DNA of 40,795 nt, from the IMG/VR virus record IMGVR_UViG_3300020156_000055, positions 1-40,795 of that record; one strand, 5' to 3'. The notes under the pieces were generated by a model. That model was not told where the DNA came from. It made no database searches and saw nothing but the letters and a program-made list of their open reading frames with translations. Position numbers and translations under genes: made by a program. The stretch is from a virus. Shown piece after piece: positions 1-40,795 of this stretch. Each line of letters starts with the position of its first letter. Positions within the stretch are counted from its first letter, which is position 1.

Positions 1-45
1 GCCTTTCTTTCACGACCGCGAAATTAAAAAATCAGGAGTTGCGCG

Positions 46-531
46 ATGGGGGGCACCGCCACGGTCGCCGGCCGTGGTCGCAAACCCAAGCCAACGGCCA
101 AAAAAACACTCGCCGGAAATCCCGGCAAGCGTGCGCTGAACACAGCCGAGCCGCAGTTTTCCACGGTGACGGATATCGACCCGCCGGAGTGGCTGAGTGA
201 GCGGGCGGCCACGATGTGGCGAATGCTGATTCCCGAATTGCTCCGTGAGCACGTCGTCGCACTCACCGATTTGCACAACGTCGAGGCGTTTTGCACCGCC
301 TATGACAAGTGGCGGATGGCTGAAGAGGCCGTCCAGAAGTTCGGAATTGTCGTCGAGTCTTCACAGGGGAGCCCAATGAAGAACCCGGCGCTCACCGCCG
401 CGAACGAATCGATGCGCCAACTGGTGACATTCGGATCATTGCTCGGCCTGGATCCCTCCAGCCGAACCCGAATCATTGGCGGAAACAAGCAAACCTCAAC
501 CAACGAGTTCGCCAACCTACTGAGAAGCTGA
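46..531 (+). CDS. terS: Terminase small subunit (P27 family)
   Basis: This 161-residue protein resembles P27-type small terminases, which recognise the packaging site and load the large subunit. The N-terminus is basic ([12 protein letters not shown]), followed by the typical NPGKRALN stretch, an acidic-proline segment with [13 protein letters not shown], and a helical core. The stop codon shares its last base with the start of the large terminase at 531, so the two are translationally coupled. The upstream sequence gcaggagttgcgcg supplies a ribosome site for the ATG at 46. It is the first gene of the rightward late operon, and the HNH gene at the far right end would lie just before it on a circular map. 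Confidence 0.9.
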
Positions 532-2258
532 TGGCCAAAACCGCTCACCCCAACGTCGACAAGGCGATGGCTTGGGCGAGAACCGTTTTGAAAGGCAAGT
601 TTCCGGCTTGCCGGTACATCCATCAATCGATCCAGAGGCACTTCGACGACGTTGCCGCGAGCCGACTCAAGTCGTTTCCGTACAAGTTCGACCCGAAGAA
701 AGCCGAGAAAAAGCTAAAGCTGATGCAGCTTTTGCCACACACGAAGGGCGAATGGGCGTTCAAGCGGCAACTCATCACCCTTGAGCCGTGGCAGTTGTTC
801 GGCCTGGCGTGCACCTTCGGGTGGGTAAAGAAGAAGGGCGGTTACCGTCGGTTCCGGGAAAGCTATTGGGAAGTCCCTCGGAAGAACGGAAAGAGTGTTA
901 TCGCCGCAGGCGTGGGCATCGGCATGTTCGTTGCCGACAACGAGTTCGGCGCCGAAGTCTATTCCGGTGCGACCACCGAGAAGCAGGCCTGGGAGGTGTT
1001 CCGCCCGGCGCGCTTGATGGTCATGCGCTCACCGATGTTGATTGAGGCGGCCGGTATCGAGGTCAACGCCTCGAACATGAACATCCCGTCGGATTGCAGT
1101 CGCTTCGAGCCGTTGATCGGCAACCCGGGCGACGGTGCGTCGCCCTCCTGCGCGATCATCGACGAGTTTCACGAACACGACAGTGCCGCCCAATACGACA
1201 CGATGTTGACCGGTATGGGTGCCCGTCGGCAGCCGCTGATGTTCATCATCACCACCGCCGGCGCGAATATCGAAGGGCCTTGCTATGACAAGCGCCGGCA
1301 AGTTCTGGAAATGCTCAACGGCACGGTGCCCGACCCAGAGTTGTTCGGCTACATCTGGACCCTGGATGAAGGCGACGATTGGACCGACCCGAAGAACCTT
1401 GCCAAGGCCAACCCATGCATGGGCGTCTCGGTGTTCCAGGAATACCTGGAAAGCCAGTTGGCCCGCGCAATTCGCTCGGCCAGATTTACCAACACATTCA
1501 AAACCAAGCACCTCAACCTGTGGGTGAGTGCGAAGGCGGGCTTCTTCAACGTCGAAACCTGGCGGTCATGTGAAGACAAAACGCTGACCCTGGAGATGTT
1601 CGAAGGGCAGGAATGCATCCTCGGCTTCGACCTGGCGCGCAAACTAGATATGAACTCCATGGCGCGTCTGTTCTGGCGCGTCATCGACGGCAAGACGCAT
1701 TACTACTCGATCGCGCCGAAGTTCTGGGTGCCCGAGGATACAGCCAACGACACCGACAACAGGCGGATGGCTGAGCGGTTCCAAGCCTGGATCAACACCG
1801 GGCACCTGCTCACGACCGACGGCGCCGAGGTGGATTACCGCGAGATTCTTGCCGAGGCCAAAGAGGCGAACCATCTGGCGCCTGTCCGGGAATGCCCAAT
1901 CGACCCCCACGGGGCGACCGGGCTTTCTCACGATCTTGATGACGAAGGGCTCAACCCCGTCACCATCACCCAGAACTACACCAACATGAGCGACCCGATG
2001 AAGGAATTGGAAGCGGCGATTACCGCCGGCCGGTTCCACCACGACGGGAATCCCATCATGACCTGGTGTATCGCCAACGTCATCGGCAAGTTCCTGCCTG
2101 GCAACGACGACGTGGTCAGGCCGATAAAACAGGGCGATGACAACAAAATCGACGGCGCCGTCGCCTTGATCATGGCAATCGGCAGGGTGCTCGTTCTGGC
2201 CGGTAACAACGAAGGCAACATCAGCGACTTTTTCTCAAGCCCAATCATCGTTGGATAA
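531..2258 (+). CDS. terL: Terminase large subunit (HK97/YmfN type)
   Basis: This is the DNA packaging motor: an ATPase that drives translocation and a nuclease that cuts the concatemer. It has 575 residues, usual for the family. A Walker-A-like motif VPRKNGKS lies at about residues 115-122, and Walker [11 protein letters not shown] with the D-E pair at 211-212. The C-terminal RNase H-fold nuclease begins near residue 363, where GFDLA contributes an acidic metal ligand (Asp367). A late acidic residue lies in [11 protein letters not shown] near the end. It follows terS with a one-base overlap. The family usually works with an HNH protein for cos cutting, and one is present at 40318-40701. Confidence 0.95.
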
Positions 2259-2269
2259 CAGGAATCACC

Positions 2270-2434
2270 ATGAATACAGGCCTCCTCATATTTCTGCTGG
2301 CGGCCGTGGCCGGGTTCTGCTTGATGGTTGGCGGAGTGTTCGTTCTTGCCGGTCCGGGGTGGTCCCTTATTGCCGGCGGCGTGGCGTTCCTGCTCGCCGC
2401 CGGCTTTATTCGAAAGGGGCTGACCAGTGAATAA
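2270..2434 (+). CDS. Small two-helix membrane protein between TerL and portal
   Basis: A 54-residue frame starts at ATG 2270, eleven bases after terL, with AGGAA upstream. It ends at TAA 2432-2434, overlapping the GTG start of the portal by 8 bases. The protein is almost entirely hydrophobic: two membrane segments, about residues 4-27 and 31-47, joined by GPGW, then a short basic tail (IRKGLTSE). Tight coupling to both neighbours argues that it is real. I do not recognise a family. Small membrane proteins at this place in HK97-type operons are seen but their role is unclear. Membrane association of packaging, or a small exclusion protein, would be guesses. Confidence 0.7.
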   Translation: MNTGLLIFLLAAVAGFCLMVGGVFVLAGPGWSLIAGGVAFLLAAGFIRKGLTSE

Positions 2435-3764
2435 GCCCTTGAAGTCTGTGCTTCGACAGGCGCTGTTTAAATCTGCGGAGCCTGGAATCGTAAAGTCATC
2501 CCTTGCGGGATGGGTGGGGCGGCGAATCGGATTGGGTGATGCTGCGTTCTGGAACGGTTACTACGGTACCGACTCTGCATCTGGCAAAACGGTCAGCCAG
2601 CAAACCGCGCTGCAGCTGTCCACGGTGTGGGCCTGCGTTCGCCTCATTGCTGAAACCCTCGCGACGTTGCCGATTGCCCTCTACGAGGACAAAAACGGTG
2701 TGCCGAAGGTTGCCGCATCACACCCGGTCCACCGCGTGATCAGTATCCAGCCGAACGCCGACCAGACCCCGGTGGAATTCTGGGAGTGCGTGGTCGCGAG
2801 CCTCTTGTTGAGTGGGAACAGCTTCAATGAGCCCCACCGCGTGGGGCGGGATCTTTCCTCGCTGGAATTCCTACTGCCGCAAGCCGTATCTCCGCCAAGA
2901 CGCACCAGCAGCGGGGCGATCGAGTATCGATTCACCGATAGCGAAGGCAAGCCCCACACGTTGTTGGACGAACAGATGATGCACACCCGTGGCTTCGGCA
3001 CCGATCCGCTGTGCGGCCTGAGCCCGCTGGCCATGGGGCGTAACGTTTTCGGCGCAGCAATGGCCGCTGATGAATCTGCCAGCAAGATGTTCGCCAACGG
3101 CATGAAGCTGGGCGGTGTGCTTTCGACGGATCAGATCCTGAACAAAGCGCAGCGAGAAGACATTCGCGAGGACATGGCCGCCAAGTTCGCTGGCGCTGTC
3201 AACACCGGGAAAACCATGGTGTTGGAAGCGGGCATGAAGTACCAGCAGGTGTCGATGACGCCTGAAGACGCCCAGATGCTTCAGACCCGGGCCTTCAACG
3301 TCGAGGAAATCTGCCGATGGTTCCGCGTTCCGCCCTGGATGGTCGGGCACACGCAGAACAGCACCAGCTGGGGTACCGGCATGGAGCAGCAGATGATCGG
3401 CTTCCTGAGTTTCACCCTCTTGCCATGGATGAAGCGCATCGAGCAGAGCATCAATCGTCGCCTGTTGCGACCCGATGAACGCCGTCGCTTCTATGCCAAG
3501 TTCAACCCCGAAGGCTTGCTGCGCGCCGACAGCGCGGCACGTGCGGCCTTCTACAGCTCCATGACGCAAAACGGCATCTACACCCGCGACGAATGCAGGA
3601 TCAAGGAGAACCTGGCGCCCGCTGGCGGTAACGCCTCGAAGCTCACTGTGCAGTCCAACATGTTGCCGATCGACAAGCTGGGCGAGGTGGGCGGCGACGC
3701 CCAACAGGCCCGCTCGGCGTTGCTGGACTGGCTCAACGAAAAACCCAAGGGGAACCAGGAATGA
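2427..3764 (+). CDS. Portal protein (HK97 family)
   Basis: This 445-residue protein should form the dodecameric ring at the capsid vertex through which DNA passes and to which the neck is joined. Family signs are the early STVWACVRLIAETLATLPI block, LSPLAMGRNVFG in the middle and the EEICRWFRVPPWMVG stretch near residue 300, followed by the ring-core helices. It starts with GTG at 2427, inside the end of the small membrane gene. The stop overlaps the ATG of the protease by 4 bases. Length and order (TerL, portal, protease, capsid) match HK97. Confidence 0.95.
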   Translation: MNKPLKSVLRQALFKSAEPGIVKSSLAGWVGRRIGLGDAAFWNGYYGTDSASGKTVSQQTALQLSTVWACVRLIAETLATLPIALYEDKNGVPKVAASHPVHRVISIQPNADQTPVEFWECVVASLLLSGNSFNEPHRVGRDLSSLEFLLPQAVSPPRRTSSGAIEYRFTDSEGKPHTLLDEQMMHTRGFGTDPLCGLSPLAMGRNVFGAAMAADESASKMFANGMKLGGVLSTDQILNKAQREDIREDMAAKFAGAVNTGKTMVLEAGMKYQQVSMTPEDAQMLQTRAFNVEEICRWFRVPPWMVGHTQNSTSWGTGMEQQMIGFLSFTLLPWMKRIEQSINRRLLRPDERRRFYAKFNPEGLLRADSAARAAFYSSMTQNGIYTRDECRIKENLAPAGGNASKLTVQSNMLPIDKLGEVGGDAQQARSALLDWLNEKPKGNQE

Positions 3765-4462
3765 AGCATAAGGACCAGTCCCTGGCGGTGAAGTACCGCT
3801 CATTTGACTACGACGTGAAGGCTGTCAGCGATGACGGCCTTTTTTCTGGCTACGGTTCCGTGTTCGGTGTGGTCGACAGCTACAACGAAGTGGTGGCGCC
3901 AGGGGCTTTCCTCGATTCCATCGCGGACGCCAAGGCTAAAAGCCGGACGTTCCCGGTGTTGTGGCAGCACCGTACCGGCGAGCCTATCGGCAGTTGGGAT
4001 ATCGAAAGCCTGAAAGAGGATGACCACGGCCTGTTCGGTTCCGGCGATCTCTGGCTGGCGGATGCACCCTATGCCCGCATCGCTTTTCGTGGAATGCAGT
4101 CGCGTTCTATCACTGGCTTGTCGATCGGGTACTACGTGCGCGATTCGAAGTTTGACGAGAAGACGCGGGTTCGCACGTTGACCAAGCTCGACCTGGTGGA
4201 AATCTCGATCGTAACCGTGCCGGCGAACGACGAGGCACGCACCGACACTATCAAATCGAAGCTGGCCCATGGCGGCCTGCCTTCGATGCCCGAATTTGAG
4301 CTGCTCCTGCGCGAGGCAGGCTTCTCGAAAACTCAGTCTGCGGTGATTGCCAATCGCGGACTGCAGCATCTGCTCCGGAGCGAGTCCGAGGGCGACCTGG
4401 CAGCCATCGAAATCGTCGAGGCGCTTAAATCGCGCCCGGCGCTGGTTCTCCCTTCTTTTTGA
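3761..4462 (+). CDS. Prohead maturation protease (HK97 family)
   Basis: This 233-residue serine protease removes the capsid delta domain during prohead maturation. The N-terminal half has the family signature GYGSVFGVVDSYNEVVAPGAF. The candidate catalytic His70 is in LWQHRTGEP, Ser116 in SRSITGLSIGY, and a conserved Glu148 in LDLVEISIVTVPAN. The C-terminal third (from about residue 165) is helical and probably scaffold-like. The ATG overlaps the portal stop by 4 bases. The capsid gene follows after 9 bases. The protein is a little longer than the core protease domain but within family range. Confidence 0.93.
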   Translation: MKHKDQSLAVKYRSFDYDVKAVSDDGLFSGYGSVFGVVDSYNEVVAPGAFLDSIADAKAKSRTFPVLWQHRTGEPIGSWDIESLKEDDHGLFGSGDLWLADAPYARIAFRGMQSRSITGLSIGYYVRDSKFDEKTRVRTLTKLDLVEISIVTVPANDEARTDTIKSKLAHGGLPSMPEFELLLREAGFSKTQSAVIANRGLQHLLRSESEGDLAAIEIVEALKSRPALVLPSF

Positions 4463-4471
4463 GGATTCACC

Positions 4472-5731
4472 ATGCATAACGTCATGAGCAACGACGCTCG
4501 CGCCGAGCATCGTCAAATGCAGCGTAAGGAACACGCTAACGACCAGATTCAGCTGAAAGCAGTCAATGATCTGCTCGATCAGCGGGACAAGGAAATCAAG
4601 GCGTTCGCCGAGAAGGCAAGCCAAGAAATCAAAGAACACGGAACAATTCTGTCTGCCACCAAAAACGTATTGGATGGTTTGGTTAAGGATGGTCTCGGCC
4701 TGCAAGATCGCCTTCAGGACATCGAGCAGAAGTTGGCTCGCCGCTTCTCAGCGAACGACCCGGCGGACACCAAGTCTTTCGGGGAACAGCTCGCAGAATC
4801 CGAAAGCTTCCAGAATCTGGTCAAAGAAGATCACGGCCGGGCCCGTCTGCGCCTGAAAGCAGTGACCAACATCACCAGCAGTACTTCGGGTACCGGCGGT
4901 GTAGGCGTCGGCATTCAGCCGACCCGAGTGCCCGGGATCATCACCGACCCTGAGCGCCAGTTCACTATTCGTGACCTGATCATGCCGGGTCGCACCGGTT
5001 CGAACGCCATCGAGTTCGTGCAGGAAACTGGCTTTCAGAACATGGCTGCTCCGCAGGCGGGCGAGGGTGCGCTCAAGGCTCAATCCGACCTGTCGTTTGG
5101 TCTGGTGACTACCACCGTCAAGACCATCGCTCACTGGTTCCGGGCTTCGAAGCAGGTCCTGTCGGACATCCCGCTTCTGCAAAGCTACATCAATGGCCGC
5201 GCGATCTACGGCCTGAAGTACAAGGAAGAGGAACAGATCCTCGCGGGCGACGGCACCGGCCAAAACTTGCTGGGCCTGATCCCGCAAGCCACCGCATTCA
5301 ACGAAGCCCTGCGCAAAGCCGGCGACACCAAGATCGACACCCTGCGCCGAGCCATCCTGCAGGTGCGCGTCGCTGAATACCGTGCCTCGGCAATCGCCTT
5401 GAACCCGGTGGACTGGGCGGACATCGAGCTGACCAAGGACAGCACCGGTTCCTATATCTGGGTCAACGTGCAGGAAGGCGGCGTTCAGCGCCTGTGGAAG
5501 CTGCCAGTGGTGGACAGCAACGCCGTGCCTGAAGGCGAGTTCCTGGTAGGCGCGATGAACATCGCGGCCCAGGTGTTCGACCGTGAAGATGCCGCTGTTG
5601 AGGTCTCGACCGAAGACGGCGACAACTTCCGAACCAACATGGTCACCATCCGTGCCGAGGAACGTTTGGCGCTGGCGGTTTACCGTCCCGAGTCTTTCGT
5701 GCACGGCGAGTTCGAAGACCCAACGCCGTAA
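4472..5731 (+). CDS. Major capsid protein (HK97 fold)
   Basis: This 419-residue protein forms the icosahedral shell. Residues 1 to about 105 are highly charged and predicted coiled coil, the expected delta scaffold domain removed by the preceding protease. A flexible stretch SSTSGTGGVGVG (about 136-147) precedes the HK97-fold core, which includes the typical RDLIMPGRTGSNAIEFV strand and the YKEEEQILAGDGTGQNLLG segment. The C-terminus has the usual NMVTIRAEERLALAVYRPESF. A ribosome site AGGAT lies 6 bases before ATG 4472. Whether Lys-Asn cross-linking occurs cannot be told from the sequence. Confidence 0.95.
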   Translation: MHNVMSNDARAEHRQMQRKEHANDQIQLKAVNDLLDQRDKEIKAFAEKASQEIKEHGTILSATKNVLDGLVKDGLGLQDRLQDIEQKLARRFSANDPADTKSFGEQLAESESFQNLVKEDHGRARLRLKAVTNITSSTSGTGGVGVGIQPTRVPGIITDPERQFTIRDLIMPGRTGSNAIEFVQETGFQNMAAPQAGEGALKAQSDLSFGLVTTTVKTIAHWFRASKQVLSDIPLLQSYINGRAIYGLKYKEEEQILAGDGTGQNLLGLIPQATAFNEALRKAGDTKIDTLRRAILQVRVAEYRASAIALNPVDWADIELTKDSTGSYIWVNVQEGGVQRLWKLPVVDSNAVPEGEFLVGAMNIAAQVFDREDAAVEVSTEDGDNFRTNMVTIRAEERLALAVYRPESFVHGEFEDPTP

Positions 5732-5790
5732 TCGCGTTTCCTTCCTCTCACCGATCAGGAGCGTGCCCGGGCAACCGGGCGCGATGCGCC

Positions 5791-6018
5791 ATGCCAGAGA
5801 TTCAATTGAAAACCAAAAAGGGCTTCCTCAACGGGCACGTATATGCCAAGCGGGGATCTGAGATCACTGCTGATGAGTTTCGGGCTGCCGAGTTGCACCG
5901 CCTGGGCCTCGTCGAGGATTACGACGTGAAACAAGCTGAAGAGGCTGAAAACAAAAAAGCGCCGGACCCAGATAACAAGTCAGCACCCAAGCCTGGCACT
6001 AAGAAGAAGGCCGAGTAA
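5791..6018 (+). CDS. Small charged protein of the head operon
   Basis: This 75-residue protein begins MPEIQLKTKKGFLNGHVYAKRG, suggesting a small beta element. It ends in a low-complexity charged tail rich in Lys, Asp and Pro (KKAPDPDNKSAPKPGTKKKAE). It lies between the capsid gene and the head-tail connector and starts 60 bases after the capsid stop. The connector begins two bases after its stop. Small proteins of this shape are common at this place in HK97-type operons. I know no assigned function; a minor head component is an inference from position. Confidence 0.7.
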   Translation: MPEIQLKTKKGFLNGHVYAKRGSEITADEFRAAELHRLGLVEDYDVKQAEEAENKKAPDPDNKSAPKPGTKKKAE

Positions 6019-6020
6019 TC

Positions 6021-6506
6021 ATGAGCGTGATCAGCATTGATCTAGCAATGAAGCACCTTCGGGCGGAATCCGAGGATGTCGAAGACGTTCAGTCGAAGCT
6101 TGATAGTGCTGAAAGCGCCGCTCAGAAATTTTTGCAGCGCCGGTTCTATGCGGACGCTGCGTCTTTGGCAGATGCGATCGCCGAAGTACCGGCCGCTCGC
6201 CTCGCTGCTCGCACGGCATACGAATTGGCTGTCACGGCTGCGGAAACAGTAGAGAACTGGGATGACCGCTGTGCAGCGCTTGCCGATGCAGAGTTCGTAT
6301 TTTCTGAGGCTTTGCGAGATTGCACCGCTGTGGCCCGGGGGATGGTCATAAACAAATCCATCGTCGCGGCCTGCCTGCTTACCCTCGGCCACCTCTGGGC
6401 AAACCGGGAAGATACTGTGACAGGGATCAATACCTCTTCGGTCACGGAGCTCCCCCACGGTTCGCGCTCTTTATTGCAACCCGACAGAGTTTCGATGGGG
6501 GTTTGA
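6021..6506 (+). CDS. Head-tail connector protein (gp6-like)
   Basis: This 161-residue protein is probably the adaptor ring attached under the portal. The N-terminus (MSVISIDLAMKHLRAESED) and the pattern of amphipathic helices with AQKFLQRRFY match the gp6-like connector family (phage_gp6), which usually reads LxxAKxHLR at this place. An alanine-rich central insertion from about residue 50 to 100 makes it longer than the 100-residue core family. The end VTELPHGSRSLLQPDRVSMGV is typical of the C-terminal part facing the tail. It directly abuts the closure protein (stop 6506, start 6507). Confidence 0.8.
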   Translation: MSVISIDLAMKHLRAESEDVEDVQSKLDSAESAAQKFLQRRFYADAASLADAIAEVPAARLAARTAYELAVTAAETVENWDDRCAALADAEFVFSEALRDCTAVARGMVINKSIVAACLLTLGHLWANREDTVTGINTSSVTELPHGSRSLLQPDRVSMGV

Positions 6507-6869
6507 ATGGCGTACCGGGAGCCGGGAGCTGGCGAGCTCAACAAGCACGTAACGCTTCGCCGTCGCGATGACGTTCCAGCGGCTGACATGGGGCTGGATT
6601 CGCTTTTTTCTGAGCTGAACCCACGCTGGGCGAAGATTGAACCGGTTGGATCTGCTGTCTACACCGACAGCGCGCAAACCGACAACAAGATTACCCACCG
6701 TGTTTTTCTGCGCTATCGAACCGGAGTCACGACCGCCTATGAGGTTGTCCACCAAGGGACGCTGTACCGAGTGAAGCGCGGCTTCGATATGAACGGGCGA
6801 GGCAGATTCGTCGTGCTTGAAGTCGAAGAGCTCGGCCTGCTTAAGCCTGGAGGGGGCATCTATGTCTAA
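6507..6869 (+). CDS. Head closure protein (SPP1 gp16-type)
   Basis: This 120-residue beta-rich protein should cap the connector and form the tail docking face. It starts with the common MxxxxxGELNKHVTLRRR pattern (AGELNKHVTLRRR) and ends in GTLYRVKRGFDMNGRGRFVVLEVEE, as in the head-tail joining family. It overlaps the next gene by 8 bases, indicating coupled translation in the head-neck module. Confidence 0.82.
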   Translation: MAYREPGAGELNKHVTLRRRDDVPAADMGLDSLFSELNPRWAKIEPVGSAVYTDSAQTDNKITHRVFLRYRTGVTTAYEVVHQGTLYRVKRGFDMNGRGRFVVLEVEELGLLKPGGGIYV

Positions 6870-7383
6870 CTCCGCCTCGATCGACGGTTACCTTCACGTC
6901 GAGGGCTTCGACAACTTCGAGCGTGACGCCTTCGACAAGCGAAAGATCCGTGCGGGCATGCGTAAGGTCGGCCTGCTGATCACCCAGCGCGCCCAGATGA
7001 ACCTGGTGCTGGGCAAAGGCCAGGAGGGCTACCCAATCAATCGGACCGGGGCGACGGTCGAATCGGTTTCCTTCAAGGTGTCCCGCTCCGGCTTCCTGGT
7101 GCGGATCTCCCCCACCAAAACGTCGGCCATGGAAGAGTTCTATCCGGCATATCTGCACTACGGCGTGAAGAAGGGCAGGAAGCTGGGAAAGCTCGCTCCA
7201 GGCCAAGGCAAAGGCCGTTCCAATCGAAGGGCAAAGGGCGTTAGAGCTGCTGCCCTGGCTGAGCGCGCTGCTGGGGAGTGGCGCATCAAACCCCGCGACA
7301 ATTACATGGCCGATGCGCTGCAAGACTCGGCCTCGCAAGTTCAATCGATTCTCTCGGCAGCGTTCGCCGCCGCCCTGGGCTGA
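6862..7383 (+). CDS. Neck/tail completion protein (HK97 gp10-like)
   Basis: This 173-residue protein probably acts at the neck, joining head and tail. I place the start at ATG 6862 (MSNSASIDGYLHVEGF), which has GGAGGGGG 6-12 bases upstream. An in-frame ATG at 6817 exists but would overlap the closure gene by 53 bases. Family-like features are the long basic helix (RKIRAGMRKVGLLITQRAQ), the GATVESVSF strand and the Lys/Arg-rich KKGRKLGKLAPGQGKGRSN region. Position between head closure and tail terminator supports the role. The gp10-like assignment is moderate. Confidence 0.7.
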   Translation: MSNSASIDGYLHVEGFDNFERDAFDKRKIRAGMRKVGLLITQRAQMNLVLGKGQEGYPINRTGATVESVSFKVSRSGFLVRISPTKTSAMEEFYPAYLHYGVKKGRKLGKLAPGQGKGRSNRRAKGVRAAALAERAAGEWRIKPRDNYMADALQDSASQVQSILSAAFAAALG

Positions 7384-7406
7384 TCGCTGCCCCAACGGAC
7401 TCAAGC

Positions 7407-7997
7407 ATGAAACTGAACCCCATTGTTGCCCATCTGCGGCTGACGTGCCCAACCTTTGCCGGTCGGGTTTCCGGCGGCATCGACTGGGATGCTGTCGTTG
7501 ACAGTGCCCAGCTCGCGCTACCGGCTGCTTATGTCATCGCCACGGCGGATGCGGCAGAGCCGAGCAAAGCGCAGAACATGGTGCTTCAGGCCATCACTGA
7601 TCAGTTCAACGTGGTGATTGTCCTGGCGACCTCCGACGAGCGTGGGCAAGACGATAACGACCTGCTGCATGACATCCGGGCCGAGCTGTGGCGTTCACTG
7701 GTTGGCTGGGAGCCTGGGCCGGAATACACCCGCATCGAATACGGCAAGGGCGCGCTGCTGCACATCAGCCGGGCCCGCGTCGTTTACCAGTTCACCTTCT
7801 TCTCAGAATTCCAGCTTGGCCGAAACCGTGCGAGCGATCCACCGGAAACCTGGCAGGAATACGAGTTGGACGGCCTGCCGGGCTTCACCGGCGCAAACAT
7901 CAACATGGACTGCATCGACCCGGCAGACCCGAACCTGAAACGACCCGGCCCGGACGGGCGCATCGAAGCGCAATTCACTGGAGACGTAACACCATGA
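7407..7997 (+). CDS. Tail terminator-like protein (Mu gp37-like)
   Basis: This 196-residue protein likely caps the finished tail tube and stops polymerisation, as Mu gp37 does. ATG 7407 begins MKLNPIVAHLRLTCPTFAGRV, the usual opening of these proteins. A longer in-frame ORF runs back to 7278 but overlaps the neck gene. The segment SDERGQDDNDLLHDIRAEL and the later EYGKGALLHISRARVVYQF are typical of the terminator family. It overlaps the gp38-like gene by ATGA at 7994-7997. This is the first gene of the Mu-type tail block. Confidence 0.78.
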   Translation: MKLNPIVAHLRLTCPTFAGRVSGGIDWDAVVDSAQLALPAAYVIATADAAEPSKAQNMVLQAITDQFNVVIVLATSDERGQDDNDLLHDIRAELWRSLVGWEPGPEYTRIEYGKGALLHISRARVVYQFTFFSEFQLGRNRASDPPETWQEYELDGLPGFTGANINMDCIDPADPNLKRPGPDGRIEAQFTGDVTP

Positions 7998-8200
7998 CCA
8001 ATCGCATCACTGTGGTGCCGGCCTCTGGCCGTTCTGTGCCCGACCCGGAGGCCGGCGACCTGCTGCCGGCGGAGGGCCGCGAGGTTCCGAACAACGCCTG
8101 GTGGCGCCGCCGTCAAGCCGATGGCGACGTAACCCTGAAAGCCGACAAGGCCCCATCCACTAAAGCCGGCGCGCCGGCGAAAGCTGAGGAAGCGCAATAA
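7994..8200 (+). CDS. Mu gp38-like small protein (DUF2635)
   Basis: This 68-residue protein starts at ATG 7994 within the stop of the terminator gene and ends in the first base of the sheath gene. The sequence RITVVPASGRSVPDPEAGDL, then LPAEGREVPNNAWWRRRQAD, is the DUF2635 pattern found directly before the sheath gene in Mu-like tails. The last 25 residues are a low-complexity Ala/Lys/Glu tail. Its function in tail assembly is unknown. The conserved position in Mu-type tail operons is the main evidence. Confidence 0.85.
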   Translation: MTNRITVVPASGRSVPDPEAGDLLPAEGREVPNNAWWRRRQADGDVTLKADKAPSTKAGAPAKAEEAQ

Positions 8201-9696
8201 TGGCTATCGGATTCAGCAACATCCCGGCCGATATCCGTGTGCCGCTGTTCTACGCGGAGATGGATAACTCGGCGGCCAACAGCGCATCGTCGGCAATGCG
8301 TCGGCTGATCGTTGGCCAGGTCAACGACAACGCGGATAGCGAAAGCATCGGCCAGTTGGTTCTGGTGTCCAGCGTGGCCCTGGCGAAGGAAATCGGCGGC
8401 CAAGGCTCCATGCTAGCCGCGATGTACGAAACCTGGCGCAAAGTTGACCCGATCGGCGAAATCTGGTGTCTGCCGTTGCAGAACGACACCGGTTCCGTGG
8501 CGACGTCGACCGTCACCATCACTGGAGCGGCGACCGAGGCTGGCCTGCTGAACCTGTATGTCGGTGGTACCCGGGTGCAGTCGGTCGTAGCATCGGCGGC
8601 AACCCCAACGGTGGCCGCAGCTGCCTTGGCGGTGAAGATCAACGCAACGCCAGACCTGCCCGTTACCGCTGCGGCGGTCGCCGGTGTGGTTACCTTGACC
8701 TGCAAATGGACGGGCGAAAGCGGTAACGACATCTCTATCGCCATGAACCGCCTGGGTAAGTCCAACGGCGAGATGACCCCGGCTGGCCTGACGGTCGTCA
8801 CCACAGCAATGGCCGGTGGCGTCGGCGTGCCGGATCAGGTGGACGCCGCGGCGGCCCTGGGCGATGAGCCGTTCGAATTCATCTGCATGCCATGGACCGA
8901 CACGACCAGCCTGAACGTCTGGAAGGACACGATGGACGACAACACCGGTCGCTGGTCCTGGGCCAAGCAGTTGTTCGGCCACGTCTACAGCGCCAAGCGC
9001 GGCACCATCGGCACGCTGGTAGCGGCAGGCCAGGCGCGCAACGACCAGCACGTCACCATCCAGGCCGTCGAGGCGGGCGTTCCGCAGCCGGTATGGGTGC
9101 AGGCGGCCGCATTGGCTGGGCGCACGGCCGTGTTCATTTCAGCGGATGCCAGCCGGCCCACCCAGAGCGGGAGCCTGCCGGGCCTGGACCCAGCGCCGGC
9201 CAGTGAGCGGTTCACCCTGACCGAGCGTCAGTCCTTGCTGACCTACGGCATCGCCACAGCGTATTACGAGGGCGGTTACGTGCGGATTCAGCGCTCGATC
9301 ACCACCTACCAGAAAAACCCTTTCGGCCAGGCGGATAACTCCTACCTGGACAGCGAGACCATGCACCAGTCGGCGTTCATCATCCGCCGGATGCGCAGCG
9401 TGATCACCAGCAAGTACGGACGCCACAAACTGGCGAGCGACGGCACTGCGTTCGGCGCCGGCCAGCCGATCGTCACCCCGGCGGTTATCCGTGGAGAGCT
9501 GATCGCGCAATACGCCAAGCTCGAGCTGGAAGGACACGTGGAGAATGCCGAACTGTTCGCGCAGCATCTGGTGGTGGAGCGCGACACGCAGGACCCGAGC
9601 CGGGTCAACGTGCTGTTCCCGCCGGACTATATCAACGGCCTGCGCGTCTTCGCCTTGCTCAACCAGTTCCGCCTGCAATACGACGAAGCGGCGTAA
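8200..9696 (+). CDS. Contractile tail sheath protein (Mu gpL-like)
   Basis: This 498-residue protein forms the contractile sheath, close to Mu L in length. It begins MAIGFSNIPADIRVPLFYAE, a hallmark opening of Mu-type sheath proteins. A beta-rich inserted domain lies at about residues 95-200 (alternating Thr/Val/Ala strands). The C-terminal part contains ITTYQKNPFGQADNSYLD and ends VNVLFPPDYINGLRVFALLN, the strand that links neighbouring subunits. Its presence shows a contractile (myovirus-type) tail even though the head genes are HK97-like. Confidence 0.95.
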   Translation: MAIGFSNIPADIRVPLFYAEMDNSAANSASSAMRRLIVGQVNDNADSESIGQLVLVSSVALAKEIGGQGSMLAAMYETWRKVDPIGEIWCLPLQNDTGSVATSTVTITGAATEAGLLNLYVGGTRVQSVVASAATPTVAAAALAVKINATPDLPVTAAAVAGVVTLTCKWTGESGNDISIAMNRLGKSNGEMTPAGLTVVTTAMAGGVGVPDQVDAAAALGDEPFEFICMPWTDTTSLNVWKDTMDDNTGRWSWAKQLFGHVYSAKRGTIGTLVAAGQARNDQHVTIQAVEAGVPQPVWVQAAALAGRTAVFISADASRPTQSGSLPGLDPAPASERFTLTERQSLLTYGIATAYYEGGYVRIQRSITTYQKNPFGQADNSYLDSETMHQSAFIIRRMRSVITSKYGRHKLASDGTAFGAGQPIVTPAVIRGELIAQYAKLELEGHVENAELFAQHLVVERDTQDPSRVNVLFPPDYINGLRVFALLNQFRLQYDEAA

Positions 9697-9714
9697 CCCC
9701 GACCCACGACATCC

Positions 9715-9738
9715 AGCCCGCCCAGTGCGGGCTTTTTC
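9715..9738 (+). terminator. Hairpin terminator after the sheath gene
   Basis: The stem AGCCCG/CGGGCT has a 7-base loop and is followed by TTTTT. It lies in the 60-base gap between sheath and tube genes and would lower readthrough unless the late antiterminator is active. The same GCCCGCCCARTGCGGGC design recurs at 20871. Confidence 0.75.
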
Positions 9739-9756
9739 ATTCTGGAGACACAGACC

Positions 9757-10104
9757 ATGGGTCAAAAAGTAGCGGGCACCGTCTACGTCAAAGTGGACGG
9801 CGAACAGCTGATCATCACTGGTGGCGCCGAAGCCCCGTTGATGGACGTGAAACGAGAAACGGTCTACCCGGGCTATTACAAGGAAGAGGCAATGACCCCT
9901 TCCCTGAAGGTGACAGCGGTGCACACGCCGAACTTCCCGATCAAGGCGCTCACCAACGGTCGCGACATGACCGTGACCTGCGAATTCAGCAACGCATCGG
10001 TCTATGTGTTGGCCGGCGCCTACCTGGTGGACGAACCATCGTCGAAGGGCGACGACGGCACCATTGAACTGCAATTCCACGGCATCAAAGGGAGCTGGCA
10101 ATGA
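9757..10104 (+). CDS. Tail tube protein (Mu gpM-like)
   Basis: This 115-residue protein polymerises into the inner tail tube. It is beta-rich, beginning MGQKVAGTVYVKVDGEQL and including GYYKEEAMTPSLKVTAVHTP and the TNGRDMTVTCEFSN strand, all typical of the Mu tube family. Size fits Mu M (about 118 residues). It follows the sheath gene, as in Mu, and overlaps the chaperone gene by ATGA. Confidence 0.92.
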   Translation: MGQKVAGTVYVKVDGEQLIITGGAEAPLMDVKRETVYPGYYKEEAMTPSLKVTAVHTPNFPIKALTNGRDMTVTCEFSNASVYVLAGAYLVDEPSSKGDDGTIELQFHGIKGSWQ

Positions 10105-10397
10105 GTCATGTTCAGAAACTTCAGGCCGCGATCGAGGCTCACGGTGAGCCGTTGACCGAGCTCACCTTGCGCCGACCCACCGTGCAGGAAGTGCGGGCGA
10201 TCAAGGCGCTGCCATACAAGATCGACAAGAACGAGGAAGCCAGCCTGGACATGGACGTCGCCGCGAAATACATCGCGGTCTGCGCCGGCATTCCATCGTC
10301 GTCGGTCAACCAGTTGGACCTGTCCGACCTGAACGCCCTGAGTTGGGCGGTTGCCGGTTTTTTCATGAGTGCGGCGTCGCAGCCATCGGCGACCTGA
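10101..10397 (+). CDS. Tail assembly chaperone, short form (Mu gp41-like, G analogue)
   Basis: This 98-residue zero-frame product begins MSHVQKLQAAIEAHGEPLTE and carries LRRPTVQEVRAIKALPY, the usual core of Mu/P2 E-type tail chaperones. These bind the tape measure protein during tail assembly. Residues 86-88 are read from the slippery run at 10358-10364. Without slippage, translation continues for 10 codons to the stop at 10395. A fraction of ribosomes should shift to make the longer form described separately. Confidence 0.85.
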   Translation: MSHVQKLQAAIEAHGEPLTELTLRRPTVQEVRAIKALPYKIDKNEEASLDMDVAAKYIAVCAGIPSSSVNQLDLSDLNALSWAVAGFFMSAASQPSAT

Positions 10398-10528
10398 TTG
10401 CAGCCGCCTATGACCTGGCCTGGTTCTGGAAGGTTGACCCCGAACAGATGATGGCCAGGCCACTGGATGTGCTCCGCGAATCCCTGGAGCACGCCCAACG
10501 AATTAACTCAGCCCAGCAGGTGCAGTGA
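10101..10528 (+). CDS. Tail assembly chaperone, frameshifted long form (GT analogue)
   Basis: A -1 shift at T_TTT_TTC (10358-10364) would join codons 10101-10364 to the frame running 10364-10528, giving about 142 residues. The added tail HECGVAAIGDLIAAAYDLAW followed by FWKVDPEQMMARPLDVLRE looks like the GpE-type extension (W-x-P-x-x-M-x-x-x-x-x-x-E) that P2-like phages fuse to gpE by frameshift. The extended frame stops exactly at the tape measure start (TGATG). The extension frame has no start of its own with a good ribosome site. Family knowledge and the perfect slippery heptamer make this a strong prediction, though frame use is inferred. Confidence 0.82.
10358..10364 (+). promoter_or_regulatory. 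Programmed -1 frameshift site T_TTT_TTC
   Basis: The heptamer fits X_XXY_YYZ in the chaperone reading frame: T is the last base of GGT, then TTT and TTC. Slipping back one base lets both tRNAs re-pair and moves ribosomes into the frame that ends at 10528. Confidence 0.85.
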
Positions 10529-12543
10529 TGGCGGACAAGTTCCAGCTCAAGGCGTTGATCACCGGCGTCGACAAGCTGTCGCCGACGCTGGCGGGCATTC
10601 GCAAAAACGTTGCGGGTTTCCGCAAGCAAATGAACAGCTCGGGCCTGGGCAACATCGGCTTCAAGGATCTGGTCCAGGGCGGCGCGTTTGCTGCGCCATT
10701 CATTGCCGGGGCCAGAGCGGCGATGGAATTCGAAACGGCCATGGCCGACGTTCGAAAAGTCGTCAACTTCGAGACGCCCAAGCAATTCGAGCAGATGGGA
10801 CAGGATGTCCTGGGCATGTCCGAGCGGCTGCCAATGGCGGCTACTGGCATCGCGGCTATCGTCGCCGCCGGCGGCCAGGCCGGCTTCGCCGCAGGTGAGT
10901 TAAGGCAATTCGCTGAGGACGCGGTGAAGATGGGTATCGCGTTCGACCAGACCGCCGAGCAATCGGGCGACATGATGGCGAAGTGGCGGACGTCCTTCAA
11001 ACTGACGCAGCCTGAAGTCGTAAAGCTGGCTGATCAGATCAACTATTTGAGCAACGTTGGGCCGTCTTCGGCGGCGCAGATCTCCGACATTGTGACCCGC
11101 ATCGGTCCGTTGGGCGCTATCGCTGGTCTTGCCTCCGGACAGATCGCCGCCATGGGCGCGACCCTTGCGGGTGTGGGCGTGCCCAGCGAGGTCGCCGCCA
11201 CCGGCATGAAGAACTTCATGCTCGCCCTGACCAAGGGTAGCGCTGCTACCAAGCAACAGGCCGAGGCATTCAGGTCGCTGCGCCTGGATGTGAAGGATGT
11301 GTCCAAGAGCATGCAGAAGGATGCCCAGGGCACCATCGAGGATGTGCTTGAGCGCATCGCGAAGGTTGACCCAGCCAAGCAGGCTGGCCTGCTGACTCAG
11401 TTGTTCGGTAGCGAGTCGGTGACCGCGATCGCTCCGCTGTTGACCAACCTCGATCTTTTGAAGAAGAGCTTCGACGCGGTGGGTGCCGGCGGCAAGTTTG
11501 CCGGCTCCATGGAAGCTGAGTTCACCGCGCGCTCCAAGACCACAGCAAATGCCATGCAACTGCTGACCAACAAGGTCAATCGGCTTGGCGTAGAGGTGGG
11601 TAGCGCTTTGCTCCCGCCATTCAACGATTTCATGACGCTGGTAGGTCCGCTCGTTTCTGAGCTTGCTTCGCTTGCCTCTCAGCACCCTGGGTTGATCAAG
11701 GGCGTGCTCGGCGCGGCGGTGGCCTATGGCGCGCTGCGTGTCGCTGTCACCGCGGCAATCTTTGTCATGAAGCTGCTCGACGGAACCATGAAGCGATCCA
11801 TTGTGGGCTTGGCTGTCATGGGCATCGCGTTGGCAGCTGGGGTGCTGATCGCCAACTGGTCAACCGTCGCGCCGTATTTTCAGCGCGTTTGGCAGCTTAT
11901 CCAGGTGCCGGTGCTCGCGGCTTGGGATCTGTTGAAGGCCTTCGCAAATTGGGGCCCCATCGCGCTCATCAGAGAAAACTGGGAACCTCTGACCGAACTG
12001 TTCGGCGCGACCTGGAACCTGCTCATGGCGCTCTCAACTCCGGTGATGGACTACCTCAAGACCATGTTCGACTGGTCGCCCCTGGGGATGATCATTAATA
12101 ACTGGGGACCGATCACGGCTTGGTTCCAGCAGCTCTGGGAAAAGCTGCGACCCATCATCGAGCCGATCATGAAGTGGTTCGGCGGAGGGGAGGGTGGCGA
12201 AGGCATCATCCAGAACGCCACTGACAAGGTGAACGCTTTCACTGAAGCCCAGCAAAAACGGAACGCTGGCGCCGGAGGCGGTACCGGTGAGTTGCTGCTG
12301 GCGGACGCCACTCAATCAGCCGCCGCCCGCCAAGCAATGAATAATCAGGCGTTCGGGATCAGCAACAACCAGCTCCTACAGCAGACCGCAGCCACCAACG
12401 GGCAAAAGCTCAACGGCGAACTCAACATCAACCTGAACGGCGCACCGCCGGGCACGACGATCGAGCAGCCGAAAACCAACCAGCCGGGGCTGAACATCAA
12501 GCCCAACGTCGGTACCCGTACCGTGGGCGTCATGAAGGGGTAA
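10528..12543 (+). CDS. Tail tape measure protein (TP901 core type)
   Basis: This 671-residue protein sets tail length and is ejected with the DNA. ATG 10528 overlaps the stop of the long chaperone form; a GTG three bases earlier is also in frame. Residues about 65-240 contain the TP901-type core with FETAMADVRKVVNFETPKQF and QLADQINYLSN-like segments (VKLADQINYLSN). A long hydrophobic region at about 390-443 (GVLGAAVAYGALRVAVTAAI and onward) would cross the host membrane. Tryptophan-rich repeats NWGPIALIRENWEPL and NNWGPITAWFQQLW follow, and the C-terminus is polar and disordered. Confidence 0.92.
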   Translation: MADKFQLKALITGVDKLSPTLAGIRKNVAGFRKQMNSSGLGNIGFKDLVQGGAFAAPFIAGARAAMEFETAMADVRKVVNFETPKQFEQMGQDVLGMSERLPMAATGIAAIVAAGGQAGFAAGELRQFAEDAVKMGIAFDQTAEQSGDMMAKWRTSFKLTQPEVVKLADQINYLSNVGPSSAAQISDIVTRIGPLGAIAGLASGQIAAMGATLAGVGVPSEVAATGMKNFMLALTKGSAATKQQAEAFRSLRLDVKDVSKSMQKDAQGTIEDVLERIAKVDPAKQAGLLTQLFGSESVTAIAPLLTNLDLLKKSFDAVGAGGKFAGSMEAEFTARSKTTANAMQLLTNKVNRLGVEVGSALLPPFNDFMTLVGPLVSELASLASQHPGLIKGVLGAAVAYGALRVAVTAAIFVMKLLDGTMKRSIVGLAVMGIALAAGVLIANWSTVAPYFQRVWQLIQVPVLAAWDLLKAFANWGPIALIRENWEPLTELFGATWNLLMALSTPVMDYLKTMFDWSPLGMIINNWGPITAWFQQLWEKLRPIIEPIMKWFGGGEGGEGIIQNATDKVNAFTEAQQKRNAGAGGGTGELLLADATQSAAARQAMNNQAFGISNNQLLQQTAATNGQKLNGELNINLNGAPPGTTIEQPKTNQPGLNIKPNVGTRTVGVMKG

Positions 12544-12546
12544 ACC

Positions 12547-13803
12547 ATGGCACGCAATTGGCGCGATGAACTGTTGCCGGCGTCGTTCCGTGGGATCAGT
12601 TTCTTGATCCCGCAGGCGTCGGTGCCGGTCGGCCAGAAGGGCCAGCTTCACGAATACCCGCAGCGGGACGAGCCGTTCTTTGAACAGCTCGGCAAGCAGG
12701 CCCAGGTGCACACCATGACGGCCTGGGTCATCGGTGATGACTGTTTCGAGCGGCGCGACAAGTTGCTTGAGGCGTTGCAGACCCCGGGCCCTGGTGAATT
12801 GGTCCATCCCTGGCTTGGGCGCATGCAGGTCAAGGTTGGCGATTGCAAGGTGTCCCACGAGCTGACTGCCGGCGGCATGGTCAGCTTTGACCTGACGTTC
12901 TACCCGGACAAGCCGCTGACGTTCCCAACGGCCAAGGTCAACAGCCAGCAGCAGGTGGTGAAAGCGTCGGACAGCATGCTGGGATCGGCCTTGGAGCGGT
13001 ACAAGCAGGCAATGGCGAAGGTTGACCAGGCACGCTTGGGCCTGCTCCGTTTGCGCAATAGCCTGTCGAACGTCTACGCCGTCATCCAGCAGCAGTTCGC
13101 ACCTTTCGTGGGGGTGTTCACCAACCTGACAGGGTTCGCCCAGTCATTGATGAATTCGCCCGGGGCGCTGTCGTCGCTGTTCTCCAGCTACTTCAGCGAC
13201 TTTTCGTTGCAGGACAGCGCTTTCGCTGACACCAGTTCGAGCTACAAGAATGCGGTGGCCACCACCACACAGCAAACCGAGGCCGTGACCGCCATCAACA
13301 CCGTGAGCCAGTCCGGCGGCATCGACTCCGCGGCCGCAGCCCAGGCCACCGCGAATCTGGTACAGGACGCGCTGCTGGTTCAGATGGCGCTGATCATCAG
13401 CGAAATGCCCATCGCCTCGCAGCCCGTCTCCAGCGGGTCAACGCCCAACGTTGAGCAGCAGGCCATCTTGCCGGTGGTTCGGCCAGAGGTGCCCGTTGCG
13501 GACGACGTGCTGCAGCTGCGCGACAGCCTCAGTGATGCGATTTTTGAAGCATCGCTGAAAGCCGATCCCTCTCATTACGTCGTGATGAACACGCTGCGCC
13601 AGACCCTGGTGAAACACCTGACGGCGGTTGCCGAGTCTGGGGTACGGCTGGTTGACATCACGCCGCCAGAAACCATGTCAGCGCTGGTGCTGGCTTACCA
13701 GCGCTTCGGCGATGCCACCCGCTCGGCAGAGGTCGTGCAACGCAATCGCATTCGGCACCCGGGCTTTGTTCCGGCGGCATCGATCAAAATCGCCCAGAGG
13801 TAA
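12547..13803 (+). CDS. Mu gpN-like protein (DNA circularisation N-terminal domain)
   Basis: This 418-residue protein matches the Mu N/gp43 family, named for DNA circularisation but a tail/baseplate component by position. The N-terminal 120 residues include NWRDELLPASFRGISFLIPQ, the ECxxRRDxLLEAL-like FERRDKLLEALQTPGPGELV, and HPWLGRMQVKVGDCKVSHEL. The rest is helical and Ala/Gln-rich. It starts three bases after the tape measure stop and leads into gpP, as in Mu. Confidence 0.87.
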   Translation: MARNWRDELLPASFRGISFLIPQASVPVGQKGQLHEYPQRDEPFFEQLGKQAQVHTMTAWVIGDDCFERRDKLLEALQTPGPGELVHPWLGRMQVKVGDCKVSHELTAGGMVSFDLTFYPDKPLTFPTAKVNSQQQVVKASDSMLGSALERYKQAMAKVDQARLGLLRLRNSLSNVYAVIQQQFAPFVGVFTNLTGFAQSLMNSPGALSSLFSSYFSDFSLQDSAFADTSSSYKNAVATTTQQTEAVTAINTVSQSGGIDSAAAAQATANLVQDALLVQMALIISEMPIASQPVSSGSTPNVEQQAILPVVRPEVPVADDVLQLRDSLSDAIFEASLKADPSHYVVMNTLRQTLVKHLTAVAESGVRLVDITPPETMSALVLAYQRFGDATRSAEVVQRNRIRHPGFVPAASIKIAQR

Positions 13804-13806
13804 TCC

Positions 13807-14922
13807 ATGACCGAAGATCAAAACACCGTCAGCCTCACGGTTGATGGTCTGGATTATTCCGGCTGGAAATCGGTCGAGATCGCCGCCGGGCTCGAGGATC
13901 AGGCCCGGTCGTTCACCCTGAGCATCACCTGGAAGTGGCCGGGGCAGAACGTCTCGGTACCGATCCGGCAGGGTGCCAAGTGCCATGTGCGTATCGGCGG
14001 CGACCTAGTGCTGACTGGCTGGGTGTTTTCTTCGCCGATCGACTATGACGAGAAGCAAATCACAACGACCATCAGCGGCCGTTCATTGACTGCCGATCTG
14101 GTGGACTGTGCGGCCGTGAACAAGCCTGGGCAGTGGAACAACCAGAGCGTTCTCACCATTGTCAGGGCACTGGCGGCGCCGTATGGGATATCCGTGCGCA
14201 CGGAGATCCCTGAGGGGGCGAAGCTGTCGGACCACACCATCGAGCCAGGCGAGACGGCTTTCGAATCCATCGACCGCTTGCTCACGCTGTTCCGGGTGTT
14301 CTCCACTGACGATGCGCGCGGCATGGCCGTGCTGGCCAGGCCAGGGAGCGAGGGGCGGGCCTTCGATCATCTGGAGGTCGGCAAGAACATCCTCACCGGT
14401 AGCGCGCCGCTGGATTTCTCCGGGGTGTTCTCCGAATACCAGGTGCTCGGCCAACGCTCGGGCACGGATGATGAGTTCGGCGCGGCTGCGGCAGAGATCT
14501 CGGCTGTCCTGACGGATGATCGAACGACCCGTAAACGGGTACTGATCATCCAGGAGTCTGGGCAAATGACCAGCGAGCTGGCGCAGGCCCGGGCGAACTG
14601 GGAGCGCGGTACCCGCATGGGCAAGGCGCTGACCACCACCTACACCGTCCAAGGCTGGCGCCAAACCAACGGGGCGCTGTGGAAGCACAACACCCTGGTG
14701 CGTGTGATCGACCCGATCATTGGTTTTGACCGGTGGATGCTGATCGCCCGGGTGACCTACACCCTGACCGATGCCGGCATGATCACGAAGATGGAGGTCG
14801 GCCCGCCAGACAGCTACGAGCCGGAACCGCATGACCCGCACAAGAACCGCAAGCTGAAGAAGGGCGGCAAGGCCGACAACTTCGAATACCTGATACCCGC
14901 CGATTACGAGCCAAAACAATGA
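13807..14922 (+). CDS. Baseplate hub protein (Mu gpP/gp44-like)
   Basis: This 371-residue protein is the central hub at the tube end, related to T4 gp27 and P2 D. It begins with beta strands (NTVSLTVDGLDYSGWKSVEI) and includes ITTTISGRSLTADLVDCAAV, the conserved SGRSxxxDLVDCA pattern of Mu-type hubs. It ends in a basic tail (DPHKNRKLKKGGKADN). Length is close to Mu P. The stop overlaps the spike gene start by 4 bases. Confidence 0.92.
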   Translation: MTEDQNTVSLTVDGLDYSGWKSVEIAAGLEDQARSFTLSITWKWPGQNVSVPIRQGAKCHVRIGGDLVLTGWVFSSPIDYDEKQITTTISGRSLTADLVDCAAVNKPGQWNNQSVLTIVRALAAPYGISVRTEIPEGAKLSDHTIEPGETAFESIDRLLTLFRVFSTDDARGMAVLARPGSEGRAFDHLEVGKNILTGSAPLDFSGVFSEYQVLGQRSGTDDEFGAAAAEISAVLTDDRTTRKRVLIIQESGQMTSELAQARANWERGTRMGKALTTTYTVQGWRQTNGALWKHNTLVRVIDPIIGFDRWMLIARVTYTLTDAGMITKMEVGPPDSYEPEPHDPHKNRKLKKGGKADNFEYLIPADYEPKQ

Positions 14923-15425
14923 CCGTGAAAAACATGCTGGCCCGCGGCACCGTGGTGCTCGTCGACGCCCTGAAGAAAATGCAGTCCTTGCAGATGCGCC
15001 TCACCGCCGGCGAACTGAAGGACAACGCCGAGCACTTCGAGCCCTACGGCTTCACCAGCAACCCGCTGGCCGGCGCCGAGGTGCTGACCGCCTTTATCGG
15101 CGGCGACCGCTCCCACGCCGTGGTGCTGGTCGCGGCTGATCGCCGGTTCCGGATTCAGTCTTTGAAGCCTGGCGAAGTCGCGATCTACACCGATGAGGGC
15201 GACAAGATCCACTTCAAGCGCGGCCGGATCATCGACATCGAAACCGGCACGCTGAACATCAAGGCCACGACGGCTGTGAACTTCGAGACGCCGGTGATTA
15301 ACCAGACAGGCCAGATTGTCTCTGCAGGCGACCAGCTGGCCGGTGGCATCAGCCAGATCAACCACGTACACACCGGTGTCCAGGCCGGTAGCGGACAAAG
15401 CGGCGCGCCCGCTGCGGGGGGCTGA
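14919..15425 (+). CDS. Baseplate spike protein (Mu gp45-like)
   Basis: This 168-residue protein should form the trimeric membrane-piercing spike. Residues 1-110 form the OB-fold part, with ERFEPYGFTSNPLAGAE-like HFEPYGFTSNPLAGAEVLTA and VLVAADRRFRIQSLKPGEVA. The C-terminal beta-helix is followed by ISQINHVHTGVQ, whose His-x-His pair matches the iron-binding tip motif of P2 V and Mu gp45. The final AGSGQSGAPAAGG is a flexible end. The stop overlaps the gp46-like start by one base. Confidence 0.92.
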   Translation: MTVKNMLARGTVVLVDALKKMQSLQMRLTAGELKDNAEHFEPYGFTSNPLAGAEVLTAFIGGDRSHAVVLVAADRRFRIQSLKPGEVAIYTDEGDKIHFKRGRIIDIETGTLNIKATTAVNFETPVINQTGQIVSAGDQLAGGISQINHVHTGVQAGSGQSGAPAAGG

Positions 15426-15823
15426 TGCTTATTCAAACCTCCGTTGAGTCCGCGCTCATTCGCGCGGTGGTGATCAGCCTGTACTCCTGGCGGCGTGCTG
15501 AAACGGATGACCCTGTAGACGATGACCAGTTGTACGGCTGGTGGGGCGACAGTTACCCGGCCATCGCCGACGACCGCATCGGCTCGCGTCTCTGGTTGCT
15601 GCGCCGGGTCAAGCTCACCGACGCCACGCAGCGCGATGCAGAATTCTATGCCGCGGAGGCGCTGCGCTGGCTGATTGATGACGGGCATGTCCTGGACGTT
15701 TCCATCAGCAGCAACAGGGCGGACACCAACCGCTTGAACCTCGGCGTCGTCCTGACCATTGCGGACGGCACGCGCCTGGAAATCCCATCTACTCCTACCT
15801 GGCAGGTGATCTATGCCGTTTGA
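15425..15823 (+). CDS. Baseplate wedge protein (Mu gp46-like, gp25/W family)
   Basis: This 132-residue protein belongs to the wedge component family near T4 gp25. It includes ESALIRAVVISLYSWRRAET, the GWWGDSYP motif typical of the Mu gp46 group, and GSRLWLLRRVKLTDATQRDA. The C-terminal half is a beta hairpin (RLNLGVVLTIADGTRLEIPS). It overlaps the J gene by 11 bases. Confidence 0.92.
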   Translation: MLIQTSVESALIRAVVISLYSWRRAETDDPVDDDQLYGWWGDSYPAIADDRIGSRLWLLRRVKLTDATQRDAEFYAAEALRWLIDDGHVLDVSISSNRADTNRLNLGVVLTIADGTRLEIPSTPTWQVIYAV

Positions 15824-16850
15824 AACGCCCTCGCTGCCGGTGCTGGTCGACCGCACCCAGAGCGACCTTGCCAGCGATACACTACGCCGTTCGGATGCCC
15901 AGGTGCTGGCGCGGACACTGGCCGGTACCGCTTATGGCCTGTACGGCTATTTGGATTGGATCGCCGAACAGATCCTGCCCGACCGCGCGGACGAAGAGAC
16001 ACTGGAACGGATTGCCCAGTTGCGCCTGACCCAGCCGAGAAACCCGGCGCAGCCTGCGTCGGGGACGGCTTCGTTCACTGCGGTGGCGGGCGCTGTGGTT
16101 GACGCTGGAACCGTGCTCCAGGCGGAAGACGGGCGCACCTACCGGGTAACCACAAACGTCACCACCGTCGCGGGGCTCAATAGCGTGGCGGTGGAAGCGG
16201 TAGACGCCGGAACCCTGGGCAACGCAGACGTCGGTCTGGCGCTGACCCTCGTTCAGCCCGTGGCAGGCGTTACCAACAGCTTCACCGTTCTGGCGCCTGG
16301 CCTCACTGGCGGCATCGCACAGGAGAGCATCGAGTCGCTTCGTGCCCGGGTCATTCGCTCGTACCGCGTCATCCCGCACGGCGGGTCGGCGGCAGATTAC
16401 GAAACCTGGGCGCTTGAGGTGCCAGGCGTTACCCGGGCCTGGTGCCGAGGCAATTACGTCGGTCCCGGAACGGTGGGCCTGTTCGTCATGCGAGACGGTG
16501 ACGACGTGCCAGTGCCGAATCCTGCGCAGCTTGCCGAGGCGAAGGCCTACATCGAGCCGCTGCGCCCTGTGACGGCTGAATTGTACGTGCTGGCGCCCGT
16601 TGAGGTTCCGGTGGCCTACACCATTCACCCGGTACCGGATACCACGGCGATTCGTGCGGCCATCCAGGCACAGCTTATTGACCTGCACGACCGCGAGGCC
16701 GGCCTGGGTGAAACCTTGCTGCTGACACACATTGCCCAGGCCATCAGCGGCGCGGCCGGCGAAACGGACCACGACCTTGTATCACCTGTGGCCGATGTGC
16801 CGGCGGGCACCAATCAGTTGCTCACCTTCGGAGGCATCACATGGCTGTAG
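15813..16850 (+). CDS. Baseplate J protein (Mu gp47-like)
   Basis: This 345-residue protein is the main baseplate wedge scaffold (T4 gp6/P2 J relatives). It begins MPFETPSLPVLVDRTQSDLA and has the DEETLERIAQLRLTQPRNPA block, a repeated beta region, and the signature ESLRARVIRSYRVIPHGGSA followed by DYETWALEVPGVTRAW. ATG 15813 lies inside the gp46-like gene. The stop lies 10 bases beyond the gp48 start, continuing the overlapping tail operon. Confidence 0.95.
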   Translation: MPFETPSLPVLVDRTQSDLASDTLRRSDAQVLARTLAGTAYGLYGYLDWIAEQILPDRADEETLERIAQLRLTQPRNPAQPASGTASFTAVAGAVVDAGTVLQAEDGRTYRVTTNVTTVAGLNSVAVEAVDAGTLGNADVGLALTLVQPVAGVTNSFTVLAPGLTGGIAQESIESLRARVIRSYRVIPHGGSAADYETWALEVPGVTRAWCRGNYVGPGTVGLFVMRDGDDVPVPNPAQLAEAKAYIEPLRPVTAELYVLAPVEVPVAYTIHPVPDTTAIRAAIQAQLIDLHDREAGLGETLLLTHIAQAISGAAGETDHDLVSPVADVPAGTNQLLTFGGITWL

Positions 16851-17440
16851 CCCGAACTGCCGACCAGTATCGGCAGCAATTGAGCGGCCTGCTGCCGTCC
16901 GGCCCTGCCTGGGATCCTGAGCTGGTACCGGAAATCGCGCTGGTTATCGCTGGCGTGTCGCAGGAGTTCGCCAGGCTCGATGCCCGCGCAGTGGACTTGT
17001 TGAACGAGATGGATCCGGCCTACGTGAGCGAGCTGGTTCCCGACTGGGAGGCGATTATGGGCCTACCTGATCCTTGCCTGGGCCTGAACCCCGCGTTTGA
17101 TGACAGGCGCCTGGCGGTTCGCCGGCGGCTCGTCGAGGTGGGCGGGCAAAGCATCTCCTATTTCATCGACATAGCCGTCAGCCAGGGCTACCCCGACGCC
17201 ACCATTACCGAACACCGAGCGCCCCGAATGGGGCGTTCTCGTTTCGGCGTGGCGCGCTTCGGTGGTTGGAACGCCCAGTTCATGTGGACCCTGAACACAG
17301 GAGGTCGCCAACGGCAGGGCCGGCGTTTCGGCGCGAGTTATTGGGGCGAGCGCTTCGGCGTGAATCCAGGCAACCCGCTCGAATGCCAGATCCGGCGAGC
17401 GGCGCCGGCGCACACCGTCGTGCAAATAAATTACAACTGA
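16841..17440 (+). CDS. Baseplate protein (Mu gp48-like, DUF2313)
   Basis: This 199-residue protein matches the YmfQ/DUF2313 group linking baseplate and fibres. It has YRQQLSGLLPSGPAWDPELV, LLNEMDPAYVSELVPDWEAI and LPDPCLGLNPAFDDRRLAVR, the standard series of family motifs. The C-terminal half (RFGVARFGGWNAQFMWTLNT) is more variable. It is the last Mu-type structural gene before the fibre, which starts 10 bases downstream with GTG. Confidence 0.92.
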   Translation: MAVARTADQYRQQLSGLLPSGPAWDPELVPEIALVIAGVSQEFARLDARAVDLLNEMDPAYVSELVPDWEAIMGLPDPCLGLNPAFDDRRLAVRRRLVEVGGQSISYFIDIAVSQGYPDATITEHRAPRMGRSRFGVARFGGWNAQFMWTLNTGGRQRQGRRFGASYWGERFGVNPGNPLECQIRRAAPAHTVVQINYN

Positions 17441-17450
17441 GGGATAAAGC

Positions 17451-18470
17451 GTGGACTTTCCGAAAAGCGTACCGAGTGTCGGTCTGGTCGATGGCAAGTT
17501 TGTTGATGAAGATGTGGTAGCAGGAACCCCCGGTTCGTTGATCCCTGCTCAATGGGGTAACGCTGTAACTGAAGAACTGTTGAACGTTATTGAGTCCGCT
17601 GGCCTGACTCCGGACGAAGAGAATAACGCCCAACTCTTGGCTGCCGTCAACGCGAAGATTGCTGCTGCGATACCTTCGGCCCCGCCGGACGCGTCTACTA
17701 CGGTCAAGGGGCTGGTTGAGCTGGCAACTGACGCTGAAACTCAGGCCGGAGCGGACGCTGTCCGTGCAGTGACACCTGCGACACTCGCCGCCTGTACAGC
17801 TACTGCGACCCGTGCCGGTGTTATCGAAATCGCCACTGCCGCCGAAACTCAGGCAGGCGCCGATAGCGCTCGGGCCGTAACGCCAGCGGGCCTCGCATCG
17901 ACAACTGCCACCGTTTCGCGCGCAGGGCTTGTTGAGCTTGCCACGAATACTGAGACGCAGGATGGCACCGACACGCAGAGAGCTGTTACACCTGCGAGTC
18001 TTTCTGCCCGCGTTGGCACGGAGTCGCAGAGCGGGATACTCCAGCTTGCTACTCAAGCCGAAGCAATAGCTGGAACAGAGTCCTCAAAGGCTATGTCAGC
18101 AATCCGCGTTGCTCAAGCAATTGCTTCCCGCTTGGCCGCTGAATATAGCGCCCAATATACAATTTCACCTGGGTCTATATTTAGTATTTCCCACAGCAAG
18201 GGTATAGATGCTTCGATAGATTTCGTGTTCGTGTGTCTGGTTGCGGATGCTGGATACTCGCCCGGAGACGAATGCGAGGCAAAAGACTGGCGCTATTCCC
18301 CTCTAAACTCTGCGCAGAACTACGGGGTATTCATAACAAGCCGAACTGCAAATAGTTTTAATATGGTGATGGCGAGCGGTACGACGTGGTTTATTCCTCA
18401 TAAGACTACTGCCGCATCGACATCTATAGTGGTGGCGCGTTGGGCTGTCAAAGCGAGGATCAAATCATGA
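17451..18470 (+). CDS. Tail fibre protein with 36-residue repeats
   Basis: This 339-residue protein should bind the host receptor. It uses a GTG start at 17451 with GAGGGAT 8 bases upstream. Residues 1-80 form an attachment domain (QWGNAVTEELLNVIESAG with PDEENNAQLLAAVN). Residues about 85-224 hold four repeats of about 36 residues around GLVELAT-x-x-ETQAGAD-x-x-RAVTP. The C-terminal 115 residues are polar and aromatic and look like a receptor-binding tip (FFxxR-free, ending TTAASTSIVVARWAVKARIK). Base composition becomes more A+T-rich from about 18120, inside the gene, suggesting the tip was exchanged. Confidence 0.88.
   Translation: MDFPKSVPSVGLVDGKFVDEDVVAGTPGSLIPAQWGNAVTEELLNVIESAGLTPDEENNAQLLAAVNAKIAAAIPSAPPDASTTVKGLVELATDAETQAGADAVRAVTPATLAACTATATRAGVIEIATAAETQAGADSARAVTPAGLASTTATVSRAGLVELATNTETQDGTDTQRAVTPASLSARVGTESQSGILQLATQAEAIAGTESSKAMSAIRVAQAIASRLAAEYSAQYTISPGSIFSISHSKGIDASIDFVFVCLVADAGYSPGDECEAKDWRYSPLNSAQNYGVFITSRTANSFNMVMASGTTWFIPHKTTAASTSIVVARWAVKARIKS
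17703..18122 (+). repeat. Four tandem 108-base repeats in the tail fibre gene
   Basis: Repeat units start near 17703, 17814, 17922 and 18030 and encode GLVELAT.AETQAGAD..RAVTP, then GVIEIAT, GLVELAT and a degenerate GILQLAT unit. They probably form a trimeric shaft whose length can change by unit gain or loss. Confidence 0.75.
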
Positions 18471-18664
18471 GTAATATTGTTAGATATTATGCCAAGCCAA
18501 GCGGACAATTTTACGGGGGTTGGGAAGGCGACCCGGATGTGGTAAATGATCCATTCCTGGCCATGGGGTACATTCAAGTACCTCAAATTGCTCCATCAAC
18601 AGACTGGTATTGGGATCCAGCAACGGAAGCGTTCTATCTGCCAGATGTCGTGAGCGAAATGTAA
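18467..18664 (+). CDS. Small fibre-associated protein
   Basis: This 65-residue protein begins at ATG 18467 inside the fibre stop (ATGA). It has a YYAKPSGQFYGGWEGDPDVV segment and a C-terminal DWYWDPATEAFYLPD. The F/Y-x-x-x-G-x-F and PPxxxFxxW-like features resemble the N-terminal parts of phage tail fibre assembly proteins or small fibre-tip subunits, but it lacks the long helical part of a full chaperone. Translation is coupled to the fibre. The A+T-richer composition is shared with the following two genes. Function is inferred from position only. Confidence 0.65.
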   Translation: MSNIVRYYAKPSGQFYGGWEGDPDVVNDPFLAMGYIQVPQIAPSTDWYWDPATEAFYLPDVVSEM

Positions 18665-18697
18665 CAAAATTTTCGGGGTAGAGTTTTTCTGTATGCG

Positions 18698-19555
18698 ATG
18701 ATCCATCCTAGAGCGTGTCTTGACGATGTTTTGCAAATGAGAGAAGGTGGTCGTTTTGAGAGGCCTGTCTACATGCATGAGCAAATCGTCGAGGCTTTGG
18801 CAGCTGAATGGACGGCAGCCGGAGTTGAACAAGGTGATACCCTTTTGGTTCATAGCAGCCTGTCGCGTACCATCCGTAGGGTGGTTAAGCTGGGTGGCGG
18901 GGCGGATCCTTCAATCATAGTTCGCAGCTTTCTTCACGCTCTGGGAAGCGAAGGAACGCTCATCGCACCGCTGTTCAATTTTGAGTTCACGAAGGGTGTC
19001 CCATTTGATATCCGTGAGTCCAAGAGCGCGATGGGGTCATTCACCGAGGCTGTTCGGAAGTGGGCGGGCGCGGTCCGCACCGGGCATCCAATTTACTCAT
19101 TTGCTGTCGTCGGTAAAAATTCCAATTTGTTTTGTAATGTCGAAAACTTCAGCGGATACGGATCCGACTCCCCATTTGCTATTTTACACAAGCTTGGGGG
19201 GAAAATCGGAGTGATAGACTTGCCAGATCAACATAGTATGACATTCTACCACTATGTTGAAGAAGCGAATAACGTCCCCTACCGTTACCACAAGAAATTT
19301 ACAGGTGATTACACCGGATTGGACGGGGCTACTACTCAGAAGACGTTTGGTCTTTTTGTTAGAGATATTGAGAGCGGGGTTTTAACCAAAGTTGATCCGA
19401 TGGGGGAAATTCTCTGGGATAGAGGAATTTACACTGGGTTCCGCCCGGGAATAGGGTGTGGATTAAGGGTGATCAAGGCGGCGCCTCTTTTTGTCGAGGT
19501 ATCAAAGGTCATCAGCGAGGGGCGTGCAAAAGGGCTTTTATATGATGTGGAGTGA
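18698..19555 (+). CDS. AAC(3)-family N-acetyltransferase
   Basis: This 285-residue protein belongs to the family named for aminoglycoside 3-N-acetyltransferases, which transfer acetyl from acetyl-CoA to an amino group. Visible family features are LLVHSSLS (49-56), EGTLIAPLFNFEF (85-97), RTGHPIYSFAVVGK with the candidate catalytic His130, YGSDSPF (154-160) and the FYHYVEE-x8-PYRY block (183-198). Many members are found in O-antigen or flagellin glycan clusters and act on amino sugars, not drugs. That is the likelier role here given its partner downstream. The start at 18698 has no strong ribosome site; ATG 18737 is an alternative. The gene is A+T-richer than the phage backbone. Confidence 0.8.
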   Translation: MIHPRACLDDVLQMREGGRFERPVYMHEQIVEALAAEWTAAGVEQGDTLLVHSSLSRTIRRVVKLGGGADPSIIVRSFLHALGSEGTLIAPLFNFEFTKGVPFDIRESKSAMGSFTEAVRKWAGAVRTGHPIYSFAVVGKNSNLFCNVENFSGYGSDSPFAILHKLGGKIGVIDLPDQHSMTFYHYVEEANNVPYRYHKKFTGDYTGLDGATTQKTFGLFVRDIESGVLTKVDPMGEILWDRGIYTGFRPGIGCGLRVIKAAPLFVEVSKVISEGRAKGLLYDVE

Positions 19556-20834
19556 TAGCGAGTTTGGGAGGTATTGTAAGGACTTGGCGACGCGCCTTTT
19601 TCCTATTAGTCGCAGCCTAACCGGCCCTGGCGTGAGAGAGACGTTATCGATTCTTGCAGATGAAATCCACGGGCTTCAGATAAAAGAAGTGGCCAGCGGA
19701 ACCATGGCGTTCGATTGGATTGTTCCGGACGAGTGGGAAATTCGTGGTGCATACATAGAAGATGAGCAGGGCAACAGGGTTATCGATTTCCGGAATCATA
19801 ACCTGCACGTCCTAGGTTACTCAGAACCAGTGGACCAGATTGTTACGCTGGGTGAACTGGAAAAACATCTTTACTCGCTTCCAGAACAACCCGACGCTAT
19901 TCCCTACATCACCTCCTACTACTCGCGGCGCTGGGGCTTCTGCCTGACGCATAATCAGCGACAGTCGCTTAAGCCTGGAAATTATCGTGTTGTCATTGAC
20001 TCAACTTTAAAGCCGGGTGTGTTGAATTACGCCGAGATCATTCTTCCAGGCGAAACTAAGGAAGAGGTTTTTCTCTCCACGTACGTCTGCCATCCGTCCA
20101 TGGCCAACAACGAACTTTCCGGTCCAGTTGTAACGACGGCGCTGGCTCGCTGGCTGATGTCGCTGCCTAGCCGACGGTACACCTATCGAATCGTTTTCAT
20201 ACCAGAAACTATTGGATCGATCGTTTACCTGAGTCAGAATTACCAGCACCTTAAATCCAGCGTTATCGCTGGATTTAACATCACCTGTGTTGGTGATGAC
20301 CGTTGCTATTCCTACCTGCCGTCGCGCAATGGAAAGACCCTTTCGGACAGGGCGGCGATACATGCGCTTCGTAATATTGATCCGGAATTTAAGGCATACA
20401 CGTGGCTCGACCGTGGTAGTGACGAGCGTCAGTACTGCTCGCCTGGAATCGATCTGCCCATGGCAACCATTATGCGCAGCAAGTACGGCGAGTATCCCGA
20501 ATACCATACATCTCTTGACGATCTATCGCTGGTTACAGCGACCGGCCTGGCGGGCGGGTTTGCGGCGATTCGGGACGCTATCGAAATTGTCGAAGCTAAC
20601 GTTACCCTCCGCTGCACCGTGCTATGCGAGCCACAGCTAGGCAAACGCGGGCTTTACCCAACGATTAGCACCAAGGATACAGGGGCTCAGGTACGCACCA
20701 TGATGGGCATGATTTCCTATTGCGACGGCGAGCACAGCCTCTTGGATATTGCCGAGAAAATCGGCCAGCCCTTTAAAAAGCTACAGGGAATACTTAAGCC
20801 GCTAATGAAGAACGGTTTGCTCGTCGAGGTTTAA
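19542..20834 (+). CDS. Aminopeptidase-like DUF4910 protein
   Basis: This 430-residue protein has a DUF2172/DUF4910 architecture: an inserted domain at about 50-150, an M28-like zinc peptidase fold, and a C-terminal winged helix (about 365-430). Likely metal or catalytic residues are His184 in CHPSMANNELSG, Glu222 in IPETIGS, Asp294 in RGSDERQY and His322 in YPEYHTSLDD. Relatives lie in polysaccharide and flagellin-glycan loci; their reaction is not established. I chose ATG 19542, with AAAGGG 9 bases upstream, over an in-frame ATG at 19491. It overlaps the acetyltransferase by 14 bases, so the two are coupled. An unusual cargo behind a fibre gene. Confidence 0.8.
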   Translation: MMWSDSEFGRYCKDLATRLFPISRSLTGPGVRETLSILADEIHGLQIKEVASGTMAFDWIVPDEWEIRGAYIEDEQGNRVIDFRNHNLHVLGYSEPVDQIVTLGELEKHLYSLPEQPDAIPYITSYYSRRWGFCLTHNQRQSLKPGNYRVVIDSTLKPGVLNYAEIILPGETKEEVFLSTYVCHPSMANNELSGPVVTTALARWLMSLPSRRYTYRIVFIPETIGSIVYLSQNYQHLKSSVIAGFNITCVGDDRCYSYLPSRNGKTLSDRAAIHALRNIDPEFKAYTWLDRGSDERQYCSPGIDLPMATIMRSKYGEYPEYHTSLDDLSLVTATGLAGGFAAIRDAIEIVEANVTLRCTVLCEPQLGKRGLYPTISTKDTGAQVRTMMGMISYCDGEHSLLDIAEKIGQPFKKLQGILKPLMKNGLLVEV

Positions 20835-20870
20835 GGTAGCGAGCCCTTATAACCAAACACCAATTTATTG

Positions 20871-20895
20871 AGCCCGCCCAATGCGGGCTTTTTTT
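20871..20895 (+). terminator. Terminator after the fibre cassette
   Basis: A perfect AGCCCGC/GCGGGCT stem with a 5-base loop is followed by seven T residues. It closes the fibre cassette and lies just before the endolysin. An ATG at 20881 lies inside the hairpin and is not a credible start. Confidence 0.85.
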
Positions 20896-20910
20896 CGCCT
20901 GGAGAAAGCC

Positions 20911-21444
20911 ATGCCTGTTGCAGCGCAGCAACTGCTCCTGATACTTCCGAACGCCGGCGCCAAAGCCGGCGTTTTTGCGCCTGCCCTCAATACAGCTATG
21001 GGCCGGTACCAGATTGTCGGCTTGCAACGTGTGGCGGCGTTTATCGCGCAGATCGGGCATGAATCCGGCCAACTGCGCTACGTCCGTGAACTATGGGGGC
21101 CAACGCCGGCCCAGGCCCGTTACGAGGGCAGGGCAGACCTCGGCAACACTACGAAAGGCGACGGCTTCAGGTTCCGGGGGCGCGGCCTGATCCAGATCAC
21201 TGGCCGGGCCAACTACGCCGAATGCGGCGAAGCCATGGGACTTGACCTGATCAACCACCCTGAGTTGCTTGAACAACCAGAGTGGGCCGCGAAATCTGCC
21301 GCATGGTTCTGGTCGACGCGGGGGCTCAACGGGCTCGCGGATGCAGGTGCCTTCGACAAAATCACCAGCCGGATCAATGGTGGGCAGAACGGTGCTGCTG
21401 ATCGCCGGGCACTGTACGGCCTTGCTCTGGAGGTTCTTGCATGA
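20911..21444 (+). CDS. Endolysin, glycoside hydrolase family 19
   Basis: This 177-residue enzyme should cut the peptidoglycan glycan at lysis. GH19 chitinase-like motifs are FIAQIGHESG with catalytic Glu51, RYEGRADLGN with a second Glu72, and FRGRGLIQITGRANYAECG, the substrate-cleft signature. The C-terminal AAWFWSTRGLNGLADAGAFD and RINGG also fit. The start at 20911 has GGAGAAA 6-12 bases upstream. There is no signal peptide or SAR segment, so export to the wall needs a holin; candidate holins lie 18 kb away at 39625-40281. It overlaps Rz by ATGA. Confidence 0.92.
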   Translation: MPVAAQQLLLILPNAGAKAGVFAPALNTAMGRYQIVGLQRVAAFIAQIGHESGQLRYVRELWGPTPAQARYEGRADLGNTTKGDGFRFRGRGLIQITGRANYAECGEAMGLDLINHPELLEQPEWAAKSAAWFWSTRGLNGLADAGAFDKITSRINGGQNGAADRRALYGLALEVLA

Positions 21445-21956
21445 ATCCAGCCACCTTAAAGTTGCTGATCGCCGGCGTGGCCGTGGCGTTGATCCTGGCT
21501 ATGAGCGCAACATGGAAAATCCAGGATTGGCGGTATAGCGGTCGGCTGGCTGAACAGGTGGGGCTGCACCAGTCCGACCTGGACAAGATCAGCAGCGCGG
21601 CAGCCTCCCAGGCCAAGGCAGAGCAAGCCAAGCGCCTGGCTCTGGAGCAGCAGCTATCGGCCAGCGAACAAACCCACTATAAGGAGCTGAGCAATGCCCA
21701 GCGTGATCAAGATCGCCTGCGCGATCGTCTTGCCACTGCTGATGTCCGGCTGTCAGTCCTCCTTGCCGAGGATCCAGCCAGTTGCAGCCCAATGCCTGCC
21801 ACCCCCAGCGCCGGCGGCGTGGTTCATGGAAGAGCAAGAGCCCAACTTGACCCAGCGCATGCTCAAAGAATTATCGCCATCACCGACGCCGGCGACCGGG
21901 GGCTGATCGCGCTGCGGGCGTGCCAGGCCTACGCTAAAGAAGTGAGTCGGCGATAG
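21441..21956 (+). CDS. Rz: Inner-membrane spanin (Rz)
   Basis: This 171-residue protein has one N-terminal membrane segment (about residues 5-24) and a long coiled coil (QAKAEQAKRLALEQQLSASE and onward), the usual Rz form. It links the inner membrane to the outer-membrane lipoprotein and disrupts the outer membrane at the end of lysis. It is coupled to the endolysin by a 4-base overlap and contains the Rz1 gene in another frame. Its last 23 bases overlap the convergent leftward gene at 21934. Confidence 0.88.
   Translation: MNPATLKLLIAGVAVALILAMSATWKIQDWRYSGRLAEQVGLHQSDLDKISSAAASQAKAEQAKRLALEQQLSASEQTHYKELSNAQRDQDRLRDRLATADVRLSVLLAEDPASCSPMPATPSAGGVVHGRARAQLDPAHAQRIIAITDAGDRGLIALRACQAYAKEVSRR
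21694..21906 (+). CDS. Rz1: Outer-membrane spanin lipoprotein (Rz1), embedded in Rz
   Basis: This 70-residue protein is encoded entirely inside Rz in the +1 frame. It has a basic-hydrophobic signal (MPSVIKIACAIVLPLLMSGC) ending in a lipobox with Cys20, followed by a Pro-rich mature part (QCLPPPAPAAW). Proline richness and embedding are classic Rz1 marks. GGAG at 21681-21684 precedes the start. The two spanins form the complex that spans the periplasm. Confidence 0.88.
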   Translation: MPSVIKIACAIVLPLLMSGCQSSLPRIQPVAAQCLPPPAPAAWFMEEQEPNLTQRMLKELSPSPTPATGG

Positions 21957-22629
21957 GCCTGATCAGCTCCGGGCCCTGGTTGCGAACGTTGCCGATAGCG
22001 CGATCCACCTTAAACCACTCGAAAGCCTCAGCAGGTTCGCCCTGGTGCAGAGCTATTTGCTCGGCGCGCTCCTTCGGCGTGGCCGGGTCAAGCCATTCCC
22101 GGGCAAGCTCTGGCGTCAGCACCACGGGGCGGCGGTCGTGGATGTCGACCATGCCGCCCGCGCTGTCGGCGGTGATGATGACGAAACCATCGTGCTCGCC
22201 CGGCTCCTGTCCGCCGGTGGGGAATTGGCCAATGGCCGCGCACAGGACTGGTGCTTGGTCCCGCCGACGGATCAGGTAGGGTTGCTTTTTCGGGCCACCC
22301 TCATCGACCCACTCAAACCAGTTGTTGATCGGCGTGATGGCGCGGTTCGGCCAGATCGGCCGGTAGAACGGCCCGTGGGCGACTTTCTCAACCCTAGCGT
22401 TGATAGGTGCAGCGCGATTCTTGGCCCAGTGCGGTCGCCAGCCCCATCGCACCAGGTCAGCATGTAGTGTTTCGTCTTCCTGATGGAGTAGGGCAAGCTG
22501 TTGCGACGGCGCGCCGTTGTACCGGCCCAGGGGCTGATCGCCAATTGTGCTGACCAGTGCGTCGGGCATGAGGCTCAGTACAGCCACGAAGTCGTGGATG
22601 CCGGTGTATTGCGAGAGTCGTCCGCACAT
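21934..22629 (-). CDS. SOS-response-associated peptidase (YedK/HMCES family)
   Basis: This 231-residue protein shields abasic sites in single-stranded DNA by forming a covalent thiazolidine cross-link through its N-terminal cysteine. The key residues are present: Cys2 after Met removal (MCGRLSQY), Asn77 in PINARVEK, Glu106 in NNWFEW and His164 in VDIHDRRPVVL. Length is typical of YedK. It is transcribed leftward, convergent with the lysis genes. In a phage it may protect replicating DNA. It is probably a self-contained accessory gene. Confidence 0.93.
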   Translation of the reverse strand: MCGRLSQYTGIHDFVAVLSLMPDALVSTIGDQPLGRYNGAPSQQLALLHQEDETLHADLVRWGWRPHWAKNRAAPINARVEKVAHGPFYRPIWPNRAITPINNWFEWVDEGGPKKQPYLIRRRDQAPVLCAAIGQFPTGGQEPGEHDGFVIITADSAGGMVDIHDRRPVVLTPELAREWLDPATPKERAEQIALHQGEPAEAFEWFKVDRAIGNVRNQGPELIRPIADSLL

Positions 22630-22656
22630 ATAAAGCCCTCAGGTGATCCGATTCAC

Positions 22657-23031
22657 TCATTGCCCGAGTATCACATCAGGAAGGCTGTCGCCCTCATATA
22701 CTTTCAGTCGATTGTATAGCTCGGCAATCAAGGCGCTCTGGCCTGCAATCTTCGACCTCGCCGCGTTCGTTAAGGTCGTGTGCTCCAGATAATGGTCGCT
22801 CAGAGTCTTCTCCACCGCCCGCAGCTTAGCCCGAAGCTTTGCGCATTCTTTGGCTTCAGCGGCGTGCATTTCGATCAAGCCGAAAATGTCCTGGCGCGCT
22901 TTGCGCAACTGGGTTGTGAGTTCCTGCACCTCGTTCTCTAGCATCAGGCAAGAGTGCTTGTACATTTCCAGGGGTGTGGGGGTGCCCAGCCAGTCGCTGG
23001 TGTCTTCGATTTCGTAGGGGTCCATGACCAT
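22657..23031 (-). CDS. Coiled-coil protein of unknown function
   Basis: This 124-residue protein starts at ATG 23031 or, better spaced from an AAGG site, at ATG 23025 (MDPYEIEDTSDWLGT). The body is a long amphipathic helix region (LENEVQELTTQLRKARQDIF, then KLRAKLRAVEKTLSD), likely a coiled coil. The frame remains open upstream to 23343, but that extension is the antisense of the tRNA fragment and its leader and should be ignored. I do not recognise a family. It lies between the YedK-type gene and attP and runs in the same direction. Confidence 0.65.
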   Translation of the reverse strand: MVMDPYEIEDTSDWLGTPTPLEMYKHSCLMLENEVQELTTQLRKARQDIFGLIEMHAAEAKECAKLRAKLRAVEKTLSDHYLEHTTLTNAARSKIAGQSALIAELYNRLKVYEGDSLPDVILGQ

Positions 23032-23147
23032 GCCTTGCTTGATACTGTTTGGATACACAGTAATCGAGGCGCGATGACCTGGGCGAGGGCGAGGCGACGA
23101 GCTGTAGGATTTGGATTGTGTTCGGTGGCAGGACGCCGGGGAGGGGT

Positions 23148-23156
23148 GCGCAAAAC
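23148..23156 (+). promoter_or_regulatory. Candidate integrase arm site (P arm)
   Basis: One exact copy of GCGCAAAAC lies 115 bases to the left of the tRNA-derived core. Three more exact copies lie to the right at 23379, 23390 and 23401. An arm-type integrase binding site is inferred. Confidence 0.6.
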
Positions 23157-23270
23157 CTCCTCTGGAGGCCGCGTGTTTTCGTTTGCGTAACCACAAAAAA
23201 ATGGATATTTTGGGGGGCAGGAAATGGCGTAATTTCCTTTTAAAACAATTGCTTGGGCTGCTACAGTCCC

Positions 23271-23319
23271 CAGCATGGGGTGCTAGGGGTCGAGTGTTCG
23301 AATCACTCCGTCCCGACCA
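23271..23319 (+). other. attP: attP core: 3' fragment of a tRNA-Pro gene
   Basis: The segment reads as the 3' part of a tRNA. It has an anticodon loop with TGGGGT (anticodon GGG), a perfect T arm GAGTG-TTCGAAT-CACTC, the acceptor strand CGTCCCG and encoded ACCA ending at 23319. No 5' half is present, and the anticodon stem is imperfect (CCAGC against GCTAG), so it is not a working tRNA. It fits an att core that restores the 3' end of a host tRNA-Pro(GGG) gene on integration. The integrase lies next to it. Confidence 0.8.
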
Positions 23320-23345
23320 TATTTTCTGAGTAGAATCAGACACTT

Positions 23346-23372
23346 AAGCCGATCAAGTAGATCGGCTTTTTT
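23346..23372 (+). terminator. Terminator downstream of the tRNA fragment
   Basis: A perfect 9-base stem AAGCCGATC/GATCGGCTT with a 5-base loop is followed by TTTT. It faces the tRNA direction and would terminate the host tRNA transcript after integration. Confidence 0.8.
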
Positions 23373-23378
23373 GTGCCT

Positions 23379-23409
23379 GCGCAAAACCCGCGCAAAACTT
23401 GCGCAAAAC
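23379..23409 (+). repeat. Three GCGCAAAAC arm repeats in 11-base phase
   Basis: Exact copies at 23379-23387, 23390-23398 and 23401-23409 are spaced 11 bases, about one helical turn. The last ends in the integrase stop codon. They probably form the P' arm bound by the integrase N-terminal domain. Confidence 0.7.
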
Positions 23410-24524
23410 TATCCAGTGATTTCGCTGATATTCAGGTCCGGGATTGCCTCCGACCACACGATATCCGCGTGGTCCTTCTGGTAGTTCCTGGTCATGGTCT
23501 CGCTGGCGTGACCGGCGATTGTCTGGCCATCCTTGCCGGCTTTTTGGTACAGGTGCAGCGACAACGCTCGCACTTCGTGGAAGCCCGGCATTTCTTCTTC
23601 CCTCCACCCCTTGTAACACCCTGCCAGTTCCCGAGCCTCTTTGAAGGCTCGCGTCAAATACCGCTCTTCGACTTGTGTCCAATGATCCTTCGTCTGCGCT
23701 TGCTTCTGTTTCAGGCGATCCGGGCGCCGGTGGACCAAGTACGGGGAAGCAATATCATCCCGGCACCGGCTGATGACGGCTTGAAGTTCTTCGGTCACCT
23801 TGAACCGAATCCAAGCAGCATCGCTGGCCTTGGCCGTCTTCTGCTGTACCACGTACAGATAACCCTCCCGAACCCCATCAAATCGCATGTTCAGAATGTC
23901 GGTACGCCGCTGCGCGGTGATCAGCGCTAGATCGATTGCGTTCTGCAGCCAGGCCGGCGACTTTTCTCGAATGGCCTTCAGACCCTCGACGGAGTGACGC
24001 TTGCGCTGCTTCTTCTCGATCCGGTTGATGGTGCTGGCCGCTGGGTTATCCGGGCATAAGCCCTTGGCCGCTGCGTGGTTGAAGATGTCGATCAGCAGCG
24101 CCCGGCACTGATTTGCCGTGCGCGGAGTTAGCGCGTCGAGCATTTCGGCAATCATGCGGATCGTGATTTGATCCACGGCCTTGCCTTCGAAGTGTTTTCG
24201 AAAGCGGCGGAAGTGGACTGCATACAGGCCCAGGGTGCCCGTGGCAAGCTCGCGCGGCGGAAGCACCTTGGCTTCGTAATGGTCCAGAAATCCGGAAAAG
24301 GTTGCGGATGAACTGCCTAGCACGGCGCCCACTAGGTCTGCGCCGCGCATGAACTCCAAATTCAGTTGCTTTGCTGCATCGATCGCTTTGACCCGGTCCG
24401 AGCCGAACGGGAACCACTTGCCATCAGTAGGGCGGCGATATCGATAAGTCGAGCGCCGCGCATCGAAGTAAAGGTTCTGCGGGAGGTTCTTGTTCGCCTT
24501 GTTGCGCGGCCGTGGCACCATCAT
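23409..24524 (-). CDS. int: Site-specific integrase (tyrosine recombinase)
   Basis: This 371-residue enzyme integrates and excises the phage at attP. The N-terminal arm-binding domain begins RPRNKANKNLPQNLYFDARR, a lambda Int-like opening. The core-binding domain spans about 75-170. All catalytic residues are present: Arg206 (TAQRRTDIL), Lys229 (QQKTAKA), His316 and Arg319 (GFHEVRALS), His339 (AGHASETM) and nucleophile Tyr348 (TRNYQKDH). AAAGGAGC lies 6 bases before ATG 24524. It overlaps the excisionase gene by 4 bases, and its stop touches the arm repeats. Confidence 0.95.
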   Translation of the reverse strand: MMVPRPRNKANKNLPQNLYFDARRSTYRYRRPTDGKWFPFGSDRVKAIDAAKQLNLEFMRGADLVGAVLGSSSATFSGFLDHYEAKVLPPRELATGTLGLYAVHFRRFRKHFEGKAVDQITIRMIAEMLDALTPRTANQCRALLIDIFNHAAAKGLCPDNPAASTINRIEKKQRKRHSVEGLKAIREKSPAWLQNAIDLALITAQRRTDILNMRFDGVREGYLYVVQQKTAKASDAAWIRFKVTEELQAVISRCRDDIASPYLVHRRPDRLKQKQAQTKDHWTQVEERYLTRAFKEARELAGCYKGWREEEMPGFHEVRALSLHLYQKAGKDGQTIAGHASETMTRNYQKDHADIVWSEAIPDLNISEITG

Positions 24525-24733
24525 GCAGCTCCTTTCAATACCATTGCGACCAAGTCATTACCGTCCGACCGGCTGAATGCTGTCCAATCAACGTACCAGA
24601 GTTTGCCGATTTGCTCGCCGGGCACCTGGCCGTTGCGGATGTAGTTGCGGATCGCCTGGGGGCAGGGTGGTGTGCCGTTTTCACCCCAGCGCCGGCGCTG
24701 GAATTCACTGATCTTGATCAGTTCTTTCTTCAT
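24521..24733 (-). CDS. xis: Excisionase-like protein
   Basis: This 70-residue protein has the layout of lambda-type Xis: a winged-helix DNA-binding unit with EFQRRRWGENGTPPCPQAIR followed by NYIRNGQVPGEQIGKLWYVD, like the helix plus GKLWYV wing of MerR/Xis folds. It overlaps int by ATGA, the usual xis-int arrangement. It should bend attachment-site DNA and direct recombination toward excision. The assignment rests on size, fold pattern and context. Confidence 0.8.
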   Translation of the reverse strand: MKKELIKISEFQRRRWGENGTPPCPQAIRNYIRNGQVPGEQIGKLWYVDWTAFSRSDGNDLVAMVLKGAA

Positions 24734-24770
24734 TGGTGTGCTCCATGCCGCGCGTGGCGGCAGAAGGTGG

Positions 24771-25154
24771 TTATTCTGATTTGGCGGGAAACCACTCGTT
24801 GTCGTATTCGAACTGGGTCACCAGCTCAGGCGTGAGGCTCGGTAGCTGGCGCTCGAAGACCAGATATCCGTAAGGCTTATCGATCCATTCCGGCGCGAGC
24901 CTCATGAACTCGCCCTTGTAGATCCGCAGCAGGTGGTCCGCTGCCTTTTCGAATTCCTCCTCGCGATAGTTGCCATCGCAAGTGATGCCGTTACTGACGC
25001 GCCACACGGTCCGCTTTGGCTGGGCCTGGGCGGTCTTGATCTTCTGGTCCATCTGGTCACGGGCATAAACGAGCTGATCCAGGGTCAAGGCGGCGACCCA
25101 GTCGTCAGTGCTGACATGTTGCTCATGGCCGAGGTAGCACTTAATCACGGGCAT
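24771..25154 (-). CDS. Unknown protein upstream of xis
   Basis: This 127-residue protein starts at ATG 25154 (MPVIKCYLGHEQHVSTDDWV), with GAGGAA 8 bases upstream; a longer frame reaches 25178. The centre has QLVYARDQMDQKIKTAQAQP, a helix, then WRVSNGITCDGNYREEEFEK and a C-terminal FERQLPSLTPELVTQFEYDN. Many Pseudomonas phages carry similar early leftward proteins of about this size. No function is known to me. It belongs to the leftward accessory operon. Confidence 0.7.
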   Translation of the reverse strand: MPVIKCYLGHEQHVSTDDWVAALTLDQLVYARDQMDQKIKTAQAQPKRTVWRVSNGITCDGNYREEEFEKAADHLLRIYKGEFMRLAPEWIDKPYGYLVFERQLPSLTPELVTQFEYDNEWFPAKSE

Positions 25155-25210
25155 ACGAATTCCTCGCCCGCCGTTCACCGGCAGGCTGTAGGTGGATTGG
25201 GGTTATGAGA

Positions 25211-25717
25211 TCAAGCAGCGATTCGCGGCACCAGAACGCCGAGATCCGCCAAGCCTTGCAGCGCGATCGCGCATTCATCGCCGAAAGCAAACATCGCACT
25301 ACCGGCTCCCGAGCGGCCCTTTTTGTGACTGTTCTCATGTCCGGGCACAAAGGCGATGCGGCCCTTTATCAGCAGGGTCGCCGAGGCGCAGGCCATTGCT
25401 TCCTGGAACCACTCGGCATCGGTACGGCTGAACACCAACGCAATTCCGTCACCGTGAGAGATAAGGCGGCGCATCCAGAAGCCGGTGTCAGGCCCGTAGG
25501 GTGGGTTCATCCAAACCCGGCCCGACCATTCTTTCGATAGGCCGTCATCGAAGATCGTGTACTTCGTCTCTGCCGGTACCGCCGTTACATAGTCGTGCGG
25601 GCTGGATGGGTCGAGGTCGAACTGCAGGCCGAGACGTTCGAATATCCAGGCTGGCGTGTACCACTCGACGCTCTTGTGCTTCGGCTGAGCCTCTCGGGCG
25701 CCAATCATTCCACTCAT
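25211..25717 (-). CDS. Dam-type DNA N6-adenine methyltransferase
   Basis: This 168-residue protein matches the short phage adenine methyltransferase family (Dam, PF05869). Typical features are EWYTPAWIFERLGLQFDLDP, where the aspartates start the cofactor-binding part, then VWMNPPYGPDTGFWMRR with catalytic NPPY at 71-74, and later IALVFSRTDAEWFQ. There is no cognate restriction enzyme nearby, so it is an orphan methylase probably used to mask phage DNA or time packaging. Target sequence cannot be read from the protein. Confidence 0.92.
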   Translation of the reverse strand: MSGMIGAREAQPKHKSVEWYTPAWIFERLGLQFDLDPSSPHDYVTAVPAETKYTIFDDGLSKEWSGRVWMNPPYGPDTGFWMRRLISHGDGIALVFSRTDAEWFQEAMACASATLLIKGRIAFVPGHENSHKKGRSGAGSAMFAFGDECAIALQGLADLGVLVPRIAA

Positions 25718-25766
25718 GGCCTCGGCCCCCTGTATATCAGGTGGGCCATGTAGAGCAGGGGGAGGA

Positions 25767-26087
25767 TCATGGCGTCACCGGCCTTACCCACACGCAGATC
25801 GGGCCGTCCTCGGTATCGTGGATTGAGAAGATGAACCACCCTTCACCGGCTGGAACGGTCGGGTCCCAGGCCGCGCAGTCGGCGATACCCTCCGAGAGCC
25901 AAGACGCCTGAACCTCTTCTGGCGCGTCGTACTCGAAGGCCAGTTCGCGAGCTTCCAGGCCGCGCGCGTCAAACCATGCGTACGGAATCAGGTCGTCTTC
26001 GGTTGATGGCCAGGCCGGGTGTGTCCAGCACCCTGTAGAGTCACGCTCAACTGGCATCGACTGGATCAAAACATTTTCTTCAGGCAT
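25767..26087 (-). CDS. Unknown acidic protein
   Basis: This 106-residue acidic protein begins MPEENVLIQSMPVERDSTGC and is rich in Trp and acidic residues (HPAWPSTEDDLIPYAWFDAR). It ends with strands GWFIFSIHDTEDGPICVWVR. AAGGA lies 8 bases upstream of ATG 26087. The sequence alternates short strands and loops like a small single-domain beta protein. I recognise no family. It sits in the leftward accessory run after the adenine methylase gene in map order. Confidence 0.65.
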   Translation of the reverse strand: MPEENVLIQSMPVERDSTGCWTHPAWPSTEDDLIPYAWFDARGLEARELAFEYDAPEEVQASWLSEGIADCAAWDPTVPAGEGWFIFSIHDTEDGPICVWVRPVTP

Positions 26088-26133
26088 GACTTCGTCCTTG
26101 CCGCTATAGCGGCTGACTTTGAAGGGGGAGGGG

Positions 26134-26487
26134 TTACTGCTTGATTGGGTTTAGGCGGGCAGCTTCGATCAGTGCGTCACATTCGCGGGACTTCGGCGAG
26201 AACTGTCCACAAACCGCACAAGACGAGCGTGGGTATGGCTTGCCCTCGGAGGCTATGCGTTGACGACATTGCTCTGGCGGCGTCACCACCGCTACCGGTG
26301 CGGGCTGCTCGGATGGCGCTGGTGTGTAGCGCAATGCCACCTTGTAGGCAGCGTCCAGCGCATCATCAAGATCGCCGCCAGCATTGCGGCACTCGTTGAA
26401 CGCGATTATTTGCTTGGCGCGAACGTCATAGCTGCGCTCAACAGGCATCAAAGCTACCTGTTCACGCTCGATTTCGTTGGTCATCAC
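26134..26487 (-). CDS. Unknown protein with C-terminal Cys motif
   Basis: This 117-residue protein starts MMTNEIEREQVALMPVERSY. The middle has IIAFNECRNAGGDLDDALDA, a helical segment seen in several small phage proteins. The C-terminal part has CAVCGQFSPKSRECDALIEA, with Cys residues that could bind zinc. Its start overlaps the stop of the upstream leftward gene at 26484. No function is assigned. Confidence 0.65.
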   Translation of the reverse strand: MMTNEIEREQVALMPVERSYDVRAKQIIAFNECRNAGGDLDDALDAAYKVALRYTPAPSEQPAPVAVVTPPEQCRQRIASEGKPYPRSSCAVCGQFSPKSRECDALIEAARLNPIKQ

Positions 26488-27005
26488 GCACCATCCTTCG
26501 CGGCTGGCGCGGATTGGTGGTATGGCGCCGCCAGCTCGCGGATGGAGAAATAGACCTCGCCGCCCAATGGTGCGCCGGTCGCATAGATCAAGCGGTTGAT
26601 TTGTGCCAGGTCTTCCCGCGCCTTGGTCAGTTCGGATTGCAGGTCATTAGCGCGCCTCCCGTTCTGGATAATCATTTGACATGCATCGTCGAGTGAATCT
26701 TTCAGCCGTTCCACCTCAGCCTGTAGCCGGGTGACAATTGGTGTGCAGGCGTCTAAACACTCGTTAAACCCGTCGGCCTTTCCTTCTGCGTAGTTCCCTC
26801 CCATGTCATGCCCCCATGCGTAAACTTCAGGCATAGGGGAAGGCAGCACTTCCGGCTCCCCGCCAGCAGGCGGCACAGGTTCAGCCAGGGCGGCGTCGAT
26901 ACGCTCAAGAACAGCGGAGGACCACTTGGATGTGTTGTGACTGGCGACTACTGCGCGCAGGTCCAAGGCCAGCTCCCGCGACAGGGTGATTGTTTTATTG
27001 GTCAT
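26484..27005 (-). CDS. Unknown coiled-coil protein
   Basis: This 173-residue protein begins MTNKTITLSRELALDLRAVV, a short stretch that resembles small phage proteins predicted to start with a helical unit. A central YAWGHDMGGNYAEGKADGFN segment is followed by a coiled coil (RLQAEVERLKDSLDDACQMI). The modular build (short N-unit, linker rich in Pro, coiled coil) suggests an assembled early protein, but no function can be given. It overlaps both neighbours by a few bases. Confidence 0.65.
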   Translation of the reverse strand: MTNKTITLSRELALDLRAVVASHNTSKWSSAVLERIDAALAEPVPPAGGEPEVLPSPMPEVYAWGHDMGGNYAEGKADGFNECLDACTPIVTRLQAEVERLKDSLDDACQMIIQNGRRANDLQSELTKAREDLAQINRLIYATGAPLGGEVYFSIRELAAPYHQSAPAAKDGA

Positions 27006-27213
27006 GGTTGAAATTTCCCCTCGGCTTCAGTCGGTAGCGCATGCTCCGAATGTCTTGAATCTGCCTGCAACAGGCGGGGCACGTAATCGTCCCTCCTTGC
27101 TCTGCATGTTCGTGTTCTTCTTCGGCGTCGCCGGATTCAAAAGCATCGAACGCATCGCCGCATAGAGTGAACTCGGGTTGGCTGGTGCTTTGCGCACAAA
27201 TCCGCTTACTCAT
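26995..27213 (-). CDS. Small Cys-rich protein
   Basis: This 72-residue protein carries one clear CPACC motif (TITCPACCRQIQDIRSMRYR) and earlier Cys residues (ICAQ and LCGD), which might together bind zinc. The middle is very acidic (ESGDAEEEHEHAEQ). Its stop overlaps the next leftward gene by 11 bases. The ribosome site is weak, so translation may be coupled to a preceding frame. Function unknown. Confidence 0.55.
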   Translation of the reverse strand: MSKRICAQSTSQPEFTLCGDAFDAFESGDAEEEHEHAEQGGTITCPACCRQIQDIRSMRYRLKPRGNFNHDQ

Positions 27214-27299
27214 GGCTTTCAGTCTCGGTGGATGGGTTGAGGAAGTCGTCAGCGGCGACGATTGCGTCGTGCGTATGCTTCAAGTGCCCGTGGTTGTAG

Positions 27300-28301
27300 T
27301 TATGTTTCGAGGTAGGCGGCTATGAATTGCGTCGCCGCTTCAGCATTGATGGCGTTTCCGTAGGCGCGCAGGCGTCCCACACGGGAGGGAGCGCCATCAG
27401 CCAGCGGGAATGTTCCGGGTTCAACTGGCCGCCACTTTCCATCCCGGCATCCGAGCCAATCAACATCTCTCCAGAAGCCGTTAACCGGGCCGGCTCCGCT
27501 GCTGTGTAGACTTGATTCCGCAACCGTGAACCGCTTGTCGGTCCCCCATTTATGTACTTCTCCCACTGCGCCAGCGAGCCTGTCCTCCCCGCATCCTCTA
27601 CCGTCGGCGTGCACCAACCCGAACAAACCGTCACCGTCTTCCGGCTGCTGTCGTTGTTGCCCGCTGCGTTGTTCCCATTCTGTGCCGGAGTTCCTGCCAT
27701 TGGCGTAGGCCAGCCGGTCAGGGCGACTATCTGGTTCAGTGGCCGCCCTGTGTCCCAGGGCCTCGCGTCCTTTGCCCCCCGATTCGCGTCCGCCGCGGTC
27801 ACTGTGGGCCACCCAGAATAATCGGTCTCGGATGTGCGGCGCACCGACGCCCGCAGACGGAAACGGGACGGCCCCGAAGGCGTAGTCCAGGGCTTCCAGG
27901 TCAGCATGTACAAGGTCGACCCAAGGCTCGACAGCCTTGCTCGCAACCTGCTCTCCAAAGATGACTGGAGGCGTGCACTGCTTGATGAGCCAGGCAAAAG
28001 TTGGCCAGAGGTGCCTTGAGTCCTCAAACCCAGCTCCAGCGCCTGCCGCGCTGAAAGGTTGGCAAGGACAGGAACCGGTCCAAACAGGTCGATCATCTGC
28101 CCAGCCGGCACGCCGAAGGGCGAGAGACCAGACGCCGACGCCGGCGAAGAAGTGGCACTGCGTGAAGCCGCGCAGGTCGCTTGGGTGGACATCCTCGATA
28201 CTCCTTTCATCCACGACGCCTGGCGCAATGTGGCCGGCGTCAATCAGGTTGCGTAGCCACTGGGCGGCGTATGGATCGATTTCGTTGTAATAAGCGGACA
28301 A
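27300..28301 (-). CDS. C5-cytosine DNA methyltransferase
   Basis: This 333-residue enzyme should methylate cytosine in phage DNA. It has motif I (HFFAGVGVWSLALRRAGW, 50-67), the catalytic PCQ at 79-81 in GSCPCQPFSAAG, motif VI as IFGEQV (115-119 region), motif VIII HIRDRLFWVA, and motif IX-X at the end (RVGRLRAYGNAINAEAATQF). The start is TTG 28301, with GAGGTG 5-10 bases upstream, followed by the usual YYNEIDPYAAQWLR. The target-recognition part (about 170-280) is low-complexity and overlaps another open frame on the same strand. No restriction partner is seen. Confidence 0.92.
   Translation of the reverse strand: MSAYYNEIDPYAAQWLRNLIDAGHIAPGVVDERSIEDVHPSDLRGFTQCHFFAGVGVWSLALRRAGWADDRPVWTGSCPCQPFSAAGAGAGFEDSRHLWPTFAWLIKQCTPPVIFGEQVASKAVEPWVDLVHADLEALDYAFGAVPFPSAGVGAPHIRDRLFWVAHSDRGGRESGGKGREALGHRAATEPDSRPDRLAYANGRNSGTEWEQRSGQQRQQPEDGDGLFGLVHADGRGCGEDRLAGAVGEVHKWGTDKRFTVAESSLHSSGAGPVNGFWRDVDWLGCRDGKWRPVEPGTFPLADGAPSRVGRLRAYGNAINAEAATQFIAAYLET
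27320..28096 (-). CDS. Candidate overlapping same-strand gene with WPTP motifs
   Basis: A second frame on the same strand as the cytosine methyltransferase is open from 28243 to 27320. A plausible start is ATG 28096 (MIDLFGPVPVLANLSARQAL), giving 258 residues. It reads LGSTLYMLTWK, then TPSGPSRFRLRASVRRTSE, several W-P-T motifs (GWPTVTAADAN, GWPTPMAGTP), and ends GQLNPEHSRWLMALPPVWDA. I recall phage proteins of this type (W-P-T-P repeats and LNPxxxxWLM near the end) annotated as separate genes near cytosine methylases. It may be truly dual-coded, or an open shadow frame that databases have propagated. No strong ribosome site is visible. Confidence 0.4.
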   Translation of the reverse strand: MIDLFGPVPVLANLSARQALELGLRTQGTSGQLLPGSSSSARLQSSLESRLRARLSSLGSTLYMLTWKPWTTPSGPSRFRLRASVRRTSETDYSGWPTVTAADANRGAKDARPWDTGRPLNQIVALTGWPTPMAGTPAQNGNNAAGNNDSSRKTVTVCSGWCTPTVEDAGRTGSLAQWEKYINGGPTSGSRLRNQVYTAAEPARLTASGEMLIGSDAGMESGGQLNPEHSRWLMALPPVWDACAPTETPSMLKRRRNS

Positions 28302-28371
28302 GGGTGCACCTCGCCGGTTGGCGTGATTCGAGTTTGTGGGCTATTGGTTGATGGCCCGGCATGGGGCCGGA

Positions 28372-28968
28372 TCAGGCGGTGATTCGCTCGCCAATCACGG
28401 TGGTTGTGAACTGAACGGTGTACTCTGTGACCAGTTCGAATTCGCCGCCGCAGGTGTCACAGGTCATGTTCTTGTCGCCATAGTCTTCCGACTCAATGTG
28501 AATCACCGTGGCGCAGTGAGGGCACTTGCATTCGTCTTGGGCGCGATAATCCCACTCGTCGTAGTCGCGCTCTGCGACCTTGGCCAGCGCCTCGGCTTTC
28601 GCGACTGCGTCTTCGGCGTCCTGACAGGGTTTGCACGTAAAGCCATCCGGATGGCCCCACGGTGTTTCCGTCAGCTTCGAGCGGTGGGTGCCGCACAGAC
28701 GGCAAACGTTGTGCTTGTCGCATACCGAATAGCTGTACTTCTCACCGGTTCCGTTGCATTTGGCGCAGCCAGACACCCAATACCAAGCTCCATCGATATG
28801 CTCGGCATAAAGCCCTGTTTCGGGTGGGTCGAGCCTGACCTCCGGCAAGCCATTGGTGTGCGGCTTGCCATGCCTGGCCTCGTTCCAGATGTTTGTTTTC
28901 CCTGAGCGCAGGCGTTGTGTCCATTCGCCGGGGACTTCCGGGATCAGGATTTTCGTGTTCTTGTCCAT
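28372..28968 (-). CDS. Multi-zinc-motif protein of unknown function
   Basis: This 198-residue protein has five Cys clusters: CAKCNGTG, CRLCGTH, CKPC, CKCPHC and CDTCGG. The first resembles DnaJ-type zinc fingers and the last a zinc ribbon. GGAG lies 7 bases before ATG 28968. The N-terminal 65 residues (KILIPEVPGEWTQRLRSGKT) are not Cys-rich. Between the fingers lies an acidic helix (QDAEDAVAKAEALAKVAERD). Zinc binding is inferred from the motifs. A nucleic acid or protein interaction role is possible but unsupported. Confidence 0.7.
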   Translation of the reverse strand: MDKNTKILIPEVPGEWTQRLRSGKTNIWNEARHGKPHTNGLPEVRLDPPETGLYAEHIDGAWYWVSGCAKCNGTGEKYSYSVCDKHNVCRLCGTHRSKLTETPWGHPDGFTCKPCQDAEDAVAKAEALAKVAERDYDEWDYRAQDECKCPHCATVIHIESEDYGDKNMTCDTCGGEFELVTEYTVQFTTTVIGERITA

Positions 28969-29072
28969 GGATTATCTCCAGTCAGGCGCCGCCCTCCGTG
29001 ATCGGTGGTGGCAATTTGGTTTGGGTTGGGGTATTACGGGTGACCGGCATGGGGCCTAGCGGGGAGAGGCGG

Positions 29073-29333
29073 ATGGACATCCAAGAGTGGGACATCGATT
29101 TATCTGACGCGGCGTCGCTTGATTTTTACGACATCATCACTGTTTCACTGGACAACGGAACAGAGATCCCGATCTGGGCAAAGGACAGCGACCATCGTAT
29201 TGGGGAGGCCGCCCCCGATTCTTCCAAGCTCGTATTTGTTTCCCAACGGCCAATCTCGATAGAACGAGTTCTATCCCTTCAAGACTCATTTCGCGACCGA
29301 AAGTTAAAGGGTTGGTACCACAAGATACGCTAG
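29073..29333 (+). CDS. Unknown rightward protein inside the leftward block
   Basis: This 86-residue protein runs opposite to all its neighbours. ATG 29073 has GGGGAGAGG 5-13 bases upstream; the frame remains open upstream, but that part looks noncoding. The sequence MDIQEWDIDLSDAASLDFYD is acidic, then strands IITVSLDNGTEIPIWAKD and KLVFVSQRPISIERVLSLQD suggest a small alpha/beta fold. It is convergent with, and overlaps by 4 bases, the leftward gene ending at 29330. It may be a separately controlled cargo gene. No family recognised. Confidence 0.5.
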   Translation: MDIQEWDIDLSDAASLDFYDIITVSLDNGTEIPIWAKDSDHRIGEAAPDSSKLVFVSQRPISIERVLSLQDSFRDRKLKGWYHKIR

Positions 29334-29692
29334 GCTGGCTCTAATATTTCGTCCTCAGGCTCTGGCGGGTCGTCGGCGAGCGACTTACGCCCGGCCGCCT
29401 TAATGAGTCGTGACACCTTTTCGGTAACAATAAAAGGTGTCACGACCTGATGCAGCATATTGGCCTGAGTCTCGAAGTCCGCCGCGATGAGGTTCATCAG
29501 CAGCCTCTGATGAACGTCCTGCTGGTTGTTGATGCCGTGGGCTTTCATGACCTGCTGAAGGTCCTTCTTGAAGATGCCGGCGACCTCAATCGTGAACTTT
29601 TCGATACCCAGTTTTGCAGCCGTCTCTGCTGCCTTCTCGCGCTTTCGGCGCTGCTTGAGCGCTTCCGCCGTCGGCTGCTGTTCCTCGGCCAT
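29330..29692 (-). CDS. Unknown charged helical protein
   Basis: This 120-residue protein begins at ATG 29692 (MAEEQQPTAEALKQRRKREK) with AAGGAGA 7 bases upstream; an earlier in-frame ATG at 29707 is less well placed. The first 30 residues are a highly charged helix. Then EKFTIEVAGIFKKDLQQVMK and a helical DVHQRLLMNLIAADFETQAN follow, and the end is acidic (DDPPEPEDEILEPA). A DNA-binding or regulatory role is possible because of the basic helix, but nothing specific is seen. Confidence 0.7.
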   Translation of the reverse strand: MAEEQQPTAEALKQRRKREKAAETAAKLGIEKFTIEVAGIFKKDLQQVMKAHGINNQQDVHQRLLMNLIAADFETQANMLHQVVTPFIVTEKVSRLIKAAGRKSLADDPPEPEDEILEPA

Positions 29693-29773
29693 GGCCGTCT
29701 CCTTCAATTCCGCTGACTGGCAGCTCCAGCCATGTTTGCCTTCGGCGCTGGCGCACCTGGTTGTTGATCCGCC

Positions 29774-30088
29774 TCATCGCGGCCCTGGGAATTTGATCCC
29801 GTTCTCGCTGGTGATCAGCTTGGCGCGCTTCAGGTCCATGTCCATTTCCTTGGCTGCCTCGCCAATGGTTTTTCCGGCCTTGGCCAGGGCTCGCAATCGC
29901 GGGGCATCTTTGTCGCGTGCTGCGCGTAGTTTCTCGCTACGGGTGCTCTTGATCGGGCCGCCGCAGTCATTGCTGACGCCGCTGGCGATCAATTCCACTT
30001 TCTTGCCGGCGCCGAAGAACTGATCCAGCTTCTGGTTCAGGTCCTGGATGATTGCGTCCCGCGGGTTGGGCATTGGCTCGCCGATCAT
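29774..30088 (-). CDS. Unknown protein with HTH-like C-terminus
   Basis: This 104-residue basic protein starts MIGEPMPNPRDAIIQDLNQK and ends with RLRALAKAGKTIGEAAKEMD, then MDLKRAKLITSENGIKF. The latter part fits a helix-turn-helix (GKTIGEAAKEMDMDLKRAKL) of the small AsnC/Hin-like type. DNA binding is inferred from this pattern alone. It overlaps the neighbouring leftward gene by 4 bases, so they are coupled. Confidence 0.65.
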   Translation of the reverse strand: MIGEPMPNPRDAIIQDLNQKLDQFFGAGKKVELIASGVSNDCGGPIKSTRSEKLRAARDKDAPRLRALAKAGKTIGEAAKEMDMDLKRAKLITSENGIKFPGPR

Positions 30089-30369
30089 TGCCGGACACCC
30101 GAGAGCGTGACCTTGATGCCGTCGGCGCGCGACTCGAGCTGCTGCGCATAGTTGACGGCCGCCTTGTAGCTGAAGCGGAAGCCGCGCACCTTGTTGGTGG
30201 CCAGCTCCACGATGTGGTACGCCTGTTCGCCCTTGGGCACGACCTGGTAGCGAATCTTCTGCACGGGTGGCTCCTTGCCGATCATGGCGTAGAACGCAGC
30301 GGTGGCGACCGTAGAGCGAGTGTGCAGGGCCGCAACCCCGTCGACTCGCTGTTGAATGGATGGATGCAT
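30085..30369 (-). CDS. Unknown protein
   Basis: This 94-residue protein starts at ATG 30369 with GAGGGA 5-10 bases upstream. The N-terminal half is helical (TRSTVATAAFYAMIGKEPPV). The C-terminal half reads KIRYQVVPKGEQAYHIVELA, then KVRGFRFSYKAAVNYAQQLE, like a small beta-alpha unit with aromatic pattern. I do not recognise a family. It is the first well-supported gene after the structured region at 30.4-31.1 kb in the leftward direction. Confidence 0.65.
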   Translation of the reverse strand: MHPSIQQRVDGVAALHTRSTVATAAFYAMIGKEPPVQKIRYQVVPKGEQAYHIVELATNKVRGFRFSYKAAVNYAQQLESRADGIKVTLSGVRQ

Positions 30370-30509
30370 GACAGTCCCTCTTTTGGGTTGCGTTTATTCG
30401 TCAGCACTCTGCTCGCCTGCCGGTTGCCGTGGGGCGCAGGGGAGGGTGCTGGCGGATAAAGGCAGGCGTAAAAAAGCCCGATCGAGACCGGGCTTTCGGT
30501 TGGCTTCAC
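30282..30509 (-). other. Candidate leader ORF containing a terminator
   Basis: A GTG at 30509 follows a strong site (ACGGAGG) and opens a 75-codon frame, MKPTESPVSIGLFYACLYPP and onward, that runs over the terminator at 30469-30494 and into the next gene in another frame. The first codons encode the terminator stem. It could be a leader peptide whose translation melts the hairpin. The later part looks like a shadow of the gene at 30085-30369. Confidence 0.35.
30469..30494 (-). terminator. Leftward terminator or attenuator
   Basis: On the minus strand the stem AGCCCG/CGGGCT with an 8-base loop is followed by TTTTTT. It lies between the repeat region and the genes from 30369 leftward. Confidence 0.75.
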
Positions 30510-30564
30510 AAACGCCTCCGTATGTGAACGCCGGGTGCCTTCGTTGGAAGGGCTTGGGTCTGGG

Positions 30565-30714
30565 CTATTTCATGATGGTGATCCTCCGTTGTTCGCTCAC
30601 TGGGCAGGCAGTGGCCACCTTCGAAGCTGCATTGGAATGTCGGTCCTGACCAAGATGCCTAACTACGTCCGCCCGTTCGCATACAAACAGTTGGCCTGGA
30701 TCAGCTTTTTTCAT
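30565..30714 (-). other. Candidate 49-residue ORF inside an inverted repeat
   Basis: ATG 30714 opens a small leftward frame, MKKADPGQLFVCERADVVRH and onward, ending at 30565. It begins in the loop of the inverted repeat 30626-30738 and runs through its left arm. No ribosome site is visible. The frame also continues upstream through the AASEC codons shared with the neighbouring module. Near its end, GGAGG is followed by an ATG AAA TAG triplet in the same frame. Confidence 0.3.
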
Positions 30715-30738
30715 GGGGCGCCGACATTCCGATGCAGC
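30626..30738. repeat. Inverted repeat module 1
   Basis: Arms 30626-30643 and 30721-30738 are complementary over 17 of 18 bases around GCATYGGAATGTCGG, enclosing 77 bases. The arm core GCATCGGARTGT also occurs in module 2 at 30849-30981, so the two inverted repeats are related. Confidence 0.75.
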
Positions 30739-30787
30739 CTCTTTCGAGGTGCTCGGGCTGGTGTCCTATGGCAAAACCAGCAATGCC

Positions 30788-30819
30788 CCAACTACGTCTC
30801 TAGTTGGCAGAAGTGATGC
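30788..30819. repeat. Hairpin plus GCAGAAGTGATGC, copy 1
   Basis: The stem CCAACTA/TAGTTGG with a 6-base loop runs directly into GCAGAAGTGATGC (30807-30819). The same 13-base sequence follows a hairpin at two other places, 31104-31135 and 31809-31841. Confidence 0.7.
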
Positions 30820-31024
30820 AGGGGGCCGCTTTCGCGGTGTGTTCTCGTCCGCATCGGGGTGTGATCTGTCGTCCGGTCTGGGCTGCCCGGCTTACTGGCT
30901 TTCGCCTCCCATATTCCACCGCTCCGGCTTCCCAATCTGGGCCCACCCGTCGCAGGGCAAACAAATCACACTCCGATGCGGCCTGGTGCTGGGGAGTACC
31001 AGGTGCTCGGGCCCGGGTTTGCAC
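30800..31024 (-). other. Candidate 74-residue ORF inside inverted repeat module 2
   Basis: A GTG at 31024 opens a leftward frame running through both arms of the inverted repeat (HQAASECDLFALRRVGPDWE, then RRKPVSRAAQTGRQITPRCG). Composition is Arg-rich, there is no ribosome site, and it includes the GCATCACTTCTGC repeat at its end. The codons AASEC are shared with module 1. It could be a real divergent gene pair or a structured RNA that happens to be open. Confidence 0.3.
30849..30981. repeat. Inverted repeat module 2
   Basis: Arms 30849-30869 and 30961-30981 match over 19 of 21 bases around CCGCATCGGRGTGTGAT, enclosing 91 bases. This stem is long enough to fold as RNA or to extrude as a cruciform. 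It is related to module 1 by the GCATCGGARTGT core and by a shared GCCCGAGCACCT motif read leftward before each left arm. Confidence 0.75.
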
Positions 31025-31103
31025 CGGACTTCCACGTCACCATTACTTTTATATGGGGTTCATACGTGTAGTTCGCCCATTTTCGTAGGCTCTTGCCATC
31101 CCG

Positions 31104-31135
31104 CTGCCCACTCATTGAATGGGCAGAAGTGATGC
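31104..31135. repeat. Hairpin plus GCAGAAGTGATGC, copy 2
   Basis: The stem CTGCCCA/TGGGCAG with a 9-base loop leads into AAGTGATGC. Like copy 3 it is preceded by ATCCCGCTGC, so copies 2 and 3 share both flanks while the inner stem differs. It ends at the stop of the gene at 31136. Confidence 0.7.
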
Positions 31136-31342
31136 CTATTGCACGGCGCGCAGTTCGCTACGCAGGACCCAGTTCCCCGAGACCTTCGCCATACAGCCGA
31201 CGAAAGCCGCGTACTTGGTTTCCCGATCCGTCTGGTACCCGTAGTAGGAGCAAGTCACCCGTTTAGCGAGGCTGTTGATCAGCAGCCCAACCGCAAACAT
31301 CGCAGCGGACAAGACCAGAACCCTCCGCAGGTGCCTGTTCAC
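31136..31342 (-). CDS. Small membrane protein
   Basis: This 68-residue protein has a basic start (MNRHLRRVLVL) and one membrane segment at about residues 8-26 (LVLSAAMFAVGLLINSLA), then a soluble part with two Cys (VTCSYYGYQTDRETKYAAFV, GCMAKVSGNW). Topology is probably inside to periplasm. It overlaps the TerB-like gene upstream by 4 bases and is co-transcribed from the leftward early promoter. A lysogenic conversion or exclusion role is possible but untested. Confidence 0.65.
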   Translation of the reverse strand: MNRHLRRVLVLSAAMFAVGLLINSLAKRVTCSYYGYQTDRETKYAAFVGCMAKVSGNWVLRSELRAVQ

Positions 31343-31776
31343 GCCTCGATACCAAAGTCTTTCAGGCGCAGGCCCAGCTCGTTTCCGATTTCGGCGAGCA
31401 CCTTCAGCTCTTCGGGGCTAATGTTGCCGTCGCCCTCGGCCACAGTGAGCATATTCACGAACACTTCTTCCGCGTCGGCCGGGTTGTTCTTGATGTCGCG
31501 GATCTCGCGCAGGATGTTCATCCGGCCCAGGCGGAAGCCTGCCTGCAACTGTTCGGTGAACAGGTTGACCGTGCTGGTAATCTCCGAGCCGAAGTGTTCC
31601 AGGGCCTTGTTGGCGCGGATCTGGATGTCGATTTGGGCCGCTTCGTTTTTGCTGATCTCACCATCAGATGCGGCCACCAGCAGGCAGCCACCGACGATGG
31701 CCTGCATCAGGTCGCGATTTTCCAGCTTCTTGACTGCGCGCTTGGCGCCGAACAGTTTCTTTCCAAGACCAAACAT
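31339..31776 (-). CDS. TerB-like protein
   Basis: This 145-residue protein starts at ATG 31776 (MFGLGKKLFGAKRAVKKLEN) with AGAGGAAA 6-13 bases upstream; the frame remains open to 31878 but that part is leader. The TerB-like helical fold is shown by MQAIVGGCLLVAASDGEISK, an acidic helix-loop, and the repeated AEGDGNISPEELKVLAEIGN. TerB proteins bind metal through acidic residues and are linked with tellurite and phage resistance. It is the first gene of the leftward early operon after the repressed promoter, so it may act early or in exclusion. Confidence 0.8.
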   Translation of the reverse strand: MFGLGKKLFGAKRAVKKLENRDLMQAIVGGCLLVAASDGEISKNEAAQIDIQIRANKALEHFGSEITSTVNLFTEQLQAGFRLGRMNILREIRDIKNNPADAEEVFVNMLTVAEGDGNISPEELKVLAEIGNELGLRLKDFGIEA

Positions 31777-31808
31777 GGGTATTTCCTCTGGGGTTGGGTT
31801 ACATCCCG

Positions 31809-31841
31809 CTGCACCCTGTTGCCAAGGTGCAGAAGTGATGC
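31809..31841. repeat. Hairpin plus GCAGAAGTGATGC, copy 3
   Basis: The stem CTGCACC/GGTGCAG with a 10-base loop is followed by AAGTGATGC. It lies in the leader of the TerB-like gene, 33 bases upstream of its ATG. Confidence 0.7.
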
Positions 31842-32019
31842 ATTCCGTCCAATTACCGCCGGAAGGGGCGGGGCGCATTGCATGCCGGGTCGTTCACTCG
31901 GTTCTGGCGTTTCACCATCGAGCAGCCGTCCAGGTTGTTCCTGTCGTTGGCAGGCTTTCGGGCCTGTCTGCCCGCCGGTCGCCGGTAGAGGCAATGCGGT
32001 CTGTTGTTTGTTGCGCTGG

Positions 32020-32032
32020 TTGTTAAAGAGCG
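32020..32032 (-). promoter_or_regulatory. nutL: boxA antitermination element on the leftward transcript
   Basis: On the minus strand the sequence CGCTCTTTAACAA is a perfect bacterial boxA. It lies about 40 bases downstream of the expected start of the leftward transcript. A boxB-like hairpin is not adjacent; the nearest is at 31951-31966. Confidence 0.65.
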
Positions 32033-32075
32033 ACGCGGCTTTCGCTGCTGGGCCGTCTAGCGTTGGCTTGAGCTA

Positions 32076-32105
32076 AATATAAGCCTACTTATCGATGATG
32101 GTCAA
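32076..32105 (-). promoter_or_regulatory. pL: Leftward early promoter
   Basis: On the minus strand -35 TTGACC (32105-32100) and -10 TATATT (32081-32076) are separated by 18 bases (or TTATAT at 17). Two operators overlap the -10 and the -35, so CI would block it. Confidence 0.7.
32079..32092. promoter_or_regulatory. Repressor operator OL (proximal)
   Basis: ATAAGCCTACTTAT is an exact ATAAG-N4-CTTAT palindrome overlapping the -10 of the leftward promoter. Confidence 0.8.
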
Positions 32106-32118
32106 TAAGCAGACTTAT
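32105..32118. promoter_or_regulatory. Repressor operator OL (distal)
   Basis: ATAAGCAGACTTAT is a second exact ATAAG-N4-CTTAT palindrome, 26 bases from the first, touching the -35. Confidence 0.8.
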
Positions 32119-32135
32119 AAATTTTCTGTTGGGCG

Positions 32136-32159
32136 AAAAAAAGCCCGCACTGCGCGGGC
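32136..32159 (-). terminator. Leftward terminator
   Basis: On the minus strand a GCCCGC/GCGGGC stem is followed by seven T residues. It ends the transcript of the gene at 32165 before the leftward promoter. Confidence 0.8.
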
Positions 32160-32164
32160 CTTCA

Positions 32165-32416
32165 TCAGCAATCTATATAGCTTTTCCATCCTATCCGAAC
32201 TCGATCCTGGTCCAGACGCTCGACCGTTATCCCATCGGTTTCGTCAAGCTCATGTAGGACCCGCTCCCAAGCCTCAAGTGCTTCATCGTCTCGTCTTTTT
32301 ATGTCTACCGCCTGGTGCTTTTGCACCTTCGGGTCAGACACCATCATTTGAATCCTTCGTCCTACATGCTCGTACGCTCTCGAAGAAAAGGTGTCGCGGT
32401 CAGTGATCAGGTTCAT
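32165..32416 (-). CDS. LexA-box-controlled small protein
   Basis: This 83-residue protein starts at ATG 32416 (MNLITDRDTFSSRAYEHVGR) with a strong AAGGAGG 6 bases upstream. The sequence is helical and charged in the middle (DIKRRDDEALEAWERVLHEL) and ends DRVRIGWKSYIDC. Its promoter overlaps a LexA box at 32433-32452, and terminators lie on both sides (32136-32159 and 32518-32541), making it an isolated SOS-controlled unit beside the repressor. By position it could be an SOS-induced antirepressor, like Tum of phage 186, or an anti-CI factor; the sequence itself matches nothing I know. Confidence 0.7.
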   Translation of the reverse strand: MNLITDRDTFSSRAYEHVGRRIQMMVSDPKVQKHQAVDIKRRDDEALEAWERVLHELDETDGITVERLDQDRVRIGWKSYIDC

Positions 32417-32432
32417 GGCGCCCTCCTTGTTG

Positions 32433-32452
32433 TACTGTATGAATAAACAGTA
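32433..32452. promoter_or_regulatory. LexA box
   Basis: TACTGTATGAATAAACAGTA has the CTG-N10-CAG core with palindromic TA flanks. It overlaps the -10 (TACTGT on the minus strand, 32452-32447) of a promoter whose -35 is TTGCCG (32475-32470), spacing 17. Confidence 0.8.
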
Positions 32453-32517
32453 TTTCATCTGTAGGAAAACGGCAATATCGCGTGGAGTACATTTGTACTC
32501 TTGTCGGCGGCAGGCGT

Positions 32518-32541
32518 AAAAAAGCCCGCGATATGCGGGCT
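32518..32541 (-). terminator. Terminator of the repressor gene
   Basis: On the minus strand the stem AGCCCGC/GCGGGCT with a 5-base loop is followed by TTTTT. It separates CI transcription from the LexA-controlled gene. Confidence 0.82.
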
Positions 32542-32560
32542 TGAAGGGAGCGGGCGAACG

Positions 32561-33217
32561 TTAAAGCTTACCGGTCATTCGCACAGCCACTCCGATGATT
32601 CGACAGTTCTCGTCCAGCTCAACCATTTTATATGCAGGATTCAAGGGCTTGAGATACCTCACGCCGCCGTCGTCTACCAGCTTCTTAAAGGTTGCTTCAT
32701 TGCTGGCCGGGAGCTTCGCAATCACCAGCTTCCCAGGCTTTACGTCTGCTTCTGTGTCGACCAAGATCAGCATTCCCTCCGGCACACTCGTACCAGTCGG
32801 CGCCGTCATTGAGTCACCTTTAACCTCGAGCCAGAACGCGGGACCCTTCGAGTCGTAGTCTGACAGCTCGTAGCGGTCTGAGAAGCCGTCAGGATATGGC
32901 TGGACGGCTTCTTCCCACGCCCCTGCGGATACCCAACTAATTACCGGATAGCGATATAGCTCGGCTGGTTGTTTGGCCATGCTCACGTTCGATTCGCCCG
33001 TGACTTTGTCGGTCATCGAGCCAATGCCGTCGGATAGCCAAATGGCGCTGACCCCGCAAAGGTGCGCAAATTTTGCTAGATGGACGCTCTGCTGATTCTT
33101 GCCGGTCTCCAGTTGGGAGATCACCGGTTGCTCAACACCGGCCTTTTCGGCCAGAGCTTTCTGGGTCAGGTTCGCATGCTTGCGAGCGAGCTTCATGCGT
33201 TCGGCTAGTGTCGTCAT
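32561..33217 (-). CDS. cI: CI-type repressor with S24 peptidase domain
   Basis: This 218-residue protein keeps the lysogenic state. The N-terminal XRE helix-turn-helix is at about 5-60 (LTQKALAEKAGVEQPVISQL, the recognition helix). The C-terminal LexA/CI-type domain has the cleavage pair Ala98-Gly99 (WVSAGAW), catalytic Ser136 (KGDSMTAP) and Lys178 (TFKKLV), so RecA-stimulated self-cleavage is expected. I chose ATG 33217; a longer frame to 33271 would run through the operators. The first operator lies 12 bases upstream, and TATAAA there suggests a nearly leaderless transcript like lambda pRM. Confidence 0.95.
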   Translation of the reverse strand: MTTLAERMKLARKHANLTQKALAEKAGVEQPVISQLETGKNQQSVHLAKFAHLCGVSAIWLSDGIGSMTDKVTGESNVSMAKQPAELYRYPVISWVSAGAWEEAVQPYPDGFSDRYELSDYDSKGPAFWLEVKGDSMTAPTGTSVPEGMLILVDTEADVKPGKLVIAKLPASNEATFKKLVDDGGVRYLKPLNPAYKMVELDENCRIIGVAVRMTGKL

Positions 33218-33229
33218 GTCCGTTAATTT

Positions 33230-33243
33230 ATAAGTTCCCTTAT
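33230..33243. promoter_or_regulatory. Repressor operator OR (cI-proximal)
   Basis: ATAAGTTCCCTTAT fits ATAAG-N4-CTTAT exactly and overlaps a TATAAA (minus strand) likely used for cI transcription. Confidence 0.8.
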
Positions 33244-33247
33244 GCCC

Positions 33248-33276
33248 TTGCAAATAAGCCTCCTTCTCCATACGAT
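33248..33276 (+). promoter_or_regulatory. pR: Rightward early promoter
   Basis: -35 TTGCAA at 33248-33253 and -10 TACGAT at 33271-33276 are 17 bases apart. The degenerate middle operator fills the spacer and another covers the start point. Confidence 0.7.
33254..33267. promoter_or_regulatory. Repressor operator OR (middle, degenerate)
   Basis: ATAAGCCTCCTTCT differs from ATAAG-N4-CTTAT at one position and lies between the -35 and -10 of the rightward promoter. Confidence 0.65.
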
Positions 33277-33290
33277 ATAAGCGTGCTTAT
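33277..33290. promoter_or_regulatory. Repressor operator OR (cro-proximal)
   Basis: ATAAGCGTGCTTAT fits the consensus exactly, right after the -10, so binding should block initiation from the rightward promoter. Confidence 0.8.
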
Positions 33291-33304
33291 CAGGAGGGCT
33301 CGCT

Positions 33305-33517
33305 ATGACCCCTATCGAAAGGCTCGTCGACCACTTTGGCGGGCAAACCAAAACAGCTTTAGCGCTGGGGGTTACTCAAGCCGCGGTTTCGTATTGGGTA
33401 ACCGGTGCGTACTCAATGAGCGCAAAAACCGCGTTCAAAGCTGAAGAGCTTACCAACGGTTTGATCACCGCTCGCGAGCTCTGCGCTGAGCCCAAGCCGA
33501 CGGTGACCGCCGCTTAG
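33305..33517 (+). CDS. cro: Cro-like regulator
   Basis: This 70-residue DNA-binding protein sits divergent to CI. The sequence MTPIERLVDHFGGQTKTALA followed by LGVTQAAVSYWVTGAYSMSA gives a Cro/YdaS-type helix-turn-helix with VTQAAVSYW as the recognition helix. AGGAGGG lies 7-12 bases upstream of ATG 33305. It is the first gene of the rightward early operon and should favour the lytic choice by binding the same operators. Confidence 0.88.
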   Translation: MTPIERLVDHFGGQTKTALALGVTQAAVSYWVTGAYSMSAKTAFKAEELTNGLITARELCAEPKPTVTAA

Positions 33518-33554
33518 CTCTTAGGAAACATTTTGCAATGCGTGATGGCACGCA
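33516..33554 (+). promoter_or_regulatory. nutR: Candidate nutR: boxA-like plus hairpin
   Basis: AGCTCTTA (33516-33523) differs from lambda boxA CGCTCTTA at one base and overlaps the cro stop. A TGCGTG-ATGG-CACGCA hairpin at 33539-33554 follows at 15 bases, in the place of boxB. Antitermination is inferred by analogy. Confidence 0.45.
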
Positions 33555-33583
33555 GCCACTGAAACAAAACCGAGGTTTTACGA

Positions 33584-34006
33584 ATGGACGAATTTCTGCG
33601 GGCTTGCCAAAGCGCGGTCCTGGACAACGAAGCAAAGGTTCTGGCCGGCCAGATGGGAGTTCCCCACGTCAGCCTCCTGCAACGTGCGAATCCGGACAAC
33701 GACGCCCATCACCTGACCATCGAGCACTTGTTCGGGATCTTGCTGCACACGGGTGACATGCGTCCGCTCGCGGCCCTGGCTGATCAGTTCGGTTTCGACC
33801 TGGTGAGGAAGGAAGCGCCCCAGCCGCAAGCGCTGACGGCTTCGATGATGCATGTCGGCAAAGAAATCGCGGACCTGACCCTGGCGGTGCACAGCGCGCT
33901 CGATGATGGCCGGGTGACTCAGATCGAGAAGCAAGCCATCCGCAAAGAAATCGATCACGTCCGTCACGAGCTGAACGTGATGGAGCAGTCGGTGAAGGTT
34001 GCCTGA
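33584..34006 (+). CDS. CII-type phage regulatory protein (Phage_CP76 family)
   Basis: This 140-residue protein resembles the CP76/CII regulators common in Pseudomonas phages. It starts MDEFLRACQSAVLDNEAKVL, then AGQMGVPHVSLLQRANPDND, a helix-turn-helix, then HHLTIEHLFGILLHTGDMRP. The C-terminal half is a helical acidic region (GRVTQIEKQAIRKEIDHVRH). GAGG lies 8 bases upstream of ATG 33584. By family and place after cro it should take part in the lysis-lysogeny decision. Confidence 0.85.
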   Translation: MDEFLRACQSAVLDNEAKVLAGQMGVPHVSLLQRANPDNDAHHLTIEHLFGILLHTGDMRPLAALADQFGFDLVRKEAPQPQALTASMMHVGKEIADLTLAVHSALDDGRVTQIEKQAIRKEIDHVRHELNVMEQSVKVA

Positions 34007-34022
34007 ATCGCAGGCACAAAAA

Positions 34023-34042
34023 AGCCGGGCTGCAACCCGGCT
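34023..34042. terminator. Bidirectional hairpin after the CII-type gene
   Basis: A perfect AGCCGGG/CCCGGCT stem with a 6-base loop is flanked by A residues on the left and CTTT on the right. The T run is better for leftward transcripts, so rightward termination is probably partial, like lambda tR1. Confidence 0.65.
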
Positions 34043-34076
34043 CTTTCAACAACATGTAAAACACAGTGGGGCCATT

Positions 34077-34781
34077 ATGAACACGATCGTCGCTCCAAGC
34101 AATACGGTCACCATGTCGAGCCGGGAGATAGCCGAACTGACAGGGAAGCAACACAAGGATGTTATTCGAGATGTCCGGGTGATGCGCAAGGCGTTGCTGG
34201 ATGATGGCGCAGATCTGCGCCATCTCCGAGAGGTTAAGGATGGCCGGGGCTACACCGCAGAGTTTCATCTTGACCGTGTGCTGACTGAGACGCTGCTGAC
34301 TGGTTACAGCATTCCGCTTCGCCATCGTGTCGTGACACGTTTGAGCGAGTTAGAAAACGTGTCACGACATGCTGTCACGATTCCTCAATCCCTTCCTGAA
34401 GCACTCCGACTTGCTGCCGACCTGGCAGATAAGAACGGCGAGCTGCAGCGCGTCATCACTGAACAAGCCCCCAAGATCGCTGCGATCAATCGCCTGGCCG
34501 CTGCTGGCGGCGCTATTTGCATCACTGATGCAGCCAAACAGCTTGGGGTCGCTCCGACACAGTTGTTTTCCTGGCTCGAACAACATCGCTGGATATTCCG
34601 TCGCCCAGGTTGCCGCCGTTGGGTGGCGTATCAGCCCCGCATCTCCAGCGGCCACATGGTGCACAAAGTCACGGATCTAAAACCAGACGTAGAGACAGGC
34701 GCCGAGCGCGCTGCCTTCCAACCACTTGTAACCCCCAAGGGCCTTGCCCGACTAGCTGAACTTCTGCAGGAGGCCGCGTAA
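34077..34781 (+). CDS. Rha-family regulator with KilA-C domain
   Basis: This 234-residue protein joins an N-terminal Rha-like DNA-binding domain (MSSREIAELTGKQHKDVIRD, then VRVMRKALLDDGADLRHL) to a KilA-C/antirepressor domain (ICITDAAKQLGVAPTQLFSW, then LEQHRWIFRRPGCRRWVAYQ, GHMVHKV). Such proteins regulate early development or act as antirepressors. I chose ATG 34077; the open frame runs further upstream through the hairpin. The stop overlaps the DnaT-like gene by one base. Confidence 0.9.
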   Translation: MNTIVAPSNTVTMSSREIAELTGKQHKDVIRDVRVMRKALLDDGADLRHLREVKDGRGYTAEFHLDRVLTETLLTGYSIPLRHRVVTRLSELENVSRHAVTIPQSLPEALRLAADLADKNGELQRVITEQAPKIAAINRLAAAGGAICITDAAKQLGVAPTQLFSWLEQHRWIFRRPGCRRWVAYQPRISSGHMVHKVTDLKPDVETGAERAAFQPLVTPKGLARLAELLQEAA

Positions 34782-35527
34782 TGGCCGGCGACTGGATTAA
34801 ATTCGAACTCACCACCCTGGATAAACCCGAGGTCTGCCAGATCGCTGACTTGGCAGATATCGATCCTGATGCGGTAGTCGGCAAACTGATGCGCGTTTGG
34901 GGCTGGTTCGACCAACAAACCGAAAACGGTAACGCTCCGAGCGTTAGCAAAAAGTTACTCGATCGTCTCGTAGGAGTTACCGGTTTCTGCGAGCACATGA
35001 AATCGGTCGCATGGATGATTGAGATCGACGGCGTTATCAGTCTCCCTCACTTCGAGCGTCATAACGGGAAGACCGCTAAAAACAGGCTCCTTACCGCAAA
35101 ACGCGTGGCGAACCACAAGGCGAGCAACGGAAAAGGTAACGCTGCGAACGTTAGTGGAGCGTTACCTAAAGAAGATGTAGAGAAGAATAAAGACCCTCTC
35201 TCTGCGCGTGAGTCCGTCGATCCTCGCATGCCCAGCGAAATGACCCTGGACTGGGTGCCGGATCAAACTTTGATGAAGACCTATGCGCTGCATCACGGCC
35301 TGTCCCTGGACCTGTTCACGGAGCAAGTTGTCGGGGACTTCACTGCTCATTACGAATCGAAAGGCCAGGTGAACACCCAGAAAGAGTGGGTGCAGATGCT
35401 GGCAAAATGGGTGAAGGGCAACAGAGCCCGTGTCGCCGCTTCGAACGTGACCCAGCTTAAGCCTCGGCCGACCGCAGCTGATTTCGATGATGACGACACC
35501 GAGTGGTCGCGCGGGGTTAAACCATGA
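34781..35527 (+). CDS. DnaT-like replication initiator protein
   Basis: This 248-residue protein combines an N-terminal domain (MAGDWIKFELTTLDKPEVCQ, ending IDGVISLPHFERHNGKTAKN), common in Pseudomonas phage replication proteins, with a C-terminal DnaT-like single-strand binding domain (TLDWVPDQTLMKTYALHHGL, then FTAHYESKGQVNTQKEWVQM). Position before the helicase-loader-like gene fits an origin or primosome role, like lambda O. Repeated GGTAACGCT sequences within the gene (34928, 35135, 35158) may be origin sites. It overlaps the next gene by 4 bases. Confidence 0.87.
   Translation: MAGDWIKFELTTLDKPEVCQIADLADIDPDAVVGKLMRVWGWFDQQTENGNAPSVSKKLLDRLVGVTGFCEHMKSVAWMIEIDGVISLPHFERHNGKTAKNRLLTAKRVANHKASNGKGNAANVSGALPKEDVEKNKDPLSARESVDPRMPSEMTLDWVPDQTLMKTYALHHGLSLDLFTEQVVGDFTAHYESKGQVNTQKEWVQMLAKWVKGNRARVAASNVTQLKPRPTAADFDDDDTEWSRGVKP
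34928..35166. repeat. Iteron-like GGTAACGCT repeats in the DnaT-like gene
   Basis: GGTAACGCT occurs at 34928-34936 and 35135-35143, and inverted as AGCGTTACC at 35158-35166; a near copy AGCGTTAGC lies at 34940-34948. The two clusters each form an inverted pair. In lambda the origin lies inside the initiator gene, so an origin is a reasonable inference. Confidence 0.45.
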
Positions 35528-36207
35528 AAGCGGTTTCCCTCATCGCCCAGGGTTTGTGGGACAAAGCCCAAGCAGGCGAATTCATCGCCGCCGAGGCTGC
35601 TGCACCCATGGCCAGCGAGGCCGACAGCACCTTGGTTTCGGCCATCAACAACCTGTTTGCAGAACTCCGCTCTATCCGCTCGGCCTGGCGCCAAGCTTGG
35701 CCGGACAAGGAGACCTATCGGGAATCGAAGCGCCAGTGGTTCCAGGCCTTCCTCGAGGAAGGTATTTGCACCCAGGGGCAAATCGATTTCGGGATGGCCC
35801 AAGTACGCAAGCAGTCCGGCGACTTCATCCCCAGTCCAGGGCAGTTCATCGAGTGGTGCAAGCCGACTCCTGAAATGATCGGCTTGCCACCGCTTGCCGC
35901 GGCGCACCGTGAAGCCTGCCGCAACGCTCACCCGAGCATGGCGGGGCAGGGCCAATGGTCACATGACGCGGTGTGGCACACGGCGAAGGAGTGCGGATTC
36001 GAAAGCCTGAACAAGCTCGACACGGCGCTGAGCCTGAAGCTCTTCGAGCGAAACTACGCGATCACCATCCGGCGGCTTCTGGCCGGGCTACCGCTCCAGC
36101 CCATGCCCAAGGGGTTACCGTCTCGCGTCGCAGCGAAGGTGACGCCCGAGGTCGGGAATGACGCACTGGCCCAGTTGCGCGCCAAGCTTGGAGGTGCCCG
36201 TGGCTGA
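35524..36207 (+). CDS. Lambda P-like replication protein
   Basis: This 227-residue protein resembles lambda P, which loads host DnaB helicase. The segment SAINNLFAELRSIRSAWRQA, then WPDKETYRESKRQWFQAFLE and QSGDFIPSPGQFIEWCKPTP, is the classic family pattern. The C-terminal part has KLFERNYAITIRRLLAGLPL. It directly follows the DnaT-like protein, giving the O-P order. Its end overlaps the next small gene by 8 bases. Confidence 0.9.
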   Translation: MKAVSLIAQGLWDKAQAGEFIAAEAAAPMASEADSTLVSAINNLFAELRSIRSAWRQAWPDKETYRESKRQWFQAFLEEGICTQGQIDFGMAQVRKQSGDFIPSPGQFIEWCKPTPEMIGLPPLAAAHREACRNAHPSMAGQGQWSHDAVWHTAKECGFESLNKLDTALSLKLFERNYAITIRRLLAGLPLQPMPKGLPSRVAAKVTPEVGNDALAQLRAKLGGARG

Positions 36208-36409
36208 TCCCCGTCTCGCACCCACGGACCCAGCGGATTACCGCTATGCGGTGCACTGCTGCGGCTACAAGTGGGAACTCTCCGACAAACCCGATCGCGC
36301 CGTGGCGCTGTTCGAACACTCGAGCGCCGCGCTGAAGTTCGGGCGGCTGATGTGGCCATCGACCTATGAGGTGATTGATCGCATCACCGGGGAGCAGGTA
36401 TGCGCGTGA
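36200..36409 (+). CDS. Small unknown protein of the replication operon
   Basis: This 69-residue protein uses a GTG start at 36200 with GGAGG at 36190-36194. The sequence ADPRLAPTDPADYRYAVHCC, then SSAALKFGRLMWPSTYEVID, is a short alpha/beta unit. It overlaps the P-like gene and the YbcO-type nuclease, so it is coupled to both. Function unknown. Confidence 0.65.
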   Translation: MADPRLAPTDPADYRYAVHCCGYKWELSDKPDRAVALFEHSSAALKFGRLMWPSTYEVIDRITGEQVCA

Positions 36410-36702
36410 CCTCGAAGAAACTGCGGGCTTCGGCGAACGGCCAGGACTGCACCGTGCGTATGCCGGGCGTTTGCAACCACAACCCAGAAACCACCGTTCT
36501 GGCGCATCTGCCGTGTGGGCAGAAGGGCATGGGCATGAAGGGCTTCGACACCGTCGCGGTCTACGCCTGCAGTGCTTGCCACGATGTGATCGACGGCCGG
36601 GCCGCCGGCGCCGTTGAGTGGGCGGACATGCCCCGCGCCATTGCCGAAACCCACGAAGCACTGATCAGGGCCGGGATCCTGACGGTCAAGGGGGCCGCAT
36701 GA
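36400..36702 (+). CDS. YbcO-family nuclease (DUF1364)
   Basis: This 100-residue protein is of the YbcO type found in lambdoid nin regions. It begins MRVTSKKLRASANGQDCTVR, then MPGVCNHNPETTVLAHLPCG and GFDTVAVYACSACHDVIDGR, with Cys and His residues that form a His-Me-finger-like metal site. It probably processes DNA structures during recombination or packaging. It overlaps the VRR-NUC gene by 4 bases. Confidence 0.88.
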   Translation: MRVTSKKLRASANGQDCTVRMPGVCNHNPETTVLAHLPCGQKGMGMKGFDTVAVYACSACHDVIDGRAAGAVEWADMPRAIAETHEALIRAGILTVKGAA

Positions 36703-37115
36703 AGGCGTTTGGGTTGAAGCCAAAGCGCGCCAAGGCCATCGACCGCGAAGGCCTGGAGCAGGCCGCGCTGCTGAAGGAGGTCACCCTGCGTTACCCGGCG
36801 GCCGCGAAGCTGATCTATCACGTCCCGAACGGTGGGCACCGGCACAAGCTGGTGGCGATCAAGCTGAAAGAGCAGGGCGTCAAGGCAGGCGTTCCTGACC
36901 TGGTGCTGCCCATGGCCCGCGGCGGGTATTTCGGGTTGTACATCGAGTTCAAGGCCATGCCGCCGTTTGATGCCGCCGTCTCGGCGAGCCAGGACGCATA
37001 CATCCACGCGCTGACCGAGCAAGGCTATCTCGCGATCGTCTGCCGCGGGCACATCGATGCGCTCGAAGCGATCCGGGCCTATCTACTTCAACCACCGACG
37101 AGGGTTGCGGCATGA
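36699..37115 (+). CDS. VRR-NUC domain nuclease
   Basis: This 138-residue protein is a PD-(D/E)xK nuclease of the VRR-NUC type, likely a Holliday-junction or branch nuclease. The site is Asp67 in GVPDLVLP, Glu83 and Lys85 in GLYIEFKAM, with a conserved VPNGGHRHK motif earlier (42-50). It resembles stand-alone phage VRR-NUC proteins in length. The stop overlaps the recombinase gene by 4 bases. Confidence 0.92.
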   Translation: MKAFGLKPKRAKAIDREGLEQAALLKEVTLRYPAAAKLIYHVPNGGHRHKLVAIKLKEQGVKAGVPDLVLPMARGGYFGLYIEFKAMPPFDAAVSASQDAYIHALTEQGYLAIVCRGHIDALEAIRAYLLQPPTRVAA

Positions 37116-38410
37116 GCAAGACCCGCACAGTGAAGTTCAGCGATGCCGAGATCCGGCGCCAGGCTGCGGACCCTGCGGTGCATGACCTGCGCGACCCACG
37201 TCACCCGGGCCTGTATCTGCGCTTCGGCCAGGATCGGCAGCGGGGCTCCTGGTACCTGGTCAAGGGCAAGGCGTGGAAACAGATCGCACGGTTTCCTGAT
37301 TTGGGTGCGGCGGCGGTGTTGGCCGAGCTGCCCGCGTTGCGTCAGCGTCTGCTGCACGATCCATCGGCGACCGCTGCCCTGGGCGGCCTGTCCACTGTTG
37401 GCCAGTTGCTGGACTGGTACGGCGACCGAATGGCGCGCGATCGCTCGCTGTCGGCCAAGCGCAAGACCGGCGCTAAGTCGGCCATTGCCTGCCACCTGCG
37501 ACCGCGCCTGGCCAGCCTGCCCATCCGTGAAGTCTCGGCTCCGGTGCTGGACAAGCTGCTGATGTGGCCTGCTCAGGAGGTGCTGTCGCTGTCCTACGTG
37601 CGTCAGCTCTTCGGCCTGCTGGTGGTCGCGTTCCGCCAAGCGCACAAGTTGGGCCTGATCGACAGCAACCCCGTGGCCGGGCTGAAGTTCGTGGACTTCA
37701 CCAAGGCCAAGATCATGCCCAAAGCCGCCCGACTGCGTGGTGTCCACCTGGTGGAGCTGGTACCAGCCCTGGCCGAGCGGTTCGAGGAGCAACCCGCCGA
37801 GGCCATGCTCGCGCTGATGATGCTCTGCCACGGCACCCGCGTTGGTGAGACTCGCATGGCGCGCTGGCCTGATATCTCCCTGGCCGATGGCGAGTGGTTC
37901 CTCCCAGCCGAGCACACGAAGACCCGCACCGAGCATCGCTTACCACTGACGGCCCAGGCCAAGGCCCTGTTGACCCGGTACCGAGCCACCCAGATCGCCA
38001 CGGGCTATGAGGGCATCTATCTGTTCCCTTCGCGCCGTGGTCAGTCGCTGAGTGAGGGCCAGGCCAGCGCCGTGTTCACGCGCCTTGGCCAGGGTGAGTG
38101 GACCAGTCATGACCTTCGGAAGGTGGCTCGCACCGCATGGACGGACCTCGGGATCGACGGCCACATCGGCGAGATGCTGCTCAACCATTCGCTGGGCAAG
38201 ATCGCCTCGACCTACATCAACACCCAGGCCCGGGAGCAGCGGTTGAAGGCGCTGGAGAAGTGGCACGGTTGGTTAGATGAGCGTGGCTTTCAGGCGATTC
38301 ACAACCTGACAGGCGCCCAATTTGAAGATTCGCATAACCCCGCGCAGGCTAATAACGGCGCGGGCTGCACGGCTATTCCTGACATTGTTAATGGCGAGGT
38401 TTCAAAATGA
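37112..38410 (+). CDS. Second tyrosine recombinase
   Basis: This 432-residue protein carries a full tyrosine-recombinase set: Arg243 (CHGTRVGE), Lys270 (EHTKTRTEH), His333 and Arg336 (SHDLRKVART), His359 (LNHSLGKI) and Tyr368 (ASTYINTQ). The N-terminus resembles P4-type arm-binding domains (LRDPRHPGLYLRFGQDRQRG). A 60-residue tail follows the active site. It lies far from attP, in the replication/nin-like region, coupled to VRR-NUC, so its substrate is not obvious: resolution of multimers, a second att site, or inversion are options. Confidence 0.88.
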   Translation: MSKTRTVKFSDAEIRRQAADPAVHDLRDPRHPGLYLRFGQDRQRGSWYLVKGKAWKQIARFPDLGAAAVLAELPALRQRLLHDPSATAALGGLSTVGQLLDWYGDRMARDRSLSAKRKTGAKSAIACHLRPRLASLPIREVSAPVLDKLLMWPAQEVLSLSYVRQLFGLLVVAFRQAHKLGLIDSNPVAGLKFVDFTKAKIMPKAARLRGVHLVELVPALAERFEEQPAEAMLALMMLCHGTRVGETRMARWPDISLADGEWFLPAEHTKTRTEHRLPLTAQAKALLTRYRATQIATGYEGIYLFPSRRGQSLSEGQASAVFTRLGQGEWTSHDLRKVARTAWTDLGIDGHIGEMLLNHSLGKIASTYINTQAREQRLKALEKWHGWLDERGFQAIHNLTGAQFEDSHNPAQANNGAGCTAIPDIVNGEVSK

Positions 38411-38604
38411 TGATTTTACTCGATCCGAACACCGGCCTCGCCGTGAACCCTGCCTTCGTCGCGTCGATCAGGCTGACCAACTACAACGCCAATCAGCACC
38501 TGGTCATTACGATGAAGGATGGCTACGAGACCCGAATCGCGGACAACCGCGCCCAGGGTGTCAACGTTCGTGATTTGCATCGCCAAGTGCTGGAGGCGGT
38601 ATGA
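38407..38604 (+). CDS. Small unknown protein
   Basis: This 65-residue protein (MMILLDPNTGLAVNPAFVAS, then LVITMKDGYETRIADNRAQG) looks like a small beta-strand protein with a C-terminal helix (VRDLHRQVLEAV). It overlaps the recombinase and the next gene by 4 bases each, so it is part of the same operon. No family known to me. Confidence 0.65.
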   Translation: MMILLDPNTGLAVNPAFVASIRLTNYNANQHLVITMKDGYETRIADNRAQGVNVRDLHRQVLEAV

Positions 38605-38912
38605 AGCGAACCCATGGCCCGGCTCTGCGCCGCCAGCGTAAGTCGATGATGGAATGCACCGTTTGCCGTGGCACTGGCCTGGTAGCGGGTGTTTTCTTTG
38701 AGCTCCACTGCACCATTTGCGATGGCACCGGCTGGTTATGCCCCGTCACGGGAAAGGCTTTGCCATTGAGCGAATTGGTGCTTGAGCTGAACCGGCGTCT
38801 TCGGGATGCACTGGCGGAAATCTCCAGAGCAAACCTGGCAGGCGGTGCCCAGCAGCAATACAACGAAAACAACCGTCTCGGTGCCGGCGGCACCAACTAC
38901 ACAGGGGATTGA
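38601..38912 (+). CDS. DnaJ-like zinc-finger protein
   Basis: This 103-residue protein has two CxxCxGTG repeats (CTVCRGTGLVAG and CTICDGTGWLCP), the pattern of DnaJ zinc fingers, and a helical C-terminus (SELVLELNRRLRDALAEISR). Such proteins often stand before the late antiterminator in lambdoid phages, and zinc-finger motifs of this type are part of some Q families. It may help Q or act separately. It is coupled to its upstream neighbour by 4 bases. Confidence 0.72.
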   Translation: MKRTHGPALRRQRKSMMECTVCRGTGLVAGVFFELHCTICDGTGWLCPVTGKALPLSELVLELNRRLRDALAEISRANLAGGAQQQYNENNRLGAGGTNYTGD

Positions 38913-38915
38913 GCC

Positions 38916-39479
38916 ATGGGCATCTATATAGACGTGATGAGCACACTCGTTCGGGTACTGGCCGCCGACAACATCGACAACAGCACCAAACAATCCTGGC
39001 AGAAGCTTATCGACGCTGATATGCGTCAGGGCGGTAACGGTAGTTCGCTCTCGCCCCGCGACAAGTTCGACTATGACTGCTGCCTCTATGCGCTGCTACA
39101 CCGTCAGCTCGATCCAGCGCAGTGGGATGTGCTGGTGGCCAAGTATTCGACCCACAAGGCCAACAAGGTGGCAGCCATCGGCCGCCTGGTCGCGCGGATG
39201 GTTTCGCCGGCTCCCCAGTTGTTCGTCTACAAGGCCTTGACCGCATGGGCGATCCCAAAGATGAAGGGCGTTCAAACGGTCAAGCGCTCGACCGACATGA
39301 TCGTCCTGCCTGCTGAGTTCTACGACATGAACACCTGGGATACCGAGGGCAAACCCGAGTCGACGCGCCGGCGCTGGAGGACTGGCATTGCCAAGCGTCT
39401 TGAGTCGCTGGAAGAGGCCGCGGTTGTCCATGCGACGGAGATTTTCGACAAAGAGGAGATCTTCATCGACGCCGCTTGA
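38916..39479 (+). CDS. Candidate late antiterminator (Q-like)
   Basis: This 187-residue basic protein is last in the early rightward operon. It has FDYDCCLYALLHRQLDPAQW, then DVLVAKYSTHKANKVAAIGR, which fits the helix-turn-helix part of Q-type antiterminators. C-terminal residues (STRRRWRTGIAKRLESLEEA) are basic. The call rests mainly on position: a strong promoter starts at its stop codon and a terminator lies just downstream, then late genes. Direct homology to a named Q family is not certain. Confidence 0.6.
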   Translation: MGIYIDVMSTLVRVLAADNIDNSTKQSWQKLIDADMRQGGNGSSLSPRDKFDYDCCLYALLHRQLDPAQWDVLVAKYSTHKANKVAAIGRLVARMVSPAPQLFVYKALTAWAIPKMKGVQTVKRSTDMIVLPAEFYDMNTWDTEGKPESTRRRWRTGIAKRLESLEEAAVVHATEIFDKEEIFIDAA

Positions 39480-39504
39480 CGTAGTGGCGGAATGGTCATA
39501 AATT
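39476..39504 (+). promoter_or_regulatory. Late promoter (pR'-like)
   Basis: -35 TTGACG (39476-39481) and -10 TAAATT (39499-39504) are separated by exactly 17 bases. The -35 includes the stop codon of the Q-like gene. A terminator follows about 45 bases after the expected start. Confidence 0.72.
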
Positions 39505-39549
39505 AGCCCCATCATGTCGATCTTGCGGGTTATGAGAGACGACAAACAA

Positions 39550-39575
39550 AGCCCAGCCACCGAGCTGGGCTTTTT
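39550..39575 (+). terminator. Terminator before the late genes (tR'-like)
   Basis: A perfect 7-base stem AGCCCAG/CTGGGCT with an 8-base loop is followed by TTTTT. It lies between the late promoter and the first holin-like gene, so late expression would require antitermination. Confidence 0.82.
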
Positions 39576-39624
39576 CGTTTCCGGGCTTTGCCCAGGCCGC
39601 TGGCCTTTATTGATGGAGCAGCAC

Positions 39625-39999
39625 ATGGCTGAGCCGAGCACTGGCGCCCTTGCAGTTACTGGTGTCGTTGCCAGCGTCGGCCTGGGTGCTGCTTTCCCTG
39701 AGATTGACCTCGCTGCACTGGTTGGGTCATTTGGCGGATCGTTCCTGTTCGTCCTATTCGCGGACGCCATGCCAACCTGGCGCCGCGTTGGTTACCTTTT
39801 CGCCGGCTGGATCGGCGGTTATTTCGGCGCTGCCGAACTCTTGGGGCTTACCTGGACCAAAACAGCCGGCTTCAGTGGGTTTGTCTGTGGCGCGATCTGT
39901 GTTGCGGTCGCCACTGGGATACTGGAGTGGATCAACAGCGGCGTGATGCCGCGCTGGCTGCAATGGTTCTTCCGCCTTCGGGCAAGGAAGGAGAGTTAA
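39625..39999 (+). CDS. Putative holin
   Basis: This 124-residue membrane protein starts at ATG 39625 with GGAG 6 bases upstream; ATG 39613 is an alternative. It has three hydrophobic segments, about residues 9-25, 30-62 (with ALVGSFGGSFLFVLFADAMP) and 75-100 (TKTAGFSGFVCGAICVAVAT), and a basic end (WFFRLRARKES). This fits the Pseudomonas-type putative holins of about this size. It is the first late gene after the antitermination site. The next gene begins on the following base. Confidence 0.8.
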   Translation: MAEPSTGALAVTGVVASVGLGAAFPEIDLAALVGSFGGSFLFVLFADAMPTWRRVGYLFAGWIGGYFGAAELLGLTWTKTAGFSGFVCGAICVAVATGILEWINSGVMPRWLQWFFRLRARKES

Positions 40000-40281
40000 A
40001 TGGCCTCAGTCATTCAGGCTGCACTGTGTGCGGTCATCTTCATCATGATCGGATTGCGCTACAGCCCTTATCCGAACTCCCGGTACAAGCTTTCTATATC
40101 GCTCATCGCCTGGGCAGCATGCGCTGTCACAGGCATGCAGTGCGTGAGTCTGGTGGGGCGCATGGTGCTGGAAGGTGAGTTCGCTGACGCCTCCTGGTTC
40201 AACACCGCCTTCTATGCCCTGGCTGCCGTTTTGGTCTGGCGTGCCCGTGGCAACGTTGCCCGCATTGTTCAGGTCGATTGA
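40000..40281 (+). CDS. Second holin-like or antiholin membrane protein
   Basis: This 93-residue protein has three hydrophobic segments: about 5-19 (IQAALCAVIFIMIGL), 30-53 (KLSISLIAWAACAVTGMQCV) and 65-82 (SWFNTAFYALAAVLVWRARG). It resembles the 3-TM holins of the HP1 type. Directly adjacent to the first holin-like gene, it may be the true holin, or the pair may be holin and antiholin. Which one makes the lesion cannot be decided by sequence. Confidence 0.75.
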   Translation: MASVIQAALCAVIFIMIGLRYSPYPNSRYKLSISLIAWAACAVTGMQCVSLVGRMVLEGEFADASWFNTAFYALAAVLVWRARGNVARIVQVD

Positions 40282-40317
40282 CACGACGCTGGGCCAACCC
40301 CAAATAGGAAACAACCG

Positions 40318-40701
40318 ATGCCACTAAGACCGCAGAAGCCGTGCGCTGCGCTGGGGTGTCGTGCGCTCACACGCAACCCAAGGTATTGCGATGAGCATGT
40401 CGGCTTAGCCACGGCACAGGCAGAGCGCCAGGCTGCCAAGAAGCGTGAGAGCAGCACACAGCGCCTCTACACGTACAAGTGGCAGAAGGCGAGCAAGGGC
40501 TTCCTTGCGCGCTACCCGCTGTGTGCTGAGCATGATCGCCAGGGTGAGGTGGTGGCTGCCACAGAGGTCGACCACATCGTGCCCCACAAGGGTGACGCGA
40601 CGATCTTCTGGAACCGAAACAACTGGCAGTCTCTGTGCCATAGCTGCCACAGCCGCAAAACGGCCCGTGAGGATGGCGGCTGGGGAAACCCGAGGCGCTG
40701 A
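40318..40701 (+). CDS. HNH endonuclease of the packaging region
   Basis: This 127-residue protein is an HNH nuclease like those preceding terS in HK97-type phages, where it helps terminase cut cos DNA. The site is EVDHIVPHKGD (His86), then FWNRNNWQSLCHSCHSRKT. Extra Cys pairs (CAALGC, YCDEH, LCAEH, CHSC) should bind zinc. Its place at the right end, with terS at the left end, indicates the two window ends are joined or meet at cos. Confidence 0.93.
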   Translation: MPLRPQKPCAALGCRALTRNPRYCDEHVGLATAQAERQAAKKRESSTQRLYTYKWQKASKGFLARYPLCAEHDRQGEVVAATEVDHIVPHKGDATIFWNRNNWQSLCHSCHSRKTAREDGGWGNPRR

Positions 40702-40795
40702 CCAGGCAGAATGCCCGGAAAACAGCCTAGATGAGAGGTATTCCTATCCATGGGGAGGGGGAGGGTCAAAAGTCCAGGGCTTTTGCCTTCTAGAC
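40702..40795. other. cos: Packaging-site region candidate (no gene)
   Basis: The last 94 bases hold no gene. They contain a G-rich run (GGGGAGGGGGAGGGTCAAAA) near 40751-40770. In HNH-type phages the cos site lies between the HNH gene and terS. The exact cut cannot be read here. Confidence 0.45.

Follow-up and report, generated by a model that had tools for sequence, protein, structure and literature searches.

A second evolved protein-coding frame within a phage cytosine-C5 DNA methyltransferase gene, most likely encoding the missing part of the same enzyme

Cytosine-C5 DNA methyltransferases in which motif IX resides on a second polypeptide are known. M.EcoHK31I was reportedly described as a two-polypeptide methyltransferase by Lee, Kam and Shaw in 1995; its smaller polypeptide is said to be encoded inside the larger gene, in another frame, and to be about 176 amino acids long. 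The small domain of C5 enzymes accommodates both motif IX and the recognition region (PMC3404938). In M.EcoHK31I (YGGCCR) motifs I-VIII and X are located in the larger and only motif IX in the smaller polypeptide, both polypeptides are required, and the recognition domain has been assigned to the larger one (PMC3404938). M.AquI (CYCGRG) is also a two-subunit C5 methyltransferase, and its smaller subunit bears motif IX as well as some of the variable region (PMC3404938).

Overlapping gene pairs of a similar layout are likewise on record in phages. Both ORFs have been annotated, one within the other and in the +1 frame, in E. coli phage K1ind3 (ORF30/ORF29) and in Paenibacillus phage Diva (gp49/gp50, the inner one being a 'g49 internal gene'), and both were recorded by the annotators of Paenibacillus phage Kiel007. 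No function was assigned to the inner gene of K1ind3 or Diva ('Mte8-like', 'hypothetical'), and the inner gene of K1ind3 and of the Paenibacillus phages is recorded but unexplained. A literature search, with most subscription journals and REBASE outside its range, found no paper in which the phage family is treated as a split enzyme with nested genes. The novelty of the present study is the breadth of the nested arrangement, which extends over several phyla and includes phages, prophages and plasmids, together with the apparent assignment of the recognition segment to the inner gene product.

The window, that is the whole stretch of DNA analysed here, is a virus record of 40,795 bases that includes genes for a phage terminase, portal and integrase. 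The initial annotation had claimed two overlapping same-strand ORFs in it, and this was confirmed: they occupy 27300-28301 and 27320-28243, both on the minus strand, the inner one being in the +1 frame relative to the outer one and encoding 307 aa at its full extent. The products of the outer and inner genes are referred to below as alpha and beta (Table 1). By description the locus resembles M.EcoHK31I, since motifs I, IV, VI, VIII and X are found in the window alpha and a motif-IX-like segment in the window beta, and, as in M.EcoHK31I, the smaller gene is nested in the larger one in another frame. It differs from that enzyme in three respects: selection places the recognition segment here in the smaller polypeptide, whereas the recognition domain of M.EcoHK31I is in the larger one; beta has 290 aa instead of about 176; and the window enzyme is phage-encoded, with no restriction partner noticed. 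With M.AquI it would share the split C5 enzyme and the presence of motif IX and a part of the variable region in the smaller subunit, but motif X, which M.AquI has in its smaller subunit, stays in alpha at this locus (GRLRAYGNAIN), and beta is nested.

Table 1. Position of the two genes and of their main features in the window.
Feature	Coordinates	Strand	Remarks
alpha, C5-cytosine DNA methyltransferase catalytic subunit, 333 aa	27300..28301	minus	TTG start
beta, 290 aa, +1 frame, wholly within alpha	27320..28192	minus	ATG start; proposed motif IX/target-recognition subunit
likely initiation site of beta: AAAGGAG and ATG with 8 nt between them	28190..28207	minus	lies in alpha codons E-R-S-I-E-D
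alpha motif I, CHFFAGVGVW	28128..28157	minus	conservation; aligned to HhaI
alpha motif IV, GSCPCQPFS (catalytic PCQ)	28050..28076	minus	conservation; HhaI alignment
alpha motif VIII, GAPHIRDRLFWV	27810..27845	minus	conservation; HhaI alignment
dual-coding core, beta 45-122 (LSARQA...LTWKPW...RLRASVRRTS) over alpha motifs IV-VIII	27827..28060	minus	purifying selection, both frames
probable variable target-recognition segment, beta 127-233 (W(P)TP repeats) over alpha 166-270	27494..27814	minus	beta-only constraint; alpha modelled as disordered
motif-IX-like segment in the beta frame, QLNPEHSRWLMALPPVW	27377..27427	minus	distant-beta profile match; never in both frames
alpha motif X, GRLRAYGNAIN	27345..27377	minus	conservation; adjoins beta motif IX in the other frame

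Alpha matched the Pfam family DNA_methylase (PF00145, 5.6e-11) and phrog_363 (1.6e-91), and the 307-aa ORF of the second frame matched phrog_31772 (2.9e-41) and phrog_1008 (5.4e-38). All three PHROGs families are labelled 'DNA methyltransferase', and the database says nothing of phrog_363, which holds the window alpha, and phrog_1008/phrog_31772, which hold the window beta, being two frames of one gene. Near alpha, a separate 168-aa ORF (window 25211-25717, minus) matched the middle of phrog_111 (DNA methyltransferase, 345 positions) with 7.9e-34, and may represent a short or truncated second methyltransferase.

Motifs I, IV (PCQ), VI (E-V), VIII (RxR) and X (GN) are present in alpha in this order and are invariant or nearly so among 68 homologues; the Foldseek matches of its AlphaFold model are HaeIII/HhaI methyltransferases. 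The methyltransferase had initially been credited with all catalytic motifs, which needs correction: motif IX is missing from the alpha polypeptide, whose +1 frame contains a motif-IX-like segment, and alpha was therefore classed as the catalytic portion of a split enzyme. The conserved 20-residue end of beta carries the motif IX pattern (LNPxxxxWLMGxPxxW) and stops at 27377, where motif X of alpha starts. A profile of distant betas aligned correctly with the motif IX of C5 enzymes that have it in frame (a short match, E 0.0036), and the same alignment ranked best with the profile of the window's own beta, where it was short and not significant (E 0.28). Far relatives have the same layout, with LNPEFVEWLMGYPTGW or RRMLPSEYEILQGFPEGW in the +1 frame.

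The same division was seen among 345 distinct C5 methyltransferases, in which motif IX was detected in the +1 frame only in 258, in frame only in 12 and in both in none (75 were left uncalled by the motif pattern); the ratio of 258 to 12 is no prevalence, because relatives of the window are over-represented in this sample. No +1 stop lies between motifs IV and IX in 248 of these 258 genes, and the 12 enzymes with an in-frame motif IX have a mean of 9 +1 stops. The distance from motif IX to motif X has a median of 22 residues in the split enzymes versus 29 in the in-frame ones. At four loci (L006, L038, L044, L049) alpha is 486-495 aa long and runs well past the end of beta, possibly with an extra C-terminal domain.

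In our view the locus very probably encodes, in two overlapping frames of the same strand, a cytosine-C5 DNA methyltransferase that is naturally split in the manner of M.EcoHK31I. Alpha, in frame 0, would form the catalytic large domain with motifs I, IV, VI and VIII and the motif X helix, while the second product, which would be translated in +1 from its own ribosome-binding site and ATG, is most likely the missing part of the same enzyme, contributing motif IX and probably the target-recognition segment. The initial annotation had not identified the second product in this way. Beta would then correspond to the small domain of an M.HhaI-like enzyme, and its joining to alpha would yield an active, sequence-specific methyltransferase. 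We infer the translation of beta, the formation of the heterodimer, the recognition by beta and the role in methylation from the sequence comparisons; by analogy with M.EcoHK31I, both predicted polypeptides would be needed for methylation.

It is unlikely that beta is a real overprinted gene with a separate function, for instance in anti-restriction, DNA binding or regulation of the methylase, and not a subunit of the enzyme. Such a function would be compatible with the finding that beta 45-233, the larger part of the protein, has no recognised domain in Pfam or PDB and that the model does not resolve its fold: PDB sequence searches with beta or with the beta profile gave nothing meaningful, the AlphaFold model was poor (pLDDT 57), and its Foldseek matches were dismissed as noise, leaving no fold match. 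Nevertheless, the motif-IX-like segment occurs in beta and not in alpha, and never in both, beta has never been seen without alpha at the loci searched, and M.EcoHK31I provides a precedent for a subunit of this kind.

The linkage of beta to alpha is obligate in the material searched. Beta overlapped alpha at 323/323 beta loci (some from the same contigs). Among 274 genomes (class of a Pseudomonas relative) it was present in 10 and coincided with alpha in all 10; with a distant beta as query 80 viral loci were obtained, each having beta in the +1 frame of an alpha (80/80). A viral scan with the beta of locus L343 retrieved no loci. The nested layout was also found in 8/8 records from Bacillota, Bacteroidota and Spirochaetota with a GC content of 0.42-0.51, which are phages or plasmids of Paenibacillus, Lacticaseibacillus, Porphyromonas, Bacteroides and Leptospira. 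The window-type and the distant betas are homologous (profile-profile comparison, 99.6%, E 1.5e-23), and phrog_1008 matches 5/6 distant +1 ORFs; judged by these comparisons, beta is a protein family conserved across distant hosts. A match to the window +1 protein is present in 192 of 50,697 phage records. Homologues standing away from a methylase frame, which the initial annotation had thought worth looking for, were sought in viral contigs, genome contigs, phages and plasmids, and none was found at about 400 loci.

Loci L456-L461 were considered as a standalone-beta exception and rejected, as they contain separate motif IX+X cassettes and belong to another enzyme type. In these (e.g. L457:1010-3908) a gene for the catalytic half of a C5 methyltransferase (motifs I-VIII) precedes a tandem array of 4-5 short ORFs that overlap slightly and all possess a motif IX and a motif X of their own; a single catalytic subunit is apparently accompanied by several interchangeable recognition subunits. 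A second kind of +1 ORF overlapping C5 methylase genes, in which the sequence ...PKYxLSxKAxxGILRRAERRGKxLPEAL... coincides with the end of the catalytic domain, was observed at L456:1380-1880, L457:1233-1724 and L346:1775-2332, and the one in L346 has motif IX too and a weak match to PF00145 (E 0.08).

The second frame is a real evolved protein-coding frame, and it is very improbable that it is a shadow ORF, held open by codon usage and conserved methylase motifs, with phrog_1008 and phrog_31772 as artefact families. Long spurious +1 frames are indeed frequent in high-GC genes, just one ORF is listed in most annotation files, and the permutation of synonymous codons in single genes was weakly significant in many cases (p > 0.01 in 57/115). 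However, the window gene taken alone gave p about 0.001 for a +1 ORF of this length, and when 72 diverse representatives were permuted within each gene, the overlap proved to contain 7 stops where 222 were expected; in the codons ahead of it there were 122, with 98 expected. In 114 distinct IMG/VR homologues, retrieved with alpha or with beta as query, the +1 stops were confined to the first ~42 codons and the gene end, and the +2 frame of the same genes contained 6-25 stops. The +1 frame is still open in relatives at GC 0.38-0.50, and below a GC of 0.50 +1 stops were absent in 14/14 split genes versus a mean of 11 for in-frame enzymes. Purifying selection specific to beta, even where alpha is unconstrained, and a start site kept against codon preference also contradict a shadow.

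Of the two explanations initially offered, real dual coding is therefore supported by the stop depletion and the constraint in both frames, and a database family that is only a shadow of methylase genes is unsupported in view of the 7 versus 222 stops and the constrained beta. Frequent second-frame stops in homologous methylases had been named as the observation that would speak against dual coding; these stops proved to be infrequent and the reading survives.

The ATG at 28192 is the likely start of the second gene, whereas the TTG at 28243 is merely the first start-like codon after the preceding stop; the ORF initially proposed at 27320-28243 does exist, but its start needs correction. AAAGGAG sits 8 nt before the ATG, and beta residues 2-44 are likewise unconstrained. 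The alpha residues E-R-S-I-E-D-V are often spelt (A/C)GG-AGY-ATY-GAR-GAT-GTN, which creates a Shine-Dalgarno-like GGAG and the beta ATG. GAT was used at alpha D37 in 92%, whereas the remaining Asp codons of these genes were GAT in 36%, and AGG at alpha R33 in 42% versus 5.5% at other Arg codons. The beta ATG is kept by this synonymous codon choice in the 'RSIEDV' codons of alpha: it was present in 105/114 homologues, the remaining 9/114 having ACG (8) or ACA (1). GGAG was located 7-8 nt ahead of an ATG in 71/115, and a clear GGAG was missing in about 40% of the homologues; other relatives have CGATCG instead of AGGAGT, therefore the ATG is more uniformly kept than the ribosome-binding site. 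In the distant families a start-codon test ([LIVFM][ND]G upstream of PCQ) at 16 usable loci revealed no clear bias.

Since hundreds of loci in phages and bacteria have the nested overlap, it could be measured for each region how the two frames share the constraint. Substitutions were classed by their effect, according to whether alpha, beta, both or neither was changed. In pairs 80-90% identical, dNN/dSN was 0.52 and dNS/dSS 0.26 for alpha, and for beta dNN/dNS was 0.58 (95% interval 0.52-0.64) and dSN/dSS 0.29 (0.23-0.36). Over pairs above 80% identity the beta values were 0.44-0.58 for dNN/dNS and about 0.29 for dSN/dSS, the latter being imprecise because few sites are silent in both frames; the few pairs at 88-98.5% identity agreed in dNN/dNS, with wide intervals. 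Synonymous-site constraint, the test suggested at the outset, is present in both frames. To our knowledge, same-strand overlaps of nearly 300 codons with both frames demonstrably under selection are rare.

Dual coding is uneven along the overlap. In the beta-based alignment, beta 2-44 is unconstrained (1.03) and alpha strongly constrained (0.14), and over beta 45-122 both are constrained (alpha dNN/dSN 0.21, beta dNN/dNS 0.30). Over beta 127-233 constraint is found in beta (dNN/dNS 0.46, dSN/dSS 0.35) and not in alpha (1.39/1.05; these values slightly above 1 do not mean positive selection, because different beta codon positions are compared), and over beta 234-277 it returns to both frames (alpha 0.49, beta 0.35). 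The alpha-based alignment gave the same regional picture. The AlphaFold model of alpha has a confident catalytic core and a pLDDT <50 in residues 179-282. As the recognition region is constrained in the second frame only, it is the methylase frame that is there nearer to being the shadow, and the recognition segment appears to belong to beta.

The mechanical link between the frames noticed initially does hold, WPTP of beta being read as LAxA/VAxA in alpha; the third base of the beta P codon takes all four values, therefore the alpha residue drifts among N, D, H and Y while beta keeps WPTP. The overlap does cover the target-recognition region, as had been supposed, but it is not limited to it, as the catalytic motifs are overlapped too. 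In the split enzyme the sequence would accordingly be shared in three ways: beta 45-122 over motifs IV-VIII would be dual-coding, the recognition segment would be led by beta, with alpha forming only a flexible bridge to motif X, and the IX/X junction would be dual-coding again. At L165:1135-3630 (EBPR siphovirus 2 gp44) a methylase is annotated at 831 aa with beta-like pieces in its +1 frame, which suggests an enlarged version of the same overlap.

Programmed ribosomal frameshifting, by which the frames would be fused into one full-length methyltransferase polypeptide, is highly improbable too: the +1 motif IX ends where the frame-0 motif X starts, so that a fused product would have the linear order of a one-chain enzyme, but two shifts would be required (0 to +1, then back to 0) and a separate Shine-Dalgarno-like site and ATG are conserved for beta.

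A broader proposal, on which we are evenly divided, is that nested split C5 methyltransferases form a large, ancient and mostly unannotated class in which the +1 subunit sets the specificity and which originated by slip and overprinting. The recognition/motif IX stretch of a one-chain enzyme might have slipped into the +1 frame, after which beta might have been extended backwards over the catalytic domain by overprinting.

With the split enzyme as the preferred reading, a family of 'hypothetical' or 'DNA methyltransferase' proteins would turn out to be an enzyme's hidden half. DNA is probably not read by the variable region of the methylase as annotated, and if specificity does reside in the hidden +1 subunit, specificity predictions made from the annotated methylase use the wrong frame. 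It should also be a warning that one of the two frames is usually discarded by gene callers. At L468:885-1913 and L469:1197-2084 the annotation is without alpha: the methylase frame was missed, and the sole entry is a 'hypothetical protein' that is partial or in the +1 frame.
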